DNA of 64,000 bases, taken from positions 1-64,000 of the forward strand of contig NZ_AWFA01000003.1 of assembly GCF_000682675.1 (NCBI RefSeq). Reading direction: 5' to 3'. The position numbers were made by a program, and so were the translations under genes. Under the pieces are notes generated by a model, which was not told where the DNA came from, searched no databases, and worked only from the letters and a program-made list of their open reading frames with translations. Shown here in pieces: positions 1 through 64,000 of this stretch (position 1 is the first letter of the stretch; every line of letters starts with the position of its first letter). The stretch is from Hyphomonas pacifica. GTDB taxonomy: Bacteria; Pseudomonadota; Alphaproteobacteria; Caulobacterales; Hyphomonadaceae.

Positions 1-31
1 GTCAGCGGTTCGAGCCCGTTACCGCCCACCA
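1..31 (+). tRNA. 3' end of a tRNA gene (partial)
   Basis: The T arm can be folded: AGCGG (4-8) pairs with CCGTT (16-20) around the loop TTCGAGC. The 3' acceptor strand ACCGCCC (21-27), discriminator A (28) and an encoded CCA (29-31) follow. The missing 5' acceptor strand would read GGGCGGT, which would suit a valine-type tRNA, but the anticodon lies outside the window so identity is not assigned. Confidence 0.85.
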
Positions 32-67
32 CTTAACCCGAACATCTATCCGGCATTTCCCGATTCT

Positions 68-83
68 GGCGATTCTGATCGCC
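68..83 (+). other. Small hairpin downstream of the tRNA
   Basis: GGCGAT (68-73) and ATCGCC (78-83) form a 6-bp stem with a 4-nt loop 37 bases after the tRNA CCA end. A short T run follows only at 97-100, so it is a weak terminator candidate for the tRNA transcript. Confidence 0.3.
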
Positions 84-220
84 GCAAGTGTGGCTATTTT
101 GCCAGATTTGGGGGGAAATCGAAAAAAAGAAATATTGGAAAATTTTCTTCCTGTTCTGGTCTCATGGGCAATGAGTCTTTGATTTATAGGGATTTGTCCT
201 TGAAAAATTTACATTATTTA

Positions 221-234
221 TGAAACCGGTTTCA
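221..234. promoter_or_regulatory. LacI/GalR-type operator palindrome upstream of the TonB receptor
   Basis: TGAAACCGGTTTCA is a perfect 14-bp palindrome with the central CG step typical of LacI/GalR-family operators. A second partial copy, CCCGGTTTCC, lies at 246-255. The site is 182 bp before the receptor start, so it could control the whole receptor-SapC-cupin-halogenase locus. No LacI-family gene is in the window, so the regulator is inferred. Apart from this site and an A/T-rich stretch around 108-220, the gap 32-415 shows no gene I can support. Confidence 0.65.
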
Positions 235-415
235 CAGTTTCCGGACCCGGTTTCCCGAAAGTGACTTTTTTATTTCGAAGCCTACTTGATAGCGCAAACA
301 TTTAATGGTGGATTGTGTCTCGGGTAGGTCGGAGTGCAGGGGCATTCCATCTAACCGAGACAAGCATTGAAGACGGGCACCCGCATCGGTAGGCCGCGTC
401 TCAGGGAGGATTGTA

Positions 416-3400
416 ATGACTGTTTCCACGGACAAGGTCCGTGCAGCTTCTGCACGGAAGAAAAAATGGGGAACGCTGCTTTGCAGCGCGTCAGCCGTAT
501 CCCTGCTTGCAGCCCTGCCAATGGCAGCGCACGCACAGGAAGCTGATGAAGATACGTTGACCCAGGAGACTGTGGTGGTGCAGGGGATCCGCGGATCTCT
601 CCAGCGCGCCATGGATATCAAGCGCGACGCAAGCGGGGTGGTGGACGCTATCTCGGCCGAAGATATCGGCAAATTCCCGGACACAAACCTGGCTGAATCG
701 CTTCAGCGTATCACGGGTGTGTCCATTGATCGGGTGAACGGGGAAGGGGCCGAAATTACTGTTCGCGGCTTTGGTCCGGGGTTCAATCTGGTCACTCTTA
801 ACGGACGCACCATGCCGACTGCAGAGGTTCGCGCGATCGGCCAAAGGGGCAATTATGGCGCCGGCGGCGACCGCGCCTTTGACTTTTCCAACCTCGCCTC
901 TGAAGGCGTTAGTAGTCTGGAAGTCTATAAAACCGGTCAAGCGGTTCTGCCGTCTGGCGGCATTGGCGCCACGGTAAATATCAAGACGAGGCGCCCTCTG
1001 AACCTTTCGGAGAATTCCCTCTCATTGGGTGCAAAGATCCTCAATGATACGAGCAATGAGAATGGTGACGATTTTACACCGGAACTTTCAGGTGTAGGTA
1101 ACTGGACTGATAAAACTGGACGCTTCGGCGTCGGGCTGTTCGCGTCTTATTCGAAACGCGACTCTGGTGCACCGACCATGCAGGTTAATGACTGGCTGGT
1201 GAATGATCCGGCAACTGCAGGTGCGTTTGAGGACAGCAGCTATGTTCGCTCTGATGGATCTACACAGATCACAAATGCACCCAAGGAAGGCCAACTTTGG
1301 GCTGTGCCTCAAGACAGCCGTTATGATTTTTCTGACATTACCCGTGAGCGGATCAACGGCCAATTGGTGTTGCAGTTCCGCCCGATCGACAGCCTTACGT
1401 TGACGGGTGACTATACGTTTGCTCAAAATGAAGCTGAAGAGCAGCGTTACGAGCAGACAAACTGGTTCGCTACACCTTTCGATCAAGTCATTTTCGACAA
1501 TGATGGCCCGGTCGCCACAGCGGTTTTCCTTCAGGAAAACAATGATGGCACGAAGGATATCGGCTTTGAACAGACTTATCGTGCAACCAAGGATACGCTC
1601 GACTCTTTCGGCTTTAATGCCGAATGGGAAATGAACAGCGATATGAGAGTTATCCTTGATGCCCATAGCTCTACTGCCGAATCTGGGGGCAACAACCCGC
1701 TAGGCCATACGGCGACCTTCGTTGCGATTGGCGCTCCGGTAAACCTTCAGCACCAAGTCGATTTCCGCAATGGATATCCCATACAGGACTTCACAATTGA
1801 CGACTCTGCCAAGGGCAACGGCAACGGCACTCTGGATGTAGGAGATCTGGCATCCCAAGTTGCTCGCAGCAGTTCCTCGGACATGAAGCATGAAGTCGAT
1901 GAGATTGACTTGCGCTGGGTCTGGGAAGTCGATGGTAGCAAGCTTGAGGTTGGCGGTAATTATCGTGACACTACGATGACCCGCAAGACACTGACGTCGC
2001 AGCAGGATCTTGGTAGCTGGGGATTCTCCAATCCACAGGATGTCGAACAGTTTGCGCCTGGTCTGCTTGAAGCTTTTTGTATGTCGTGTGTTTTTGACGA
2101 CCTGCCTGTTGGCAAAGCGGACACCGCTTTCAAGGGAGATGCGACAAAGCTCTACACAGCGCTTGTCAATGCGTATTCCCAGCCAATTGGTCCTGGTGAT
2201 GAGCCTAATGCTATCAACGAGACTCCAGGATTGGATATCGTGGAAGAAGAGATTGCATCTGTTTTTGCTCAATTCACGATGGAAGGTGAGCTGCTGAACA
2301 TGCCAGCTCGGGTGACCGGCGGCGTGCGCTACGAAGAGACCAAGGTGAATTCCACCACCGAACAGGCGGTGCCGTCGAACATATTGTGGTTCTCTGAAGA
2401 CGATTTCCTCGTTCAGCAAACGGGCGTTCTGGAAGATGTGACCGGAGAAGGTAAATATGACCACATTCTGCCAAACCTCGATTTCCAGGTAAACCTGACC
2501 GAGGATCTTCTGGGCCGTGTATCGTATAGTAAAACGATTGGCAGGGTAGGCTATACCAATCTGTTTGCATCAACCACGGCAAATGCCCCTAACCGGCCTA
2601 CCGCTCTTGGTGCCCAGACAACGGGTTCTTCTCAAAACCCGGGCCTTCTGCCGCTGGAGTCGGACAACTTTGATGTCGCTCTTGAGTGGTATTATGATGA
2701 TGCGAGTTATGCTTCCGTCACTTGGTTCAACAAGGATGTTGCGAACTTCACTGGTACAGCTGTTGTAGACCGCAACCTGTTCGGTTTGCGGGATCCATCT
2801 TCAGGTGCGCCGGGGTCTCGGTCTGGCGATGCTCTCAACATAATTGCTGATGTTGGTGTCGATGAATCCGCACCGAACCTGTTTGCTCTTGTTGCCCTTA
2901 TTGACAAGAATAATGGTGACCTAGCAGCTGCGCAGGCAGAGTTTGAGGCGGCACTTGTAAATGGGGCCTTGCCACAATCTTATGTTGACCAGTTGAATGC
3001 CACTTACGACATCGTTGCGGATGCGAACGACCCGCTTCTGACATTTGCGGTCGAGCAGCCGATCAACAACCGTGAGGCCAATATACGCGGTTGGGAATTT
3101 GCTCTGCAGCACTTCTTCGGCGATAGTGGTTTTGGCTTTGCTGCAAACTACACGGTTGTTGAAGGGGATGTGGACCTTGACCCGGGTTCCAATCCCAACG
3201 TCAACCAGTTTGCCTTGGTCGGTCTTTCCGATACTGCCAACTTCACAGCAATTTATGAGAAGTACGGTTTCTCTGCCCGTCTGGCTTATAACTGGCGTGA
3301 CACTTTCCTCGCGGCTGTGAACCAAACAGGCGACCGGTCCGGTGTTTATGTTGAAGACTATGGTCAGTTTGATCTGAACGTCAGCTATGACATCAACGAA

Positions 3401-3535
3401 AGGACATCTGTATCCTTCGAGGGCATCAACCTGACCGGTGAAGATCAGCGGACCTATCACCGTGTGCCGGAGCAATTCTACTACGCCTACGAACTGTCGC
3501 CGCGTTACCTTCTGGGCGTGCGCTACAAGTTCTAA
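416..3535 (+). CDS. TonB-dependent outer-membrane receptor
   Basis: A 1039-residue TonB-dependent receptor, an outer-membrane barrel that imports a ligand with energy from TonB-ExbBD. A signal peptide ends near residue 40 (AHA/QE). A TonB-box-like stretch ETVVVQG (about 51-57) precedes a plug domain with the GKFPDTNLAESLQRITGVSI-type block of the Caulobacter/sphingomonad receptor family. The barrel ends in an aromatic residue (YKF). The start is supported by AGGGAGG about 7 bases upstream. The neighbours (SapC, cupin, halogenase-like genes) and the LacI-type palindrome suggest carbohydrate or glycan-linked uptake, but the ligand cannot be read from the sequence. One 60-base line (2041-2100) counts 45% GC, lower than nearby genes. 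Confidence 0.93.
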   Translation: MTVSTDKVRAASARKKKWGTLLCSASAVSLLAALPMAAHAQEADEDTLTQETVVVQGIRGSLQRAMDIKRDASGVVDAISAEDIGKFPDTNLAESLQRITGVSIDRVNGEGAEITVRGFGPGFNLVTLNGRTMPTAEVRAIGQRGNYGAGGDRAFDFSNLASEGVSSLEVYKTGQAVLPSGGIGATVNIKTRRPLNLSENSLSLGAKILNDTSNENGDDFTPELSGVGNWTDKTGRFGVGLFASYSKRDSGAPTMQVNDWLVNDPATAGAFEDSSYVRSDGSTQITNAPKEGQLWAVPQDSRYDFSDITRERINGQLVLQFRPIDSLTLTGDYTFAQNEAEEQRYEQTNWFATPFDQVIFDNDGPVATAVFLQENNDGTKDIGFEQTYRATKDTLDSFGFNAEWEMNSDMRVILDAHSSTAESGGNNPLGHTATFVAIGAPVNLQHQVDFRNGYPIQDFTIDDSAKGNGNGTLDVGDLASQVARSSSSDMKHEVDEIDLRWVWEVDGSKLEVGGNYRDTTMTRKTLTSQQDLGSWGFSNPQDVEQFAPGLLEAFCMSCVFDDLPVGKADTAFKGDATKLYTALVNAYSQPIGPGDEPNAINETPGLDIVEEEIASVFAQFTMEGELLNMPARVTGGVRYEETKVNSTTEQAVPSNILWFSEDDFLVQQTGVLEDVTGEGKYDHILPNLDFQVNLTEDLLGRVSYSKTIGRVGYTNLFASTTANAPNRPTALGAQTTGSSQNPGLLPLESDNFDVALEWYYDDASYASVTWFNKDVANFTGTAVVDRNLFGLRDPSSGAPGSRSGDALNIIADVGVDESAPNLFALVALIDKNNGDLAAAQAEFEAALVNGALPQSYVDQLNATYDIVADANDPLLTFAVEQPINNREANIRGWEFALQHFFGDSGFGFAANYTVVEGDVDLDPGSNPNVNQFALVGLSDTANFTAIYEKYGFSARLAYNWRDTFLAAVNQTGDRSGVYVEDYGQFDLNVSYDINERTSVSFEGINLTGEDQRTYHRVPEQFYYAYELSPRYLLGVRYKF

Positions 3536-3571
3536 GGCCGGGCCAACTTGTAGGTAATATCACTATTGCGA

Positions 3572-3599
3572 AAGGCCGCTGGAGACAGCGGCCTTTTTT
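3572..3599 (+). terminator. Rho-independent terminator after the TonB receptor
   Basis: AAGGCCGCT (3572-3580) pairs with AGCGGCCTT (3587-3595) around a 6-nt loop and runs into a T tract ending at 3599. It separates the receptor transcript from sapC, so downstream genes may be expressed less or from their own promoter. Confidence 0.88.
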
Positions 3600-3709
3600 G
3601 CCCCTGTTGAGTGCCACGCGGCTTTATTCCATGATGTATAGGAAATGCTGCTGTGGGCTGGCTATGGTGCCGGGGCGCTCACAGGTTTTCCCATACTGAA
3701 AGGCACAAC

Positions 3710-4444
3710 ATGTCGAATATGGCACTCCTGAATAATATCGATCATTCGGATTTGAAGATCATACGTAAATATGGCGCCGAGTTTGGCGACAGCGTGAACC
3801 AGTCCGTTGCCTTCCCGACCGAATTTGCTGAGCTGCAGCGCATCTATCCGATCCTGTTCCGCAAGGATGAGAAAGGCGAGTTTCAATCCGTTGTCCTGCT
3901 TGGCCTGGACAAGGGCGAGAATTTGTTTCTTGATGGGGACCAGTGGCAGGCGCGCTATGTGCCGGCGCTGCATGAGCGTGGGCCTTTCAAGATCGGCTTC
4001 CAGAACCAGGAGGTTGACGGTGAGGTGCACCGCGAGCCCGTCATACATGTCGATCTGGACAGTTCCCGCATCAGTCGGGAAGAGGGGGCGCCGCTGTTCT
4101 TGCCACAGGGCGGCAATGCGCCTTATCTGCAGCATGTCACCCATGTGCTGCGCGTTATCAATGTCGGCATGGACATGATGACGCCGATGTTTGAAGCCTT
4201 TCAGCAGGCAGAGCTGATGGAGCCGGTGTCCCTGGAAGTGAAGCTGGATGAGGCGACCACATATCAGGTGCCGGATGTCTATACGATCAGTGAAGAGAAG
4301 TTGGCGGCGTTGAGCGGGGAGGTGCTGGAGCGTCTGCACAAGGGCGGCTTTCTGCGCGCGGCCTATCTGGTGCTGGCCTCGCTCAGCAATATCAACACCC
4401 TGATCGAGATGAAGAACGCCAAGCGTATGGCGGCGGCCAGCTGA
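3710..4444 (+). CDS. SapC family protein
   Basis: The 244-residue protein matches the SapC family (named after an S-layer-associated Campylobacter locus; biochemical role unknown). The family pattern is visible in the N-terminal segment with FPTEFAELQRIYPILFRK and a following Gly/Asp-rich region. It has no signal peptide or membrane span, so it is probably cytoplasmic. I chose ATG 3710 over the upstream in-frame start at 3653, because the 19 extra residues are atypical and AAAGG lies 7 bases before 3710. It lies 23 bases before the cupin gene, in the conserved order receptor-SapC-cupin-halogenase known from Caulobacterales and Xanthomonas-type uptake loci. Confidence 0.85.
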   Translation: MSNMALLNNIDHSDLKIIRKYGAEFGDSVNQSVAFPTEFAELQRIYPILFRKDEKGEFQSVVLLGLDKGENLFLDGDQWQARYVPALHERGPFKIGFQNQEVDGEVHREPVIHVDLDSSRISREEGAPLFLPQGGNAPYLQHVTHVLRVINVGMDMMTPMFEAFQQAELMEPVSLEVKLDEATTYQVPDVYTISEEKLAALSGEVLERLHKGGFLRAAYLVLASLSNINTLIEMKNAKRMAAAS

Positions 4445-4467
4445 GCCATGAGAGGATAAGGCCGGTC

Positions 4468-5499
4468 ATGCTGAACATTGAGCGCAAGACACGTATCATG
4501 CAGGGCGTCGCGCCGGATGCCATTCCCTATGATGCGCTGATGCGGGATCAGGAGCCGGTCATTCTTAAAGGCCTGGCCAGTGACTGGCCGCTGGTACAGG
4601 CTGGGCAGGAGGGCCCGGAGGCGGCGATGCAATATCTGCTGCGTTTCTATCAGGGACGTCCGGTTGTCGGCTATACGGCCGCGCCGGAGATTGGCGGGCG
4701 CTATTTCTATACAGACGACATGCGCGGCCTGAACTTCCAGCGCAGCCGCGTGGCGATGGATGAATATCTTGATACCATCCGTGCACATCTGGGACAGGCG
4801 AATGCACCGTCCTATTATATCGGATCAACCGATCTGGACATTTACCTGCCGGGCCTGCGCAGCGAGAATGATCTTGTGCTGAACAATCCGATGTTCGAGG
4901 CGAACACACCGATTGTCAGTATCTGGATGGGCAATCACACGATTGCGTCTGCGCATTATGACATGTCCAACAATCTGGCTTGCTGCATGGTGGGCAAGCG
5001 ACGCTTCACGCTGTTCCCGCCGGATCAGATTGCCAATCTCTACCCCGGCCCGCTGGAGCCAACGCCAGGCGGACAGGTCGTCAGTATGGTGGATTTCCGT
5101 GACCCCGATCATGAGCGTTACCCGCGCTTCCGCGACGCATTGAAGACCGCGCAGGTAGCGGAGCTGGAGCCCGGCGATGTGCTGTTCTATCCGGCTCTAT
5201 GGTGGCACCATGTTGAGGGGGTTGGCGAGTTCAACGCCATGATCAATTATTGGTGGAATACAAGCCCGGCCTTCATGGATACCCCCCAGAATACGCTGTT
5301 GCATGGCCTGCTCAGTTTGCGGGACCGTCCGGGGCCGGAGAAACAGGCCTGGAAGGCGCTGTTTGATTATTATATTTTCGGTCCGGCCGAATTGCCGGCA
5401 GAGCATTTGCCCGAAGCGGCGCAGGGTAATCTGGGGCCGATGGATGAAATGAAGGCTCGCCGTTTGCGGGCCATGTTGCTGCAAAAGCTGAATCGTTAA
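4468..5499 (+). CDS. Cupin-like (JmjC-type) oxygenase family protein
   Basis: A 343-residue cupin_8/JmjC-like protein. The probable iron-binding motif HYD is at 163-165, followed by KRRFTLFPP typical of this fold. The distal histidine lies in ALWWHHVEG (247-248), after the cupin motif PGDVLFYP. These are the residues expected of a non-haem Fe(II)/2-oxoglutarate hydroxylase. The family includes protein and small-molecule hydroxylases; the substrate here is unknown. It sits between sapC (23-base gap) and the halogenase-like gene (29-base gap) and is likely co-transcribed. Confidence 0.82.
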   Translation: MLNIERKTRIMQGVAPDAIPYDALMRDQEPVILKGLASDWPLVQAGQEGPEAAMQYLLRFYQGRPVVGYTAAPEIGGRYFYTDDMRGLNFQRSRVAMDEYLDTIRAHLGQANAPSYYIGSTDLDIYLPGLRSENDLVLNNPMFEANTPIVSIWMGNHTIASAHYDMSNNLACCMVGKRRFTLFPPDQIANLYPGPLEPTPGGQVVSMVDFRDPDHERYPRFRDALKTAQVAELEPGDVLFYPALWWHHVEGVGEFNAMINYWWNTSPAFMDTPQNTLLHGLLSLRDRPGPEKQAWKALFDYYIFGPAELPAEHLPEAAQGNLGPMDEMKARRLRAMLLQKLNR

Positions 5500-5528
5500 G
5501 AGACAAAGACCGGGAGGGTCATCAGGAG

Positions 5529-7019
5529 ATGCAGAAAGTCAGGAAAGTCGTCATCGCGGGCGGTGGCACAGCAGGCTGGATCACGGCAGCGGCCCTGTCG
5601 CGCATGCTGGGTCCGCTATTGGATATCACGCTGGTGGAATCCGATGACATCGGAACAGTCGGTGTAGGAGAGGCCACGATCCCAACACATCGCACCTTTC
5701 ATCATCTGCTGGGTATTGATGAGCGTGAGTTCATGCGCGCCACCAAGGCAACCTTCAAGCTGGGCATCGCCTTCGAGAATTGGGGCGGGATTGGCGACAC
5801 TTACATCCACTCTTTCGGGCAGGTTGGCAAATCGAGCTGGATGGGTGAGTTTTACAATATCTGGCTGGCTGCGCGCGAGAAGGGTATTGGCGAGGATCTG
5901 GACGCTTATTGCTTCGAATTGCAGGCTGCCAAGCACAACAAGTTTTACACGGACGAAAAGTTCAACATCAATTACGCCTACCATCTGGATGCTAGCCTCT
6001 ATGCCAAATTCCTTCGCGCCTTCTCGGAAGAGAAGGGTGTGAAGCGGGTTGAAGGCCTGATTGGCGGGGTGGAGCAGGATGGCGAAACCGGCTTCATTAC
6101 GGCGCTGAAGCTGAAGTCCGGTGATCGGATTGAAGGCGATTTCTTCGTTGATTGCACGGGCTTTCGGGGTCTTTTGATTGAGCAGACACTGAAAAGCGGC
6201 TTCGAGGATTGGGCCCATTGGTTGCCAACAGACAGTGCCCTGGCGGTTCAGACGCGGTCTGTGGGTCCGGCGCTGCCCTATACGCGCTCCATTGCGCATC
6301 AATCCGGCTGGCAGTGGCGCATACCGTTACAGCATAGGGTTGGCAATGGCCTCGTCTTCTGTAGCCAGTATATGCAGCCGGATGCGGCAGAGGAGATTTT
6401 ACGCAATAATATTGAAGGCGAGCTTTTGGGAGAGCCGCGCCTGATCCGGTACAAGACAGGCCGTCGGCGCAAGGTGTGGAACAAAAACTGCGTGGCGCTT
6501 GGACTTTCGAGCGGCTTCCTGGAGCCACTGGAATCCACCAGCATCCATCTGATCCAGATCGGCGCGTCGCGGCTGGTTCAGCAATTCCCGTTTGATGGGG
6601 TTTCTGAAGCGATTGCCAATCACTATAATGAGCAATCCTTGCGCGAGCTGGAGCGTATCCGCGATTTCATCATCCTGCACTACAAGGTGACCGAGCGCGA
6701 TGATAGCGCGTTCTGGCGAGATCGCCGCGATATGGACGTCCCGGACTCGCTAGCCCAGCGCCTGGATGTGTTCCGTGAGAATGGCCTGGCCTATCAGGCC
6801 ACGGATGATCTGTTCCGCGTTGATTCCTGGTTGCAGGTGATGATGGGACAGCGCATGAGGCCAAAGGGCTATCATCATATGGGGCACATGATTACGGAAG
6901 ATCAGATGCGTCGGGCCCTTGGCGGGCTCAGCAGTGGCATTGCCAACACGGTGGCTAAGATGCCGACCCATCAGGACTTCATTGAACGCTACTGCGCGAT
7001 TGAGGCCGAAGCGGTCTGA
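5529..7019 (+). CDS. Tryptophan-halogenase-family flavoprotein
   Basis: A 496-residue FAD-dependent halogenase-like protein. It has the FAD motif GGGTAGW (11-17), the halogenase-diagnostic tract WQWRIP (261-266), and the lysine of TFKLGI (K77), matching the catalytic lysine of PrnA-type enzymes. FLEPLEST, bearing the conserved Glu/Ser pair, is also present. All key residues for flavin-dependent halogenation via HOCl/HOBr are kept. Members linked to TonB receptors, such as the indole-brominating BrvH of Brevundimonas, have uncertain natural substrates. No flavin reductase is nearby. It is last in the receptor locus and its stop directly abuts the stop of the convergent gene. Confidence 0.9.
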   Translation: MQKVRKVVIAGGGTAGWITAAALSRMLGPLLDITLVESDDIGTVGVGEATIPTHRTFHHLLGIDEREFMRATKATFKLGIAFENWGGIGDTYIHSFGQVGKSSWMGEFYNIWLAAREKGIGEDLDAYCFELQAAKHNKFYTDEKFNINYAYHLDASLYAKFLRAFSEEKGVKRVEGLIGGVEQDGETGFITALKLKSGDRIEGDFFVDCTGFRGLLIEQTLKSGFEDWAHWLPTDSALAVQTRSVGPALPYTRSIAHQSGWQWRIPLQHRVGNGLVFCSQYMQPDAAEEILRNNIEGELLGEPRLIRYKTGRRRKVWNKNCVALGLSSGFLEPLESTSIHLIQIGASRLVQQFPFDGVSEAIANHYNEQSLRELERIRDFIILHYKVTERDDSAFWRDRRDMDVPDSLAQRLDVFRENGLAYQATDDLFRVDSWLQVMMGQRMRPKGYHHMGHMITEDQMRRALGGLSSGIANTVAKMPTHQDFIERYCAIEAEAV

Positions 7020-8300
7020 TCAGGCTTTCGGCTGCACGTTCAGGCCTGCCAGCATCTGATCGACAATGTTCTGGGAATGTACAACTACGTTCGAGACCAG
7101 TTCGTGGGAAAAGCTGGCACCACCAAACCATGTTTGTTGCTGGCCCTGAACGCGGCGCAAGACAGCGAACAGGCCGCCGCGAACGGCCTCAGCCTTGTAT
7201 TGCGGGAAGTATTGCCAGCATTTCTGCTGGATCACGCTTTCAATATGGAAGCCATGAAAGTCTGCTTCAGCCTGCAGGATTTCGCGCAATTCTGACGGTT
7301 CCAGATCCTTGGAGAATTGCCCGGTGACATAGAGCTTGCCGCCAAGTTCTGCGCTTTCGCCTTCGCGCCGTCCTCCCAGAATGGCGCCGCGCAGAGAACT
7401 GTCGCGGCTGGCACGGGAAAAGCCGATCACCTGATACCCCTCAAACCAGTCCGGTGAAGAGAAGAGGGTGGTGGTGTAAGTCTGCCATTCGATTGCATCC
7501 TTCAGGAAGGATTCATCTTCGCTGAGCTGGCTGAACGCGGAAAAGGCCTGCATCGGCACGGTGGAGAGCACGGCGTCAAATTCCTCGCTGGTGCCCCCTG
7601 CGAAGATGACCGGGCGCGGGCCGGATCGGTCGAGAGACAGGACGGGGCTGGAGGTGCGCACGTTCAGGTCTTCAGAGAAGCGCCGCCAGAACTCGCTCCA
7701 GCCCTCATCGGGCATGTGCAACTGGTTCAGAACGCCAGAGAGAATGAAGTCCAGATCGCACCATTGCACGGTCTGGCCGATGGTGGCCTCATCAATATAG
7801 CCATAGCCCTGTGTGGTCTGGATGCGGTGCATGGCCAGTTCCATTTTGGGCAGGTTCAGTTTGCGCACCCATTCCTGCGTTGTCATCGCCGCTTCGCGAC
7901 AGACATCCGGATCGGAGGGACGTTCGGCAATGGCCCGGCGCAGGCGGCGGGAGGCGTGGACGAACTTGATTGCCTGCACGGCCAGAGGGGCGCCGCTGCC
8001 GGATTTAACATAGTCCACCACCTTGCGGCCATCAAAGCGGGCTTCGCCGAGGCGTGTCAGGTGGATGCCATATTCCTTCATCCATTGTTTGACGATACGG
8101 TGGGCCCGCGTGGTGTAGCAGGTACCCAATTCATTGAGCGCATCGCCATGCAAAACGGAATAGGACTTGCCGCCAATCCGGTCTTCCGCTTCATAAACGG
8201 TTACCTCGTGGCCAGCATTTTTGATGAATCGCGCAGCCGACAGGCCCGCAGGCCCGGCGCCGATGACGGCGATCTTCCTTGGATTGTCCTGGCGGGGCAC
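7020..8300 (-). CDS. FAD-dependent oxidoreductase (amine oxidase/isomerase-like)
   Basis: A 426-residue flavoprotein with an N-terminal dinucleotide-binding motif (GAGPAGLSAARF) and the RIGGKSYS segment of the amine-oxidase/NAD-binding_8 superfamily. The block after it (ELGTCYTTRAHRIVKQWMKEYG) resembles the layout of bacterial polyenoic fatty-acid isomerases, which use FAD without net oxidation. This is a weak resemblance, and a specific reaction is not assigned. No signal peptide is seen. Its stop codon (TCA at 7020-7022) directly follows the halogenase stop. It is divergent from the kinase gene at 8478 across a 177-bp gap. Confidence 0.7.
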   Translation of the reverse strand: MPRQDNPRKIAVIGAGPAGLSAARFIKNAGHEVTVYEAEDRIGGKSYSVLHGDALNELGTCYTTRAHRIVKQWMKEYGIHLTRLGEARFDGRKVVDYVKSGSGAPLAVQAIKFVHASRRLRRAIAERPSDPDVCREAAMTTQEWVRKLNLPKMELAMHRIQTTQGYGYIDEATIGQTVQWCDLDFILSGVLNQLHMPDEGWSEFWRRFSEDLNVRTSSPVLSLDRSGPRPVIFAGGTSEEFDAVLSTVPMQAFSAFSQLSEDESFLKDAIEWQTYTTTLFSSPDWFEGYQVIGFSRASRDSSLRGAILGGRREGESAELGGKLYVTGQFSKDLEPSELREILQAEADFHGFHIESVIQQKCWQYFPQYKAEAVRGGLFAVLRRVQGQQQTWFGGASFSHELVSNVVVHSQNIVDQMLAGLNVQPKA

Positions 8301-8477
8301 GTGTCTGGGAATCCTTCCAAATCGGAATGCATGCTACAGAAGCTGCCTTGGGGGAGGCAACACCCTGTTTCCACCCATGTTTGGTTAATTGACGCGTTAA
8401 CGACAAGTTTCACCACTCATGAAAACCGCCAGTGCCGGTAAAGCGGAATTTTCACTTTACCGGCTTATAGCGGCAAT

Positions 8478-10181
8478 ATGGCTAAACCGGAAAAATCTTT
8501 CTTTTCATATCTGACGCGCAGCACTCTGCCGCGTGAGACGCCGGCTGATGCCTTGATTATGCTGCAACAGCATATCGATTTTTCAAAACATGCATTCACA
8601 ATGGCCATCATCATGACGGTCAACGTGTTCGGCGCCAGTTTCCTGGTGACGCGCTGGGTGAAGGACAGCCATATCCAGATTTGGGGCGCGATCAATCTGG
8701 CACTGGCCCTGTTGCTGATCCTGGACACGCTGTTGAAGCGCGGGCGGCCCTTGCCGAAAAAGGTGAGCGGCAGATATTTGCGCCGGTCTGAATTCCTATC
8801 CATACTGTTCGGCGGTACCTGGGGGGCGCTGCCTTTCTTTGTTGGGCATGATGAAGACCTGGCGATGATTTTGACGGGGCTGATGATTCCACCCATGGCG
8901 TCTGGCATGTCCAGCCTTCTGACGCGTGTGCCGCGTATTGTGCTGCGCTATGCATTCTCTGCGTCTATTTCGGCCTTTGTCTACTGCGCCTATACGCAAT
9001 CTCTTGCGGGCATGACAGTCTGCATAATGATGAGTTTCTTCCTTGTGGCGCTGTATCTTGGCGCGCGCAACAGTTACGATGCCTACACCTCCGATGTGCA
9101 CGCTACATTGCAGGCTGAAGAATCCAGGGACCTGCTGATCGGCGCGCTGGAAGCCAGCCACCAGGCCTTTGTCATCTTTGATGCGGATGGCGATATCATT
9201 GTCGAAAATCAGCTGTACAAGCAGATATTCGCTAAGGAACAGGATATCCTCAAGCCTATCGATACGCCGATCAAGCGGAGTGGTCTGTACTGGCAGAAAT
9301 CGGTCCAGAATATTGATGGTGTGGGTGACGTTGTTGTCTATACTGATGTTTCGCGTATCGAAGAGGCGCGCTCCGAGATCGAGCATGCGCGGAATGAAGC
9401 CGAAGCTGCCAATGAGGCGAAGACGCGCTTCCTGGGTTCTATGAGTACTGAGCTTAAAGCCCCGCTGGATGTGATCTCTGCCTGTGCTGGTGTGATCGGG
9501 TCGTCCTCAAATATTCCCTGTACTGAGGAAGAGGTGCGTGACTATGCTGACAAGATTGCCGAGCAGGCACTGATTCTGGCTTCCACGCTGGATGGCATCA
9601 TCAGCTTTACCCGTATGGATAATGAGGATTACCTGTCCCATGCGTCTGAAGTTGCTGTGGCGGATACGATTGACTCCGTTGTTCGCAAGGTCATGGATGG
9701 GCCGAACAAGCGTATCTCCGGCAATGTGAAAGTCAGTGTTCCGAAGAATCTCTGCGCCACGATGGACCAAGCGAGTTTCGAAGTGATCATTCGCAACCTT
9801 CTGAAGAACGCTCTTGAGGCGGGCTCTAGCGTGCCGGTCATCCTGAAGGCAGGCATGGTGTCGGGGGTTGGTCTGGTCGTGATGATTCGTGATCGGGGTA
9901 GGGGCATGACGCACGATGTTCTGGAAAGCGCGTTCGAGCCATTTTTCCATTCCCGCCCGGCCCACCAGAAATATGATCAGAATGCGGGCGTCGGCCTTGG
10001 CCTGAGTGTAGCCAAGTGTCTCGCGGAAGCTCAAGGGCTGCGCATTCGACTGCGCTCTGAGCCAGGCAAGGGCACAACGGCTTTCCTGACCATTCCGGAA
10101 GGCCTTGTCCGCCGCACCAATACGAATGAGCCCGTCGATGACATGCTGGACCTGCCGGGAACAGAACCTCGCACAGCGTGA
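8478..10181 (+). CDS. Membrane histidine kinase-like protein lacking the phospho-acceptor His
   Basis: A 567-residue protein: about five or six hydrophobic segments (41-60, 70-86, 108-122, 129-147, 156-173, 180-195), a PAS-like region (220-292), a linker helix, a HisKA-like region and a HATPase_c domain. ATP-binding boxes are present: N box NLLKNALEAG, G1 DRGRGMT and G2 GVGLGLSVAK. The H box reads STELKAPL in place of SHELRTPL; residue 324 (ACT codon at 9447-9449) is Thr where the phosphorylated His should be. It may be a pseudokinase, a phosphatase-only partner, or act through another kinase. No response regulator is adjacent. Confidence 0.85.
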   Translation: MAKPEKSFFSYLTRSTLPRETPADALIMLQQHIDFSKHAFTMAIIMTVNVFGASFLVTRWVKDSHIQIWGAINLALALLLILDTLLKRGRPLPKKVSGRYLRRSEFLSILFGGTWGALPFFVGHDEDLAMILTGLMIPPMASGMSSLLTRVPRIVLRYAFSASISAFVYCAYTQSLAGMTVCIMMSFFLVALYLGARNSYDAYTSDVHATLQAEESRDLLIGALEASHQAFVIFDADGDIIVENQLYKQIFAKEQDILKPIDTPIKRSGLYWQKSVQNIDGVGDVVVYTDVSRIEEARSEIEHARNEAEAANEAKTRFLGSMSTELKAPLDVISACAGVIGSSSNIPCTEEEVRDYADKIAEQALILASTLDGIISFTRMDNEDYLSHASEVAVADTIDSVVRKVMDGPNKRISGNVKVSVPKNLCATMDQASFEVIIRNLLKNALEAGSSVPVILKAGMVSGVGLVVMIRDRGRGMTHDVLESAFEPFFHSRPAHQKYDQNAGVGLGLSVAKCLAEAQGLRIRLRSEPGKGTTAFLTIPEGLVRRTNTNEPVDDMLDLPGTEPRTA

Positions 10182-10266
10182 TGCGGACAGGTTTCGCTTT
10201 TAGGATTTCCTACATAAGCCCTCGCTAGTGTGCGCAGCTGAAGGCAGCCACGAGCAGGGAACGGAC

Positions 10267-12081
10267 ATGCGCCTGAGCGGAGAGAGCAGCACGGGGGTCC
10301 CCCTCAAGGCGACGCTGATCTGCTTGCTGGTTATGTTCAGCCTGTTCGCCACCAGCTTTGCGCAGGGCCGCTTTGGCCAGATTGGCTCTGACAATGATGA
10401 CGTCATGCGCCTGGTTCAGATCAAGGATCTGATGGCCGGGCAAGGCTGGTTTGACCTGACGCAGACGCGCCTTGGTCCGGATGGCGGCACGTTGATGCAC
10501 TGGTCACGCCTCGTAGACCTGCCGATTATGCTGCTGACATGGTTTTTTGACCTCTTCCTGGCTTCGGATACCGCGCTTGTCTGGGCGTATTCTGTCTGGC
10601 CGCCGCTATGTGTGCTGGGCGTGCTGGCGGGCGTGTATTTTGGTTCTGTAAAGCTGGCGGGTCATCAGGCGGCACTGTTCTGCCTGGCGCTGGCAGGCAT
10701 TTTGCTGCTTGGGCATTACCGCTTCCTCCCGGGAGCCATTGATCATCATAATATGCAATTGGCGCTGATGGTGCTGGCCATCGGACTGCTGGCTGATCCG
10801 CGGCGCGGGGCTGTCCAAATGGCCTGGGCCGGATTGGCGACGGCGTTGTCGGTGGCCATTGGTGGAGAGGTGTATGTGTTTGCCGGGACCATCTGCGCAT
10901 TTGTGGCGCTGGATTGGGCGCTGACGGGGCAGGCGGCGCGCAATGGCGCTATCGGTTTTGGCGCCGGGTTGGTTGCGGGTCTGGAAGCATGTTTCTTCGC
11001 CACGATTGCCCCTGCCGATTACACGCGGGTTGCGTGCGATGCGCTGTCCTCGGTCAGCCTTCTTGCGGGCATGGTGGGCGGGCTGGGCCTTGCGGTGGCG
11101 GCTTTGCTGACCTCCGGCCGGAGCCTTGTGTTGCGCTGTGTTGCGCTGGGTCTGGTCGGCTGTGCAGCGGGGGCAGTTTTGCTGCTAACGGGGCCGCAAT
11201 GCCTGTCCAATCCGCTTAGCGAGCTTTCGCCACAGGTCAGGCATCTCTGGTTGGATCAGGTGAACGAAGCTCGGCCTGTGCTCGCGCCGTCCCCGGCCTT
11301 CTTACAGGACGTACCGTTCCGGCTGGGCGTTATGGTTGTGGCGCTGATCATATGCGGCTGGCGGATCTGGCGGCGCGTGAATGTGCGCGCGCATCTGTTG
11401 TTTTTGGCGCTGATCGGCGCGGCATTGGCACTGACCTTCTACCAGGCCCGCTTCTACGCTTTCGGGCATGTCTTTGCCATCCTGCCTCTGGGGCTGTGGG
11501 TGGCTGATCTCTACCGGCAGGGCAAGGCCAAGGGGGAAGGAAGTGTGGTCTATCTCGGTGCGCTGGCCCTGTCCCTGCCAATCGTTTGGGGCATGCCGGG
11601 CTTGTTGTTGACCCAACGTAATGCTGAAATCAGCCTGGCCGCGCGGGCTGACAATGCGGCCTGCCTCGGAGACGAACTGTACACCCAGCTCAATTCCCTG
11701 CCGCAGGGACGTATCCTGGGCTCGGCGGATTTTGGCCCCATCCTGTTGCTGAGGACGCGCGATAGCGTGCTTTATGGCAATTATCACCGCAATGCGATGG
11801 GCATCGAGCAGGCAATCCAGCTGATCCTGTCACGTCCGGGCGAGAGCCAGGCCCTGCTGAACGATGCCGGAATTGCTTATGTTATTGCCTGTCCGTCAGA
11901 CCCCGAAACGCGCTTCATGACACAGCAGGATTCTGAAGGTCTGATGGCCCGTCTCAACCGCGGTGAAGTGCCGTCCTTTTTGCGGGCTGTGCCGCTGCCG
12001 GAGACCCGTTCGGGCGCGGCGACGCTTTATATTGTCCATCCAAATTGGACCGATAATTCTGTGGATGACGACATTTCTTAA
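10267..12081 (+). CDS. Polytopic membrane protein, GT-C/STT3-like
   Basis: A 604-residue integral membrane protein with about a dozen hydrophobic segments and a soluble C-terminal region (from about residue 470). After the first span comes an extracytoplasmic loop with SDNDDVMRLVQIKDL and MHWSRLVD. Acidic residues in this first loop are what GT-C glycosyltransferases and STT3-type oligosaccharyltransferases use. That suggests sugar transfer from a polyprenyl donor at the periplasmic face, but the acceptor is unknown. ATG 10267 is preferred because AGGGA lies 6 bases before it; an in-frame GTG at 10228 would add 13 residues. It has no obvious operon partner. Confidence 0.65.
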   Translation: MRLSGESSTGVPLKATLICLLVMFSLFATSFAQGRFGQIGSDNDDVMRLVQIKDLMAGQGWFDLTQTRLGPDGGTLMHWSRLVDLPIMLLTWFFDLFLASDTALVWAYSVWPPLCVLGVLAGVYFGSVKLAGHQAALFCLALAGILLLGHYRFLPGAIDHHNMQLALMVLAIGLLADPRRGAVQMAWAGLATALSVAIGGEVYVFAGTICAFVALDWALTGQAARNGAIGFGAGLVAGLEACFFATIAPADYTRVACDALSSVSLLAGMVGGLGLAVAALLTSGRSLVLRCVALGLVGCAAGAVLLLTGPQCLSNPLSELSPQVRHLWLDQVNEARPVLAPSPAFLQDVPFRLGVMVVALIICGWRIWRRVNVRAHLLFLALIGAALALTFYQARFYAFGHVFAILPLGLWVADLYRQGKAKGEGSVVYLGALALSLPIVWGMPGLLLTQRNAEISLAARADNAACLGDELYTQLNSLPQGRILGSADFGPILLLRTRDSVLYGNYHRNAMGIEQAIQLILSRPGESQALLNDAGIAYVIACPSDPETRFMTQQDSEGLMARLNRGEVPSFLRAVPLPETRSGAATLYIVHPNWTDNSVDDDIS

Positions 12082-13376
<1,295 letters not shown>

Positions 13377-13417
13377 CGCAGACTGAACACTTGGGGTAAC
13401 GGCAAGGAAACAGGCCA

Positions 13418-14281
13418 ATGGCACGCCTCGGCCGATCAGGACAGAAGACCCGAAAGCGCTCTCCAAAGCGCCTGATCCTCGGCGTGTTCATTTTCGCCGC
13501 AGCGGCCCTTGTCCTTGCCCAGTCTGCCCCGCAAATCCGCAGCTTTTTTGATCCTGTCCGCACAACCGTCGGTGACCAGCTGGGCGGCAGTGACGGCTTT
13601 GATGTGTGGGCTTGGGCAACCGGCCAGACCGCTCGCGAGCGTCGTATTCGCGAACTGGAAGCCGAAGTGCGCGATCTCTCGCGCTACAAGGCGGCGGCCA
13701 TCTCCATGGCCGAGCGGATGGAAGCCTATGAGGAAATCCTGAATCTGATGGGAGAGCCGCCCGCGCGCGGTGTGACCGCTCGGGTTTCTGCCGAAAATAA
13801 CGGTCCGTTTGCGCAGACCATTCTGGCCAATGCCGGCCGGGCCCAAGGCGTTGAGCCGGGCGCTGTGGCCCTGAATGAAGGCGGGCTTGTTGGCCGCGTC
13901 ATCCAGCTGGGCGAGCATTCAAGCCGCATCCTGCTGATCACGGACTTCAACAGCCGCGTGCCGGTGATGGGGGAGGTGAGCGGTGTGCGCGCCATTCTCT
14001 ATGGTGGCCGCGATGGCCTCGGCAGCCTGACTGACATGCCGGAGCACGATGCGTTCATTGAAGGCGAACGTATCCTGACTTCTGCCGAAGGCGGCGCGTT
14101 TCCGCGCGGTCTGATCGTGGGGGAAGTGCGCAATGTCGGCGGAGACTGGCGCGTCAAATTCTCTATGGCTGACCGCGAGGGCGGCTATGTGCAGATGGTG
14201 CCGCCGCCTGTAATTGCCGAGCCGGAAACGGTGGAGGCGCAGCCCATCTCTGCCAGCCCGGCGCAGGGGGTGCGTCAGTAA
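13418..14281 (+). CDS. mreC: Rod-shape-determining protein MreC
   Basis: A 287-residue inner-membrane protein with a basic N-terminus, one membrane span (about 20-35), a coiled coil (about 66-110, starting RERRIRELEAEVRDLSRYK) and two beta-rich MreC domains containing FAQTILANAGRAQGVEPG and GGLVGRVIQLGEHSSRI. MreC links MreB filaments to PBP2 in the periplasm and activates it. Its TAA stop overlaps the mreD ATG by one base (TAATG), a sign of translational coupling. Confidence 0.96.
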   Translation: MARLGRSGQKTRKRSPKRLILGVFIFAAAALVLAQSAPQIRSFFDPVRTTVGDQLGGSDGFDVWAWATGQTARERRIRELEAEVRDLSRYKAAAISMAERMEAYEEILNLMGEPPARGVTARVSAENNGPFAQTILANAGRAQGVEPGAVALNEGGLVGRVIQLGEHSSRILLITDFNSRVPVMGEVSGVRAILYGGRDGLGSLTDMPEHDAFIEGERILTSAEGGAFPRGLIVGEVRNVGGDWRVKFSMADREGGYVQMVPPPVIAEPETVEAQPISASPAQGVRQ

Positions 14282-14829
14282 TGCCAGCCTCATCCCCCCG
14301 CAAGAAAAAGAGCCTCTGGTCTCAGACCGGACCTACGCCCCGCCTTTTGTTCGGGGCGTTTGTCATTGCGACCATCGGCTTGCTGGGACTGACTCCAAAG
14401 GAATTTTTCGGCCTGTCGATCGCCTGGCCCTATGCGGCGCTGTGGGGCGCGGTCGGTTGGGGGCGTGTCGGCCTGTCTGTCCGCCCCATGCTGTTGCTGA
14501 TCGTGTTCGGCCTGATACAGGATGTGACATTCCATGCGCCGCTCGGCTGTTTTGTCATCGTGAACCTTGTCTGTTACGGTGCGAGTGCGATGATTGCTGA
14601 CATGTTCGATGTGATGAACGAGCCGCTGATCGCGATCCTGTCCCCAGTTCTGCTGTTCTCCGGGGCTTTCCTGGTTTTGTGGTTGATAGCATCTACTCTT
14701 GAGGACCATCCTGTGCGGGCCGTACCTTTGATGGCCTCTCTTCTGACGACGGGCATCATCTATGCTGTGAGTCAGAAGATTTTCGATCTCGGGCGCGCGC
14801 CCGGCGAAGGCGTAGGTCAGGCGACATGA
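14281..14829 (+). CDS. mreD: Rod-shape-determining protein MreD
   Basis: A 182-residue inner-membrane protein with about five hydrophobic segments, the size and profile of MreD. Sequence conservation in this family is low, so the call rests largely on position between mreC and mrdA and on the segment LIVFGLIQDVTFHAPLG, which matches the MreD pattern. It overlaps mreC by 1 base and mrdA by 4 (ATGA). MreD works with MreC and PBP2 in the elongasome. Confidence 0.92.
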   Translation: MPASSPRKKKSLWSQTGPTPRLLFGAFVIATIGLLGLTPKEFFGLSIAWPYAALWGAVGWGRVGLSVRPMLLLIVFGLIQDVTFHAPLGCFVIVNLVCYGASAMIADMFDVMNEPLIAILSPVLLFSGAFLVLWLIASTLEDHPVRAVPLMASLLTTGIIYAVSQKIFDLGRAPGEGVGQAT

Positions 14830-16769
14830 GCAACAAGAAGACAGCCGATCTCGATTTTGCCTTTTCCCGCCGCACGGCGATTGCCGGCGCAGCAGGCGGT
14901 CTGGTCTGGGCCGGCCTTGTGGCACGCCTGTTCCAGCTGCAGATCCTTGAGCAAGAACAATATCGTCAGCAGGCGGAAGCCAATCACATCAAGCTGCAAT
15001 TGGCCCCGCCCCAGCGCGGGCGTATCCTTGATCGGTTTGGACGGCCACTGGCCTCTCACCGCCGGGCCGGTCGGGTCTCTGTCATACCGGAGCAGACCGA
15101 CAATCCCGAGCGCACACTGGCGCAGATTGCCGAGCTGATCGAAATTCCGGATGACAAGCTGGAGCGCCTGGCCAATGACATCCGCTATAACCGCCGCCGC
15201 AATGCCGCCTTTGTGCCGGTCACGATCGCGAACGAGCTGACCTATGAAGACTTTGCACGGATGAATGTGCATGAGGCCGAAATTCCCGGCCTGAATGTCG
15301 AAATGGCGCTGACGCGATCCTATCCCCGCGGGCGGGATTTCGCGCACGTTCTGGGTTATGTCGCACGGGCCAGTCAGGATGATCTGACCCGTCTTACAGA
15401 TGGTATGACCGGCAAGGAAGCCGAGACTCTGAAAACCATGTTCCGACATCCGGACATGCGCACCGGTCGTCAGGGCATGGAGCGCTTTGCCGAGGAATGG
15501 CTGCGTGGCAAGCCGGGCTATCGCAAGCTGGTGACCAATGCGCATGGACGAATCATTGAGGAAATTCCGGATGAGCGCCTGGCGCCGATGCCGGGCCGCG
15601 ACCTGTTTGTGACCATCGACTCCGATTTGCAGCGCGTTGCGATTGAGCGCTTTGCCGGCGAAAGCGGCGCGGCGGTCGTGATGGATGTCGAGACCGGGGA
15701 TGTGCTGGCCATGGTGTCTACCCCGGCCTTTGATCCGAACGACTTCGTGAACGGAATATCCTCGGCAAGCTATGCAGAGCTGCGCGATGACAGCCGGTCT
15801 CCGCTCTATCCGCGCGCGCATGGCGGTGTGTACCCGCCGGGCTCCACCTTCAAGATGGTGGTGGCGACCGCCGCGCTTGAGGCCGGGGTGATCAAGCCGG
15901 AAGAGCGTGTGCACTGCAACCGCTACTATCATTTCGGAAACCGTACCTGGCACTGCTGGAAACCGGGCGGTCATGGTTCGGTCAACATGCACCAGGCCAT
16001 CAAGGGCTCCTGCGACGTCTATTTCTATGAAATTGCGCGCCGGACCGGCGTCGACAAGATTGCCGAGACCGCGCACAAATTCGGCTTTGGCGAAAGCTGG
16101 GTGCTCGGCATGACCGGGGGGCGCAGTGGCTTGGTGCCGGACCGCGAATGGAAACAGCGCGTTCGCAAGGAAAATTGGTATGAGGGCGAAACGCTGAATT
16201 TCGGCATTGGGCAGGGACAGCTGGGCGTAACGCCACTCCAGCTGGCGCTGATGACCGCGCGGATCGCGACAGAAGGCAAACCGTTCAAGCCCCGCATGAT
16301 CGGTATCGGTCCGCAATCGGATGAAGATCAGGTGCTGGATGCGCCGCTGGATCAGGAGATTATGGCGCGGATGAAGGCCGGCATGTATGGCGTGACGTCC
16401 GAAGGCGGCGGCACAGCCTATCGCTCAGGCGATCTGGGGCTTGGCGGTCCTCGGCTCGCAGGCAAGACCGGCACCGCGCAGGTGCGCCGCATCACGCGTG
16501 AGGAACGGGCGAGCGGCATCCGGAAGGGCGAAAACATTGCCCGCGAGCTGCGCGATCACGCCCTGTTCGTTGCCTACGCTCCGGCGGACGACCCGAAATA
16601 TGCCATCTCCGTCATCGTGGAACACGGGGAAGGGGGCTCCAGTACGGCCGGGCCTGTTGCGCGCGATATTCTGCACTATGCGCTGAAAACTGACAGCCGG
16701 CGCAAGCCAGCCTATTCGCAAAGCGCCTCTCTCTCTCCCAATCTTTCCGATGAAGGGGAGCCGACATGA
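14826..16769 (+). CDS. mrdA: Penicillin-binding protein 2 (peptidoglycan transpeptidase)
   Basis: The 647-residue class B PBP cross-links peptidoglycan during elongation. An N-terminal membrane anchor (about 18-40) is followed by the dimerisation domain with RGRILDRFGRPLA and a C-terminal transpeptidase domain. Catalytic motifs are STFK (S340 nucleophile), SCD (395-397, the SxN-equivalent triad seen in PBP2) and KTGT (from K547). A Ser/Pro-rich C-terminal tail follows the last domain. ATGA overlaps at both ends join it to mreD and rodA, so it is translated with RodA, its glycosyltransferase partner. Confidence 0.97.
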   Translation: MSNKKTADLDFAFSRRTAIAGAAGGLVWAGLVARLFQLQILEQEQYRQQAEANHIKLQLAPPQRGRILDRFGRPLASHRRAGRVSVIPEQTDNPERTLAQIAELIEIPDDKLERLANDIRYNRRRNAAFVPVTIANELTYEDFARMNVHEAEIPGLNVEMALTRSYPRGRDFAHVLGYVARASQDDLTRLTDGMTGKEAETLKTMFRHPDMRTGRQGMERFAEEWLRGKPGYRKLVTNAHGRIIEEIPDERLAPMPGRDLFVTIDSDLQRVAIERFAGESGAAVVMDVETGDVLAMVSTPAFDPNDFVNGISSASYAELRDDSRSPLYPRAHGGVYPPGSTFKMVVATAALEAGVIKPEERVHCNRYYHFGNRTWHCWKPGGHGSVNMHQAIKGSCDVYFYEIARRTGVDKIAETAHKFGFGESWVLGMTGGRSGLVPDREWKQRVRKENWYEGETLNFGIGQGQLGVTPLQLALMTARIATEGKPFKPRMIGIGPQSDEDQVLDAPLDQEIMARMKAGMYGVTSEGGGTAYRSGDLGLGGPRLAGKTGTAQVRRITREERASGIRKGENIARELRDHALFVAYAPADDPKYAISVIVEHGEGGSSTAGPVARDILHYALKTDSRRKPAYSQSASLSPNLSDEGEPT

Positions 16770-17974
16770 GCCGTGATGGCTATACCGGCTTTTCCCGCGG
16801 AGAAGCGCGCACCCGGACGGCGACTTCGCTCAGCTTTGAGACACAAGGGCCGCTGGACAAGTTCATGCGGCTGCCCTGGGGCTTTATCCTTCTTATCGCC
16901 GCCATGGCGCTGACCGGCATTGCGATGCTGTATTCCTCCGCCCACACCAACCCAGCAGAGTCGCATCTGTGGCGCCTTCAGCTGATCCGCTTTGGCGTCT
17001 GCTTTGTCATGATGATTGTGCTTGGCCTGTTGCCGCTGTCCTGGTGGATGCGGCTGGCCTTTCCCGCCTATGTCGGTACAATTGTGTTGCTGGTGCTGGT
17101 GGAGGTTATGGGCTTTTCAGGCGGCGGCGCGCAGCGCTGGCTGCGCATCGGGCCCATCGGTGTTCAGCCTTCGGAGTTTGCGAAACTTGCCGTGACGCTG
17201 GCCCTGGCGCGTTATTACCAGATGGTGCTGCAACCGCAGACGGGGCGCATTCTGGTGCATCTGGGGGCGGTGGCCATCATGGTCATTCCAGCTGCACTGA
17301 TCTTCATACAACCGGATTTCGGCACCACGCTGGCCTTGCTGGCATCCGGTGCCGTGGTGATCTTCCTGGCTGGCCTGTCGGCGCGGGTAATCCTGACCGG
17401 CATTGTCGGCGGCGTGGCCTCTGTCTGGCCAATCTATCAATTCGTGCTGGCACCCTATCAGCGAGAGCGAGTCGATACTTTCCTGGCGCAGCTGTTTGGC
17501 GGGGCTACGAATGCCCTCGGCGAAAGCTATCAGATCGAGCAGGGCAAAATCGCGATTGGCGCAGGCGGCCTGAACGGGCGCGGCTATCTGCAGGGCATCC
17601 AGTCCCAGCAGGACTATGTGCCCGAGCAGCATACAGACTTCATCCTGACCGTGATTGCGGAAGAGTTCGGCTTTATCGGAACGACAGCCCTGCTGATCGG
17701 GTTTGCCGTGCTGCTTGGCTGGTCACTCTACAGCGCCGGACGTTCGGCCAGTTGGTTCGGGCGGCTCGCTTCAGCAGGGGCGACGGCGACGATTGCGTTC
17801 TACATCGTGTTTAATGTCGGCATGGTGCTGGGCCTGTTGCCTGTGGTAGGCATGCCATTGCCGCTGATTTCTTATGGCGGTACGGCGATGCTGACGACGA
17901 TGGCCTGTTTCGGCTTGATTTTGGCGGCGCACATGCACCGGGATGAAAAACTGACAGCCCGGGGGCTGTTCTGA
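16766..17974 (+). CDS. rodA: Peptidoglycan glycosyltransferase RodA
   Basis: A 402-residue SEDS-family membrane glycosyltransferase that polymerises lipid II with PBP2. About ten hydrophobic segments are seen. Family blocks GAQRWLRIGPIGVQPSEFAKLA and, near the end, GLLPVVGMPLPLISYGGTAML match the SEDS signature. The acidic residue essential for SEDS polymerases falls in the loop with ARYYQ to NGRGYLQGIQSQQDYVPEQHTDFI. The roughly 30-residue hydrophilic N-terminal extension makes it slightly longer than E. coli RodA. A weak hairpin (17954-17969) overlaps its last codons with no T tract after it. Confidence 0.96.
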   Translation: MSRDGYTGFSRGEARTRTATSLSFETQGPLDKFMRLPWGFILLIAAMALTGIAMLYSSAHTNPAESHLWRLQLIRFGVCFVMMIVLGLLPLSWWMRLAFPAYVGTIVLLVLVEVMGFSGGGAQRWLRIGPIGVQPSEFAKLAVTLALARYYQMVLQPQTGRILVHLGAVAIMVIPAALIFIQPDFGTTLALLASGAVVIFLAGLSARVILTGIVGGVASVWPIYQFVLAPYQRERVDTFLAQLFGGATNALGESYQIEQGKIAIGAGGLNGRGYLQGIQSQQDYVPEQHTDFILTVIAEEFGFIGTTALLIGFAVLLGWSLYSAGRSASWFGRLASAGATATIAFYIVFNVGMVLGLLPVVGMPLPLISYGGTAMLTTMACFGLILAAHMHRDEKLTARGLF

Positions 17975-18003
17975 CCACAATATAACAAGAGATGTTGATT
18001 TTT

Positions 18004-18032
18004 GTTTCGCGCTATATAGTTTCCCGCGAAAC
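18004..18032. promoter_or_regulatory. Inverted repeat before the symporter gene
   Basis: GTTTCGCG (18004-18011) and CGCGAAAC (18025-18032) are perfect 8-bp arms around a 13-bp spacer that contains TATATAGT, a possible -10 element. The centre lies about 36 bases before the symporter start. It could be an operator covering the promoter or a leader hairpin. Confidence 0.5.
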
Positions 18033-18053
18033 ATTATACCCGGGGAGAGGGAT

Positions 18054-19472
18054 ATGGCAGGAGAAATTGGCCGCAAGACGGAGCACTGGGGCTCACGCTT
18101 TGGTTTCATCATGGCGTCAGTCGGTTCAGCCGTCGGACTCGGTAATTTCTGGAGATTTCCATACACGGCAGGGGAGAATGGCGGCGGTGCCTTCATCCTT
18201 TTCTACATTATTTGCGTTCTGCTGATCGGCCTGCCTCTGCTGATGGCGGAATATGCCATGGGCCGAAAGTCCGGCATGTCGGCCATTGAGGGCATACAGT
18301 CTCTGGCGCGTGCCGAAAGCCGGTCCCAGAATTGGGGCGTTGCGGGCTGGGTCGGATCTTTGACCTCTTTCTTTATCCTGTCCTTTTACATGGTGATTTC
18401 CACCTGGCTGATGGCCTTCCTGATCCAGTCCTTTGGCGGGTTTGAAGGCATGGACGCTGCCAGCTCCGGTCAGAACTTCGTGGATACGATTGGCCAGGGC
18501 GAGCATCCGATGCGGTCCAAATGGTACATGTTGGGCCTGCTGGCGGTCTTCCTGGTCGCGAACATCATCATTGTCGGGCGTGGTGTTAAGGGCGGGATCG
18601 AAAAGGCGGCGACCTTGCTGATGCCGGCCTTCTTCATCATGCTGCTGGTTGTGGTCGGCTTCTCGATTGCCAATGGCGATACGGGCAAGGCTGTGTCCTT
18701 CATCTTCGAACCGAAATGGGAAGATGTCGGCTTCAAAACCTTCCTTGCGGCGCTGGGCCAGGCCTTCTTCTCGCTCAGCATCGGTGTTGGCCTGATGATC
18801 ACCTATGGCGCCTATCTGGAGCCGGATACCAATATTCCGCGCTCTTCCGGCCTGATTGTTGCGTCCGATACGCTGGTCGCGCTGATCGCTGGCTTTGCGA
18901 TCTTCCCGATCGTCTTCTCGGCAGGCCTTGATCCGAGCAGCGGCCCAAGCCTGTTCTTCATCTCCATGCCGGTGGCGTTCGGCAGCATTCCGGGTGGGGC
19001 GATCATTGCGCCGGTCTTCTTCGGTCTCGCCCTGTTCGCTGCGTTCACCTCCTCCATCTCCCTGATGGAAGTGGCGGTATCCTGGCTGGAAGAGCGTCAG
19101 GGTGTGACCCGTCTCGGCGCGTCCATCGGCGTTGGCTATGTGTTGTTCATGATCGGCGCAGCTTACGTGTTCTCGCTGGAATATCTGGACTTCATGGACT
19201 TCATGACCGAGGGGCTGCTACTGCCGCTTGGCGGTCTGCTGGCGTCCTATTTTGCCGGTTGGGTGCTGAGCCGCGAGATGCTGACCTCGGAACTAGGCGA
19301 GGGCACGATCATGAATGCGTGGCGCTTCCTGATCCGCTGGTTCGTGCCGCCCTTTATCTTCCTGATCCTGGTGTTTGGTTTCATGGACAAGATCCAGGAC
19401 CAGTACCATGTGCCGCTGCCAGGCTTTCTGACCATGCTACTAGGGCCGAACTGGGTACCGCCAGCCGGCTGA
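18054..19472 (+). CDS. Neurotransmitter:sodium symporter family transporter
   Basis: The 472-residue LeuT-fold transporter uses the sodium gradient to import an amino acid or similar amine. Transmembrane helix 1 carries the family block GSAVGLGNFWRFPY, with the unwound GLGN region that binds sodium and substrate. GGGAFILFY follows in helix 2. About eleven or twelve hydrophobic segments are visible, and the length is close to bacterial homologues such as TnaT and MhsT. GGGGAGAGGG precedes the ATG. Substrate cannot be told. A strong terminator follows, so it is probably monocistronic. Confidence 0.93.
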   Translation: MAGEIGRKTEHWGSRFGFIMASVGSAVGLGNFWRFPYTAGENGGGAFILFYIICVLLIGLPLLMAEYAMGRKSGMSAIEGIQSLARAESRSQNWGVAGWVGSLTSFFILSFYMVISTWLMAFLIQSFGGFEGMDAASSGQNFVDTIGQGEHPMRSKWYMLGLLAVFLVANIIIVGRGVKGGIEKAATLLMPAFFIMLLVVVGFSIANGDTGKAVSFIFEPKWEDVGFKTFLAALGQAFFSLSIGVGLMITYGAYLEPDTNIPRSSGLIVASDTLVALIAGFAIFPIVFSAGLDPSSGPSLFFISMPVAFGSIPGGAIIAPVFFGLALFAAFTSSISLMEVAVSWLEERQGVTRLGASIGVGYVLFMIGAAYVFSLEYLDFMDFMTEGLLLPLGGLLASYFAGWVLSREMLTSELGEGTIMNAWRFLIRWFVPPFIFLILVFGFMDKIQDQYHVPLPGFLTMLLGPNWVPPAG

Positions 19473-19499
19473 GGGGCAGCCATCTAATTTCATGAAATC

Positions 19500-19524
19500 G
19501 GGGGCGGTTATCCGCCCCCTTTTT
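19500..19524 (+). terminator. Rho-independent terminator after the symporter gene
   Basis: GGGGGCGG (19500-19507) pairs with CCGCCCCC (19512-19519) around loop TTAT, followed by a T tract to 19524. From here to 19776 I see no gene; a 73-codon open frame beginning before the hairpin runs through it and is not credible. Confidence 0.92.
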
Positions 19525-19776
19525 CATGTCCGGACTGCAGGCGGGCGCGCGCGAATCCGGCGGGCATCAGGCCATGGCAAAGTGCACGCCGTCATCCGGT
19601 CCTCATGGGAGCGGATGGGTCCGGCAGAGCACCAGATCTGCAGGTCCAGTGGGCAGAAGGCTCAGGGTCGCAACCTGATCCCTCTGTTTGATATCCCTAC
19701 CTGCGGCGTCTGAGTTTTCTGCCCGCTACATTTCCTGACAAATCCGGAAGGCGAGGGGCCTGTCCGGCCCTTGGCG

Positions 19777-20766
19777 CTACCTGCCAATCAGGCTGGCATA
19801 CTTCACAGCGAAATCATCCGTTGCCTGAATCAGGCGATCAACAATACCAGGCTCCATGGACGAGTGGCCAGCATCCGGAATAATGTTCAGCTCAGCCCTC
19901 GGCCAAGCCTTTGACAGGGCCCATGCTGTCGACAGCGGTGTCACCACATCATAGCGCCCATGGACGATGACGCCGGGCACATCCTTCAGCTTGGTTTTTG
20001 CCTCTTCGAGCAGCCAGTTGTCTTGCGCGAAGAAGCCGCGATTGACGAAATAGTGGCACTCGATGCGTGCGAAGGCATCTACGAAATCATCCTCATTGAA
20101 GCGCGCAGGCGTCGTGGTCGGGCCCTTGATTGACAGGGTTTCGCCTTCCCAGCGGGCCCAGGCGCGGGCGGCTTCTACACGCGTCTGGCGGTCATCCCCG
20201 GTCAGGCGACGATGAAATGCCATCAGCAGGTCATCGCGCTCGTCTTCGGGGATAGGGGCAAGATAGCGGTCAAAGGCATCCGGGAACAGACGGCTTGCGC
20301 CGGACTGGTAGAACCACTGGATCTCAGCCTTTGAGACCAGGAAAATGCCGCGCAGGACGAGGCCCAGCGTGTTTTCCGGATGGCTGACCCCATAGGCGAG
20401 TGACAGTGTGGAGCCCCAGGAGCCGCCAAAGACGAGCCATTTCTGCACGCCGAGCATCTCGCGCAGCGCCTCCATGTCGTCGATCAGATCCCAAGTCGTA
20501 TTCTCACGCAATTCGGAATGCGGCGTGGAGCGTCCGCATCCTCTCTGGTCGAAAAGGATGATGCGATATTTCCCCGGATCGAAGAAACGCCTCATTTCCG
20601 GGCTTGAGCCGCCTCCGGGGCCTCCATGTACGGCAATAACCGGAATTCCCTCCGGATTGCCTGATTCTTCCCAATATATCTCGTGAATTTCGCTCACGCG
20701 GAGTCTGCCGGAGCGCCGGGACTCCAGTCTGGGGTACAAAATGCGGCGGGCGGGACGTCTGTTCAT
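19777..20766 (-). CDS. pip: Proline iminopeptidase
   Basis: A 329-residue alpha/beta hydrolase of peptidase family S33 that removes N-terminal proline from peptides. It has the oxyanion motif HGGPGGG, the block DQRGCGRSTPH, and the nucleophile elbow GGSWGS with the catalytic serine. The C-terminal GRYDVVTP and DAGHSS supply the Asp and His. The length fits the cytosolic prolyl aminopeptidases of proteobacteria. It is transcribed alone and is divergent from the lipoprotein gene at 20880. Confidence 0.94.
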   Translation of the reverse strand: MNRRPARRILYPRLESRRSGRLRVSEIHEIYWEESGNPEGIPVIAVHGGPGGGSSPEMRRFFDPGKYRIILFDQRGCGRSTPHSELRENTTWDLIDDMEALREMLGVQKWLVFGGSWGSTLSLAYGVSHPENTLGLVLRGIFLVSKAEIQWFYQSGASRLFPDAFDRYLAPIPEDERDDLLMAFHRRLTGDDRQTRVEAARAWARWEGETLSIKGPTTTPARFNEDDFVDAFARIECHYFVNRGFFAQDNWLLEEAKTKLKDVPGVIVHGRYDVVTPLSTAWALSKAWPRAELNIIPDAGHSSMEPGIVDRLIQATDDFAVKYASLIGR

Positions 20767-20879
20767 GCAGTCTTCACTTATTCTCAGCCAATATTAGCCT
20801 TGTTACTGGACTTAGTTCCTTACCGTTCGTAAACTTTACTGCAGGTGTGGTCCAATTCAGGTGTGCAGGTGGCTGTTAG

Positions 20880-21491
20880 ATGCGTAGTTTAGTTCTGGGT
20901 GTATCCCTATGCCTTCTGACGGGATGCGCAACCGTCTCTATGATTCCAGGCGAGGCATCCTTCGAGACAAGCCTTACACAGCACCAGTCTGCTCTTCGTA
21001 AAATTTCAGCTGATTATTGTGATGCAACGGTCGAGAATGGCTGGGTCGAGGCGTCCGGTGGACTGATGGGCTTTGCTAACACCCTGATCAATGGCCGCTC
21101 GGAAGAGGCGGAGGACTATGCTTCCCGCATCGGCGCGGCAAGCTCTGCCCCCTCTCTGGTCTTGGCCCGTATCGTTTCCGATACCCAGGCTGCCCGCAAT
21201 GGACTGTCCAATGTCAGCCGCGAAGCCCGCGATCTGCTCCGGTCTGAAGCAAATGATGCGGCAAGCCGCACGGATGTGATGAGCTATGAGCGCGCCCTTG
21301 TTCGCGCGCAGATGGCCTATCGCAATTTTCAGGGTGCGCTGGGCGAAGTTACGGCTCGCGAAGACATGGACATGGATGTTGCCCCTGTGGATCGCGAACT
21401 GAAAGCCTTTGCGGACACGATCGACAGTGCACGTGACACGGCCGATGGTCTGGCTGACAAATACGCCTCGCTGAGCAGCTCTTCCAGCTAG
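20880..21491 (+). CDS. Predicted lipoprotein of unknown function
   Basis: A 203-residue protein with a short lipoprotein signal peptide ending in the lipobox LTGC (Cys at residue 16). The mature part is mostly predicted helix, rich in Ala, Ser, Asp and Glu, with a Ser-rich C-terminus. I do not recognise a family. The stop codon overlaps the convergent DUF423 stop within CTAG (21488-21491). Confidence 0.75.
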   Translation: MRSLVLGVSLCLLTGCATVSMIPGEASFETSLTQHQSALRKISADYCDATVENGWVEASGGLMGFANTLINGRSEEAEDYASRIGAASSAPSLVLARIVSDTQAARNGLSNVSREARDLLRSEANDAASRTDVMSYERALVRAQMAYRNFQGALGEVTAREDMDMDVAPVDRELKAFADTIDSARDTADGLADKYASLSSSSS

Positions 21492-21844
21492 CCCTCGCTT
21501 CGTGTGGCGCCCCAGCCGCACAGCGCCCATCCCGCCAGAAATGACAAGCCGCCAATCGGCGTGATTGCGCCTGCCCAGCCAGGTGCTCCTAGCGCCAGCG
21601 CATACAGCGTTCCGGCAAAGATGACCGCGCCCACCAGCATCGCCCAGCCCCCTGCGCGGACCAGTCCGGCTCGTCCGCTGAGTGCAATGGCAAGCGCCGC
21701 CGCAGCGTGGGGCAGGGCATACATGGTCGCGGTGTTCCACCACTCATGGCCCTGAACGGTCAGTGTGCCATCAAGTGCATGGGCCCCGAACGCGCCAAGG
21801 GCGACAGCAAGAAATCCGACAAGGGCGGCTGCACGTGCAAGCAT
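21488..21844 (-). CDS. DUF423 family small membrane protein
   Basis: A 118-residue protein with four hydrophobic segments and the DUF423 (YgdD-like) signature: GAFGAHAL near residue 17, then WWNTATMYALPHAAAALA and the C-terminal PIGGLSFLAGWALCGW. These proteins sit in the inner membrane; no molecular role is established. The gene lies 32 bases after the thioesterase gene on the same strand, so the two may be co-transcribed. Confidence 0.88.
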   Translation of the reverse strand: MLARAAALVGFLAVALGAFGAHALDGTLTVQGHEWWNTATMYALPHAAAALAIALSGRAGLVRAGGWAMLVGAVIFAGTLYALALGAPGWAGAITPIGGLSFLAGWALCGWGATRSEG

Positions 21845-21876
21845 GGGTCAGTGTCTCTCCGACTGGTTGGTGTATA

Positions 21877-22311
21877 TTATGTCATACCACTGGGGGTGCG
21901 GGGAATGGCATAGGTGACAACCGCATGGCTGGAGGCTTTCTCTGCGCCCTCGATCCGCACATCCACATCCATCACAGCCAGTGCCTGGCCAATCTTCATC
22001 ACGCGCGCGTCCACGATCACGACATCCCCGATGCAGGGTCGTAGGAAATTGATATTGAGATTGCTGGTCACCGTCATCGGTTCCAGGCCTGTATAGGTCA
22101 TCACCGCAAAATAGGCGGCTGTATCGACCAGAGACATCTGTGTTGGCCCGGAGATATAGCCACCCGGTCGCAAATGGGTGTGGTCAGCTTTCAGGCGCAC
22201 CATGGCGCGGCCTTCTTCCATCAGGATGATTTCACTGGGGGGGTGGGCCGTATCCCTGTCAAAGGATCTTTGCAGATATGCGTTTGCCTCATCGGCCGTC
22301 ATTTTTGTCAT
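21877..22311 (-). CDS. PaaI-type hotdog thioesterase
   Basis: A 144-residue single hotdog-fold protein. The segment RPGGYISGPTQMSLVDTAAYFAVMT matches the PaaI family, where Gly and an acidic residue on the central helix (here D87) act in hydrolysis of acyl-CoA thioesters. The strand TSNLNINFLRPCIGDVVIVDARV is also typical. The acyl substrate is unknown. Upstream of DUF423 on the minus strand, it is divergent from the gene at 22419. Confidence 0.85.
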   Translation of the reverse strand: MTKMTADEANAYLQRSFDRDTAHPPSEIILMEEGRAMVRLKADHTHLRPGGYISGPTQMSLVDTAAYFAVMTYTGLEPMTVTSNLNINFLRPCIGDVVIVDARVMKIGQALAVMDVDVRIEGAEKASSHAVVTYAIPRTPSGMT

Positions 22312-22418
22312 GGGTCTTGCCCTCCCTCTGCGTCACGTCTTGAACCGCGCGTTTGCCTCGTCCACCCTAGCCGGGAGATGTCGCCCGCCAAGTGGTGACC
22401 CAGAGGAAGGGAACGCCC

Positions 22419-23531
22419 ATGCTGACCGCCGGAGATGAATATCCTATCCACCAGACCCCTGAGCCGGTGGCCTATGCCGGGTCTGATCGGAATTTCTATG
22501 ACCGCTATTTTTTCAATGGGTATTCAGCAGATGGCAAAACCTTCTTCGCTGCGGCGATGGGCATCTATCCGCATCTGAACATCATAGACGCTGCCGTTTC
22601 TGTTTTACGCGACGGCAAACAGCATTCGGTTTTCTTTTCCCGCTCTCTGAACATGGAGCGGATGAATACATTTGTGGGCGGCTTTTCCGTGGAAGTGATT
22701 GAGCCGCTGAAGCGGGTCAGGCTGAAAGTGGAAGAGACAGAAGGCATCGCGCTGGACGTGGAGTTTGAGGGGCGGGCCTTCCCGATTGAGGAGCCGCGCT
22801 TCACTCGCCGTCAAGGACCACGTATGCTGATGGATGTGACGCGCATGACGCAGAATGGCCGTTGGTCCGGTATACTGCGTCTCGACGGGCATGAGTTCAA
22901 TGTGACGCCCGATAGCTGGATGGGCACGCGCGACCGCAGCTGGGGTGTGCGGCCGATCGGGGCGCAGGATACCCAGCCGCTTATCCCAGCCCTGCCGCCG
23001 CAATTTTACTGGATCTGGACCCCGACGAATTTTCCGAACCTCTCAATGTTCTATCATGTGAACCATGATGAAGCAGGCGAAGCCTGGAATACGCGCGCTG
23101 TATTGGCCATGGATGGTGCAGGGCAGGGGGAGCTGATTCACCTCGAAAAGCCGCACATGGATATCAAATATGCCCGCGGCACACGGCGCATGCAGTCTGC
23201 CATGCTCCACCTGGAAGACGGGCAGGGAAATCCGCACACGGTCAGCTTTGAGCCAATGGGAAGTTTCTTGATGAAGGGAATAGGTTACGGGCATCCGGAC
23301 CGCCGACATGGATCCTATCATGGAGAGGAATTGTCCGTTCTCAGAGAGGATTATGAGCCGGGCAAGATGCCATGGCAGGATCCTGAAAATCTGCATATTC
23401 AGGAAATTGCCATGGCGCGGCATCAAGGACCGGACGGACTGTCCTCCGAAGGCATTGGCGCGTATGAGCAGCTATTCCTGGGGCCTCATGTGCCCAGCGG
23501 CTTCAAGGATATTCTGGACGGCGCGGCCTAG
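22419..23531 (+). CDS. Conserved hypothetical protein, unrecognised beta-rich family
   Basis: A 370-residue soluble protein without signal peptide or membrane span. It is rich in Trp, Tyr and His with repeated beta-strand-like segments, for example RSLNMERMNTFVGGFSVEVI and TPDSWMGTRDRSWGVRPIG. The alternation recalls AttH/CrtC-like lipocalin-type folds, but I cannot assign it. ATG 22419 is chosen over GTG 22392 because AGAGGAAGGGA ends 6 bases before it. Its stop overlaps the convergent TetR gene stop in CTAG. Confidence 0.7.
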   Translation: MLTAGDEYPIHQTPEPVAYAGSDRNFYDRYFFNGYSADGKTFFAAAMGIYPHLNIIDAAVSVLRDGKQHSVFFSRSLNMERMNTFVGGFSVEVIEPLKRVRLKVEETEGIALDVEFEGRAFPIEEPRFTRRQGPRMLMDVTRMTQNGRWSGILRLDGHEFNVTPDSWMGTRDRSWGVRPIGAQDTQPLIPALPPQFYWIWTPTNFPNLSMFYHVNHDEAGEAWNTRAVLAMDGAGQGELIHLEKPHMDIKYARGTRRMQSAMLHLEDGQGNPHTVSFEPMGSFLMKGIGYGHPDRRHGSYHGEELSVLREDYEPGKMPWQDPENLHIQEIAMARHQGPDGLSSEGIGAYEQLFLGPHVPSGFKDILDGAA

Positions 23532-24166
23532 ACCGGATGGGGCGCGACACCGTTCAAGAATATATCCACCGCTCGTCTTACGGTAGACTCAACTTCTTCC
23601 TGTGTCGGGCGGAAGCCTGAATCCAGCAGGGCCCGCGATTGCAGGCCCATGCGCACCATGTCCAAAAACAGGCTGGCCAGCTGGGTCGGGTTCTCCGCAT
23701 TGATCTCTCCAGCCTCTTCCCGGTCTCTGAGATAAGCCGCCAGGGCTACACGCACCTTGTCAGGGCCTTTTTCCGAGAAGGATTTTGCGACGTCCGGAAA
23801 CTGGCGTGCCAGGCCCACGATCAGGCGATAGGTTTCCAGCGAGTCCGGGCGCGTCAATTGTGAAACGAACTGAATGCCTATCCTGTTAAGTCCTTCGCGC
23901 ACAGGCGCGTGGGTCTGGGATTCAACTTTCATGGCATGCGTGATTTCTGACAGGCTTTCATCCAGCATCGCCAGGAAGATACCTTTCTTGTCGCCAAACT
24001 GGTTGTAGAGGGTCGTCAGCGAACCACCGGCCCGGCGGACGATTTCCGACATGTTTGCGGCTTCGTATCCTTGCTCAAGGAAGACTTGGCGGGCTGCCTG
24101 AAGAAACGCCTTGCGACGCAGCTCGGCGCGATTATTCGCGATGGGGGGAGAGTCAGGAGAGGGCAT
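23528..24166 (-). CDS. TetR/AcrR family transcriptional repressor
   Basis: A 212-residue regulator. The N-terminal helix-turn-helix (about 14-60) includes FLEQGYEAANMSEIVRRAGGSLTTLYNQFGDKKGIF, the conserved TetR core. The C-terminal ligand-binding domain resembles the AcrR_C group. It is divergent from emrA-emrB-like genes, and two palindromes in the 110-bp gap are suitable operators. The simplest reading is that it represses the efflux pair and itself until a toxic ligand binds. Confidence 0.93.
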   Translation of the reverse strand: MPSPDSPPIANNRAELRRKAFLQAARQVFLEQGYEAANMSEIVRRAGGSLTTLYNQFGDKKGIFLAMLDESLSEITHAMKVESQTHAPVREGLNRIGIQFVSQLTRPDSLETYRLIVGLARQFPDVAKSFSEKGPDKVRVALAAYLRDREEAGEINAENPTQLASLFLDMVRMGLQSRALLDSGFRPTQEEVESTVRRAVDIFLNGVAPHPV

Positions 24167-24192
24167 TTATGTAAGCGTGACTTGATTCTTGT

Positions 24193-24206
24193 GTAATGAT
24201 CATTAC
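24193..24206. promoter_or_regulatory. TetR operator candidate 1
   Basis: GTAATGATCATTAC is a perfect 14-bp palindrome, 27 bases upstream of the tetR start. Its half site GTAAT is shared with a second palindrome centred 26 bp away. Confidence 0.8.
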
Positions 24207-24218
24207 TTTCGGATCGGT

Positions 24219-24232
24219 GTAATCATTATTAC
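24219..24232. promoter_or_regulatory. TetR operator candidate 2
   Basis: GTAATCATTATTAC has the same GTAAT/ATTAC arms around a 4-bp centre and lies 45 bases before the emrA-like start. Together the two sites could repress both divergent promoters. Confidence 0.78.
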
Positions 24233-24276
24233 ATATTTTCGGGGTTTATACATCCTGTAGCTGAGAAGATGATGCC

Positions 24277-25521
24277 ATGAACGTGCGCTTCCTGAAAAAA
24301 TCTCCGCAATCTGATGCCGAAGTGGCGAAAGGGGAGGGAGCTCCCTTGCCATTGAATGATGATATGCCGATAGCGCAAACAGACAAGGAAGAAGACGGTC
24401 GCCTTAGCCCGCGCCGCATCATCATGATGCTGGTCGCTGCGGTGGCTGTTCTTGCCATTGGGTACAAGGCCGTGGACTGGTTTGTTGCAGGCCGGTTCGA
24501 AGTCTCAACCAATAACGCCTATATCCGTGCGGACATCGCGACGATTGCCCCGAAAGTGCAGGGTTATGTCACCAATGTGCATGTTCTGGACAACCAGCAA
24601 GTGAAGGCAGGCGACCTGCTCGTGACGCTGGAGAGCGCCGATTATGCAGCGCAACTCGCCGAAGCAGAAGCGACCCTGTCGCAGGCTGAAGCAAATGCTG
24701 TGCAGTTGCGGGCAAGGGTTGCCTCAGCAGAAGCCGCTCTTGAAACGGCCCAATCAGAGATTTCCGCCCAGCGTGACCGTCTGGCAGAGGCCTCTGCGCA
24801 GGCCGATGCCGCTGCGGCGAATGCTAACCTCTCGGCCTCAGACTACACCCGCTACGAAGAGCTGGCAGCGAGGGGACATTATCCGAAGGCGGCGCTGGAA
24901 GCGGTTGCCTCCAAGGACAAGGCCTCTCAGGCCAGTCTGCAGCAAAGTCGCGCCGCCATTACAACCCGCCGGAGTGAACTAAGCGTTTCTCAGGCCTCTT
25001 ACCACCGCGCCCAGGAAGAGTTGAGCGCCGCAAAGGCAGCTGTGACCGGTGCCGATGCCAACGTGGAAGCCGCACGGGCCCGTGTGGATGCGGCGAAACT
25101 GAATGCTGCCCGTACCGAATTGCGTGCGCCAATTGACGGTGTTGTGGCAAATCGTGCGGTGACAGAAGGCCAGTTGATGAATCCCGGCCAGCAAGCCATG
25201 TCCGTCGTGCCGATCCAGTCATCTTATATCATCGCGAATTTCAAGGAAACGCAGGTTGAGAACATGCGGGAAGGCCAGCCCGTGCATGTACGTGTGGATG
25301 CCTATCCGGGCCTGAAAGTTGAAGGCTATCTTGCCTCCATCGCCCCGGCGACGGGCTCCCAGTTCAGCCTTATCCCGCAGGATACGGCGACGGGCAATTT
25401 TACCAAGATCGTGCAACGTGTGCCTGTGCGGATCGACCTGTCAGATCACGCGCTTGCCACGGGGCTGATGCGGCCTGGCCTCTCGGTTGAGGTAACGGTT
25501 GTCACACGGAATGATGGCTGA
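24277..25521 (+). CDS. HlyD/EmrA-type periplasmic adaptor
   Basis: A 414-residue membrane-fusion protein. A cytoplasmic N-terminus of about 45 residues is followed by one membrane span (about 48-70) and the lipoyl-like half motif STNNAYIRADIATIAPKVQGYV. A long helical hairpin (about 120-270) rich in Ala, Gln and Glu comes next, then the second lipoyl half with LRAPIDGVVANRAVTEGQLM and a beta-barrel domain. It bridges an inner-membrane transporter to an outer-membrane channel. The transporter gene follows after 5 bases; no TolC-like gene is in the window. Confidence 0.93.
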   Translation: MNVRFLKKSPQSDAEVAKGEGAPLPLNDDMPIAQTDKEEDGRLSPRRIIMMLVAAVAVLAIGYKAVDWFVAGRFEVSTNNAYIRADIATIAPKVQGYVTNVHVLDNQQVKAGDLLVTLESADYAAQLAEAEATLSQAEANAVQLRARVASAEAALETAQSEISAQRDRLAEASAQADAAAANANLSASDYTRYEELAARGHYPKAALEAVASKDKASQASLQQSRAAITTRRSELSVSQASYHRAQEELSAAKAAVTGADANVEAARARVDAAKLNAARTELRAPIDGVVANRAVTEGQLMNPGQQAMSVVPIQSSYIIANFKETQVENMREGQPVHVRVDAYPGLKVEGYLASIAPATGSQFSLIPQDTATGNFTKIVQRVPVRIDLSDHALATGLMRPGLSVEVTVVTRNDG

Positions 25522-25526
25522 GTGTC

Positions 25527-27086
25527 ATGCAAGAGCAGACGCTTTCCCGGGGTGAACTGATCCGGCTGAACCTTGGCTTTCTGGCCATGGTCATTGGCAT
25601 GTTCATGGCCATTCTTGATATCCAGATCGTCGCCAGTTCAATCAATGAAATTCAGGCGGCCATGTCGGCCAGTTCCGAAGAGATCGCCTGGGTTCAGACT
25701 GGGTATCTGATTGCGGAAGTTGTCGGTATCCCGCTGTCTGGATTCCTGAACCGGGTGTTCGGGATGCGCAAGCTGTTCGTTATGTCCGCAGGCGGATTTG
25801 TGCTGTCGAGCGTGATGTGTGCGATGGCGTGGGACCTGCAATCCCTCATCGCTTTCCGTGCCATTCAGGGCTTTGCCGGCGCTGCCATGGTGCCGACCAC
25901 GATGGCCGCTGCCTTTACACTGTTCCCAGGCGGACGGTCCATGACCCAGCAGGTGATGATTGGCATGGTAGCAACACTGGCCCCTTCCATCGGGCCGACG
26001 CTGGGTGGATGGATCACGCAGCATATGAGCTGGCACTGGCTGTTTTTGGTCAATGTTCTGCCGGGCATTATTGCCATCGGGGCCGTCTGGTGGCTGATCC
26101 CGCGCCAGAAGATGAACATGAATCTGCTGAAGCGTCTGGATGTGATGGCGCTGATCGCCATGGCGCTGTTTCTGGGGTTGCTGGAATGGGTGGTCGATGA
26201 AGGCCCGGGGGAAAACTGGCTGGAAAGCCGCGAAATCTGGGAGGCGGGGATTGTCTGCCTGATCGCGGCGGCAGTGTTTTTCTGGCGCGTGTCGAAGAAT
26301 GACACACCGCTGGTTGATCTTACCGTCTTCAAGGACCGGAACTTTGCATCTGGTGCCTTCATTGGCTCCATCATGGGCTTTGGCCTCTATGGCGCGACCT
26401 TTATCCTACCGCTCTTTCTGGCGCAGGTGAGAGGGTATTCCTCATTCCAGATCGGTCAGATCATGAGTGTGGCAGGCATTGCCATGTTCCTGTCTGGGCC
26501 TGTGGCAGGTGCACTGACACGGCGGCTGGATGCCCGCATCGTTGTGGCATTGGGGCTTTGCCTGGCGGCAAGTGGCACATGGCTGAATGGCCATCTGACC
26601 AGTCAGAGCGGGTTTAATGAATTACTTTGGGCGCAGGCGCTGCGCGGCAGCGGCCTTATCCTGACCATGGTGCCCGTGACCAATCTGGCGCTCGGCACAT
26701 TGCCGCCGGAACGGGTGGCGAATGCGTCCGGCCTGTTCACGGTCTGCCGAAATTTGGGCGGCGCAATTGGCATCTCGGTGCTGACGACCATGCTGCAGCA
26801 TTATAATCGTCTGCATCAGCAAGAGATTTTTGCCGGGCTTTCGCCTGCGCGCCCTGAAGTGCAAGGTTTCCTGGCTGCGGCAAAGTCACGGCTGGAGGCA
26901 GCAGGAGTGGCAGACCCCGAAACTGCAGCTATGGCGCAACTGGTCATGCGGGCCAAGCTGGAGGCGACGGTGATGACCTACAACAATCTGTTCATGACGA
27001 TGTCCATGTCATTCGCCATGGTGGTCCTGATCGTCCTGATGCTGGATAAACCGAAGACGGCGCCTTCCGCACAGCCAGCCCATTAG
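25527..27086 (+). CDS. EmrB/QacA-type (DHA2) MFS efflux transporter
   Basis: A 519-residue major-facilitator transporter with about 14 hydrophobic segments, as in the DHA2 family. The first helix has MFMAILDIQIVASSINEIQ (the motif D1 Asp region). Motif A is represented by GFLNRVFGMRKLFV and motif C by the GPTLGGWI segment. It exports drugs or other amphiphiles by proton antiport, with the adaptor encoded just upstream. The convergent dipeptide epimerase gene ends 4 bases after its stop. Confidence 0.94.
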   Translation: MQEQTLSRGELIRLNLGFLAMVIGMFMAILDIQIVASSINEIQAAMSASSEEIAWVQTGYLIAEVVGIPLSGFLNRVFGMRKLFVMSAGGFVLSSVMCAMAWDLQSLIAFRAIQGFAGAAMVPTTMAAAFTLFPGGRSMTQQVMIGMVATLAPSIGPTLGGWITQHMSWHWLFLVNVLPGIIAIGAVWWLIPRQKMNMNLLKRLDVMALIAMALFLGLLEWVVDEGPGENWLESREIWEAGIVCLIAAAVFFWRVSKNDTPLVDLTVFKDRNFASGAFIGSIMGFGLYGATFILPLFLAQVRGYSSFQIGQIMSVAGIAMFLSGPVAGALTRRLDARIVVALGLCLAASGTWLNGHLTSQSGFNELLWAQALRGSGLILTMVPVTNLALGTLPPERVANASGLFTVCRNLGGAIGISVLTTMLQHYNRLHQQEIFAGLSPARPEVQGFLAAAKSRLEAAGVADPETAAMAQLVMRAKLEATVMTYNNLFMTMSMSFAMVVLIVLMLDKPKTAPSAQPAH

Positions 27087-27090
27087 ATTC

Positions 27091-28074
27091 TTATCCCCAA
27101 AGCTCAGGGGTCGGCGGGTTGACCGTGCCTTCTGAATACACAAGGCCGTTCTCTATGTCTTCTACCAGCCAGATCGGGCCGTCCAGGTCTACCGCATCTG
27201 CCAGGCTGGCCAGAAGCATGGCTGGTGCCATTGAGAGAGAACTTGCCACCATGCAGCCGATCATGACGCCCATGCCGCTTGCGCGTGCAGCTTTCACCAT
27301 ACGGATGGCTTCTGTCAGCCCCCCGGTCTTGTCGAGCTTCACATTCACGGCATCATAGCGGCGGGAAAGATGCTGGATCTCTGCGCTCGTATGCGCGCTT
27401 TCATCTGCGCACACGGCAATAGGGCCGGGGCGTCGCAGCAAGCTATCATCCTTGCCGGCAGGGAAGGGCTGTTCGATCAGGACAACGCCAAGGCTTGCGG
27501 CGCGTTTGACGATCTGGGGGAATTGATCCGGCAGAAGACCTTCATTGGCATCGACGATAAGCCGTGCTTCCGGCCGCGCCTTGTGGACGGCTTCAATACG
27601 GGCGAGGTCTTCCGGGTCGCCAAGTTTCAGTTTCAGCAGCGCGCCGGGCGTGGACTTTGCCGCATCACCCATCGCGTCTGGCGTATCCATGCTGACCGTG
27701 ACAGCCGTCTCAACGGGTTTGGGCTCCGGCAGGCCCGCCAGCTGCCAGACCGGTGTGCCGGTCAGTTTGGCTTCAAGATCCCAGAGCGCGCAATCGAGCG
27801 CGCATCGGGCGGCGCCTGCAGGCATTGCGGCGTTCAGTTCTTCGCGCGTCATGCCAGCCTCAATGCGGGGCTTCATCTCTTCAAGCGCCGCTTGCACGCC
27901 GGGCAGGGTTTCGCCATATCGCGGATAGGGCACGCATTCCCCCCGGCCGATGGCGCTGCCTTCGCGCAATTCCACGCGCAGGGTCTCGGCAGATGTCTTC
28001 GCGCCTCGCGAGATAGTAAACGCGCGGTTCAGGTTTGAAGAAACATGAGTAATTTCAAGTGTTCGCTGGGCCAT
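27091..28074 (-). CDS. Dipeptide (L-Ala-D/L-Glu) epimerase
   Basis: An enolase-superfamily protein of 327 residues in the muconate-lactonising/AE-epimerase subgroup. The catalytic set is complete: KLKLGD with the KxK pair (148/150), metal ligands in VDAN (D175), IEQP (E201) and ADES (D224), and the opposing lysine in VKLDKTGG (K246). Such enzymes epimerise L-Ala-D-Glu from recycled murein; exact dipeptide specificity cannot be read. I favour ATG 28074 because the longer start at 28128 adds 18 unconserved residues and leaves only 33 bp to the divergent mlaE-like gene. Neither start has a clear Shine-Dalgarno. Confidence 0.85.
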   Translation of the reverse strand: MAQRTLEITHVSSNLNRAFTISRGAKTSAETLRVELREGSAIGRGECVPYPRYGETLPGVQAALEEMKPRIEAGMTREELNAAMPAGAARCALDCALWDLEAKLTGTPVWQLAGLPEPKPVETAVTVSMDTPDAMGDAAKSTPGALLKLKLGDPEDLARIEAVHKARPEARLIVDANEGLLPDQFPQIVKRAASLGVVLIEQPFPAGKDDSLLRRPGPIAVCADESAHTSAEIQHLSRRYDAVNVKLDKTGGLTEAIRMVKAARASGMGVMIGCMVASSLSMAPAMLLASLADAVDLDGPIWLVEDIENGLVYSEGTVNPPTPELWG

Positions 28075-28161
28075 GTAAGGTTCTGATCTATGAAATTTTA
28101 TGGATTGCGCTGCGCCGACGTTAAGCATGTTTGGATACAGTGATCAGGTGATTAACACTGA

Positions 28162-29286
28162 ATGATTGAGACTAGCACCCCCGAATTCGCGTTGGAAACC
28201 AGCGGCGAACAAACAATCCTCCGTGTCTCGGGAGATTGGACCGTGCGCACTGTGCAGGCGGTCGATTCCGATTTGCGCGCGCTGACGCACACTGGCCGGG
28301 TTGTGATTGACGTCTCGGATCTGGGCCAACTGGATACGGCTGGCGCGTTTGTGCTCGACCGGACAGCTCGACAATTGTCAGATGACGAGCCCGAAATTCG
28401 CGGAGAGCATCCAATTGCAGATAACCTGATCAGTCAGGTTCATGCCGTTACCGATGTTGAAGAGCCCAAACGCAAGCGCGATGGTGGCCTGATCGATATG
28501 CTGGAGCGGACCGGGCGCGGGTTTCACCACATGCTGCAGGAAGCCATGGCAACACTGGCCTTTCTGGGCGAGACGTTGGTGACGACCTCCCGTCTGCTGC
28601 TAACGCCATGGAAGCTGCGCTGGACATCCATTGTCGCCGTGATGGAAGAGGCAGGCCTCGATGCGATGCCGATCGTCGCCTTCCTGTCATTCTTTGTCGG
28701 CCTGGTTGTGGCTTTTATCGGTGCGACAACGCTACGTGATTTGGGGTCTGAAGTTTTCACGGTTGAACTGGTCGGTTTTGCCATGTTGCGGGAATTGGGT
28801 GTTCTGCTGACAGGCATTGTTCTGGCGGGCCGGACGAATTCCTCCTTCACGGCACAGATTGGCACCATGAAGATGCGTCAGGAAATCGACGCCATGCAGA
28901 CATTGGGCCTGAAGCCCATGGATGTTCTGGTCGCGCCGCGCATCATCGCGATGGTTGTTGTCACGCCTGTGCTGGCCTTTGTCGGGACATTGTCGGGTGT
29001 GATTGGTGGTATCATTGTCGGCTGGCTGGCGCTGGATATCAATCCGGCCCTGTTTCTGGACCGCCTGCAGAACAATGTACCGGTTGACCAGTTCTGGATC
29101 GGCATGTCGAAAGCGCCGGTCTTCGGCTTTGTCGTGGCACTGATTGCTTGCCGTCAGGGCCTGAATGTTGGTGGCAGCGTGCAGTCGCTGGGCAGCAAGA
29201 CGACCACATCCGTGGTGCAGGCCATCTTTTCCATCATTGTCATTGATGCGCTGTTTGCCATCTTCTACATGGAGATGGGCGTATGA
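28162..29286 (+). CDS. mlaE: MlaE-type ABC permease with fused STAS domain
   Basis: A 374-residue fusion. Residues about 1-105 form a STAS (MlaB-like) domain containing VVIDVSDLGQLDTAGAFVLDRTA, and about 120-374 form the MlaE/YrbE permease with LRDLGSEVFTVELVGFAMLRELGVLLTGIVLAGR. In E. coli the STAS partner MlaB is a separate protein. The permease moves phospholipids across the periplasm together with MCE-protein hexamers. The stop overlaps mlaF by ATGA, giving tight coupling. The gene is first in a four-gene operon. Confidence 0.93.
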   Translation: MIETSTPEFALETSGEQTILRVSGDWTVRTVQAVDSDLRALTHTGRVVIDVSDLGQLDTAGAFVLDRTARQLSDDEPEIRGEHPIADNLISQVHAVTDVEEPKRKRDGGLIDMLERTGRGFHHMLQEAMATLAFLGETLVTTSRLLLTPWKLRWTSIVAVMEEAGLDAMPIVAFLSFFVGLVVAFIGATTLRDLGSEVFTVELVGFAMLRELGVLLTGIVLAGRTNSSFTAQIGTMKMRQEIDAMQTLGLKPMDVLVAPRIIAMVVVTPVLAFVGTLSGVIGGIIVGWLALDINPALFLDRLQNNVPVDQFWIGMSKAPVFGFVVALIACRQGLNVGGSVQSLGSKTTTSVVQAIFSIIVIDALFAIFYMEMGV

Positions 29287-30047
29287 GCGAACATATCATT
29301 ATCCGCATTCGTGACCTCAAAACCGCCTATGGCGATCATGTGGTTCATGAACATCTGGACCTTGATGTCCGCAAGGGTGAGATCATCGGGATCATCGGGC
29401 CGTCCGGGTGCGGCAAGTCCGTTCTGCTGCGGGCGATTACCGGCCTGAAAAAGCCGGCCGCCGGAAGTATTGAGGTTTTTGGCAAACAACTTGAGACCTT
29501 GTCGGAACGCGAACGTGGCGAGATTGAGCGCCGTTGGGGTGTTATGTTTCAGGATGGTGCCCTGTTTTCGAACCTGACCGTTCGTGAAAACGTCATGGTG
29601 CCGATGAAGGAACACACAAATCTGTCAGAGCAGCTTAGCCGCGAACTGGCCGACATGAAAATTCTAATGGCGGGACTGGAGCCGAGTGCGAGCGCCAAGT
29701 TTCCGTCTGACCTGTCCGGCGGGATGCGCAAACGTGCAGCCCTGGCCCGCGCGCTGGCGCTGGACCCGGAACTTCTGTTCCTGGATGAGCCAACGGCAGG
29801 CCTCGACCCGATCACGGCAGCCGCTTTCGATGAATTGATCCGGCGCCTGCAAAAGGCGCTAGGTCTGACGGTTTTTCTGGTTACGCATGATGTCGACACG
29901 CTGAACGCAACCTGTGACCGGATTGCTGTGCTTGGCGATAAACATGTGCTGGCGGTTGGAACCATAGACGAGCTGAGAGCCTTCGATCATCCGTGGGTTC
30001 AGGAATATTTCGGAGGTCCGCGTGGGCGGGCCGCGACGGGACACTAG
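29283..30047 (+). CDS. mlaF: MlaF-type ABC ATP-binding protein
   Basis: A 254-residue ATPase with Walker A GPSGCGKSVLL (about 39-49), Q-loop MFQDGALF, signature LSGGMRKR, Walker B ELLFLDEPTAGLDP and H-loop LVTHD. It powers the MlaE permease. The sequence follows the MlaF/Ttg2A subgroup, where GLDP and the GGMRKR signature are usual. It overlaps mlaE by 4 bases and precedes the MCE gene by 18 bases. Confidence 0.95.
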   Translation: MSEHIIIRIRDLKTAYGDHVVHEHLDLDVRKGEIIGIIGPSGCGKSVLLRAITGLKKPAAGSIEVFGKQLETLSERERGEIERRWGVMFQDGALFSNLTVRENVMVPMKEHTNLSEQLSRELADMKILMAGLEPSASAKFPSDLSGGMRKRAALARALALDPELLFLDEPTAGLDPITAAAFDELIRRLQKALGLTVFLVTHDVDTLNATCDRIAVLGDKHVLAVGTIDELRAFDHPWVQEYFGGPRGRAATGH

Positions 30048-30065
30048 AAAGGGAGCCCGGAGACG

Positions 30066-31025
30066 ATGGAAACGCGTGCGAATTATGCGCTGATCGGAGC
30101 CTTTGTGATCGCTGCTGTACTGGCAGTGGCGGCCTTTGTGCTATGGTTGGGACAATCTCAATTCCGGCAGGATTTCGAGAATTACGACATTGTGTTCGAA
30201 GGCCCGGTCAATCTGGAAGAGGGGGCCTCTGTCCGATACATCGGCATCAAGGTGGGTGAAGTCTCCTGGGTGCGGATCGACCGGGAAGACGCCTCCAAGG
30301 TGCGTGCCCGCATCCGCGTGGATTCCGAAACGCCGGTAAAGACAGACTCGACAGCATCCATCCAGCTAGCCGGTATTACAGGCGTTACCTTTATTCAGAT
30401 TACGGCCGGGTCAGCCAATGCGCCCACGCTGAGGGCGCGGCCGGGACAGCCTGTTCCAGTCATCAAGGCGGAGCGGACGCAGCTGGACGAGATTGTGGCG
30501 AGCGGAGCAGAAGTGCTGGGCAAGGCATCCCTCGCGATCGAGCGGATCAATAGTGTGCTGTCGGATGAAAACATCACATCGGTGGAGAATTCGATCAGGA
30601 ACGTGGAGATGATTACACAGAATCTGGCCAGCAATGATGGCCTGGTCGGGCAGGCTTCCACGACAATGAAGGATATTTCCGCAGCGGCGGACCGGGTTGA
30701 GGCTGCGGCCGCGTCTGTCCAGAAACTGGGCGATGATACGAACCAGCAGGTGGCCGAGATCGGCACACAGCTGGAGGACCTGATCGACGAAGTCAGCGAA
30801 GTTGCCACCAATACGAACAAGACGGTCGAGGAGAGCGGACGTGCCGTCACGGCAGCGGCAGATGCCATAGAGGGACCGGCAGTGCTGGCGCTGAATGATG
30901 CCCGTATCGCCACCCGGGACCTGCGTATCCTGATCAGCCGGCTTGACAAGGTTGCACGTGAACTTGAGCAGAACCCGCAGGGTTTCGTTGTCGGCGATCC
31001 GGTCCCATATGAGGAGAAACGCTAA
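30066..31025 (+). CDS. mlaD: MCE-domain protein MlaD
   Basis: A 319-residue MCE protein with an N-terminal membrane anchor (about 9-30), one MCE domain (about 40-125, with VNLEEGASVRYIGIKVGEV and TGVTFIQIT) and a long helical C-terminal region (about 140-300). MCE proteins form periplasmic rings or tubes that carry lipids. The long helical tail makes it larger than E. coli MlaD (183 residues) and more like Pqi/Mce-type proteins. Its TAA overlaps the next ATG (TAATG). Confidence 0.92.
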   Translation: METRANYALIGAFVIAAVLAVAAFVLWLGQSQFRQDFENYDIVFEGPVNLEEGASVRYIGIKVGEVSWVRIDREDASKVRARIRVDSETPVKTDSTASIQLAGITGVTFIQITAGSANAPTLRARPGQPVPVIKAERTQLDEIVASGAEVLGKASLAIERINSVLSDENITSVENSIRNVEMITQNLASNDGLVGQASTTMKDISAAADRVEAAAASVQKLGDDTNQQVAEIGTQLEDLIDEVSEVATNTNKTVEESGRAVTAAADAIEGPAVLALNDARIATRDLRILISRLDKVARELEQNPQGFVVGDPVPYEEKR

Positions 31026-31630
31026 TGTTGCGTCCACTTACTGCCGGGCTTTGTGCCCTTGGCCTGACGGCCTGTGTCTCTGTTCTGCCTGAACCGAAAG
31101 TGCCAGATGGTCTCTACCGTTTTGGCCCAATGGAGGCCGAATATGATCTGCAGGCATCCGTAATTGTGCGTGAGCCTGATGCCTCCCGTCTGGTGGCAGG
31201 ACGCGCGATTGCAGCCGTGGATGAAACCGGCGCTGTGCGACTTGTGCCTGGGGTTGAGTGGACAGATTCTTCAACGCATCTGATGCAGATGGCCATGCTG
31301 GACCTGCTGAAAGGTCCGCGAGGTGCAACAGCCGTTTCGCCCGATTCCGGTGGATTGGCTGACTACGAACTATTCTGGACCGTGACGGATTTCAGTCTCT
31401 CCGGCAGCACAGGTCATTGCCGCATTCGTGCCAGTCTGCTGGACGGCAGCAGCCGCGCTGTTCTGGAGCAGACTGTTGTCTCAACCTCCGCTGAGGCGAC
31501 AGGGAAGGGCAATCCCGCCCGCGCTCAGGCGCTGAGTGAGGCAGGCCGTAAGTGTGTGAGAGATGTTGCCGCCTTCGTTTCGGAAAAAGCCGTTCCAAAG
31601 GATGAGGAAACGCCTGAATTGGAACTGTAA
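31025..31630 (+). CDS. ABC-transport auxiliary lipoprotein (PqiC-like)
   Basis: A 201-residue lipoprotein with lipobox LTAC (Cys at residue 17), then the ABC-type transport auxiliary component layout: an N-terminal YRFGP-like strand, VVREPDASRLVAGRAIA and the helical block STHLMQMAMLDLL. Related lipoproteins (PqiC) sit at the outer membrane and meet the end of an MCE tunnel. It is last in the operon and is followed by a strong two-way terminator. Confidence 0.85.
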   Translation: MLRPLTAGLCALGLTACVSVLPEPKVPDGLYRFGPMEAEYDLQASVIVREPDASRLVAGRAIAAVDETGAVRLVPGVEWTDSSTHLMQMAMLDLLKGPRGATAVSPDSGGLADYELFWTVTDFSLSGSTGHCRIRASLLDGSSRAVLEQTVVSTSAEATGKGNPARAQALSEAGRKCVRDVAAFVSEKAVPKDEETPELEL

Positions 31631-31657
31631 GTCCGAGCGTGTGAAACAAACCCATGT

Positions 31658-31693
31658 AAAAAGCCCCGGCCGCATGGTGCAGCCGGGGCTTTT
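31658..31693. terminator. Bidirectional terminator between the Mla operon and the acyl-CoA dehydrogenases
   Basis: AAAAGCCCCGGC (31659-31670) pairs with GCCGGGGCTTTT (31682-31693) around an 11-nt loop. A and T tracts flank the stem on both sides, so it can terminate the plus-strand lipoprotein transcript and the minus-strand dehydrogenase transcript. Confidence 0.92.
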
Positions 31694-31717
31694 CTGTCTC
31701 AGGGGAATGAGACGAAA

Positions 31718-32923
31718 TCAACCGCTTTTCATCTGGTCGAACGGGATATCCTTGTCGACCCGTACATCCTGGGGCAGCCCCAGAACGCGCTCGGCTATGA
31801 TGTTTTTGAGGATTTCATCCGTACCGCCTGCAATGCGCAGGCCGGGGGCCCACATGAAGCTTTGCTGGAAGATGGCATCTGCCGGCATCCGGTCTGAATC
31901 GGTCATGATGCCGTAATGATCCTGCATCTCGATGGCCGAGTTGCAGATATCCTGCAAATGATTGGCAGTGATGATCTTGCCGATAGAGTTTTCCGGGCCG
32001 GGTGTCTGGCCGCGGGAAAGCGCCGTCTGGGTGCGGAACTTGGTTAGCTTGTAGCCTTGCGCGGCGACATACCAGTCTGCCAGTTTCTCGCGGAAGGCCT
32101 GGTCTGACATGGTGCCCGCCTGTTGGGCGTAAGCCATGATCTCTCCCCAGTCCGGGCCGGGGGAACCGCCAACGGCGAGGCGTTCATTCATCAGCGTGAC
32201 GATGGCGACTTTCCAGCCCGCGCCGACTTCCCCGAGACGGTCTGAATCCGGAATGCGGACATCCGTGAAGTAAACCTCATTGAACTCCCGGCCGCCAGAG
32301 GCCTGGTGGATCGGGCGCACTTCAACACCGGCCTGCTTCATATCCACGATGAACATGGTGAGGCCCTTGTGCTTTGGCACGCCAGGGTCTGTCCGGGTCA
32401 GGAGAATACCGTAATCGGAATAGTGTGCGCCGGACGTCCACACTTTCTGGCCATTGATGACCCATTCGTCGCCATCCTTGACGGCGCGAGTCTTGAGGCC
32501 GGCCACATCGGACCCGGCAGACGGCTCGGAGAAGAGTTGACACCAGATTTCCTCGCCCTTCAGGGCCTTGCCGACATAGCGTTTCTTGTGCTCGTCAGAG
32601 CCGAAAGCGATAACGGTGGGAATGCACATGCCGAGGCCGATGGTGAACGGGCCGGTCGGCGCATCGAACTTGCCTTCTTCCTGGTTCCAGATGACCTGCT
32701 GCATCGGCGTGCCGCCGCGGCCGCCGATTTCCTTCGGCCAGGTGATTTGAGCATAGCCGTTTTCGGCCTTGGTCTTTTGCCACTCTTTCGCGCGGCGCAT
32801 GAATTCGGTGCCGTCCACGCGCTGGCGCAAGGGTTTGTCACCTTTCGCGTCGAGATGCTTTTTCAGGAAAGTGCGCGCTTCTTCGCGGAACTTTGCTTCT
32901 TCAGGGGTATCGTTGAAATCCAT
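31718..32923 (-). CDS. Acyl-CoA dehydrogenase
   Basis: A 401-residue flavoprotein that oxidises acyl-CoA to enoyl-CoA. FAD/substrate signatures are FSEPSAGSDVAGLKTRA with VINGQKVWTSGAHYSDYGILL in the middle domain, and RIAGGTDEILKNIIAERVLGLP at the C-terminus. In place of the YEGTxQI glutamate of medium-chain enzymes it has AGGT. It is the second gene after another dehydrogenase (15-base gap). Such unequal pairs, as in actinobacterial FadE proteins for steroid side chains, often form heterotetramers; that is inferred here. Confidence 0.92.
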   Translation of the reverse strand: MDFNDTPEEAKFREEARTFLKKHLDAKGDKPLRQRVDGTEFMRRAKEWQKTKAENGYAQITWPKEIGGRGGTPMQQVIWNQEEGKFDAPTGPFTIGLGMCIPTVIAFGSDEHKKRYVGKALKGEEIWCQLFSEPSAGSDVAGLKTRAVKDGDEWVINGQKVWTSGAHYSDYGILLTRTDPGVPKHKGLTMFIVDMKQAGVEVRPIHQASGGREFNEVYFTDVRIPDSDRLGEVGAGWKVAIVTLMNERLAVGGSPGPDWGEIMAYAQQAGTMSDQAFREKLADWYVAAQGYKLTKFRTQTALSRGQTPGPENSIGKIITANHLQDICNSAIEMQDHYGIMTDSDRMPADAIFQQSFMWAPGLRIAGGTDEILKNIIAERVLGLPQDVRVDKDIPFDQMKSG

Positions 32924-32938
32924 AACGTTATTTCCTCC

Positions 32939-34054
32939 CTATGCTGCATTCTTTTGTTCTAGAGCGCGGACGAGTTTTTCCTTCCACACTTTGGGGGCAC
33001 CGGCCTGAACGGCCAGTAGCTTCGCGCGGCGGTAGAAGAGGTGACAATCCACCTCCCAGGTAAAGCCCATGCCGCCATGGGTCTGGATGTTTTCCTTGGA
33101 GGCAAACCAGAAGGCTTCGCAGGCAGCAATGCGAGCCGCGGCGGCCGCTTCCGGCAGTTCCGCAGCATTCGTGGAAACCGCCCAGGCGCCATAGAAGCAG
33201 TTGGACCGCGCCACTTCATTCTTCACATACATTTCGGCCAGCTTGTGCTTGATGGCCTGATTGCCGCCAATCGGACGGCCGAAGGCGTAACGCTCTAGCG
33301 CATAATCCTTCGCCATTTCCAGCGCGCGGGATGCCCCGCCAAGCTGTTCAAAGGCGAGCAGCACAGCCGCGCGGTCCATCAATTGGGTGTTGAGAGCGTC
33401 TCCCTCACCAGCCTTGCCGAGGCGGGTGGCCGGGGCCTTGTCAAAGGTGATCTCGGCATGGCTGCGCGTCGGGTCCAGCGTCTGGACGGTCTTGCGGGTC
33501 ACGCCATCGCCGGTGAGGTCGACCAGAACAAGGCTCGCGCCGGAGCCTTCCTTGGCGAGGACGACAGCATGCGTTGCGACATCACCATCCGTAACCGGAA
33601 TTTTCGTGCCGGACAGTGTGGAACCGTCAAAGCTGGTTTTCACATTCGAAGCGTCCGCGTTGCCGGGGCCTTCGCTCGCCGCGTAGCAACCGATTACGTC
33701 GCCGCTGACAATCTTCGGCAGGATGTCTGCCTGTTGCTGATCAGAGCCGGCAAGCTTCAGGGCTTCGGTGAAAAAGTATACTGTCGAGGCCCACGGCACT
33801 GGCGCCAGGACGCGCCCCATTTCTTCTGCCAGAACGCAAACTTCCAGCATGCCGAGCCCCAGGCCGCCATGTTCTTCCGGAATGGCCGTGCCCAGCCAGC
33901 CCATTTCTACAATCTGTTTCCATACATCCTGATTGTGGCTGATATCGTCATCATTCAGCACCAGCCTGACCGCCGTCATGGGACATTGGGCTTCGAGAAA
34001 CTTCCGTGCCTCATTGGCAAGGAATTTCTGGTCTTCGGAAAAGTCGAAGTTCAT
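32939..34054 (-). CDS. Acyl-CoA dehydrogenase (paired subunit)
   Basis: A 371-residue acyl-CoA dehydrogenase-family protein with N-terminal FSEDQKFLANEARKFLEAQCP, then PEEHGGLGLGMLEVCVLAEEMGR. The middle domain is shortened and lacks the usual SEPxAGSD block; it reads YAASEGPGNADASN instead. The C-terminal part has QTHGGMGFTWEVDCHLFYRRAKL, the usual helical block. The degenerate middle domain suggests a partner subunit for the dehydrogenase downstream. It is first of the two genes and has 220 bases of apparently non-coding DNA upstream. Confidence 0.9.
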   Translation of the reverse strand: MNFDFSEDQKFLANEARKFLEAQCPMTAVRLVLNDDDISHNQDVWKQIVEMGWLGTAIPEEHGGLGLGMLEVCVLAEEMGRVLAPVPWASTVYFFTEALKLAGSDQQQADILPKIVSGDVIGCYAASEGPGNADASNVKTSFDGSTLSGTKIPVTDGDVATHAVVLAKEGSGASLVLVDLTGDGVTRKTVQTLDPTRSHAEITFDKAPATRLGKAGEGDALNTQLMDRAAVLLAFEQLGGASRALEMAKDYALERYAFGRPIGGNQAIKHKLAEMYVKNEVARSNCFYGAWAVSTNAAELPEAAAAARIAACEAFWFASKENIQTHGGMGFTWEVDCHLFYRRAKLLAVQAGAPKVWKEKLVRALEQKNAA

Positions 34055-34274
34055 CTTGTCTTGCGCTCCCCTTGGTGGCCGGGAAGGGCCACTCGTCTTG
34101 TTGCTATAAATCGAAAATAGCGCGGTTTACGTGCGCGGAAAGCCGTCACCCAACGGAAAGGACAGGGCGTTGCGCGAACAACGTTGCGGAAGGTCTTTCA
34201 AATTTGACCGTTTGGCTTCACGTGAGTGAAAGCTGGGGCAGGCATTTTGAGGAGTTGAGATCCGGGAGCTGCTG

Positions 34275-34868
34275 ATGGCCAAGGCGCAATTTCATAAATC
34301 CCAGCGCGTTTTCGTGAAGCCTGTCGGAACATGGGCGCTGGTTGAGCAAGTCATTCCGCATTGGGTGAAGGATGTGGACGAGCCGCTGCGCATTTCCTAT
34401 GAGTGCGGCCTCGGTAGGCAATTTCAGGCGCATGAACTGGTCGCCGAGCAAAATCTCACGGATAAACCTTCCCGCTTGTCCCAGGATGAGGACGATTTGC
34501 TGGTGGAGCAATGGCAGATTGTCCGCCGCAAGGCGAAATGGCGCGCACGACTTGGCGAGGTATCCCTGTCTGAGGTGGGCTCCTATCCCGTTATTGTGAC
34601 GGATGAGGATGATATTGGCGGCTGGCGCGTCTCCGGCAGCGAATATGACCGAGATCCTACGCGTATTGAACACCAGGCGCGGATGATCGCTTGTACGCCC
34701 GACCTGTTGCGCGTCGTGCGCAAGTTTTCGGAATATGCAGCAGAACACCCGGATGAATGCCCGGCAGAGTTGAAGCTGGTAATGCAACGGTGTGCTTCGA
34801 TTCTGCGCTTTGTCTATCAGGTGACCGATGAGGACACCGCGACGCCTTCATTCGTAGCGGCAGAGTAG
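34275..34868 (+). CDS. Conserved hypothetical protein
   Basis: A 197-residue soluble protein, acidic and rich in Glu, Val and Arg, with no signal peptide or membrane span. The N-terminal part is beta-rich (KSQRVFVKPVGTWALVEQVIP), and the C-terminal part is helical with TPDLLRVVRKFSEYAAEHPDECP. I do not recognise a family. GGGAG lies 7 bases before the ATG. It ends 11 bases from the convergent VanZ-like gene. Confidence 0.7.
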   Translation: MAKAQFHKSQRVFVKPVGTWALVEQVIPHWVKDVDEPLRISYECGLGRQFQAHELVAEQNLTDKPSRLSQDEDDLLVEQWQIVRRKAKWRARLGEVSLSEVGSYPVIVTDEDDIGGWRVSGSEYDRDPTRIEHQARMIACTPDLLRVVRKFSEYAAEHPDECPAELKLVMQRCASILRFVYQVTDEDTATPSFVAAE

Positions 34869-34879
34869 GGCTTAAGCTT

Positions 34880-35239
34880 TCAATTCCTGCGTAGCAGTTT
34901 CGCGGCGAGCACGCCGCAGGCTGCCCCTGCCGTATTCGCAAGCGCGTCTGCGATGGAGCCTTCACGGCCGGCATCTCCCATGTCCTGGGCGACTTCCATG
35001 GCGAGGCCGTACAGGATGGCCACGATCAGGGCATAGATCCCTCGCTTCGGTCCAAATGCCGTGGCGAGTGTACCCACCAGCACGAAATACGCCGCAAAAT
35101 GCTTCACCTTGTCCGAGACTTGCGGGGCAGGCACGTCCGCTGCTGGGGAGAGGGACAAGTGGGCAATCACGATGATGAGAATGATCGTGGCAATCACGGC
35201 CAGCGCTCTGGTCAATTTGTGGGATAGCAGGGCGCGCAT
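34880..35239 (-). CDS. VanZ-like family membrane protein
   Basis: A 119-residue protein with about four hydrophobic segments. The motif SDKVKHFAAYFVLVGTLATAF after the first span is the core of VanZ-like proteins, and the block YGLAMEVAQ plus REGSIADALANTAGA follows the family pattern (E.Q...R..s..D...N..G). VanZ was named from teicoplanin-resistance loci, but most chromosomal members have no proven role. It is transcribed alone. Confidence 0.82.
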   Translation of the reverse strand: MRALLSHKLTRALAVIATIILIIVIAHLSLSPAADVPAPQVSDKVKHFAAYFVLVGTLATAFGPKRGIYALIVAILYGLAMEVAQDMGDAGREGSIADALANTAGAACGVLAAKLLRRN

Positions 35240-35341
35240 CAGATTTCTTTCATCTTCACTGCATGGACATAGCCTGTAGACCTCGACGCAGCCAGTTGGA
35301 GCCCCTAACTCAGAAGGGAAATCATTCCATCTGGAGATATC

Positions 35342-37918
35342 ATGCGCACCGAAGCCCCCGTCGCGGTCAAGCTATCAGACTATACACCCTATCCGTTCGA
35401 AATTGAGCAGGTGGACCTGCGTTTCGATCTCGATCCGGAAGACACACGTGTTCGAGCGGATCTTAAGATCAGGCGGACCGGGGACAAGGGCGCTGCGCTG
35501 GAACTGGATGGTGAGGCGCTGGAGCTGAAATCTGTTGCGATTGACGGGAATGCGCTGGACACGTCTGCCTATGAGTTGACAGAAACCGGGTTGACGATTG
35601 CCTCTGTGCCGGATGAGTTCACGCTGACGACGGAAGTGAAGATTGCTCCGGCGAGCAATACGGCGCTATCCGGGCTCTACATGTCCGGCGGCCGTTTCTG
35701 TACGCAGTGCGAGTCTGTCGGCTTCCGTCGCATCACCTTCTACCCGGACCGCCCGGATGTGATGAGCAGCTTCAAGGTCCGCATGACGGCTGACAAGGAA
35801 ACCTGCCCGGTACTGCTCTCCAATGGGACACCGGGGGATGCAGGCGATACGGGCGAGGGCCGCCATTTTGCTGTCTGGGATGATCCGCACAAGAAACCAT
35901 CCTACCTGTTTGCGCTCTGCGCGGGCGATTATGATATCTACCGCGACCAGTTCACGACAATGAGCGGAAAGGTCATCGACCTCGCGATCCATGTCGACAA
36001 GGGCGATGCTGAACGCGCCGCCTGGGCCATGGACAGCCTGAAGCGCTCCATGAAGTGGGACGAGGAAACCTATGGCCGGGAATATGATCTCGGCGTCTTC
36101 AATATTGTCGCTGTACGGGACTTCAATTTCGGTGCCATGGAGAATAAGGGGCTGAACATCTTCAACTCCGCCTATGTCCTGGCGGATGAGACCTCTGCCA
36201 CGGATGCCGACTTTGAAGCCATTGAGAGCATTGTGGCGCACGAATATTTCCATAACTGGACCGGTAACCGGATTACCTGCCGGGACTGGTTCCAGCTGTG
36301 CCTGAAGGAGGGCCTGACAGTCTTCCGTGATCAGAACTTCTCTGCAGACATGCGGTCTCGCCCGGTGCAGCGCATCAAGGATGTGATCCGTCTGCGTGCC
36401 CGCCAGTTTGCTGAAGATGCCGGCCCGCTGGCGCATTCGGTTCGCCCGGATACGTATGGCGCGATCGACAATCTCTATACGGCCACCGTCTATGAGAAGG
36501 GCGCCGAACTGATCGGTATGCTGCGCCGGATGATTGGCGAGGAGACCTATCGCAAAGGCATGGACCTCTATTTTGAGCGGCATGATGGTCAGGCTGTGAC
36601 GATTGAAGACTTCTATGCCTGCTTTGAAGAGGTGAGTGGACAGGATTTCACCCAGTTCCGCCGCTGGTACGCCCAGGCGGGAACTCCTGAGGTGAAGGTT
36701 GAGGAAACCTGGAAGCCGGACAGCAACGAGATCGAAATCACGCTGAGCCAGAAAACGCCTGCCACGCCGGGCCAGCCGATCAAACAGCCTGTTCCCATTC
36801 CGTTGAACATGGCGCTGTTGGATGAAGAGGGCAATCTTGCGGAATGGATGACCGTTCTGGAAGATGAAGAGGTGACGCTGACCTTTGACCTGCCGGAGGG
36901 CACAAAGCGGCCGCTGGTCTCCGTGAACCGGGACTTTACCGCGCCTGTGCGTGTGGCGCGTTCGCTTAACCGCGAAGAGCGCCTGCAGCTCGTCCGTCTG
37001 GAAACAGACCCGTTCAATCAGTGGGATGGAGTGCAGACTCTGGCCAAGGAAGAAATCCTGGCGCTAGCCGAAGGTAGCCAGGCCGAGCCGGACGCTGATC
37101 TGGTGGACGCTATTGCCACTGCCATCGAGGGCGCGCTGGGCGATCCTGCCTATGCCGCGTTACTGACGCGCCTGCCGGATGTCGGCGAGATGTTTCTGGA
37201 ACGCCAGCCAGCCGATCCGGTGGCACTGAACACTGCGCGCAAGAAGCTGCAAAAGGCTGTGGCTGACAAGCTTGAAGATCTGATTATCCGTGTGCTGGGG
37301 CAGCCATCTCCGCAGCCCTTTGATCCGGGGGCCGAGCAGGCCGGAACACGCGCGCTGCGCACCGCCTTCATCACCCTGCTGGCAGGTTCTGGCCGCGAAG
37401 ATGCCGATACGCATCTTCTGAAGCTGTACGAAGCCGCGCCGAACATGACAGAGAAGCTGGCAGCCTTGCGCGGTTTGGCTGGCCTGGAAGGGCAGGCACG
37501 CGACAAGGCGCTGACCGATTTTGAAGAAGCCTGGAAAACCAATCCCCTTGTGATGGACAAATGGTTCAGCGTGCAAGCGGTTACGGGCGATGCGGGAACC
37601 GTTGCCAAATTGGCGTCTCACCCGGATTTCGACCTGCGCAACCCGAACCGGGTTCGCTCTGTCGTTGCCGCGTTCGCGATGCAGAATTTGTCGGCTTTCC
37701 ATGCCCCGGACGGGGCCGGCTATAAAGTGGTTGAAGAGATTGTGCTGAAGGCGGACAAGGCCAACCCGTCGCTGGGCGCGCGCCTGCTGACGGCTTTCGA
37801 ACAATGGCGGGTTCTGGAACCACAGGCGCGGAGCGAGGCCGAGGCCTGCCTGCGCCGCCTGCAAGGTTCTGATTTATCTAAAAATTCTGCCGACATCGTG
37901 GCCCGTGCCCTGGGGTGA
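35342..37918 (+). CDS. pepN: Aminopeptidase N (family M1)
   Basis: An 858-residue zinc aminopeptidase that trims N-terminal residues from peptides in the cytosol. It has the exopeptidase motif GAMENKG (from residue 264) and zinc site HEYFHNWTGNR (H300, E301, H304), with the second glutamate following in LKEGLTVFRDQ. A C-terminal helical domain completes the E. coli PepN-like form (870 residues). A purine-rich AGAAGGGAAA stretch lies about 20 bases upstream of the ATG. It stands alone between a divergent VanZ-like gene and the kinase gene 100 bases downstream. Confidence 0.97.
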   Translation: MRTEAPVAVKLSDYTPYPFEIEQVDLRFDLDPEDTRVRADLKIRRTGDKGAALELDGEALELKSVAIDGNALDTSAYELTETGLTIASVPDEFTLTTEVKIAPASNTALSGLYMSGGRFCTQCESVGFRRITFYPDRPDVMSSFKVRMTADKETCPVLLSNGTPGDAGDTGEGRHFAVWDDPHKKPSYLFALCAGDYDIYRDQFTTMSGKVIDLAIHVDKGDAERAAWAMDSLKRSMKWDEETYGREYDLGVFNIVAVRDFNFGAMENKGLNIFNSAYVLADETSATDADFEAIESIVAHEYFHNWTGNRITCRDWFQLCLKEGLTVFRDQNFSADMRSRPVQRIKDVIRLRARQFAEDAGPLAHSVRPDTYGAIDNLYTATVYEKGAELIGMLRRMIGEETYRKGMDLYFERHDGQAVTIEDFYACFEEVSGQDFTQFRRWYAQAGTPEVKVEETWKPDSNEIEITLSQKTPATPGQPIKQPVPIPLNMALLDEEGNLAEWMTVLEDEEVTLTFDLPEGTKRPLVSVNRDFTAPVRVARSLNREERLQLVRLETDPFNQWDGVQTLAKEEILALAEGSQAEPDADLVDAIATAIEGALGDPAYAALLTRLPDVGEMFLERQPADPVALNTARKKLQKAVADKLEDLIIRVLGQPSPQPFDPGAEQAGTRALRTAFITLLAGSGREDADTHLLKLYEAAPNMTEKLAALRGLAGLEGQARDKALTDFEEAWKTNPLVMDKWFSVQAVTGDAGTVAKLASHPDFDLRNPNRVRSVVAAFAMQNLSAFHAPDGAGYKVVEEIVLKADKANPSLGARLLTAFEQWRVLEPQARSEAEACLRRLQGSDLSKNSADIVARALG

Positions 37919-38018
37919 TTTTCATAAGGTTAACGAAATCGTCAGATTCCTTAACTTTTGCGCAAGGATTACGTCAGACAACGGAAGCTGAGCCCTTGTT
38001 TTTGTACGAAATGGGCAA

Positions 38019-40409
38019 GTGAGAAGTGCCTTGTCGCAGACAGACGCCACAGCCCAGAGTGAACCGGGTTCGGAGCCGTCTTCCGAGCGTGATTCTGCGC
38101 GTCTGAAATGGACCATTGCCGCCATCATCCTGCTGATGGCGGGGGCACTTGGCCTGAAAGCCTGGGATGAGCGCCAGACAGCTGATCAGGCGTCTCTCAG
38201 CCACCTGCAGGCCGAAGCCCGCGCAATTGCCGCCAGCCTGACCGGACATGCCGATACGGCGGAAATGGCGATCCGCCTGATTGCGGATACGGGCGCGTCA
38301 CGCTCTGCCGTAGCTCGCGCGACGCCGGGGGTGGATGCGGTTGTCACTCTGACGGATGCGGACGCTGCGCCGGATGGCAGCCGCCTCAAAGAGGCCGCCC
38401 GGACGGGCGAGGCCCTGCTGAAAGAAGGTCGCCGCATTGGCCTGAGCGAGCAGGGGGATATTGTTGTCATCAGCGAGACCGGCAAGGGCCTTTCTGTTCT
38501 TGCGCTGGCGCCTGCAGGAACATGGCTGCCGCCCGTTTCTTCCGCCAGGCGCCTGACCCTGATCGACGGGGCGCAGCGGGCTGGCAATGGCGAGGAAGCG
38601 ATGGCACCTGGTGTTGAGACCGGGTTTACGTCAGTTGGCCGCCTTGATCGTCTTGCGACAGGGTGCGCGCCCGTGGACGGCGCGGGGCTGGTGTTGTGTG
38701 CCAGTCAGCAGGCCCCTCTCTTTACCCTAGATGATTTGATCCGTATTCTAATCTTTGGGCTTCTGCTGGCTGCGCCGGTTCTCGCCATTACCGGCCTGAT
38801 GGCGCGCCTCACCCATCGGGAAGAGGAAGTGATCATGGATGAGGTTCGCGATGATGAAGTGAACCGCATCATGAATATTGTCATGCATGGCGCGCGAGCA
38901 GGCTATTGGGAATGGTCGCATGAAAGCAATGCGGTCTACCTCAGCGATGGCGCGTCGGAACTGATGGGGATGCGTGGCCATGGCGAGCTTAGCATTGAAG
39001 ACCTGCTGCATCAGGTGCATCCCGAGCATCGTGACCGTATCCGTGAAGCCTTCCGGAAGGGACAGGAGATCGGCTGGGTGCAGGCGCATTTCATGACCAG
39101 CTTCCAACCTGCGCGCTGGATGGAGCTGCGCGGCAGCGTCACAGAGATCAGCGATGATCATACGCGTGTCTTTGGCGGGATTATTCTGGACATTACGGAA
39201 AGACGGCAGTCGGAAGATCGCGTGAAAGCGGCCGAGCGTCGTCTGCGCGGCGCCATTGAAGGCTTCAACGGGCCATTCGCCTTGTGGGACCATCGTCGCA
39301 GGCTGCTCTACTGGAACCGGGCCTTCGCGCTGGATTTCGGCCTGGAAGGTACGCTGCGGGCAGGAATGGGACACGAGACGGTGATGATTGCGAGGGCAGG
39401 CGCTCTGAGATCCGAGCAGCCGTCTGACACAGATCCGCAGACGACACTTGTTGCGTTGAATGATGGGCGCTGGCTGAAGATGGTTGAACGCCCGACAGCC
39501 GATGCAGGCTTGATCTCGGTCGGTGTCGATGTGACGGAAAATGTCCGTAATGAAGAAGAGTTGAAGCGCCAGACGGCGCAGATGCGCAAGACCGCTCTGG
39601 AGCTTGAGCGCTCTGAAGGGCGCGCGAGTGAATTGTCGCGCAAATATTCCGAAGAGAAGGCCAAGGCTGAGCATGCTGCGCATACCAAGTCTGCCTTCCT
39701 TGCGAATATGAGCCATGAGCTGCGCACGCCCCTGAACGCCATCAATGGCTTCTCGGAGATCATCTCGAATGAGCTGTATGGTCCGCTTGGGGACGAGCGT
39801 TACAAGGGCTATGCCCAGGACATTCTGACATCGGGGCAGCATTTGCTCGACATGATCAATGACATCCTCGACATGGCGAAGATCGAGGCGGGCAAGATGA
39901 CGATTGATCCGCAGACGATCGATCCGGTCGATCCCGTGGATGCAGCTGTGCGGATGATCCGCCGTAAGGCAGAAGACAAGGAAATAGAACTGGTTCTGGA
40001 TACCCAGCCGCACCTGCCGGAGATCGACGCAGACCACCGCGCGATCCGCCAGATGGTGCTGAATCTTGTCTCAAATGCCATCAAGTTTACCGATGCGGGC
40101 GGCAAGATCACCGTCTGTGTCGAACAGCGCGGTCCGGACATCTATGTCGGCGTCACCGATACGGGGATCGGGATTCCGGCGGAAGACCTGCCGCGCCTTG
40201 CCACGCCGTTTGAACAGGTGACCGGCAGCAAGGACCGCAATTATGAGGGCACCGGGCTGGGCCTGGCGCTGACCAAATCTTTTGCGGAAATGCATGGTGG
40301 ACGGATGATCCTGTCCTCCATTGAAGGCGAGGGCACGACTGTCGCCTTCACGCTGCCGATAAGCGGCCTGCCAGATGATGTGGAAGAAGACGCCCGCGAC
40401 GTTGCCTAA
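38019..40409 (+). CDS. PleC/DivJ-like sensor histidine kinase
   Basis: A 796-residue hybrid-free membrane kinase. It has a first span (about 31-47), a periplasmic domain (about 50-238), a second span (239-262), two PAS-like domains (about 285-400 and 405-510), a linker coiled coil, HisKA with SHELRTPLNAINGFSEII (H566) and HATPase_c. The segment after the H box (NELYGPLGDERYKGYAQDI) is the form seen in PleC/DivJ cell-cycle kinases, which act on the DivK/PleD receivers. That target is inference. GTG 38019 is used as start; a TTG at 38031 is also possible. Its stop overlaps the convergent phosphatase gene in CTAA. Confidence 0.88.
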   Translation: MRSALSQTDATAQSEPGSEPSSERDSARLKWTIAAIILLMAGALGLKAWDERQTADQASLSHLQAEARAIAASLTGHADTAEMAIRLIADTGASRSAVARATPGVDAVVTLTDADAAPDGSRLKEAARTGEALLKEGRRIGLSEQGDIVVISETGKGLSVLALAPAGTWLPPVSSARRLTLIDGAQRAGNGEEAMAPGVETGFTSVGRLDRLATGCAPVDGAGLVLCASQQAPLFTLDDLIRILIFGLLLAAPVLAITGLMARLTHREEEVIMDEVRDDEVNRIMNIVMHGARAGYWEWSHESNAVYLSDGASELMGMRGHGELSIEDLLHQVHPEHRDRIREAFRKGQEIGWVQAHFMTSFQPARWMELRGSVTEISDDHTRVFGGIILDITERRQSEDRVKAAERRLRGAIEGFNGPFALWDHRRRLLYWNRAFALDFGLEGTLRAGMGHETVMIARAGALRSEQPSDTDPQTTLVALNDGRWLKMVERPTADAGLISVGVDVTENVRNEEELKRQTAQMRKTALELERSEGRASELSRKYSEEKAKAEHAAHTKSAFLANMSHELRTPLNAINGFSEIISNELYGPLGDERYKGYAQDILTSGQHLLDMINDILDMAKIEAGKMTIDPQTIDPVDPVDAAVRMIRRKAEDKEIELVLDTQPHLPEIDADHRAIRQMVLNLVSNAIKFTDAGGKITVCVEQRGPDIYVGVTDTGIGIPAEDLPRLATPFEQVTGSKDRNYEGTGLGLALTKSFAEMHGGRMILSSIEGEGTTVAFTLPISGLPDDVEEDARDVA

Positions 40410-41008
40410 GGGCGAACATTCCAGGCCGTGATGCGGGCTTCGCCTGCGGTGATCTCCACCTCTCCCCACGCACCGGTTTTCAGTTTGCGATCAAGACTCT
40501 CTGGCTTGTTGGTGATGACATCCGGCAGGAAACGGGCGATGCCGTTTGATGTCACAACAAGAATGTTGGCGTCTTCATCCAGCGTCGCGGCGCGGTGCAG
40601 GAAAGCCGTCCAGGCAGCCTTCAGCGCTTCCGGGTCCACAAGCCAGCCTTGCGGGGGAATTGCATCTTCGTCCCACGCGGTCAGGGCTGCTTCGCCAAGG
40701 CGCGCGAGGACCTTGTCTTCCGGCTGGTTTTCGTCTGGCCCGTAATCGATCTCTGTCAGGAAAGGCAGGATCAGCAGGGTAGGTGATCCGGTCCGCATAC
40801 CGATCATCGCGCGGGTTGTCGCGCGCGTACGTTGCAGGGGAGAGCAGAAGGCCGCCTGAAAAGAAATGTCCGAGAAGTGCTTTGCCAGCGCGTCTGCCTG
40901 GGCTTGCCCGGAAGAGGACAGGGGCAGGTCTGTCCGCCCACCGACGCGCGTGACGGTATCCCCCTTGTCAAATGTGTTGCCGTGGCGGACGACATAGATG
41001 CGGGTCAT
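40406..41008 (-). CDS. Histidine phosphatase family protein
   Basis: A 200-residue member of the phosphoglycerate-mutase-like phosphatases. The catalytic RHG motif (VVRHGNT, His 9) and the downstream FCSPLQRTRATT block are intact, with a Glu in FLTEIDYG and a late VVTSNGI segment. The last block normally carries a second catalytic His (VSHG); here the residue is Ser-Asn, so activity may be changed. The gene lies 2 bases after kdsB on the same strand and is likely co-transcribed. Confidence 0.85.
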   Translation of the reverse strand: MTRIYVVRHGNTFDKGDTVTRVGGRTDLPLSSSGQAQADALAKHFSDISFQAAFCSPLQRTRATTRAMIGMRTGSPTLLILPFLTEIDYGPDENQPEDKVLARLGEAALTAWDEDAIPPQGWLVDPEALKAAWTAFLHRAATLDEDANILVVTSNGIARFLPDVITNKPESLDRKLKTGAWGEVEITAGEARITAWNVRP

Positions 41009-41010
41009 GC

Positions 41011-41820
41011 CTATGCCTCCAGCGGGTCGCCATGCTCGGCGATCAGGCGTTCGGCCAGGGCGACATCTTCCGGGGCGTCAATGCCCGGTATGGCGATGCG
41101 GTCCGGCTCCACCTCGACACACTGGATGCTCATCCCGTTCTCCAGGAAGCGCAGCTGCTCCAGGCCTTCGAGCTGTTCATAATGCCCTTCCGGCAGGCTG
41201 ACATATTTGCGCAAGGCAGGCAGGCGGTAAGCATACAAACCAATATGCCGGCAGACTGGGGAGAGAGGGCCTTTCTCCCGCAGTGCCGCTTCCTTGCGGA
41301 TGGCCGGGATCAAATTCTTTGAGAACCATAGCGCGCGACCCTTGCTGTCATGGGCCAGGGTGGTGCCGGAGAAGGGTGTCGTTTTCTTGTGTTCCCGGAA
41401 CTCGTCGAGTGCTTTCCAGGTAAGGCGTACATAGGGCGTCGCGGCATCGGCGCCGGAGTCTGCCGCCGCTTTCGCGACAGCCACGACATGGTCTGGGGGT
41501 GTGAACGGGGAATCGCCCTGCAAATTCACGATGACTTCCGGTGTCATGCCGAGCGCATCGACTGCGGCCAGCGCGCGGTCTGTGCCCGAGGGAACATCAG
41601 GATGGGTCATGACAGCCTGAATGCCCAGCTCCCGGCAATGGCTGGCGATACGCTCATCATCGGTTGCGACAACACTTGTTGCGTTTTCCAGCGCTTTGGC
41701 AGCCCGGGCGGCCATGGCGGCCACGCGGCTGACCATGGTGCGGCCGGCGATTTCAACAAGCGGCTTGCCCGGAAAGCGGGTCGAGCCATAGCGGGCGGGA
41801 ACGACAATCAGGGTCTTCAT
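41011..41820 (-). CDS. kdsB: 3-deoxy-manno-octulosonate cytidylyltransferase
   Basis: A 269-residue CMP-Kdo synthetase that activates Kdo for lipopolysaccharide core assembly. The N-terminal nucleotide-binding motif VVPARYGSTRFPGKPL and the following TDDERI and VNLQGDSPF blocks are those of KdsB. The C-terminal half contains HIGLYAYR and YEQLEGLEQLRFLENGM. Length is a little above the E. coli enzyme (248). It forms a two- or three-gene unit with the phosphatase downstream and the lipoprotein upstream. Confidence 0.95.
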   Translation of the reverse strand: MKTLIVVPARYGSTRFPGKPLVEIAGRTMVSRVAAMAARAAKALENATSVVATDDERIASHCRELGIQAVMTHPDVPSGTDRALAAVDALGMTPEVIVNLQGDSPFTPPDHVVAVAKAAADSGADAATPYVRLTWKALDEFREHKKTTPFSGTTLAHDSKGRALWFSKNLIPAIRKEAALREKGPLSPVCRHIGLYAYRLPALRKYVSLPEGHYEQLEGLEQLRFLENGMSIQCVEVEPDRIAIPGIDAPEDVALAERLIAEHGDPLEA

Positions 41821-41830
41821 GGGCGCCGTG

Positions 41831-42274
41831 TTACATGTTTTGCGAGCGGTTGCCTACGTCATCCCGCATGTCCTGCATCAGGCCAATGATAGGCGCGACC
41901 CATTCGAGCGCTTCCTCGCTGACGCCTTCCTCGCGCAGGAAGCCTGTCAGGGCCGGCACGAATTCCTCCCTGCTGCCACATTCCTGGACTGCCTGTTCCA
42001 GTTCCGGCAGGACGATGGTCTGAAAGCTGTCGGCAAAGCGCTGAAGATCATCGGCGCGCGACATCAGCTGCAGCGTTGCAAATGTGTTGAGGTCTCCCTC
42101 GGCATTGGTCAGGCGGCGCAGATCGTTGATGATGGTGCGGTTTTCAGAGGCAAACTTCCGCAGGATGCGGTCTGTCTTGTAGTCCACCCATTCCTGCGTG
42201 CACGGCTTGGGCGTGGTGGCGCAGCCTGCAAGCGGCACGACGGATATGGCCAGAATAACAAACAGGCGTTTCAT
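41831..42274 (-). CDS. Small predicted lipoprotein
   Basis: A 147-residue protein with signal peptide MKRLFVILAISVVPLAGC; lipobox LAGC places the Cys at residue 18. The mature part is helical and acidic, with no family I can name. ATG 42274 is chosen over an in-frame start at 42394 because GGAGA lies 6-7 bases before it and the lipobox then sits at the normal distance. It precedes kdsB by 10 bases and may share its transcript. Confidence 0.75.
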   Translation of the reverse strand: MKRLFVILAISVVPLAGCATTPKPCTQEWVDYKTDRILRKFASENRTIINDLRRLTNAEGDLNTFATLQLMSRADDLQRFADSFQTIVLPELEQAVQECGSREEFVPALTGFLREEGVSEEALEWVAPIIGLMQDMRDDVGNRSQNM

Positions 42275-42360
42275 GCGGTATCTCCAGGCTGAACCAGACC
42301 GCTCCACCCTAGCGGGGCGCGGTGCAGGCGCAAAGCATTCCTGTGCAATCGCATGAAAAA

Positions 42361-42389
42361 GGCCCCGGCGCATTTTCTGCGCCGGGGCC
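42361..42389 (-). terminator. Rho-independent terminator of the blaI-M56 operon
   Basis: GGCCCCGGCGCA (42361-42372) pairs with TGCGCCGGGGCC (42378-42389) around a 5-nt loop. On the minus strand the stem is followed by TTTTT (complement of 42356-42360), so it terminates transcription from the M56 peptidase gene. Confidence 0.92.
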
Positions 42390-42428
42390 GACATCCAACG
42401 GGCGTTCCGTGCAACACCCGATGGGGGA

Positions 42429-44414
42429 TCAGTCTTCCGTTTTGCTGGTAGAAGAGTGGCTGGTTGTTATTTCCCATTTGGACTTGCTTTTGCCTTCGGC
42501 CTTTTTGCGGAAGGTTTCTTTCTCTTTTTCATCCAGCTTCGGGTTGGACATCACTGCGTTCAGCGTGCTGCTGGCTTTGAGTGCCTCGGGGCCACCTTTG
42601 ACGCAGGCGATCTTCACCTTGACCGGTTTGCCGTCATGCGCCTTGCCGCCCACTTTTTCCATGATGCGGGTTTCACCGTCTGAAAGTTTGGCATCCTTGC
42701 ATTCCTCGATAAGGTCCGTCAGGGCAAGGTGTGTACCTTCGACACTGGCGCTCAGCTTATCGCTATATTCGGTGTCGATGCGCGTCTCCAGTTCAGCGGC
42801 ATGGGCCTGGATGCGGGCTTCGATTTCTTTAATCCGGGGTTCCATGCGCGCCACCCAGACCTGAGTTTTTTCTTCGGCGCGGGCAGCGACCGCTTCGGCC
42901 TGGGCGGACATGGCTTCAGCGCGCACTTCCCATTCCCGGGCCTGTTCCTCGATGCGCTTGGCCCATGCTTCCCACTCTTCATCCGTCTTCGGCATGTTTT
43001 CTTCAGTGAAGTTGAAGGCAAACTCCATCTTCTGGTTCAGCTCTTCATCAAAGCCTTCAAAGTCAAACTCCATTTCGGGCATGTCGGCGAGCAGTTCGTC
43101 CAATTGAGCAGTCTCTGCGTCAATCTTCAGCGTCAGGGTCTTGATCTCTTCATCAAGGCCCGGGGGCAGGCCGTGGCCGTCCATTGGATCCCGTAGGAGA
43201 ACGACCTGGCGGTCTTCGATCTTCTTGCCGTTGATATAGACCGTTCCGGATTCCAGCATCAGGCTTTCGGATGTGCTCTCTCCTGCCAGTTCTGCAGTTT
43301 TTTCTTCGGCGGTTGCTGTCGTGCAGGCCGTAACTACAAGCGCGGCGCTTCCAAGGATGCCAGCCAGGCCAGCGCCCATCAGGCGGCGGGAGCGGGAAGG
43401 AGTTGGATTGGTCATTCTGATCATTCTTTCTTTCAAAGCGTGGGTCAGGGGCAGGCTGGCTGCTGCAGTCAGGCGTTCAGGCAATGTGATCTGCACCGCC
43501 TTGAGCAAGGTTTGTCCGTAGGCGTGGGGTGTCGCTGCGCCCGAATTCAGCACGTCGCTGTCGCAAGCGGCTTCCTGGTCTGTGCGGAAGGCACGCCGGG
43601 CATAGTAGGCAAGTGGATTGAACCACAGGCAGGCCACAACAATCTCCGACACCTGAAGGGCCCACAGGTCGCCACGTTTGACGTGGGTCAGCTCATGCGC
43701 CAGGGCAGCGCGTTGCTGGACGGGGTTATAGTCATGCTCGAACCAGGCGGGCAGTAGAACGGTGGGGCGCAGCAGGCCGGAGACCAGCGGTCCGGAGGAA
43801 ACGAAGCTGGTCGCAATTTGCGGCATCCGCTTCAGGCCCACCTGACGGGCGACATCCTCTGCCAGGGCCTGCAGGGCAGGAGAAGCTGGTTGTTCTTCGC
43901 GGCGCAGCGTCTGCATGAAGCTGTGATGAGCAAGCCAGCTGCGGGTCATCATATAGATAGCCCCACCAGCCCATAGAGCTAGGACAAAGGTCCAGAAGGC
44001 ACCATCCGACAGGAAGCCCATCAAATCGGCAAGGCCGGTTGATCCGCTGTCTGTTGAATGGACCACCACGCTTGTTGACATGGTCTCTGGGACTGGTGGG
44101 GCCGGGACCACCTGGAAGGTAATGCCATTGGGCTCAGGTGAATGAACAATGGCGGGGGCGTCACCAGGTGTTCCCGTCATTGCCGGGCTGGACGCAGGAG
44201 AGATCCCCTGAAGACCCGGCAAAGACACTGGGGATGAGATGGGGGGCAGGATCAGCCGGATGACGGGAATGGCCCACAAGGCGTAGGCAACACTCGCTCC
44301 GAACTGACGCGCGATGAACTGCCGGCTGGCAAGAACCAGCGCGAAGAGCACAGATACGGCGATGACTGTCTGGATGGCATAGGCCGTGTCGAAGGTGTTC
44401 AGTGTGGTGATCAT
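42429..44414 (-). CDS. M56 (BlaR1/MecR1-type) membrane metallopeptidase with coiled-coil tail
   Basis: A 661-residue protein. Membrane spans lie at about 13-31, 40-57, 136-156 and 346-364. The zinc motif HELTH is at 240-244 in ALAHELTHVKRGDL, with a likely third ligand Glu 281 (DQEAACD). The C-terminal periplasmic part has no penicillin-binding sensor. Instead a short strand region (390-410) is followed by a Glu/Ala-rich coiled coil (about 425-555) and a basic Lys/Ser-rich end. In BlaR systems the peptidase triggers cleavage of the BlaI repressor; the signal here is unknown. The gene overlaps the BlaI-type gene by ATGA. Confidence 0.9.
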   Translation of the reverse strand: MITTLNTFDTAYAIQTVIAVSVLFALVLASRQFIARQFGASVAYALWAIPVIRLILPPISSPVSLPGLQGISPASSPAMTGTPGDAPAIVHSPEPNGITFQVVPAPPVPETMSTSVVVHSTDSGSTGLADLMGFLSDGAFWTFVLALWAGGAIYMMTRSWLAHHSFMQTLRREEQPASPALQALAEDVARQVGLKRMPQIATSFVSSGPLVSGLLRPTVLLPAWFEHDYNPVQQRAALAHELTHVKRGDLWALQVSEIVVACLWFNPLAYYARRAFRTDQEAACDSDVLNSGAATPHAYGQTLLKAVQITLPERLTAAASLPLTHALKERMIRMTNPTPSRSRRLMGAGLAGILGSAALVVTACTTATAEEKTAELAGESTSESLMLESGTVYINGKKIEDRQVVLLRDPMDGHGLPPGLDEEIKTLTLKIDAETAQLDELLADMPEMEFDFEGFDEELNQKMEFAFNFTEENMPKTDEEWEAWAKRIEEQAREWEVRAEAMSAQAEAVAARAEEKTQVWVARMEPRIKEIEARIQAHAAELETRIDTEYSDKLSASVEGTHLALTDLIEECKDAKLSDGETRIMEKVGGKAHDGKPVKVKIACVKGGPEALKASSTLNAVMSNPKLDEKEKETFRKKAEGKSKSKWEITTSHSSTSKTED

Positions 44415-44773
44415 TTCTTCAACTCCCCCAGAAGCTTTTCAAGTTCGGCAATGTCATCGGCGGTCAGGCCATTTGTATCTGCAAGATGCGCGACAAGCGG
44501 CGCAGCCCGGCCGGAGAAGACCCGGTCAACAAACTGGCGTGCGGCGCTGGCCTTGTAAGATCCCTCTTCAATGAGTGGGTAATAAAGGTAGCGTCGGCCA
44601 TCCTCTTTGGTGCGCAAGGCGCCTTTCTCAACAAGACGGGCCAGCAGGGTTTTCACCGTCCGACTGGTCCAGTCCTTCTCGTCTCCGAGAGCGTCGTGGA
44701 CATCCGTGGCCGCCAGACCAGGCTTCTCCCACAGCACACTCATCACATCGAGTTCAGCAGCAGATATTTTCAT
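44411..44773 (-). CDS. BlaI/MecI/CopY family repressor
   Basis: A 120-residue winged-helix repressor. The core ELDVMSVLWEKPGLAATDVHDALGDEKDWTSRTVKTLLARLVEKGAL matches BlaI/MecI, and the C-terminal helices form the dimer and cleavage region. It is first in a two-gene operon with the M56 peptidase, and two operator-like palindromes lie 19-60 bases upstream. Autoregulation with release by the peptidase is expected from the family. Confidence 0.94.
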   Translation of the reverse strand: MKISAAELDVMSVLWEKPGLAATDVHDALGDEKDWTSRTVKTLLARLVEKGALRTKEDGRRYLYYPLIEEGSYKASAARQFVDRVFSGRAAPLVAHLADTNGLTADDIAELEKLLGELKK

Positions 44774-44792
44774 CGTGTAGATCCCCTCTCTG

Positions 44793-44808
44793 GACTACAG
44801 GTGTAGTC
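44793..44808. promoter_or_regulatory. BlaI-type operator 1
   Basis: GACTACAGGTGTAGTC has the BlaI/MecI core TACAnnTGTA form (CTACAGGTGTAG) with perfect 7-bp arms around GG. It lies 19 bases before the repressor start. Confidence 0.85.
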
Positions 44809-44817
44809 GATACACAT

Positions 44818-44833
44818 GACTACAGGTGTGGTC
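44818..44833. promoter_or_regulatory. BlaI-type operator 2
   Basis: GACTACAGGTGTGGTC repeats operator 1 with one change in the right arm. The two centres are 25 bp apart. The pair may also influence the plus-strand lipoprotein gene at 44967. Confidence 0.82.
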
Positions 44834-44966
44834 AATGGGATTCTTGTGACAAGACCGTAAGGTTCTACACAATGCATATTGCTTGCCGAGATGGCTTCAA
44901 AAGGGGGGCGCCGTCGAGTACGGTCATATGAATCGTCGTTTCCAGGGCGATCATGGGAGGTTCGTC

Positions 44967-45704
44967 ATGAAACGCGTTATTCTCGCTGCGGCTTGTTTGG
45001 CTCTGATGCCAGCAGGGTGCGCGACCACAGGCAGTACGGGAGATTTTGGACGCGTTCTGGGTGATGTGCTGGGCCAGCCTTCAAGTCAGGTGCCGCTCAG
45101 CCAGGCGGAAATCGATGCCGGACTGCGTGAGGCGCTGACGGTCGGGACCAATCAGGTGGCCAGGCAATTGGGACGGCCGAATGGCTATTTTGGTGACCCT
45201 AAAATTCGTATCCCGCTGCCCAAGACCTATCGTGAAATTCAGTCTTCCCTGTCGAAGGTTGGTGCGAGCGGACCGCTGGATGATCTGGAGTTGCGCATGA
45301 ACAGGGCTGCCGAGGCGGCTGTGCCGGAAGGTAAGGCACTGATCCTGGGAGCTATTCGCCAGATGACCATTCAGGACGCCGTGCAGATATTGAGGGGTGG
45401 AGACACTGCTGCAACAGACTATCTGCGCGCCAGAACAGAGACGCAATTACGTGCGGCGTTTACACCTTATGTGAGAACGTCACTTGCAGAAGCCGGCGCT
45501 TTCACGTCTCTTGAGCAAGTGGCCTCGAATTATGGTGTGGGAGGTGTCACGTCATCCCTTCAAGGGGAGCTGACCAATTATGCTGTGACTTTGGGGCTGG
45601 ACGGCATGTTTTACTATGTGGCGCAGGAGGAGAAGAAGATTCGCGAGAATCCGCTTGCCAGAACGACTGACCTGCTGCGCCGTGTTTTCGGAGCTTATAG
45701 CTGA
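44967..45704 (+). CDS. DUF4197 family lipoprotein
   Basis: A 245-residue protein with lipoprotein signal peptide; lipobox PAGC puts the Cys at residue 18. The mature part follows the DUF4197 family: LSQAEIDAGLREALTVGTNQVARQLG, then a helical bundle and LEQVASNYGVGG. Function is unknown. ATG 44967 has GGGAGG 6 bases upstream; an open frame from 44883 would bury the signal peptide. The stop and next start overlap as TGATG. Confidence 0.85.
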   Translation: MKRVILAAACLALMPAGCATTGSTGDFGRVLGDVLGQPSSQVPLSQAEIDAGLREALTVGTNQVARQLGRPNGYFGDPKIRIPLPKTYREIQSSLSKVGASGPLDDLELRMNRAAEAAVPEGKALILGAIRQMTIQDAVQILRGGDTAATDYLRARTETQLRAAFTPYVRTSLAEAGAFTSLEQVASNYGVGGVTSSLQGELTNYAVTLGLDGMFYYVAQEEKKIRENPLARTTDLLRRVFGAYS

Positions 45705-46690
45705 TGCGGCGTTTCCGGCACGAAGCCACCACCGGCGGCGAAATGGCCGGTATTGAATTTGGCGATCCTATCAAGCCTTTCAGCGCGGTCTGGCTGCATG
45801 CAACCGGCTTTAACGGCATGACCTATCAGTCCTTACTGGCGCCGCTGGGACTGCGTCAGCGCGTTGCAGCGCTGGACATGCGTGGTCATGGCCGCTCGAC
45901 CCTGCCGGCCAAACCGAGCCGGATGAAATCCTGGAAACGCCACCGCGATGATGTGATCGAATGGCTGGAGAAGGAAGCGCCGCACGGCGTGATCCTTGGC
46001 GGGCATTCCATGGGTGGCTGTGTTGCCCTGATGGTGGCGGGCAAACGCCCGGATCTCGTGAAGGGGCTTGTTCTGGCAGACCCGGTCATCATGGCGAAGG
46101 ATGTCTATTTCTGGCAGCATGTGCTGGCGCCGGTTTCCTTCCTGCTCTCAATACGCGGCAATCACATGTCGCGGCGGGCGAAGAAGCGACGGGCAGAGTT
46201 TGGCTCCTTCCGTGAGGCGCTGGATTCTTATACCGGCCGCGGCGCATTCGAGACCTGGCGGGAGCCCTTCCTGGCGGATTACCTGTTGGACGGGTTGGAG
46301 CGGACAGACGACAGACCGGCCGATAGTGACGAGCAGACCTGGCGTTTGCTGTGTGATCCGAAATGGGAAGCGGCCACCTTTGCCGCTCAACGCAATCGCC
46401 CGTGGAGCGCGCTGCGCCGCGTGAAGAAGCATAAAATTCCGATGACCATACTGCGGCCTACACGCAATTCGGTCATCAGCGACAAGGTCCGGGCGCGTCT
46501 GATCATGGCCTATCCGGCGATGATGATGAAGGCCGTGAGGGGTACGACACACTTCCTGCCCATGGAAGCGCCCTATGAAGTACGCGACCAGCTGTCGGCC
46601 TTCCTGGCACGGCTGGTTGAACGGTTTACGCTGGAAGAAGACGCCTTTGTGGAGCGCTCTCTCAAGGTCCGCCGACGCAGGACGGGCTGA
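45704..46690 (+). CDS. Alpha/beta hydrolase
   Basis: A 328-residue alpha/beta-hydrolase-fold protein. The strand-turn WLHATGFNG supplies the oxyanion region. DMRGHGRST and nucleophile elbow GGHSMGGC follow, and the catalytic His lies in GTTHFLPM near the end. The acid residue is not certain. It resembles esterases and lactonases of the MhpC/PldB type; the substrate is unknown. The ATG overlaps the DUF4197 stop by one base, so the two are probably translated together. Confidence 0.85.
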   Translation: MRRFRHEATTGGEMAGIEFGDPIKPFSAVWLHATGFNGMTYQSLLAPLGLRQRVAALDMRGHGRSTLPAKPSRMKSWKRHRDDVIEWLEKEAPHGVILGGHSMGGCVALMVAGKRPDLVKGLVLADPVIMAKDVYFWQHVLAPVSFLLSIRGNHMSRRAKKRRAEFGSFREALDSYTGRGAFETWREPFLADYLLDGLERTDDRPADSDEQTWRLLCDPKWEAATFAAQRNRPWSALRRVKKHKIPMTILRPTRNSVISDKVRARLIMAYPAMMMKAVRGTTHFLPMEAPYEVRDQLSAFLARLVERFTLEEDAFVERSLKVRRRRTG

Positions 46691-46777
46691 CACGCTTTCT
46701 GCCTTTAGAAAAGCTGATTGGTGCCATTCGGTCAGACTGGATATGATCCCCGGTCTGATGAAGTGGAGCCCGGCTAT

Positions 46778-48592
46778 ATGCCTGCCGATTTTCTGGCCCT
46801 GCCAGGTGTAGAGATCACGATTGTTCTTTCGCTGGTGGCGATTGTGTTCTTCGGATTCATTCGGGAAACCTTGCCGGCGGACGTAGTCGCCCTGCTGGCC
46901 ATGGGCGTCTTGCTGTTGACCGGCATTCTCTCGGTTCCGGAAACCCTGTCTGTCTTTTCCAATTCGGCGCCGATCACGATTGCGGCCATGTTTGTCCTGT
47001 CGGCGGCTTTGGAGCGGACCGGTGTCATTGATGTGGCCGGTCGGATGGTGTCGCGCGGCGTGGCCGGGAAATCTCCCTTGCTGGCGCTGGTGGCGATGAT
47101 GCTGGGCGTGATGGTCATGTCCGCCTTCATGAACAACACGCCGATTGTTGTGGTTCTCATCCCCGTCGTGATCCAGCTGTCGCGGACCCTCGGTATGGCA
47201 GCATCACGACTTTTGATCCCCTTGTCCTTTGCCTCCATCTTTGGCGGCACGACAACGCTGATTGGTACGTCCACAAATATTCTGGTTGATGGTGTCGCGC
47301 AGGAGCTGGGACTTAAAGCCTTCGGCGTTTTCGAAATCACGGGTGCAGGCATTCTGCTGGCCATGGTCGGCACCATCTATTTGGCAATCACCAGCCCGTT
47401 CCTGCTGCCCAGCCGGGAGACGCTCGTGGATCTGCTTCCGAATACAAAACAGCGGCGCTTCATTGCGCAGATCCTGATCCCCATCGAGTCTGTGCTGATC
47501 GGGCGCACGATTGCCGAGACAGGGTTCAAGCCTGAAAAGGGGTTCAAGGTGATCGACGTGTTTCGGGACGGCCTGTCGCTTAGGGCGGAGCTGGAGCAGG
47601 TCGTGCTGAGGGCAGGGGACCGGATCGTGCTGAGGTCTCCGGTCGCGGAAATGCTGACGCTGAAGGAGACGGGCCATGTCGCCATTGGCTCTGCCGCGAA
47701 TGATGTGCGCCCGGCGTTCGAGCCGATCCAGACCAGTGAGACGGTTATCATGGAAGGTGTGATTGGCCCGCATTCCCGGATGATCGGACGCCCGCTCGGC
47801 GGACTGGGGCTTGCCCGGCTGTATGGCGTGTATGTGCTGGCCATCCATCGCCGCGGAGAGAATATTACCGATACGGACAAGATCCATTTCGATGTCGGCG
47901 ACACGGTTTTGCTGGAAGGGCCCGCGCGCGGGATGCGCCAGCTGTTCGATGATGGCGTTTTGAACAATCTGACCGAAACGACCGAACGGGCCATTCGCCG
48001 GGGCAAGGCACCGATTGCCATCATTGCGGTGCTGGCCGCGATGAGCCTTGCCGCGCTGGGCGTCCTGCCGATTGCTGCCCTGGCGATTATTGCTGGGACC
48101 GCTGTTGTGGCGCTGGGGTGCCTGGACCATCAGGAGGCCTATCGCTCCATCCGCTGGGACATTCTGATGCTGATCTTCGGCATGCTGGCCCTGGGGCAGG
48201 CGATGAACACATCCGGCGCGGCGGAGCTGGTTGTGGGCCATCTGGCCGGGCTGACCGAAGGCTTTGGCCCGCTGGCCGTTCTGGCGGTGCTCTATCTCGT
48301 CACATCCTTCCTGACAGAGATCATGAGCAACAATGCGGCGGCCATACTGCTGACGCCAATCGCTGTGGGCCTTGCGACACAGCTGGGGATCGACCCGCGC
48401 CCTTTCGTGGTGGCCGTGATGTTTGCGGCGAGCGCCAGTTTCGCCACACCTATCGGCTATCAGACCAATACGCTGGTCTACAGCGCGGGCGGCTATAAAT
48501 TCTCTGACTTCCTGAAGATCGGTGTGCCGCTCAACCTTGTCATGTTCGTGGCGTCCATGATCATCATTCCGATGTTTTGGCCGCTTGGTTGA
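46778..48592 (+). CDS. SLC13-type permease with two RCK_C domains
   Basis: A 604-residue membrane protein: about six N-terminal spans with the block TTLIGTSTNILVDGVAQELGL, two central soluble TrkA_C/RCK_C domains (about 190-360), then a further set of spans with TEIMSNNAAAILLTPIAVG and FATPIGYQTNTLVYSAGGYKF. This is the SLC13/divalent anion symporter layout with RCK inserts, as in putative sulfate or dicarboxylate permeases. ATG 46778 is preferred over TTG 46718; GGAG lies 11 bases before it. The substrate is unassigned. The convergent MarR gene ends 3 bases after its stop. Confidence 0.88.
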   Translation: MPADFLALPGVEITIVLSLVAIVFFGFIRETLPADVVALLAMGVLLLTGILSVPETLSVFSNSAPITIAAMFVLSAALERTGVIDVAGRMVSRGVAGKSPLLALVAMMLGVMVMSAFMNNTPIVVVLIPVVIQLSRTLGMAASRLLIPLSFASIFGGTTTLIGTSTNILVDGVAQELGLKAFGVFEITGAGILLAMVGTIYLAITSPFLLPSRETLVDLLPNTKQRRFIAQILIPIESVLIGRTIAETGFKPEKGFKVIDVFRDGLSLRAELEQVVLRAGDRIVLRSPVAEMLTLKETGHVAIGSAANDVRPAFEPIQTSETVIMEGVIGPHSRMIGRPLGGLGLARLYGVYVLAIHRRGENITDTDKIHFDVGDTVLLEGPARGMRQLFDDGVLNNLTETTERAIRRGKAPIAIIAVLAAMSLAALGVLPIAALAIIAGTAVVALGCLDHQEAYRSIRWDILMLIFGMLALGQAMNTSGAAELVVGHLAGLTEGFGPLAVLAVLYLVTSFLTEIMSNNAAAILLTPIAVGLATQLGIDPRPFVVAVMFAASASFATPIGYQTNTLVYSAGGYKFSDFLKIGVPLNLVMFVASMIIIPMFWPLG

Positions 48593-48595
48593 GGT

Positions 48596-49063
48596 CTACC
48601 AGAGCGGCCGCTCCGGAGAGGCGCTGCCTGCCAGCTTTTGCATCAGGCGGGAAAGCTCGGCCTGTTCCTCGCTCGTCAGGGGGGCCATCAGCTTGCGTTC
48701 GGCTTCCAGCGCGATGGGCACGATCATCTCGTAAATATCCTGGCCTGCAGGCGTGAGGAAAAGCTGCGACCGGCGACCGTCAGACTCCGATGTCTTGCGC
48801 TCCATATAGCCAAGCTCGATCAGGCCGGCGACGGCACGGCTGACGGCAACCTTGTCCATGGCGGTGCGCTGGCCGATGTCCGTGGCGCTGATGCCCGGTG
48901 TGTCACCGGTGACGGCCATGACGCGCCATTGCCAGATCGTCAGGCCGAACTCCCGGTCATACAGATTGGCGATGCCGCGCGAGACCGTGTTGGAGAGAAC
49001 GGACAGCCTGTAAGGCAGAAATTCACGAAGACGCAGACGGGCTTTTTTCTCTTCATCAGACAT
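48596..49063 (-). CDS. MarR family regulator of the tyrosine operon (predicted)
   Basis: A 155-residue winged-helix regulator with IWQWRVMAVTGDTPGISATDIGQRTAMDKVAVSRAVAGLIELGYMERKTSESDGRRSQLFLTPAG, the MarR core. It is divergent from hpd across 93 bases holding a 22-bp palindrome. Homologues beside hpd genes often respond to aromatic degradation intermediates. Control of the hpd operon and of itself is inferred from position and the palindrome. Confidence 0.9.
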   Translation of the reverse strand: MSDEEKKARLRLREFLPYRLSVLSNTVSRGIANLYDREFGLTIWQWRVMAVTGDTPGISATDIGQRTAMDKVAVSRAVAGLIELGYMERKTSESDGRRSQLFLTPAGQDIYEMIVPIALEAERKLMAPLTSEEQAELSRLMQKLAGSASPERPLW

Positions 49064-49098
49064 GCACCGCTTGTTTCAGGGTTGAAGTCTGCTTGTCA

Positions 49099-49120
49099 AT
49101 TAGTTACATATGAAACTAAT
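49099..49120. promoter_or_regulatory. MarR-type operator palindrome
   Basis: ATTAGTT (49099-49105) and AACTAAT (49114-49120) are perfect arms around an 8-bp centre containing CATATG (49107-49112). Ten of eleven base pairs are symmetric over 22 bp. It lies 36 bases before the marR-like start and 37 before hpd. Confidence 0.85.
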
Positions 49121-49156
49121 AAAATAGCCTAATCCAAATCTTGTCAGGAGTGCGCC

Positions 49157-50248
49157 ATGGCAGACCTATTCGAGAACCCAGCCGGCCTCGACGGCTTCGA
49201 ATTCATTGAATTTTCCGCCCCTGAAAAAGGGCATCTGGAAAAAGTGTTTGATACCATCGGCTTTACCCGGATCGCGCGCCACCGCACCAAGGATGTCGAG
49301 CTGTGGCGCCAGGGCGGGATCAATTTCATCACCAATTATGAGCCGAAATCCGCCGCATGGTATTTCGCGCGCGAGCATGGCCCGGCAGCCTGCGGTATGG
49401 GCTTCCGCGTGCGTGATGCCCGTCAGGCCTATGACCATTTGCTGGAGCAAGGCGGCGAGCCTGTGCATGTGAATACAGGCCCCAGCGAGCTTCACATTCC
49501 GGGCATTCGCGGCATCGGCAATTCCATCATCTATCTGATCGACCGCTATGGCGACGATCTGGATATTTACGACATTGACTTTGAATACCTGCCGGGAGTC
49601 GACCGCAATCCGGAAGGGGCCGGGTTCCAACTGGTCGACCATCTGACGCACAATGTCTATGGCGGGCGCATGAAGTATTGGGCGGACTTCTACGAGAAGC
49701 TCTTCAATTTCCGCGAAATCCGCTATTTCGACATTAAGGGCGAATATACCGGCCTCACCTCCAAGGCGCTGACGGCGCCGGACGGCAAGATTCGCATTCC
49801 GCTGAATGAGGAAGGCGAGGGCGGCAAGGGCCAGATCGAGGAATTCCTCCGCGAATTCAACGGCGAAGGCATCCAGCACATCGCGCTGATCTGTGATGAC
49901 CTGGTCGCGGCCTGGGACAAGCTGAAAGAGATGGGCGTGCCGTTCATGACGCCGCCGCCGGACACCTATTACGAGATGCTGGAAGAGCGCTTGCCGGGCC
50001 ACGGCCGCGATGTGGCCGCCCTGAAAGAGCGCGGTATCCTGCTGGACGGCACCACGGAAGAGGGCGATGCCCGCCTTCTGTTGCAGATCTTCGCCGAAAC
50101 GCAGATTGGCCCGGTCTTCTTCGAATTCATCCAGCGCGTGGGTGACTATCGCCAAGGCTTCGGCGAGGGCAATTTCAAGGCCTTGTTCGAAAGCATGGAA
50201 CGTGACCAAATCAAGCGCGGAGCACTCAAGGTATCGGAGGACGCGTAA
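49157..50248 (+). CDS. hpd: 4-hydroxyphenylpyruvate dioxygenase
   Basis: The 363-residue Fe(II) dioxygenase converts 4-hydroxyphenylpyruvate to homogentisate. It has two VOC-type domains. The iron ligands are in [20 protein letters not shown] and FFEFIQR (the terminal Glu), and the C-terminal [22 protein letters not shown] tract is diagnostic. AGGAG lies about 8 bases before the ATG. The stop overlaps the next start as TAATG. It is the first gene of the tyrosine-catabolism operon. Confidence 0.97.
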
Positions 50249-50799
50249 TGACTGCCCCAGCCCCGCTGAAAGGCATTCACCACGTCGCATATCGCTGCAA
50301 GGATGCGAAAGAGACGGTTCAGTTCTATCGCGATGCGCTGGGCATGGATTTCCAGCTCGCCATTGCTGAGGACAATGTGCCCTCTACCGGAGAGCATGAT
50401 CCGTACATGCATGTTTTCCTGGATGCCGGGAATGGCAATGTGCTGGCCTTCTTCGAACTGCCTACCCAGCCGGATATGGACCGTGACAGGAACACACCGC
50501 AATGGGTGCAGCATATTGCGTTTCGTGTCGGCTCGCTGGATGAGCTGCTGGCCACCAAGGCCCATCTGGAAGGTATGGGGCTGGACGTTCTGGGCCCCAC
50601 GCATCACGGCATCTTCAAGTCGATCTATTTCTTTGATCCCAATGGCCACCGCATCGAACTGGCCGCCGACATCGGCACGCCGGAACAGATGGCTCAGCTG
50701 AAAGATGTTGCTGACCCGATGATCAAAGAGTGGAGCCAGACCAAGAAAGCCCCGCGCCATGCTGCGTGGCTGCACGAAAAAATCGCTGAAGAAAGCTGA
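50248..50799 (+). CDS. VOC family (glyoxalase/extradiol dioxygenase-like) metalloprotein
   Basis: A 183-residue protein with two beta-alpha-beta-beta-beta modules. Candidate metal ligands are H11 or H12 (GIHHVAYRC), E70 (LAFFEL), H89 (VQHIAFRV) and E137 (NGHRIELA), the usual VOC pattern. It is translationally coupled to hpd (TAATG) and stands where homogentisate 1,2-dioxygenase would be expected in such an operon. Roles compatible with the fold include ring cleavage, isomerisation or detoxification of an intermediate; none is proven by the sequence. Confidence 0.82.
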   Translation: MTAPAPLKGIHHVAYRCKDAKETVQFYRDALGMDFQLAIAEDNVPSTGEHDPYMHVFLDAGNGNVLAFFELPTQPDMDRDRNTPQWVQHIAFRVGSLDELLATKAHLEGMGLDVLGPTHHGIFKSIYFFDPNGHRIELAADIGTPEQMAQLKDVADPMIKEWSQTKKAPRHAAWLHEKIAEES

Positions 50800-50802
50800 C
50801 GC

Positions 50803-51396
50803 ATGGATGAGTCAAAGACGAATACGCCTATCTCCACCTACATCGAATCGTTGAGCAAGGCTGGCGCTGGTGTCGTCGCCCATCTGCGAGAAGGCAGCTC
50901 GGCGCCGGGTAAGGCCTTTGAAACGAAGGTCAAAGGTTTGATGTTGCCCGACGAAGTGAAATGGTTATGGCGTACGTTTGATGGTATGAATTCAGAAGAC
51001 ACCACACTGGATCAGTTGTGGCTGGAGGGCTGCTTTTACTTCTTCTCCGAGGCTGAAGCTCTTGATGATTTCATGATCACGCAACGCCTCTGGGAAAAAG
51101 ACGAAGCTTTCAAAGACTACTGGCCACAAGGCTTCTTTCCAATAGCGACGCCGGGTGATGGATCGCGGATGCTGGTCGACTGTAGTCCGCAATCAGAGAC
51201 ATTCGGCGCCGTGTTCGAGTTGTTTCATGGGGGCGGCGTATCAGCGCTTGCACCGAGCCTGTTCGACTATTTCACACTCGCGCGAAAATGGCTTGAAGAG
51301 AATGCTATCTGGATTGACGAAGACGGAAATGTCGATCGGGATTTCGACCGTTCGGATGATATTCAGCAACAAATGTTTCCGGATGCGATGTATTAA
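50803..51396 (+). CDS. SMI1/KNR4 (SUKH)-like protein
   Basis: A 197-residue acidic protein. The segments LPDEVKWLWRTFDGMN, then GFFPIATPGDGSRMLVDC and FELFHGGG follow the SUKH pattern, in which many bacterial members are immunity proteins against contact-dependent toxins. It lies 3 bases after the VOC gene and before the fumarylacetoacetase gene in a metabolic operon. Two 60-base lines inside it or at its end (51301-51360 and 51361-51420) each count 47% GC, against 62% for 51841-51900 in the next gene, so it looks acquired. No toxin gene is nearby. Confidence 0.7.
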   Translation: MDESKTNTPISTYIESLSKAGAGVVAHLREGSSAPGKAFETKVKGLMLPDEVKWLWRTFDGMNSEDTTLDQLWLEGCFYFFSEAEALDDFMITQRLWEKDEAFKDYWPQGFFPIATPGDGSRMLVDCSPQSETFGAVFELFHGGGVSALAPSLFDYFTLARKWLEENAIWIDEDGNVDRDFDRSDDIQQQMFPDAMY

Positions 51397-51438
51397 GGTC
51401 GTGGACCAGTCACTCCGCATGAATTTTTGAGGAATAAG

Positions 51439-52449
51439 ATGAAACTCTCTACCCTGAAGAATGGCGCCCGTGATGGCCGCCTTGTCGTCGTCTCCAAAGA
51501 CCTGACCCGATACACAGATGCGGCGGGAATTGCGCCGACCCTGCAGGCGGCGTTGGACAAATGGGACGTCTACGCTCCGAAGCTGCAACAGCTGGCAGAG
51601 CAGGTCGAGCTGGGCTCCGTGCCGACCGCACGCTTTCACGAGCATGATTGCGAAAGCCCGCTGCCGCGTGCCTATCAGTGGGCGGATGGATCGGCTTATA
51701 TCAATCATGTCGAATTAGTGCGCAAGGCGCGCGGCGCCGAAGTGCCTGAAAGCTTCTATGATGATCCGCTGATGTATCAGGGCGGCTCCGATGCTTTCCT
51801 TGGTCCCCGCGATGCGATTCCGCTGGGCGACACGGCCTGGGGCTGTGACATGGAAGGGGAGATCGCGGTCATCACCGATGATGTGCCGATGGGCGTCAGC
51901 GAGGCAGATGCCGCAGGGCACATCAAGCTGGTCATGCTGTGCAATGACGTGTCGCTGCGTGGCCTGATCCCGGCGGAACTCGCCAAGGGATTCGGTTTCT
52001 TCCAGTCCAAGCCGCCAAGCGCCTTCACGCCAGTCGCCGTCACGCCGGATGAGCTGGGCGATGCCTGGAAGGACAGTCTGGTGCACCTGCCGCTGCATGT
52101 GGACTATAATGGCGAGGCCTTTGGGCGCGCAGAAGCCGCGCAGGACGCAACCTTCAGTCTGGCACGTCTGGTGGCGCACGCCGCAAAGACACGCCCGCTC
52201 AGCGCGGGCACGGTGATTGGCTCCGGCACGGTTTCCAACAAGGATGCCGATGGCGGGGCAGGCAAGCCCGTGTCGGAAGGTGGCCGGGGCTATTCCTGCA
52301 TCGCCGAAATCCGCATGATCGAAAAGATTGCCACGGGCGAGTTCAAGACGCCTTTCATGTCTCCCGGCGATACGGTGCGCATTGAAATGTTCGACAAGGC
52401 TGGACATTCGATCTTCGGTGCCATTGAACAAACCGTCGAGCAGGTCTAG
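51439..52449 (+). CDS. fahA: Fumarylacetoacetase family hydrolase
   Basis: The 336-residue FAH-fold hydrolase splits fumarylacetoacetate into fumarate and acetoacetate at the end of tyrosine breakdown. Metal ligands are in the block [16 protein letters not shown] (Glu pair and Asp), followed by [11 protein letters not shown] and SGTVSNKD. An N-terminal domain precedes the catalytic core, as in the bacterial two-domain FAH form. ATG 51439 is preferred over TTG 51427, with GAGGA about 6 bases upstream. The context in the hpd operon supports the substrate. Confidence 0.92.
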
Positions 52450-52495
52450 AAACCTCGCTGCACCGCAGCATTACCCAAGGGGAGGCCTGCACTTA

Positions 52496-53203
52496 ATGGC
52501 GAGCAAAATCTATAAAACAGCCGCAGAGGCTCTGGATGGCCTGTTGTTTGACGGCATGACAATTGCCGCAGGCGGCTTTGGCCTGTGCGGCATACCGGAA
52601 CTGGCCATTGCGGCCATCCGCGATGCAGGCACGAAAGACCTGACGGTCTATTCCAACAATGCCGGCGTCGACGATTTCGGTCTGGGCGTCCTGTTGCAGA
52701 CACGGCAAGTGAAGAAAATGTGCTCGTCCTATGTGGGCGAGAATGCCGAGTTCATGCGGCAATATCTCTCCGGTGAGCTTGAACTGGAATTCAACCCGCA
52801 GGGCACGCTGGCAGAGCGTATGCGCGCGGGCGGTGCAGGCATTCCGGGCTTCTACACCAAGACCGGTGTCGGTACGCTGGTCGCCGAGGGCAAGGAGCAC
52901 AAGGATTTCAACGGCGAGACCTACATTCTGGAAGAGGGGATCTTCGCAGACCTCGCTATCGTGAAGGCCTGGAAGGCGGACACGACCGGCAATGCGATCT
53001 TCCGCAAGACGGCGCGCAACTTCAACCTGCCCGCCGCGACTTGCGGCAAGGTCTGCGTCATGGAAGTGGAAGAAATTGTTGAGCCGGGCGAATTGGAGCC
53101 CGACGCCATCCACCTGCCGGGCATCTATGTGCACCGCTTGGTACAGGGCGAATTCGAAAAACGCATCGAACAGCGGACCGTCCGCAAGAAGGAGAGCGCC
53201 TGA
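52496..53203 (+). CDS. scoA: 3-oxoacid CoA-transferase subunit A
   Basis: The 235-residue subunit A of the succinyl-CoA:3-ketoacid (or acetoacetate) CoA-transferase has [16 protein letters not shown] (about 21-36) and [15 protein letters not shown], the CoA-transferase A signatures. With subunit B it moves CoA onto acetoacetate, the product of FAH. ATG 52496 has GGGGAGG about 9 bases upstream; a longer open frame back to 52328 overlaps fahA and is out of character. TGATG couples it to subunit B. Confidence 0.94.
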
Positions 53204-53832
53204 TGCCCTGGGATCGTGACCAAATGGCCGCCCGCGCGGCGCAGGAACTTGAAGATGGCATGTATGTGAACCTCGGCATCGGGATTCCGACGCTGGTGGC
53301 AAACCATATTCCGGAAGGCGTGAACGTTACGCTGCAATCGGAAAATGGCATGCTGGGCATGGGGCCATTCCCCTATGAAGGCGAAGAAGACCCGGACCTG
53401 ATCAATGCGGGCAAGCAGACGATCACCGAACTTCCGCAGTCTGTCTACTTTGACAGTGCGACCAGTTTCGGCATGATCCGTGGCGGCAAGATCGCCATGG
53501 CCATTCTCGGCGCGATGGAAGTGGCCGAGAATGGAGACCTCGCCAACTGGATGATTCCGGGAAAGTTGGTGAAGGGTATGGGCGGCGCGATGGATCTGGT
53601 GGCCGGTGTTGGCCGCGTTGTCGTCGTGACCGATCACGCCAACAAGAAGGGCGAGTCCAAGGTTCTGAAGGAATGCACCCTGCCGCTGACCGGCACAGGC
53701 GTGATTGACCGCATCATCACCGACCTCTGCGTGATGGACGTCGTCGAAGGCGGTCTTAAAGTGATTGAGCTGGCACCCGGCGTGACGATGGAAGAAGTGA
53801 AATCCAGGACTGAAGCTACGCTGGTCGAGTAG
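53203..53832 (+). CDS. scoB: 3-oxoacid CoA-transferase subunit B
   Basis: The 209-residue subunit B carries the catalytic glutamate in [11 protein letters not shown] (E47), which forms the CoA thioester, and the following block with [29 protein letters not shown] and [23 protein letters not shown] complete the family pattern. It is last in the operon and ends 3 bases from the convergent DUF1206 gene, with no terminator visible between them. Confidence 0.95.
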
Positions 53833-53835
53833 GGA

Positions 53836-54669
53836 TCAGTCTATAGGCGATGCGAGCGTTTTGAGCGTGTCGCCTGCCAGCTTCGGCACAATGCGGTAGC
53901 GGGCCATTACAAAACAGTACACGGCAAATCCGCACAGGCCTGCGCCCGTCAGGGCCAGCAATGTGCGTCCAAAGGGCTGGGTTTCCAGTATCTGCAAGGC
54001 TTCCCCCAGTCCGGCGGCTTTGTCAGCATCGGCAGATATGCCTGCCCACAGGATCAGGCCGCCAACGATCAGTAGCACAAAGCCATGCGCGGCGAGGCCA
54101 AAGCGGACCGCTGGTTCCAGCATTTCGGCCATATCGGTACGGATAATGTCCTTTCGGTGTGCGGCGGCCCAGGATTTATAGAAAAGATAGATCGCGACAG
54201 ACAGGGTCGTGATGCCTGCGGCGATGACCACAAGGCGGCCTATGGGGTGTTGCATCAGCGTCGCGCTCCAATTCTCTGCGCCGCTTCCTCCGCCGCCTGT
54301 GTCTTCTGAGCCCTTGATCAGGATAAGGATGGCTGAAATGCCGAGCGCAGCGTGCGTCAGGCCAGACATGATCTGCCCTAGACGGTTCGCGTACCCCTCC
54401 GCATCATCGCCTTCATCTTCAAGGTCCATCACGCCATCTACCAGGCGCCAGAGCGTGTAGGAGAACAGCCCTGCTGCCGTAATGGCTAGCAGTATGACCC
54501 CGAAAGGCTGGCGGATCATAAATTCAAGTGCTCCGGAGGTCCCCTCCGCCTCACCGCCATTGATGGCCGCAAACAAGGCAATGCCGCCGACAATCAAATA
54601 GACAACCCCGCGCGCGCCATACCCTGCACGCATGAGCCATTCGAGGGCGGTATTGGCCGTGTGCTTCAT
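53836..54669 (-). CDS. DUF1206 family membrane protein
   Basis: A 277-residue inner-membrane protein with about six spans arranged as three related two-helix units. Each unit has a GYGARGVVYLIVGG-like start (residues about 15, 105 and 200), as in DUF1206 proteins. Between units lie short acidic loops. The role of the family is unknown. ATG 54669 (AAAGG 6 bases upstream) is preferred to an in-frame start at 54729. Confidence 0.85.
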   Translation of the reverse strand: MKHTANTALEWLMRAGYGARGVVYLIVGGIALFAAINGGEAEGTSGALEFMIRQPFGVILLAITAAGLFSYTLWRLVDGVMDLEDEGDDAEGYANRLGQIMSGLTHAALGISAILILIKGSEDTGGGGSGAENWSATLMQHPIGRLVVIAAGITTLSVAIYLFYKSWAAAHRKDIIRTDMAEMLEPAVRFGLAAHGFVLLIVGGLILWAGISADADKAAGLGEALQILETQPFGRTLLALTGAGLCGFAVYCFVMARYRIVPKLAGDTLKTLASPID

Positions 54670-54806
54670 GTGCTGCCTTTCAAGGGTGTGGCAAATCAAT
54701 TCGCAGCTTGGGTATAGGTTCCGAAACATGCCGCTGGCGGTTGCGATGAGCGGGGCAAGTGCTTAATGTCCGCCGCGTTCCTCCACTCCAGAAACGGATC
54801 GCACAC

Positions 54807-56000
54807 ATGTCTCAATTCTCCACTCTTTCGGCTTTGCCGCCAGACGCTTTGCTGGGCCTGATGGCCGCCTATCGTGTAGATCCGCGCGATGAGAAGTTTG
54901 ATCTGGGTGTGGGGGTCTACAGGAACGAGGCTGGTCAAACGCCTGTCATGTCCGCCGTGGCCAAGGCAGAGGAGAAAATTCTTAAGTCTCAGACCACGAA
55001 AGTGTATGAAGGCCCGCGCGGGAATACGGACTATTGCGCCGCCATCGAGAATTTTGTGTTCGGCAAAGGCTCCGCCGCCATCAAGGAAGGCCGTACCCTG
55101 TCATTTACCGCGCCGGGCGGCTGTGGCGCATTATTCCTTGGGACGGGGCTGATGAAGCGGATGGGTGTGAAGAACGTCTGGGTCTCGAACCCGACCTGGC
55201 CAAACCATCCGAACGTCGTGAAGTTCACGGGCCTGGATGTGCGCGAGTATGCTTATGCCGATCCGGAAACCGGAGAGCTGGACCTTGATGCCATGCTCGC
55301 AGACATCGCCAAGGCAGAGCGCGGTGATGGCCTGATCATTCAGGGACCCTGCCACAATCCCACCGGTATTGACCTGACCGTTGAAGACTGGTGCAACGTG
55401 GGCGCGCTGGTGAAGGAACGTGGCCTGATTGCCATGCTGGATGTTGCCTATCACGGCTTTGCCAATGGTCTGGATGAGGATGTTGCCGGTGTGCGCGCCT
55501 TCATCGAGACGGCAGGTGAGGCGCTGATCGCTTATTCCTGCTCTAAGAATTTTGGCCTGTACCGAGAACGCGCGGGTTGCTTTATGGCCATTGGGAACTC
55601 TGCCGAAGGCATCGCCGCCGCCGCAACACATGTCGCCTCTCTGGCGCGGGCCAGCTACTCCATGCCGCCAGCCCATGGTGCCGCCATCGTTGCGACCATT
55701 CTGGGTGATGCAGAACTTCGCGCCGAATGGGAAGCAGAACTCACTCAGATGCGTGAACGGATGATTTCGCTACGAAAATCCCTGGCAGAGCAACTGGTCA
55801 GCAAGACGGGCTCCAATCGTCTGGGCGCTGTGGCGCATCAGAACGGCATGTTCAGCCAGCTGCCGCTGTCAAAGGATGCGATCACGGCCATGCGTGAAAA
55901 GAGCGGTCTCTACATGCCTAATTCCGGGCGCATCAATATTGCGGGCCTAAGCATGAAAGACATTCCCGCTATCGCAGAGATTATTGCGAAGGACGCCTAA
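54807..56000 (+). CDS. Aromatic amino acid aminotransferase
   Basis: A 397-residue class I PLP aminotransferase of the AspC/TyrB group. Features are VGVYRNEAGQTPV at the N-terminus, EGPRGNTDY, GPCHNPTGID for cofactor ring contacts, and the PLP lysine in SCSKNFGLYRERAG (K247). The arginine of RINIAGL near the end should bind the alpha-carboxylate. Next to the hpd operon, conversion of tyrosine to hydroxyphenylpyruvate is the natural reading, but aspartate specificity cannot be excluded. ATG 54807 is chosen over the upstream start at 54759. Its stop overlaps the convergent thioesterase stop. Confidence 0.9.
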   Translation: MSQFSTLSALPPDALLGLMAAYRVDPRDEKFDLGVGVYRNEAGQTPVMSAVAKAEEKILKSQTTKVYEGPRGNTDYCAAIENFVFGKGSAAIKEGRTLSFTAPGGCGALFLGTGLMKRMGVKNVWVSNPTWPNHPNVVKFTGLDVREYAYADPETGELDLDAMLADIAKAERGDGLIIQGPCHNPTGIDLTVEDWCNVGALVKERGLIAMLDVAYHGFANGLDEDVAGVRAFIETAGEALIAYSCSKNFGLYRERAGCFMAIGNSAEGIAAAATHVASLARASYSMPPAHGAAIVATILGDAELRAEWEAELTQMRERMISLRKSLAEQLVSKTGSNRLGAVAHQNGMFSQLPLSKDAITAMREKSGLYMPNSGRINIAGLSMKDIPAIAEIIAKDA

Positions 56001-56920
56001 ACCGCCAATCCTGGAGGAGCGATCTCTGTCAGCTCCTCCACCATTTCCAGCGGGGCAGGGATCGCCTTGCGGGCGTCGAGGTCCAGCGTAATGGCCGTTA
56101 CCTGCATCGTCGCCCATGGTTTTCCTGTGGTCGGGTCCATCATCCAGTGGATCAGAGCGTGTGTCTTTCCAGATGCTCCGCCAAAGGAGGAATAGATCTC
56201 ATAGAGGTCTCCCGCCATCGGCATCGCGTGATAGCGGATGCGGTATTCCAGAACAGCTGCGCCCATGCGGCGGTCTCCCGCCGATTCCGCCACGCGCTTG
56301 CGCCAGTCGAACAACAAGTTCGGCACGGAGTCTGATGTGCGCCCGATCATCCAGTAGGGATACATCCACCCATGGACGTCCAGATGCTGGTGCGGCACCG
56401 CGCCTCTGCCGATCATGGGCGCTCCGCACGATTTTACCTTGTCCAATGTAATCTTTTCAACGGGCAGGCCCGGTTGCGAAAGATCGACAGAGCGCGGGGC
56501 AGATTCTTCCGGTGCTGTGCCCATATGCTCTGCGAACGCTTCACGGGTGCGGCTGCTCCACGCAAAAGGTTCGCGCGCCGTCGTATCTATATGCGCAACG
56601 CGCGTACGCATGGCGGCTGCCAGTCCGCCGTCGGAATGGCGCAACTCCTGATACACTAAGGCGTCCGTTTCCCCGGTTTCCAAAAGGCAACCCTTCATGC
56701 TGAGCGGACGACCTGGTAGCACTTCACGAATAAAGCGAATATGCTGGTCAACTGGTACAATTGTGGAAGGGGAGTCCTTCCGAAAGGCGTGGGCCATATT
56801 CAGGTTGACTGAAAATGCGGCGAGGCCTTCCATCTGTTTTTCCAGATAGACCCGCACATTCATGTGCCCCATCTCGTCGCAATCCCATTGATTGCAGCTA
56901 CCCATCCATAAAGTGATCAC
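55997..56920 (-). CDS. Double-hotdog thioesterase family protein
   Basis: A 307-residue protein with two hotdog domains. The first starts with WMGSCNQWDCDEMGHMNVRVYLEKQM, the 4HBT/acyl-ACP thioesterase pattern with Asp and HMN, and the second (from about 190) includes VLEYRIRYHAMPMAGDLYEI. It should hydrolyse acyl-CoA or acyl-ACP esters. I use GTG 56920, which overlaps the Fur gene stop by GTGA and keeps the first strand; ATG 56905 is an alternative. It is co-transcribed with the Fur-type regulator. Confidence 0.82.
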   Translation of the reverse strand: MITLWMGSCNQWDCDEMGHMNVRVYLEKQMEGLAAFSVNLNMAHAFRKDSPSTIVPVDQHIRFIREVLPGRPLSMKGCLLETGETDALVYQELRHSDGGLAAAMRTRVAHIDTTAREPFAWSSRTREAFAEHMGTAPEESAPRSVDLSQPGLPVEKITLDKVKSCGAPMIGRGAVPHQHLDVHGWMYPYWMIGRTSDSVPNLLFDWRKRVAESAGDRRMGAAVLEYRIRYHAMPMAGDLYEIYSSFGGASGKTHALIHWMMDPTTGKPWATMQVTAITLDLDARKAIPAPLEMVEELTEIAPPGLAV

Positions 56921-57396
56921 GCGGCGCAGTCCCGGCAAATGCCGCGTACTTCGACGACGGCGCGGTTCATGTGAAAGCCTGCCGCATCCGTTTCAGCTCG
57001 CAGGGCTTCGCTTGTTGCGGTGGCATGCAGCTCTTCAGCGGCATTGCACTTGTCGCAGATCAGGAATACTGCCGAGTGGCTGTGGCTGGCATGGCCGCAG
57101 GCAACATAGGCGTTGAGGCTCTCGATCTTGTGGGCAAGGCCGGTATCCTGCAGGAAATCTAGGGCGCGATATATGGTCGGTGGCTTCGCCGAGCCTTCCC
57201 CGTCCAGATTGGCCAGCAGGTCATACGCCTTGGCTGGCTCTTCACTTTCCAGCAGCAGACGCAACACCTTGCGTCGAATGCGGGTCATGCGCTGGCCCTG
57301 ACGAGCCACAAGGGCTTCGGCCTCCAGCAGGAATGCGTCGACATCCTGCGGGCTGCAGGGCGTATTGGCATGAATATCTTCGTGCGCGTGCGTCAT
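56917..57396 (-). CDS. Fur family regulator, Zur-like
   Basis: A 159-residue metal-responsive repressor with a winged helix (TRIRRKVLRLLLE to PPTIYRALDFLQDTGLAHKIES) and a C-terminal domain carrying paired Cys motifs CDKC (114-117) and CRDC (154-157) for structural zinc, plus His-rich CGHASHSHSA. That pattern and the His-rich N-terminus suit Zur rather than Fur. No zinc-uptake gene is near, so the target set is unknown. It is divergent from the MarR-type gene across 128 bases. Confidence 0.85.
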   Translation of the reverse strand: MTHAHEDIHANTPCSPQDVDAFLLEAEALVARQGQRMTRIRRKVLRLLLESEEPAKAYDLLANLDGEGSAKPPTIYRALDFLQDTGLAHKIESLNAYVACGHASHSHSAVFLICDKCNAAEELHATATSEALRAETDAAGFHMNRAVVEVRGICRDCAA

Positions 57397-57524
57397 CTCC
57401 CCAATGTCGTGCGTTTCGTGCCGGATGTGAAGACCTGTCCCCAGCTTTACAGCTGGGACCCCTAGACGGCCCCCGCAAATCAGCTGAGATTCTCCAACAA
57501 AGCGAAGAAAACAAGGGTAGAGCC

Positions 57525-57917
57525 ATGGGAATGTCTGAGCGTGAGGGTTTGGAATTGTGGCGCCGCGCTGTAACGGCGTCTGTTCGCTCTGATGCGCCAG
57601 ACCTGACGGCCCGGCAGCAGGCCATTCTCATGACGATTGCCCTCACGCCTGGCCCGCACACGGTGCGGGGGCTTGCAGAGCATCTCAATATTGCAAAACC
57701 GGCCGTGACGCGCGCCCTGGATGCCTTGTCGCGACTGGACTTCATTCGCCGCATCAAGGATGACAGTGATCTGCGCAATATCTTCATTGAGCGCACACCT
57801 GCCGGAATGAGCTATCTGCGGGCCTTTTCCGGCCTTGTTCTTGCCGCAGCTTCCGGCAAGGATGACTCTGAACTGGCGCCGAAGAAGGCGAGCGGAAAGT
57901 CCACTGCCGCTGCCTAG
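57525..57917 (+). CDS. MarR-type winged-helix regulator
   Basis: A 130-residue protein with the MarR winged helix: LTARQQAILMTIALTPGPHTVRGLAEHLNIAKPAVTRALDALSRLDFIRRIKDDSDLRNIFIERTPAG. Lys/Ala-rich residues end the protein. ATG 57525 with AAGGG 8 bases upstream is chosen, although the frame stays open back to 57180 through the Fur gene on the other strand. The NlpC/P60 gene follows after 24 bases and is likely co-transcribed. Confidence 0.88.
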   Translation: MGMSEREGLELWRRAVTASVRSDAPDLTARQQAILMTIALTPGPHTVRGLAEHLNIAKPAVTRALDALSRLDFIRRIKDDSDLRNIFIERTPAGMSYLRAFSGLVLAAASGKDDSELAPKKASGKSTAAA

Positions 57918-57941
57918 AGGTGCCGCAAGGCGAGGCTCGGT

Positions 57942-58784
57942 ATGCCGGAATTTGATGATAAGAGACTGAAGCTTCCTGAGGGCGAGCTTGAGACGTGTCA
58001 GGTGACGGCCGCCGTTGCGAACATATATGAAGGCCCCGATCCGGCGGCCCGTCTGTACACGCAGGCTCTGCATGGTGAGTTTGTGTATGTTGATCAACGT
58101 CGGGATGGCTTTGCGCGTGTTCAGTGCCAGCGGGATCGTTATGTCGGCTGGGCGCTTCTGGACGGACTTTCCGAAACCGTGTTTGAGCCATCCCACAAGA
58201 TTTGCTCGCGCTTGGCCCATGCGTATTCAAACCCGGATTTGAAGTCCCCGCCGAAAGCCCTGCTTAGCCTCGGTGCGCGCTTGACCATCAGCGGACGGGA
58301 AGGGGATTGGCTTCATGCAGATCGTGCCGGATGGGTGCACAAGCGCCATGTAGCAGCGCTGACAGATATGGAGAGCGATCCGGCCGCGATTGCAGAGCGG
58401 TTCCTTGGTACGCCATATCTCTGGGGCGGGCGTCAGAGTGTGGGCATGGATTGCACGGGGCTGACGCAGCAGGCCTATGAGGCAGTGGGCGTGCTGTTGC
58501 CGCGTGACAGCGACATGCAATACGCATGGACTGGAAGGGATATTCCTGAGTGGCGAGAGCCTGGTGCCCTGCGGCGGGGCGATCTCGTCTTCTGGAAGGG
58601 CCATGTCGGCATCATGACCGATGCCGAGCACATCCTGCATGCCAATGCCTGGCATATGGCGGTCGCAGTGGAGCCACTAAAGGGCGCGATCACCCGGATC
58701 GCAAACTATTACGCCGAGCCCATAGGGGCCCGGCGCATAGATGTTTCGTCTGAAAGAAGGACGGAGCCGGCCTGGAAGGCCTGA
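57942..58784 (+). CDS. NlpC/P60 (C40) peptidase with SH3-like domains
   Basis: A 280-residue protein. Two SH3b-like domains (about 18-75 and 85-140) precede a C40 peptidase domain with the catalytic cysteine in GMDCTGLTQQAYE (C171), His in WKGHVGIM (H221) and a third polar residue in HANAWH (H233). The family cleaves D-Glu-diaminopimelate bonds in muropeptides. No signal peptide is seen, so a cytosolic role in recycling with the dipeptide epimerase at 27091-28074 is possible but not shown. Confidence 0.9.
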   Translation: MPEFDDKRLKLPEGELETCQVTAAVANIYEGPDPAARLYTQALHGEFVYVDQRRDGFARVQCQRDRYVGWALLDGLSETVFEPSHKICSRLAHAYSNPDLKSPPKALLSLGARLTISGREGDWLHADRAGWVHKRHVAALTDMESDPAAIAERFLGTPYLWGGRQSVGMDCTGLTQQAYEAVGVLLPRDSDMQYAWTGRDIPEWREPGALRRGDLVFWKGHVGIMTDAEHILHANAWHMAVAVEPLKGAITRIANYYAEPIGARRIDVSSERRTEPAWKA

Positions 58785-58800
58785 TCCCGCGCCGCCAGGC

Positions 58801-59628
58801 TTACTCGCCCTCTTCTTCCGTCGGTGTCGGGGCTTCTTCTTCAAAAGCCTCTTCAGCTGTGGCGTCTGCCGCGTCGGCATCTTCCTCGACCGCTTCGCTT
58901 ACCGTTTCGTCAGCGGGGGCTGTAGCTTCTTCGGTCGTTGCGGCATCACCCTCTGTTGCTTCTGCAGGTGCAGCGCCTTCTTCCGTGGTGGCTTCTTCGC
59001 CCTCTACGGCTTCGTCACTGCCTTCTTCAGCAGCCGGCAGCGGCTCAGGGAAGGGCGGCGGGTTTTCCGTGTTGGAGGCAAGGTATGCGATCACATTGAT
59101 GCGGTCAGCATCACGGCGCAGACCAGCAAACGACATTGAGGTGCCGCGGGCATAAGAGCCCGGATTGGTCAGCCACTCATTGAGGTTTTCATAGCTCCAT
59201 GTGCCTTCCATGCCGGAAAGCGCAGCGGAATAGTTGAAGCCTGCATGGTGGGCTTTGTCGGCACCGACAACATTGTGAAGGTTCGGGCCTGTCCCGTTGG
59301 AACCGCCAGCTTCAATCGTGTGGCAGGTGGTACATTGGCCTTTGAAGGTACGCTCGCCGCGGGAAACGTCTGCATTGGCAAGCAGGAGACCGAGGTCGAA
59401 GACCTCTTCTGCCTCACCACCGGCGCTGCCCGAATCGGCAATATCGACGCAGTAGGCGAACTTGGCGCACATCTGCTCCGACATGGAGGTAGCTTCAGCG
59501 TGTTCTTCACCATGGCCGCCTTCGCTTCCATGGCTGAATACGACATTCGACAGTTCGTGCAGTGCGAACAGGCCGAGGGCGGTGGCCAGCAGCGCACCGA
59601 AAATCTTATTGAGACCGAGTTCTCCCAT
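58801..59628 (-). CDS. Membrane-anchored cytochrome c with acidic tail
   Basis: A 275-residue cytochrome of the CycM/c552 type. An N-terminal span (about 8-30) tethers it to the inner membrane. The haem site is CTTCH (99-103) and the axial Met lies in TSMSFAGL (M165), within a class I fold. Two extra cysteines (54 and 60) may form a disulfide. From about residue 200 to the end the protein is almost wholly Glu, Ala, Thr, Asp and Pro. CycM-type proteins pass electrons from bc1 to terminal oxidase. It stands divergent to pheA. Confidence 0.9.
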   Translation of the reverse strand: MGELGLNKIFGALLATALGLFALHELSNVVFSHGSEGGHGEEHAEATSMSEQMCAKFAYCVDIADSGSAGGEAEEVFDLGLLLANADVSRGERTFKGQCTTCHTIEAGGSNGTGPNLHNVVGADKAHHAGFNYSAALSGMEGTWSYENLNEWLTNPGSYARGTSMSFAGLRRDADRINVIAYLASNTENPPPFPEPLPAAEEGSDEAVEGEEATTEEGAAPAEATEGDAATTEEATAPADETVSEAVEEDADAADATAEEAFEEEAPTPTEEEGE

Positions 59629-59788
59629 GGGGGTTCTTCCTTCGAATCTGTCTGGTCATAACGTCTTGGCGCGCGCCTTTTGGCACGCTAACGGGTTACG
59701 CACAATATAAACGCTGCGAGATTGAGGCGCTTCCCCCTATCGTCGCGGCGATCCGACGCACACAAAACCACCGAAAGGAGCGCGTCAA

Positions 59789-60625
59789 ATGACGGGCAAG
59801 ATCGCATATCAGGGCGAACCTGGTGCAAATTCGCACATTGCGTGCAATGAGGCCTATCCGCATCTGGAGCCTCTTCCTTGCCGGACGTTTGAGGATTGTT
59901 TTGCGGCGGTTGAGCGTGGTGACGCTGATCTGGCGATGATTCCGGTGGAAAACACGATTGCTGGTCGGGTAGGGGACATCCACTATCTGTTACCAAGCAC
60001 ACAATTGCAGATCGTTGCGGAATACTACCTGCCGATTCGATTCCAGTTGATGGCACTTCCGGGCACGAAGCTGGCGGCTGTCAAAAAGGCCCGCTCGCAC
60101 ATTATGGGGCTTGGCCAGTGCCGCAATTTCCTGCGCGAGCATGGCATTGAAGGCGTAACGTCGGCTGATACAGCAGGCGCCGCGCGTGAAGTGGCAGAGC
60201 TGGGGGATTCCACACTTGCGGCGATTGCGCCGCGACTGGCAGCGGATGTCTATGGCCTGGAAATCCTGGCCGAGGACATTGAGGACGCAACCCACAATAC
60301 AACGCGCTTCATTATCATGTCGCGCGAGCAGGCCGAGATCGAGGCAGGGGACGGCCCGGCCAAGACGGCATTCCTGTTTGAAGTGCGCAACATTCCGGCA
60401 GCACTTTATAAAGTGCTCGGCGGCTTTGCGACGAATGGCATCAACATGACCAAGCTGGAGAGCTATCTGATCGGCGGGTCTTTCGTCTCGACACAATTCT
60501 ATGCCGAAATTTCCGGGCATCCGGACGAACGCCACGTTCAGCTCGCCTTGGAGGAACTGGGCTTCTTCTCGCAGTCCCTGAAAATCCTCGGCGTGTTCCC
60601 GACTTCGGAATACGTGCTGGTCTAG
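59789..60625 (+). CDS. pheA: Prephenate dehydratase
   Basis: The 278-residue monofunctional enzyme makes phenylpyruvate in phenylalanine synthesis. The catalytic domain contains AYQGEPGANSHIACNEAYP and the TRF motif in HNTTRFIIMSRE. An ACT domain (about 190-275) with GGFATNGINMTKLESYLIGG binds phenylalanine for feedback inhibition. Chorismate mutase is not fused. The stop overlaps the convergent LysR gene in CTAG. The cytochrome gene lies divergently upstream. Confidence 0.95.
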   Translation: MTGKIAYQGEPGANSHIACNEAYPHLEPLPCRTFEDCFAAVERGDADLAMIPVENTIAGRVGDIHYLLPSTQLQIVAEYYLPIRFQLMALPGTKLAAVKKARSHIMGLGQCRNFLREHGIEGVTSADTAGAAREVAELGDSTLAAIAPRLAADVYGLEILAEDIEDATHNTTRFIIMSREQAEIEAGDGPAKTAFLFEVRNIPAALYKVLGGFATNGINMTKLESYLIGGSFVSTQFYAEISGHPDERHVQLALEELGFFSQSLKILGVFPTSEYVLV

Positions 60626-61515
60626 CAGCGATTCATGGAGGCCTTCAGGGCGTCCGCGATGTGATCGGCGAAAAGTTTCGTCTTTCCGCGCAGGCGTCCG
60701 GAGGTCCATACGCAATTCACGGGAAGGTTTTCAGTCGTCCAGTCTGGCAAAACTGCCTGCAGGCGGCCTTCCGTGACGCAATTGGCAACCAGCCATTTGG
60801 GCCCCAGCAAGATGCCAAGGCCTGCTTCGGCCGCCTGCACGAGATTGTCTCCGCCTGACGCGATGAAGCGGCCTTCCAACCTGGCTGTGACTGTTTCGCC
60901 TTCTTTTGTGAGATACCAGTCTGGATGGCGCGCCTTGCGGAAATGTACAGCGCTATGGTGTTCCAGGTCTGCGGGCGTCTTGGGCGTTCCCATGCGGGCC
61001 AGATAATCTGGCGAGGCCCAAAGCGCCTGGGGCGAGTCGGCCAGTTTGCGCATCATCAGTCGGGAATCGTCCAGATGCCCGAACCTGAATGCCAGATCGA
61101 CGCCTTCCTCGACCAGGTCTGTAAAGGAATCATCCGAGATTACATCGAAGCGAATGCGGGGATACTTGTCTGCGAATTCAGGAATAGCAGGAATGATGAT
61201 ACGGCGCGCAAAGGAATTCGAGCATGAGATGCGGAGCAGGCCAACAGGTTCATGCTCCAGACCGCGCACCTCTGCCTCAGCCTGCTCATAGTCGGCAATC
61301 AAATCCACGGCGCGCTTGTAAAAGCGCTCACCTGCCTCGGTCAGGCTGAGGGCGCGCGTAGTTCGCTGGAACAGGACGGCGTCCAATTGAGCTTCCAGAT
61401 CCTGTATTCTGCGCGAGACGGTGGGTTGGCCCACGTCCAGAGCAACCGCTGCTTTTGAAAAGCTGCCGGATTCCGCCACACGAACGAAGAGGCGCATTGC
61501 ATCTATCCGGTCCAT
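60622..61515 (-). CDS. LysR family transcriptional regulator
   Basis: A 297-residue regulator. The N-terminal winged helix reads MRLFVRVAESGSFSKAAVALDVGQPTVSRRIQDLEAQLDAVLFQR, and a periplasmic-binding-like effector domain follows. ATG 61515 is chosen: GGGAG lies about 6 bases upstream, and the domain then starts at the normal position; ATG 61518 directly adjoins it. A frame open to 61716 is ignored. Its target is unknown; the YHS protein gene at 61715 lies divergently upstream and could be one. Confidence 0.9.
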   Translation of the reverse strand: MDRIDAMRLFVRVAESGSFSKAAVALDVGQPTVSRRIQDLEAQLDAVLFQRTTRALSLTEAGERFYKRAVDLIADYEQAEAEVRGLEHEPVGLLRISCSNSFARRIIIPAIPEFADKYPRIRFDVISDDSFTDLVEEGVDLAFRFGHLDDSRLMMRKLADSPQALWASPDYLARMGTPKTPADLEHHSAVHFRKARHPDWYLTKEGETVTARLEGRFIASGGDNLVQAAEAGLGILLGPKWLVANCVTEGRLQAVLPDWTTENLPVNCVWTSGRLRGKTKLFADHIADALKASMNRC

Positions 61516-61714
61516 CATCACTCCCGCTTCCAGTGGGGTGCAGCCTAGACGGATAAGCGCGATTCCGCGAGGGGCTTGATGCTCTCTATGGGCGGGCGTG
61601 TCTTCACGCAAATGTGGGCCACGCTTACACGGGCTTGCTTTGTCATAAGAGCGGGCGTGTGGGAGGCTGTACCCCGTCTGGCCATAAGGGCTGCCCTCCT
61701 GAAAGGAACACTCC

Positions 61715-62173
61715 ATGAAGCTTCATAGCATGTTGGTTACAGCCCTGTTGGCATCAGCGCCAGTTCTAATGGTGGCACCTGCTGCAAGGGCAGAGCCCCC
61801 GGTCTATACGGGACTCTTCTCCGATACGGCGCTGCAGGGGTATGATCCTGTCGCCTATTTTACCGATGGAAAGCCCGTAAAGGGATCAGATGAGTACACG
61901 ACTGAATATATGGGGGCCGAGTTCAAATTCAGCAGCGCGTCGCATCGTGAGACCTTCCTGGCTGATCCGGAACGCTATGTGCCGCAATATGGCGGGTACT
62001 GCGCATGGGCGATGGCTGATGGCAAACATGCCAAGGGAGACGCGCGGTTCTGGAAGATTGTCGATGGCAAACTCTATCTGAACTATAATTCTGCCATCCA
62101 GAAGAAGTGGGGAGCGGGTGAGGTGGCCTTCATTGAGCGCGCAGACCAGGCGTGGCGCGATATTAACCAATAA
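61715..62173 (+). CDS. Secreted YHS domain protein
   Basis: A 152-residue protein with a signal peptide (about 1-26, ending ARA) and a YHS domain seen in GYDPVAYFTDGKPVKGSDEYTTEYMGAEFKFSSASHRETFLADPERYVPQYGGYCAWA. The GYCAWA-type end with Cys is usual in exported YHS proteins near redox or metal genes. Function is unknown. AAAGGAA lies 8 bases before the ATG. Confidence 0.88.
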   Translation: MKLHSMLVTALLASAPVLMVAPAARAEPPVYTGLFSDTALQGYDPVAYFTDGKPVKGSDEYTTEYMGAEFKFSSASHRETFLADPERYVPQYGGYCAWAMADGKHAKGDARFWKIVDGKLYLNYNSAIQKKWGAGEVAFIERADQAWRDINQ

Positions 62174-62591
62174 GTCGCTGCGCCATATTTATTAATTTCC
62201 AGGCGGAGGATGATGTCCGCGTGGCTTCAGTCTCTGGCATGCATTATGCCAGGAAATTCAATACTTTGAAAGCTGACGAAGTTACCACTAAGCGCGACGC
62301 TTTGTTTGGGGCGGGTAAACAGACCGCAGGGAACTTCGCCACATTCCTGATGTATTCTGTATGCTGGATACTTCAGGAAGTGAAACCTCCTGGATAAATG
62401 GGCGCCCATACTGCTTGCTCTCTCTGGGGGGGGGGCTTCTTTGTTGTAGTGATTATTATCAGCCTAAGGATGAGCAATCGCTATTGGAGGGTGCTGCCTT
62501 AAAAGGATGTCATGACGTGCATTTAACTACCGTCCGGCTGATGCGCTGTCCTAGGAGTGAAGGCTTCTTCAACTGCCGAAAAGGTGATTTT
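62174..62591. other. Intergenic region with a hairpin and a G10 tract
   Basis: A 418-base gap. CTGGCAT (62234-62240) and ATGCCAG (62246-62252) form a 7-bp hairpin with a 5-nt loop. Ten consecutive G residues lie at 62425-62434, 158 bases before the barrel-protein start. A frame in phase with the next gene is open from 62361, but its residues look non-coding. Confidence 0.5.
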
Positions 62592-63161
62592 ATGAAGTAT
62601 GTTTATCTCGTTGCAGCCGGGGCGCTCGCTGCGCCAATGGCTCTGGCTCAGTCTACGGACGGTAGGGGCTGGTATGGCGGCGTGGGGTATGAATACCTTG
62701 TTGTGGATAATGATGCCATCAACGACCGCGAGCTTGATACCCTGTCCATTACGGGTGGTATGAATCTCAACAAGAGCTTTGGGGCGGAAGTCACAGCAGC
62801 CACGGGTATTGGCGATGACAGTGTCAACTACGGCAACTATGCCGCCAAGACGAGCCTTAATCACCGTATTGACCTCATGGGCGTCGCCCGTGTTCCTATT
62901 GCCGAGCGTCTGAACCTGACCGGCAAACTGGGCGTCTCGAATTATGAATTCCAGACCAAGGGGTGGGTGCAGCCTGCCAGCGACGTCTCTGCCCGAGGTT
63001 TCCGGAACATGGATAACGGGTATGCGATCGCCGGTGAGGTTGGTGCGGAATACGCCCTGACCAAAGATCTAACGGTTGATGCGGGTTACACTTATTATGA
63101 TGGTATCGACACCGACACGGAGTTCGATACGCTGAAAGTCGGCATCAAGAAAAAGTTCTGA
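62592..63161 (+). CDS. Small outer-membrane beta-barrel protein
   Basis: A 189-residue protein with signal peptide MKYVYLVAAGALAAPMALAQ and then alternating amphipathic strands ending in a Phe (VGIKKKF), as for OmpA-like/porin_OmpL-type eight-stranded barrels. Typical strand pairs are GWYGGVGYEYLVVD and TVDAGYTYYDG. ATG 62592 has AAAAGGTGA about 7 bases upstream. Transport or adhesion roles cannot be distinguished. The G10 tract upstream could influence expression. Confidence 0.85.
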   Translation: MKYVYLVAAGALAAPMALAQSTDGRGWYGGVGYEYLVVDNDAINDRELDTLSITGGMNLNKSFGAEVTAATGIGDDSVNYGNYAAKTSLNHRIDLMGVARVPIAERLNLTGKLGVSNYEFQTKGWVQPASDVSARGFRNMDNGYAIAGEVGAEYALTKDLTVDAGYTYYDGIDTDTEFDTLKVGIKKKF

Positions 63162-63169
63162 CAATAAAA

Positions 63170-63193
63170 AACGGGCGGGATATCCCGCCCGTT
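63170..63193 (-). terminator. Terminator of the histone-like gene
   Basis: AACGGGCGGGA (63170-63180) pairs with TCCCGCCCGTT (63183-63193) around TA. On the minus strand the stem is followed by a T tract (complement of the A run at 63165-63171), so it should end the minus-strand histone-like transcript. The plus side has no T tract, so termination of the barrel gene there is weaker. Confidence 0.88.
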
Positions 63194-63215
63194 CCCATAC
63201 ACTCTGTCCGCAAGC

Positions 63216-63512
63216 TTACTTTTTCTTGGCGGCAGGCTTTTTCGCTGCTGGCTTTTTTGCGGCTGGCTTGGCCGTCTTGGCTGCAGGTTTTTTTACTGCG
63301 GCAGCGGCGGCTTTCGGCGCTGCGGCTTTCTTGGCGGCCGGCTTCGCTGCAGGTTTTTTGGCTACAGGCTTTTTCGCGGCTGGTTTCTTGGCTGCGGGTT
63401 TCGCCGCAGCTTTAGGGGCGGCCTTGGCAGCCGGCTTTGTTGCCGGTTTCTTGGCTGCGGTCTTTTTTGCGGCCGGTTTTGCTGCCGGCTTTTTCTTTGT
63501 TGCAGTTGCCAT
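63216..63512 (-). CDS. Histone H1-like Lys/Ala/Pro-rich protein
   Basis: A 98-residue protein built only from Lys, Ala, Pro, Thr, Val and the initial Met, with repeated PAAKKPAAKK units over nearly its whole length. It resembles the C-terminal tails of histone H1 and bacterial Hc1/AlgP-like proteins, which bind DNA through charge. There is no folded domain. The plus strand also carries an open frame across it (63226-63528), which I regard as an artefact of the repeat. Confidence 0.85.
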   Translation of the reverse strand: MATATKKKPAAKPAAKKTAAKKPATKPAAKAAPKAAAKPAAKKPAAKKPVAKKPAAKPAAKKAAAPKAAAAAVKKPAAKTAKPAAKKPAAKKPAAKKK

Positions 63513-63618
63513 GTCGGGTCTCCTGTAAATGGCAAGTGCCAGAATAGAATGATTCTGGAAAAATCAACTCTTATTTTTCGCGTATGAGGGGAGGCGGAAG
63601 ACCCGGATCCGTGTACGG

Positions 63619-64000
63619 TTAATCCGTGCGCTCAGCCCATTCCTTCAATAGATGGTGCGCGATAGCGGTTTTGGGCGGGCAATAGAAACGCTCATGCGCC
63701 CCGGCCAGCATTTTTTTCAAATCCTCGCGTGATATCCATTCTGCAGACTCCAGTTCCTTTTCATCCACGGTCACCTCTTCGGTTTCCGCTTCCAGGATCA
63801 GTCCGACCATCAGCGAAGAAGGGAAGGGCCAGGGCTGGCAGGCAATGTATTCTGCACGGGCCGGATCACAGTGAATGCCGGCTTCTTCAAGAATCTCCCG
63901 TGCCGCCGCCTGTTCGATGGTTTCGCCAGGTTCACAGAAACCGGCCAGACAGGAAACAAAGCCAGCGGGCCAATTTGCCTGACGCCCGACCAGGCATTTA
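63619..64000 (-). CDS. nudC: NADH pyrophosphatase (NudC-like), partial
   Basis: The C-terminal 126 codons of a Nudix hydrolase; the 5' end lies past the window edge. The Nudix box is complete (GFCEPGE then REILEEAGI). CQPWPFPSSLMVGL follows, the SQPWPFPxS motif that separates NudC from other Nudix enzymes. NudC hydrolyses NADH/NAD and removes NAD caps from RNA. The zinc-binding N-terminal part cannot be seen. Confidence 0.88.
   Translation of the reverse strand, partial: KCLVGRQANWPAGFVSCLAGFCEPGETIEQAAAREILEEAGIHCDPARAEYIACQPWPFPSSLMVGLILEAETEEVTVDEKELESAEWISREDLKKMLAGAHERFYCPPKTAIAHHLLKEWAERTD

Follow-up and report, generated by a model that had tools for sequence, protein, structure and literature searches.

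A TonB receptor–SapC–cupin–halogenase locus of Hyphomonas pacifica as a probable outer-membrane arm of a dispersed LacI regulon

Introduction

Carbohydrate utilization loci containing TonB-dependent receptors are known as CUT loci, and partial and multipartite CUT systems are also named in the sections of the source considered here (Blanvillain et al. 2007, PMC1790865). For Caulobacterales, the sections considered of a second study describe the BglR1-3 and GluR LacI regulons, with predicted control of beta-glucoside operons (Ravcheev et al. 2014, PMC4052901). The words “halogenase” and “SapC” occur zero times in the main text of PMC1790865, and “halogenase”, “TonB”, and “SapC” occur zero times in that of PMC4052901. 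Among the matches listed from the open-licence literature, no description of a halogenase or SapC with a TonB receptor was found. As for the halogenases themselves, BrvH brominates indole and not tryptophan, and indole is doubted as its natural substrate; both BrvH and the Xanthomonas halogenases use indoles in vitro, and according to the parts of the sources considered, no native substrate is known for either (PMC5945002, PMC7336383).

The locus analysed here belongs to a 64,000-nucleotide stretch of the Hyphomonas pacifica genome, the whole of which is referred to as the window. Its likeness to the CUT loci, as far as the cited sections describe them, is that a TonB receptor, an inner-membrane sugar transporter, a degradative enzyme, and a sugar-related regulator stand in one predicted pathway. 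However, the receptor gene is on a different contig than the regulator, symporter, and glycosidase genes, and a SapC–cupin–halogenase trio is added. In a compact CUT locus, the regulator, transporter, and enzyme genes adjoin the receptor gene; here the candidates are on contig C7, tied to the receptor only by operator and co-occurrence, and the locus therefore does not qualify as one. The receptor and the C7 genes may instead function together in the manner of a multipartite CUT system. The likeness to the BglR1-3 and GluR regulons, as far as the sections considered describe them, consists of a LacI-family regulator, predicted beta-glucoside control, and the order Caulobacterales. LacI-governed sugar uptake is known; here, a recurrent, unexplained halogenase module is attached to the predicted regulon.

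The Receptor, SapC, Cupin, and Halogenase Genes

Gene calls and profile matches confirmed the presence of the receptor, SapC, cupin, and halogenase genes in the order given by the initial annotation. The features of this part of the window are as follows:

416..3535, plus strand: TonB-dependent receptor of the TIGR01782 subfamily, with a signal peptide visible by eye and a mosaic-looking barrel
3571..3599, plus strand: intrinsic terminator in the receptor–SapC gap, based on the fold z and similar hairpins in orthologous loci
3710..4444, plus strand: member of the SapC family (PF07277) with a length of 244 aa when read from the ATG at 3710, based on a profile match
4468..5499, plus strand: Cupin_8 (FIH/JMJD5-like) Fe(II)/2-oxoglutarate oxygenase, based on a profile match, the FIH alignment, and motifs
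5529..7019, plus strand: flavin-dependent halogenase of the Xcc4156/BrvH group, based on the PF04820 profile, solved relatives, and motifs

The SapC protein belongs to its family by a match over the whole PF07277 profile (E 2.7e-66, 223.7 bits, positions 1-220 of 220). Its AlphaFold2 model has a mean pLDDT of 90.5, and a search with this model against PDB and BFVD gave no fold match at E ≤ 0.001. The SapC ORF as listed begins farther upstream, at 3653.

The cupin can be assigned to the Fe(II)/2-oxoglutarate Cupin_8 oxygenases by its match to PF13621 (E 5.7e-78, 262.7 bits) and by a HxD...H metal triad aligned to FIH, with HxD at 163-165 (HYD at 163) and the distal His in WWHH from 245. Its best solved matches are the Cupin_8/JmjC hydroxylases FIH and JMJD5, in which HxD and the distal His align with those of the cupin; however, the likeness to FIH is confined to residues 158-268 (E about 3e-21).

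The halogenase matches PF04820 almost from end to end (E 1.7e-188, 627.6 bits with a cut-off of 21, profile positions 1-456 of 458) and is a member of this family. A Lys and a Glu are catalytic in flavin-dependent halogenases, and GxGxxG and WxWxIP are motifs of the family. All of these were found, namely FKLG at 76 (hence K77), WQWRIP at 261, ESTSIH at 335, and GxGxxG; K77, E335, W261, W263, I265, and P266 are invariant among 20 aligned sequences. The catalytic residues previously pointed out in both enzymes (HYD in the cupin, K77 and WQWRIP in the halogenase) are therefore in place. The closest solved relatives are Xcc4156 (6y1w, E 7.7e-178), 9luq (7.8e-163), and BrvH (6frl, 6.8e-132). The motif residues are common to Xcc4156, BrvH, and the window's halogenase; a setting beside a TonB receptor is not described in the main texts of PMC5945002 and PMC7336383, where the word “TonB” occurs zero times. 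The enzyme likely adds bromine.

By eye, no export signal is visible in SapC, the cupin, or the halogenase, so the cytoplasm is their expected site of action. This weakens the earlier suggestion that the halogenase modifies a surface or imported ligand, since any ligand would need to enter the cytoplasm. Going by family membership, the trio would covalently modify a target tied to the receptor; a protein side chain rather than a sugar is weakly favoured as this target, and only tentatively.

The Palindrome and the Predicted LacI Regulon

Three upstream elements of the receptor gene and the LacI gene are considered here:

87..104, plus strand: upstream element AGTGTGGC-N5-TGCCA with the inverted repeat TGGC/GCCA, from an alignment read by eye
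221..234, no strand assigned: predicted LacI-family operator, a perfect 14-bp palindrome TGAAACCGGTTTCA, based on a genome scan and orthologue conservation
286..303, plus strand: upstream element TTGATAGCGCAAACATTT, with 17 columns identical across all 12 aligned upstream regions
L062:7900-8964, minus strand: LacI gene, start MAQIRDVSKLAG

The perfect LacI-type palindrome reported at 221-234 is indeed present, and the 3.42-Mb genome has no second exact copy of it. When up to two mismatches are allowed, it occurs at 25 places in the whole genome versus 5 for the reversed control; with up to three, 8 matches lie within the window versus 2.02 (sd 1.41) expected. A near-palindrome at C1:114735, about 66 bases upstream of a NAD-glutamate dehydrogenase gene, was left out of the regulon. 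Of the 12 readable Hyphomonas orthologues, the window counted, seven (G000, G016, G012, G019, G024, G025, and G003) carry an identical or one-mismatch palindrome at positions -191 to -195 relative to the receptor start, and in G019, G024, G025, and G003 it is kept although the surrounding upstream DNA barely aligns with that of the window. By eye, the element at 87..104 is found in the alignment of these seven orthologues and is not seen in the five others. The element TTGATAGCGCAAACATTT is present with or without the palindrome, has one exact genomic copy and one more place at two mismatches, and may be a promoter part or the site of another regulator.

A near-identical site is found on contig C7, where it separates the LacI gene from an operon that encodes an SGLT-like symporter (SSF) and a GH3 enzyme. 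A search of 61 genomes revealed this LacI, at 63-100% identity, in exactly the seven palindrome-bearing genomes and in G026, where the receptor upstream region lies beyond the contig and is unreadable. The receptor palindrome is thus found in 7/7 readable Hyphomonas genomes with LacI and in 0/5 without it, although these 12 genomes are related and do not represent 12 independent events. The initial annotation had predicted carbohydrate-responsive LacI control and made the idea of a functional unit depend on conservation of the palindrome upstream of orthologous receptors. This stands for the seven genomes with LacI and does not extend to the five with neither palindrome nor LacI, so LacI control is lineage-specific.

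The LacI–SSF–GH3 synteny is preserved in 9/9 genomes having LacI at an identity of at least 59%. The LacI–SSF gap holds TGAAACCG[TG]TT[TAG][CT]A in eight of the nine genomes and TGTAATCGTTTGTA in the ninth; in five of the eight sites (G026, G025, G019, G003, and G024), the right half is degenerate, with two mismatches from TGAAANCGNTTTCA. As in LacI/BglR-type regulons, a palindrome with a central CG is found both at the predicted target and beside the gene of the regulator itself, the latter sites being imperfect in most genomes. The closest solved relatives are an exo-1,3/1,4-beta-glucanase for the GH3 (3usz, E 1.7e-207) and a sodium/glucose cotransporter for the SSF protein (2xq2, E 2.2e-15). 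The best NCBIfam models are CytR for LacI, below the cut-off (264.9 of 436 bits), and exo-beta-1,3/1,6-glucosidase for the GH3, far below it (294.8 of 1330). No export signal is visible by eye in this GH3.

In the five Hyphomonas genomes that lack this LacI, a different GH3 adjoins the receptor, with 67-87% identity to the GH3 of locus L044, whose best NCBIfam model is xylan 1,4-beta-xylosidase (866 of 1250 bits); therefore, the sugar may differ there. G026 has both LacI and the xylosidase-like GH3.

We propose, with fair though not high confidence, that the four genes are part of a dispersed, BglR-like LacI regulon for beta-gluco-oligosaccharides in the Hyphomonas lineage, as its outer-membrane arm. 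The LacI repressor, encoded on the other contig, would bind TGAAACCG-type palindromes both at the receptor gene (221-234) and in the gap that separates its own gene from the symporter operon, and in the presence of the sugar it would release the receptor gene and the symporter operon together. The receptor would bring gluco-oligosaccharides across the outer membrane, the sodium symporter would carry them over the inner membrane, and the GH3 would cut them once they are in the cytosol. The trio of SapC, FIH-like oxygenase, and halogenase, encoded behind a conserved terminator, is probably made at a lower level and would likewise act in the cytoplasm. The sequences themselves show the genes, the conserved operator and its joint occurrence with LacI, the order of the genes, and the catalytic residues; repressor binding, the sugar, the expression levels, and the covalent modification by the trio are inferred.

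It is unlikely, but the most plausible of the other readings, that the trio acts on a small aromatic entering with the sugar, e.g., an aglycone that the cytosolic GH3 frees from a beta-glucoside of algal or plant origin, and that halogenation and hydroxylation detoxify or recycle it. The absence of visible export signals in the trio and the GH3, the presence of a glucosidase-type GH3 within the same predicted regulon, and the cited preference of BrvH for indole, with native substrates stated as unknown, are consistent with this; however, the receptor subfamily stands beside varied glycosidases, or beside none among the 25 commonest Pfam families per half.

Gene Order, Terminator, and Receptor Divergence

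When the 80 closest SapC loci are examined under a strict rule, the receptor gene precedes SapC–cupin–halogenase in 71, and the order recurs in both Alpha- and Gammaproteobacteria, which bears out the recurrent gene order and the tie between halogenase and uptake receptor proposed from the window. A GH3 of the regulon kind (45-49% identity) is inside the stretch at 7/80 SapC loci; in L055, such an enzyme (45% identity, Pfam domains including Exop_C) adjoins the module. In other taxa, GH2, GH9, GH67, and GH1 are among the neighbours of the module.

The terminator previously placed after the receptor gene agrees with the fold of the stretch 3560-3610 (z = -4.49). A simple consensus scan of positions 1-8600 did not pick out the site at 3571-3599; it returned seven terminator-like and six promoter-like sites versus 8.6 and 4.9 in shuffles, i.e., not above shuffles. 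The receptor–SapC gap contains a hairpin plus T run in 12 of the 14 orthologous loci L042-L055 (raw count), the exceptions being L044 and L055. Given this conserved terminator before the trio, the latter is probably made at a lower level than the receptor.

The receptor exceeds the TIGR01782 cut-off of 310 with 657.5 bits. Compared with the sister genome G016, its plug is 96% identical and its barrel 70%, and by this measure it looks mosaic; SapC, the cupin, and the halogenase are 94-97% identical. Thus, receptor and trio need not co-adapt. A splitting terminator and a diverged or exchanged barrel beside a nearly unchanged trio would be expected if the trio were a housekeeping or secondary-metabolite set, a mere neighbour of the receptor, independent of uptake in expression and action. 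We consider this quite unlikely, as the receptor stands ahead of the trio in several proteobacterial groups, and halogenase genes are also near other clades of this receptor family (35 of the 100 receptors sampled).

Even less credence can be given to the possibility that the palindrome serves another LacI regulator and that the site shared with the symporter/GH3 operon is a coincidence of a widespread motif. The genome encodes four LacI proteins, and the motif is generic, with 40 places in 61 genomes versus 6 for the control (9/40 at this receptor or this LacI gene); an exact TGAAANCGNTTTCA also occurs elsewhere in G005 and G011, which lack this LacI. However, the presence or absence of the C7 LacI gene matches that of the receptor palindrome in 12/12 readable Hyphomonas orthologues.

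Receptor Tryptophans

It was also considered that the trio might be a cytosolic maturation machine of one TonB-receptor subfamily, hydroxylating and brominating nascent receptor side chains, e.g., W350, W535, and W658; if true, this would make the receptor a sugar-controlled, halogenated transport protein of the outer membrane. Among 72 module receptors, W350, W535, and W658 are present in 72/72 and W404 and W960 in 71/72, whereas each of the five is rare in six non-module receptors. A broader sample comprised 125 receptors: 25 from modules, 35 whose stretch includes a halogenase gene, and 65 whose stretch does not. In this sample, the W960 position of one halogenase-linked clade is mostly Tyr (11/15), and another such clade has W350 in 0/14 and W658 in none of the counts displayed. 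Sign tests on independent pairs were far from significant for the Trp positions displayed, with only nine pairs and hence little power. A single origin of the halogenase linkage in the receptor family was not rejected (AU p 0.08), for a group named after seeing the tree and with an arbitrary midpoint root. The maturation reading, with its Trp targets, is very improbable and was not taken as the main one.

Significance

Because the halogenase is tied to a receptor with predicted sugar regulation, inducing conditions for it are suggested, namely beta-gluco-oligosaccharides with or without bromide. The link opens a deletion test of the purpose of the halogenase in cultured Hyphomonas, among which H. 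beringensis and H. atlantica combine LacI with the palindrome. A function for SapC, a family whose model is confident and matched no solved fold, could follow from it as well, and halogenation might prove to be a part of sugar uptake in bacteria.

Organization and Distribution of the Module

The first base of the window is the first base of its contig (C3), and the module with its putative signals is arranged as follows:

87–104, plus strand: AGTGTGGC-N5-TGCCA, seen, by eye, in the seven palindrome-bearing orthologues and no others
221–234: palindrome, predicted LacI-type operator, TGAAACCGGTTTCA
286–303, plus strand: TTGATAGCGCAAACATTT, kept in 12 of 12 aligned upstream regions, including those without the palindrome
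416–3535, plus strand: TonB receptor
3571–3599: intrinsic terminator between the receptor and SapC
3710–4444, plus strand: SapC
4468–5499, plus strand: cupin
5529–7019, plus strand: halogenase

The intergenic gaps are 174, 23, and 29 bases, and the four-gene locus with a palindrome described in the initial annotation stands. The proteins were placed by Pfam, NCBIfam, and PDB searches; the PDB search found no solved relative by sequence for the receptor or SapC. A signal peptide is visible by eye in the receptor, and none was seen, by eye only, in SapC, the cupin, the halogenase, or the regulon GH3 enzyme. The genome contains one Trp_halogenase gene. Bases 1–31 of the window resemble the 3' end of a tRNA gene, and similar DNA is at the same place in genome G016 and partly in G012; ARAGORN found no whole tRNA in the 64-kb window.

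A scan of contigs from 84,980 species gave 534 SapC relatives, and the best 80, those closest to the window's SapC, were examined, with no claim on the other 454. The gene order, proposed earlier to be recurrent, is kept on the same strand in 71 of these 80 loci under a strict rule. Among the nine exceptions, L165 and L178 fail only because the SapC and cupin matches abut, L155 and L168 begin at a contig end, L183 and L195 have another order, and L152, L190, and L203 lack a halogenase match immediately downstream (the L203 stretch does contain one at another place). The hosts include Caulobacter, Sphingomonas, Microbulbifer, Gilvimarinus, and Pseudoxanthomonas. A GH3 of the regulon type (45–49% identity) is in the stretch of seven of the 80 loci, and a xylosidase-like GH3 (64–100%) in that of six. 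Neighbors of at least 350 aa were surveyed in L136–L204 (122 proteins, taking the closest qualifying gene on each flank when there was one; L125–L135 excluded); the 25 commonest Pfam families of each half, a tally that may miss rarer ones, include at least eight GH3, six GH2 TIM barrel, four GH9, one GH67, and one GH1.

One hundred receptors of the same family, chosen mostly by E-value, were drawn from those listed across 60 genomes in the order; this sample omits most known module receptors, one with an internal stop, and further ones for which no reason is given. A halogenase gene, on either strand within about 5.5 kb on each side (less at contig ends), is present in 35 of the 100 stretches. 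When the sampled receptors were placed on a tree with 25 module receptors, rows with a linked halogenase fell mainly into three supported clades (11/15, 13/14, and 32/34, the two unlinked rows of the last being the module receptors of L152 and L190), and two large clades are nearly without linkage (0/24 and 1/28). Thus, halogenase linkage follows receptor lineage. In the paralogous modules of L057, L059, L060, and L061, two halogenase genes lie beside one receptor, with SapC matched only in L060 and L061; the pair recalls the two halogenase genes of the BrvH cluster.

The Palindrome and the Predicted LacI Regulon

The palindrome at 221–234 is the sole exact copy in the genome. Of two single-mismatch copies, one (C7:70996) is intergenic, with a LacI-family gene on one side and, on the other, a divergent operon encoding an SSF symporter and a GH3 enzyme. 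A single-mismatch palindrome, TGAAACCGGTTTCC, is also located at C1:114735 (L065), some 66 bases ahead of a gene for NAD-glutamate dehydrogenase.

A search for the receptor covered 61 genomes, the window's own (G000) among them, and gave 18 matches at E ≤ 1e-100. Upstream DNA of a close orthologue was readable in 12 Hyphomonas genomes (receptor identity 70–100%; G002 compared over the first 383 residues only, 76%); for G026, the receptor was matched but no DNA upstream of it was available, and this genome is outside the 12. The expected conservation of the palindrome upstream of orthologous receptors holds in part: seven of the 12, those with LacI, carry it at −191 to −195 with at most one mismatch, and it was not found within 800 upstream bases in the five without LacI (G011, G005, G028, G031, and G002). 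LacI at 63% identity or more occurs, among the same 61 genomes, only in G000, G016, G012, G026, G025, G019, G003, and G024; stop codons within the G016, G012, and G026 matches sit just before a likely true start, MAQIRDVSKLAG. The presence of palindrome and LacI agrees in all 12 readable genomes, which count as fewer than 12 independent events since they are related. In G019, G024, G025, and G003, the palindrome stands within upstream DNA otherwise hardly alignable to the window's. In G060, which belongs to another family, LacI identity is 59% and a site with two mismatches is found at −255; the more distant receptors of G053 and G056 have no palindrome site.

All nine genomes whose LacI is at least 59% identical keep LacI, SSF, and GH3 in synteny, and their LacI–SSF intergenic regions share one island. 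It reads TGAAACCGTTTTCA in G000 and G012, with one change in G016, and TGTAATCGTTTGTA in G060; its right half is degenerate (TGAAACCGTTTGTA or TGAAACCGGTTGTA) in G026, G025, G019, G003, and G024. In the window's genome, a radical SAM gene lies directly downstream of the LacI gene (L062:6471–7814, minus strand); among the nine LacI stretches, it is otherwise at that place only in G016 and G012.

The top solved match of the regulon GH3 is the exo-1,3/1,4-beta-glucanase 3usz (E = 1.7e-207), together with its relative 3rrx, followed by the beta-glucosidase 5m6g and barley beta-D-glucan exohydrolase; that of SSF is a sodium/glucose cotransporter. The best NCBIfam models (exo-beta-1,3/1,6-glucosidase for GH3, CytR for LacI) score far below their cut-offs, so that glycosidic linkage and effector are not fixed. 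In Caulobacterales, three LacI paralogues, BglR1–3, have been predicted for beta-glucoside operons (PMC4052901). The carbohydrate-responsive control suggested initially can be narrowed to a predicted LacI regulon: judging from sequence, it is fairly probable that, in this lineage of Hyphomonas, the module shares one with the symporter/GH3 operon of beta-glucan type.

Genomic Context and Other GH3 Enzymes

The other six genomes with the palindrome have the module next to amine oxidase and histidine kinase genes, which also follow it in the window. Where palindrome and LacI are both absent (five genomes), the receptor or module has a large GH3 as its neighbor; this enzyme was recognized by Pfam in L044 and L051, and those of L045, L046, L051, and L056 are 67–87% identical to that of L044 (tblastn). 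The best NCBIfam model for the L044 enzyme is xylan 1,4-beta-xylosidase (866 of 1250 bits), and identity between the xylosidase-like and regulon GH3 is only 29–30%, over part of their length. A SASA-type esterase accompanies the former in four of six loci (L044, L045, L046, and L056; the other two are L051 and L052). G026 has LacI and also a xylosidase-like GH3 (67%) adjoining its module. Since one receptor subfamily occurs with different GH3 enzymes, a beta-glucan ligand is argued for the palindrome lineage only, and sister Hyphomonas species may use the subfamily for different sugars.

Apparent Mosaic Structure of the Receptor

Identity between the window and G016 is 97% for SapC, 96% for the cupin, 94% for the halogenase and amine oxidase, and 92% for the kinase, whereas it is 76% for the receptor: 96% in the plug (30–175), 70% in the barrel (185–950), and 88% at the end (955–1039). 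Along the DNA, identity is 0.98 near 451, drops through 0.91 and 0.79 to reach 0.64 near 901, and recovers to 0.89 near 3451. The G016 barrel is 94% identical to that of G012 and 77–79% to most Hyphomonas, whereas the closest barrels to the window's are those of Aquisalinus (73%) and H. johnsonii (72%), an indication that the change took place in the window's lineage. Barrel exchange by recombination is the simplest and likely reading of the alignments; with edges this gradual, fast divergence of the window's barrel retains some lesser probability. On both readings, the trio of SapC, cupin, and halogenase has not followed the ligand-facing barrel, which argues against direct action on the ligand, or for any receptor target lying in conserved positions.

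Putative Functions of the Trio

The terminator before SapC is present in 12 of 14 orthologous loci and would fit fewer enzyme than receptor molecules. The predicted SapC structure is confident (pLDDT 90.5, pTM 0.84); at E ≤ 0.001, neither PDB nor BFVD yielded a match to it, though a similarity could have been missed. The metal site of the cupin aligns with that of FIH. Mainly because FIH and JMJD5 hydroxylate proteins, a protein is weakly favored by analogy as the putative target of the trio. K77 and E335 of the halogenase are invariant in 20 aligned sequences, and the solved structures that match it best are Xcc4156, 9luq, and BrvH. BrvH is reported to brominate indole at C3 and not to brominate tryptophan, and to have room for larger substrates, and indole is doubted as its natural substrate (PMC5945002); another paper calls the native substrates of such halogenases unknown (PMC7336383). 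For the halogenase of this module, candidate inducing conditions under which its chemical role could be tested are now available.
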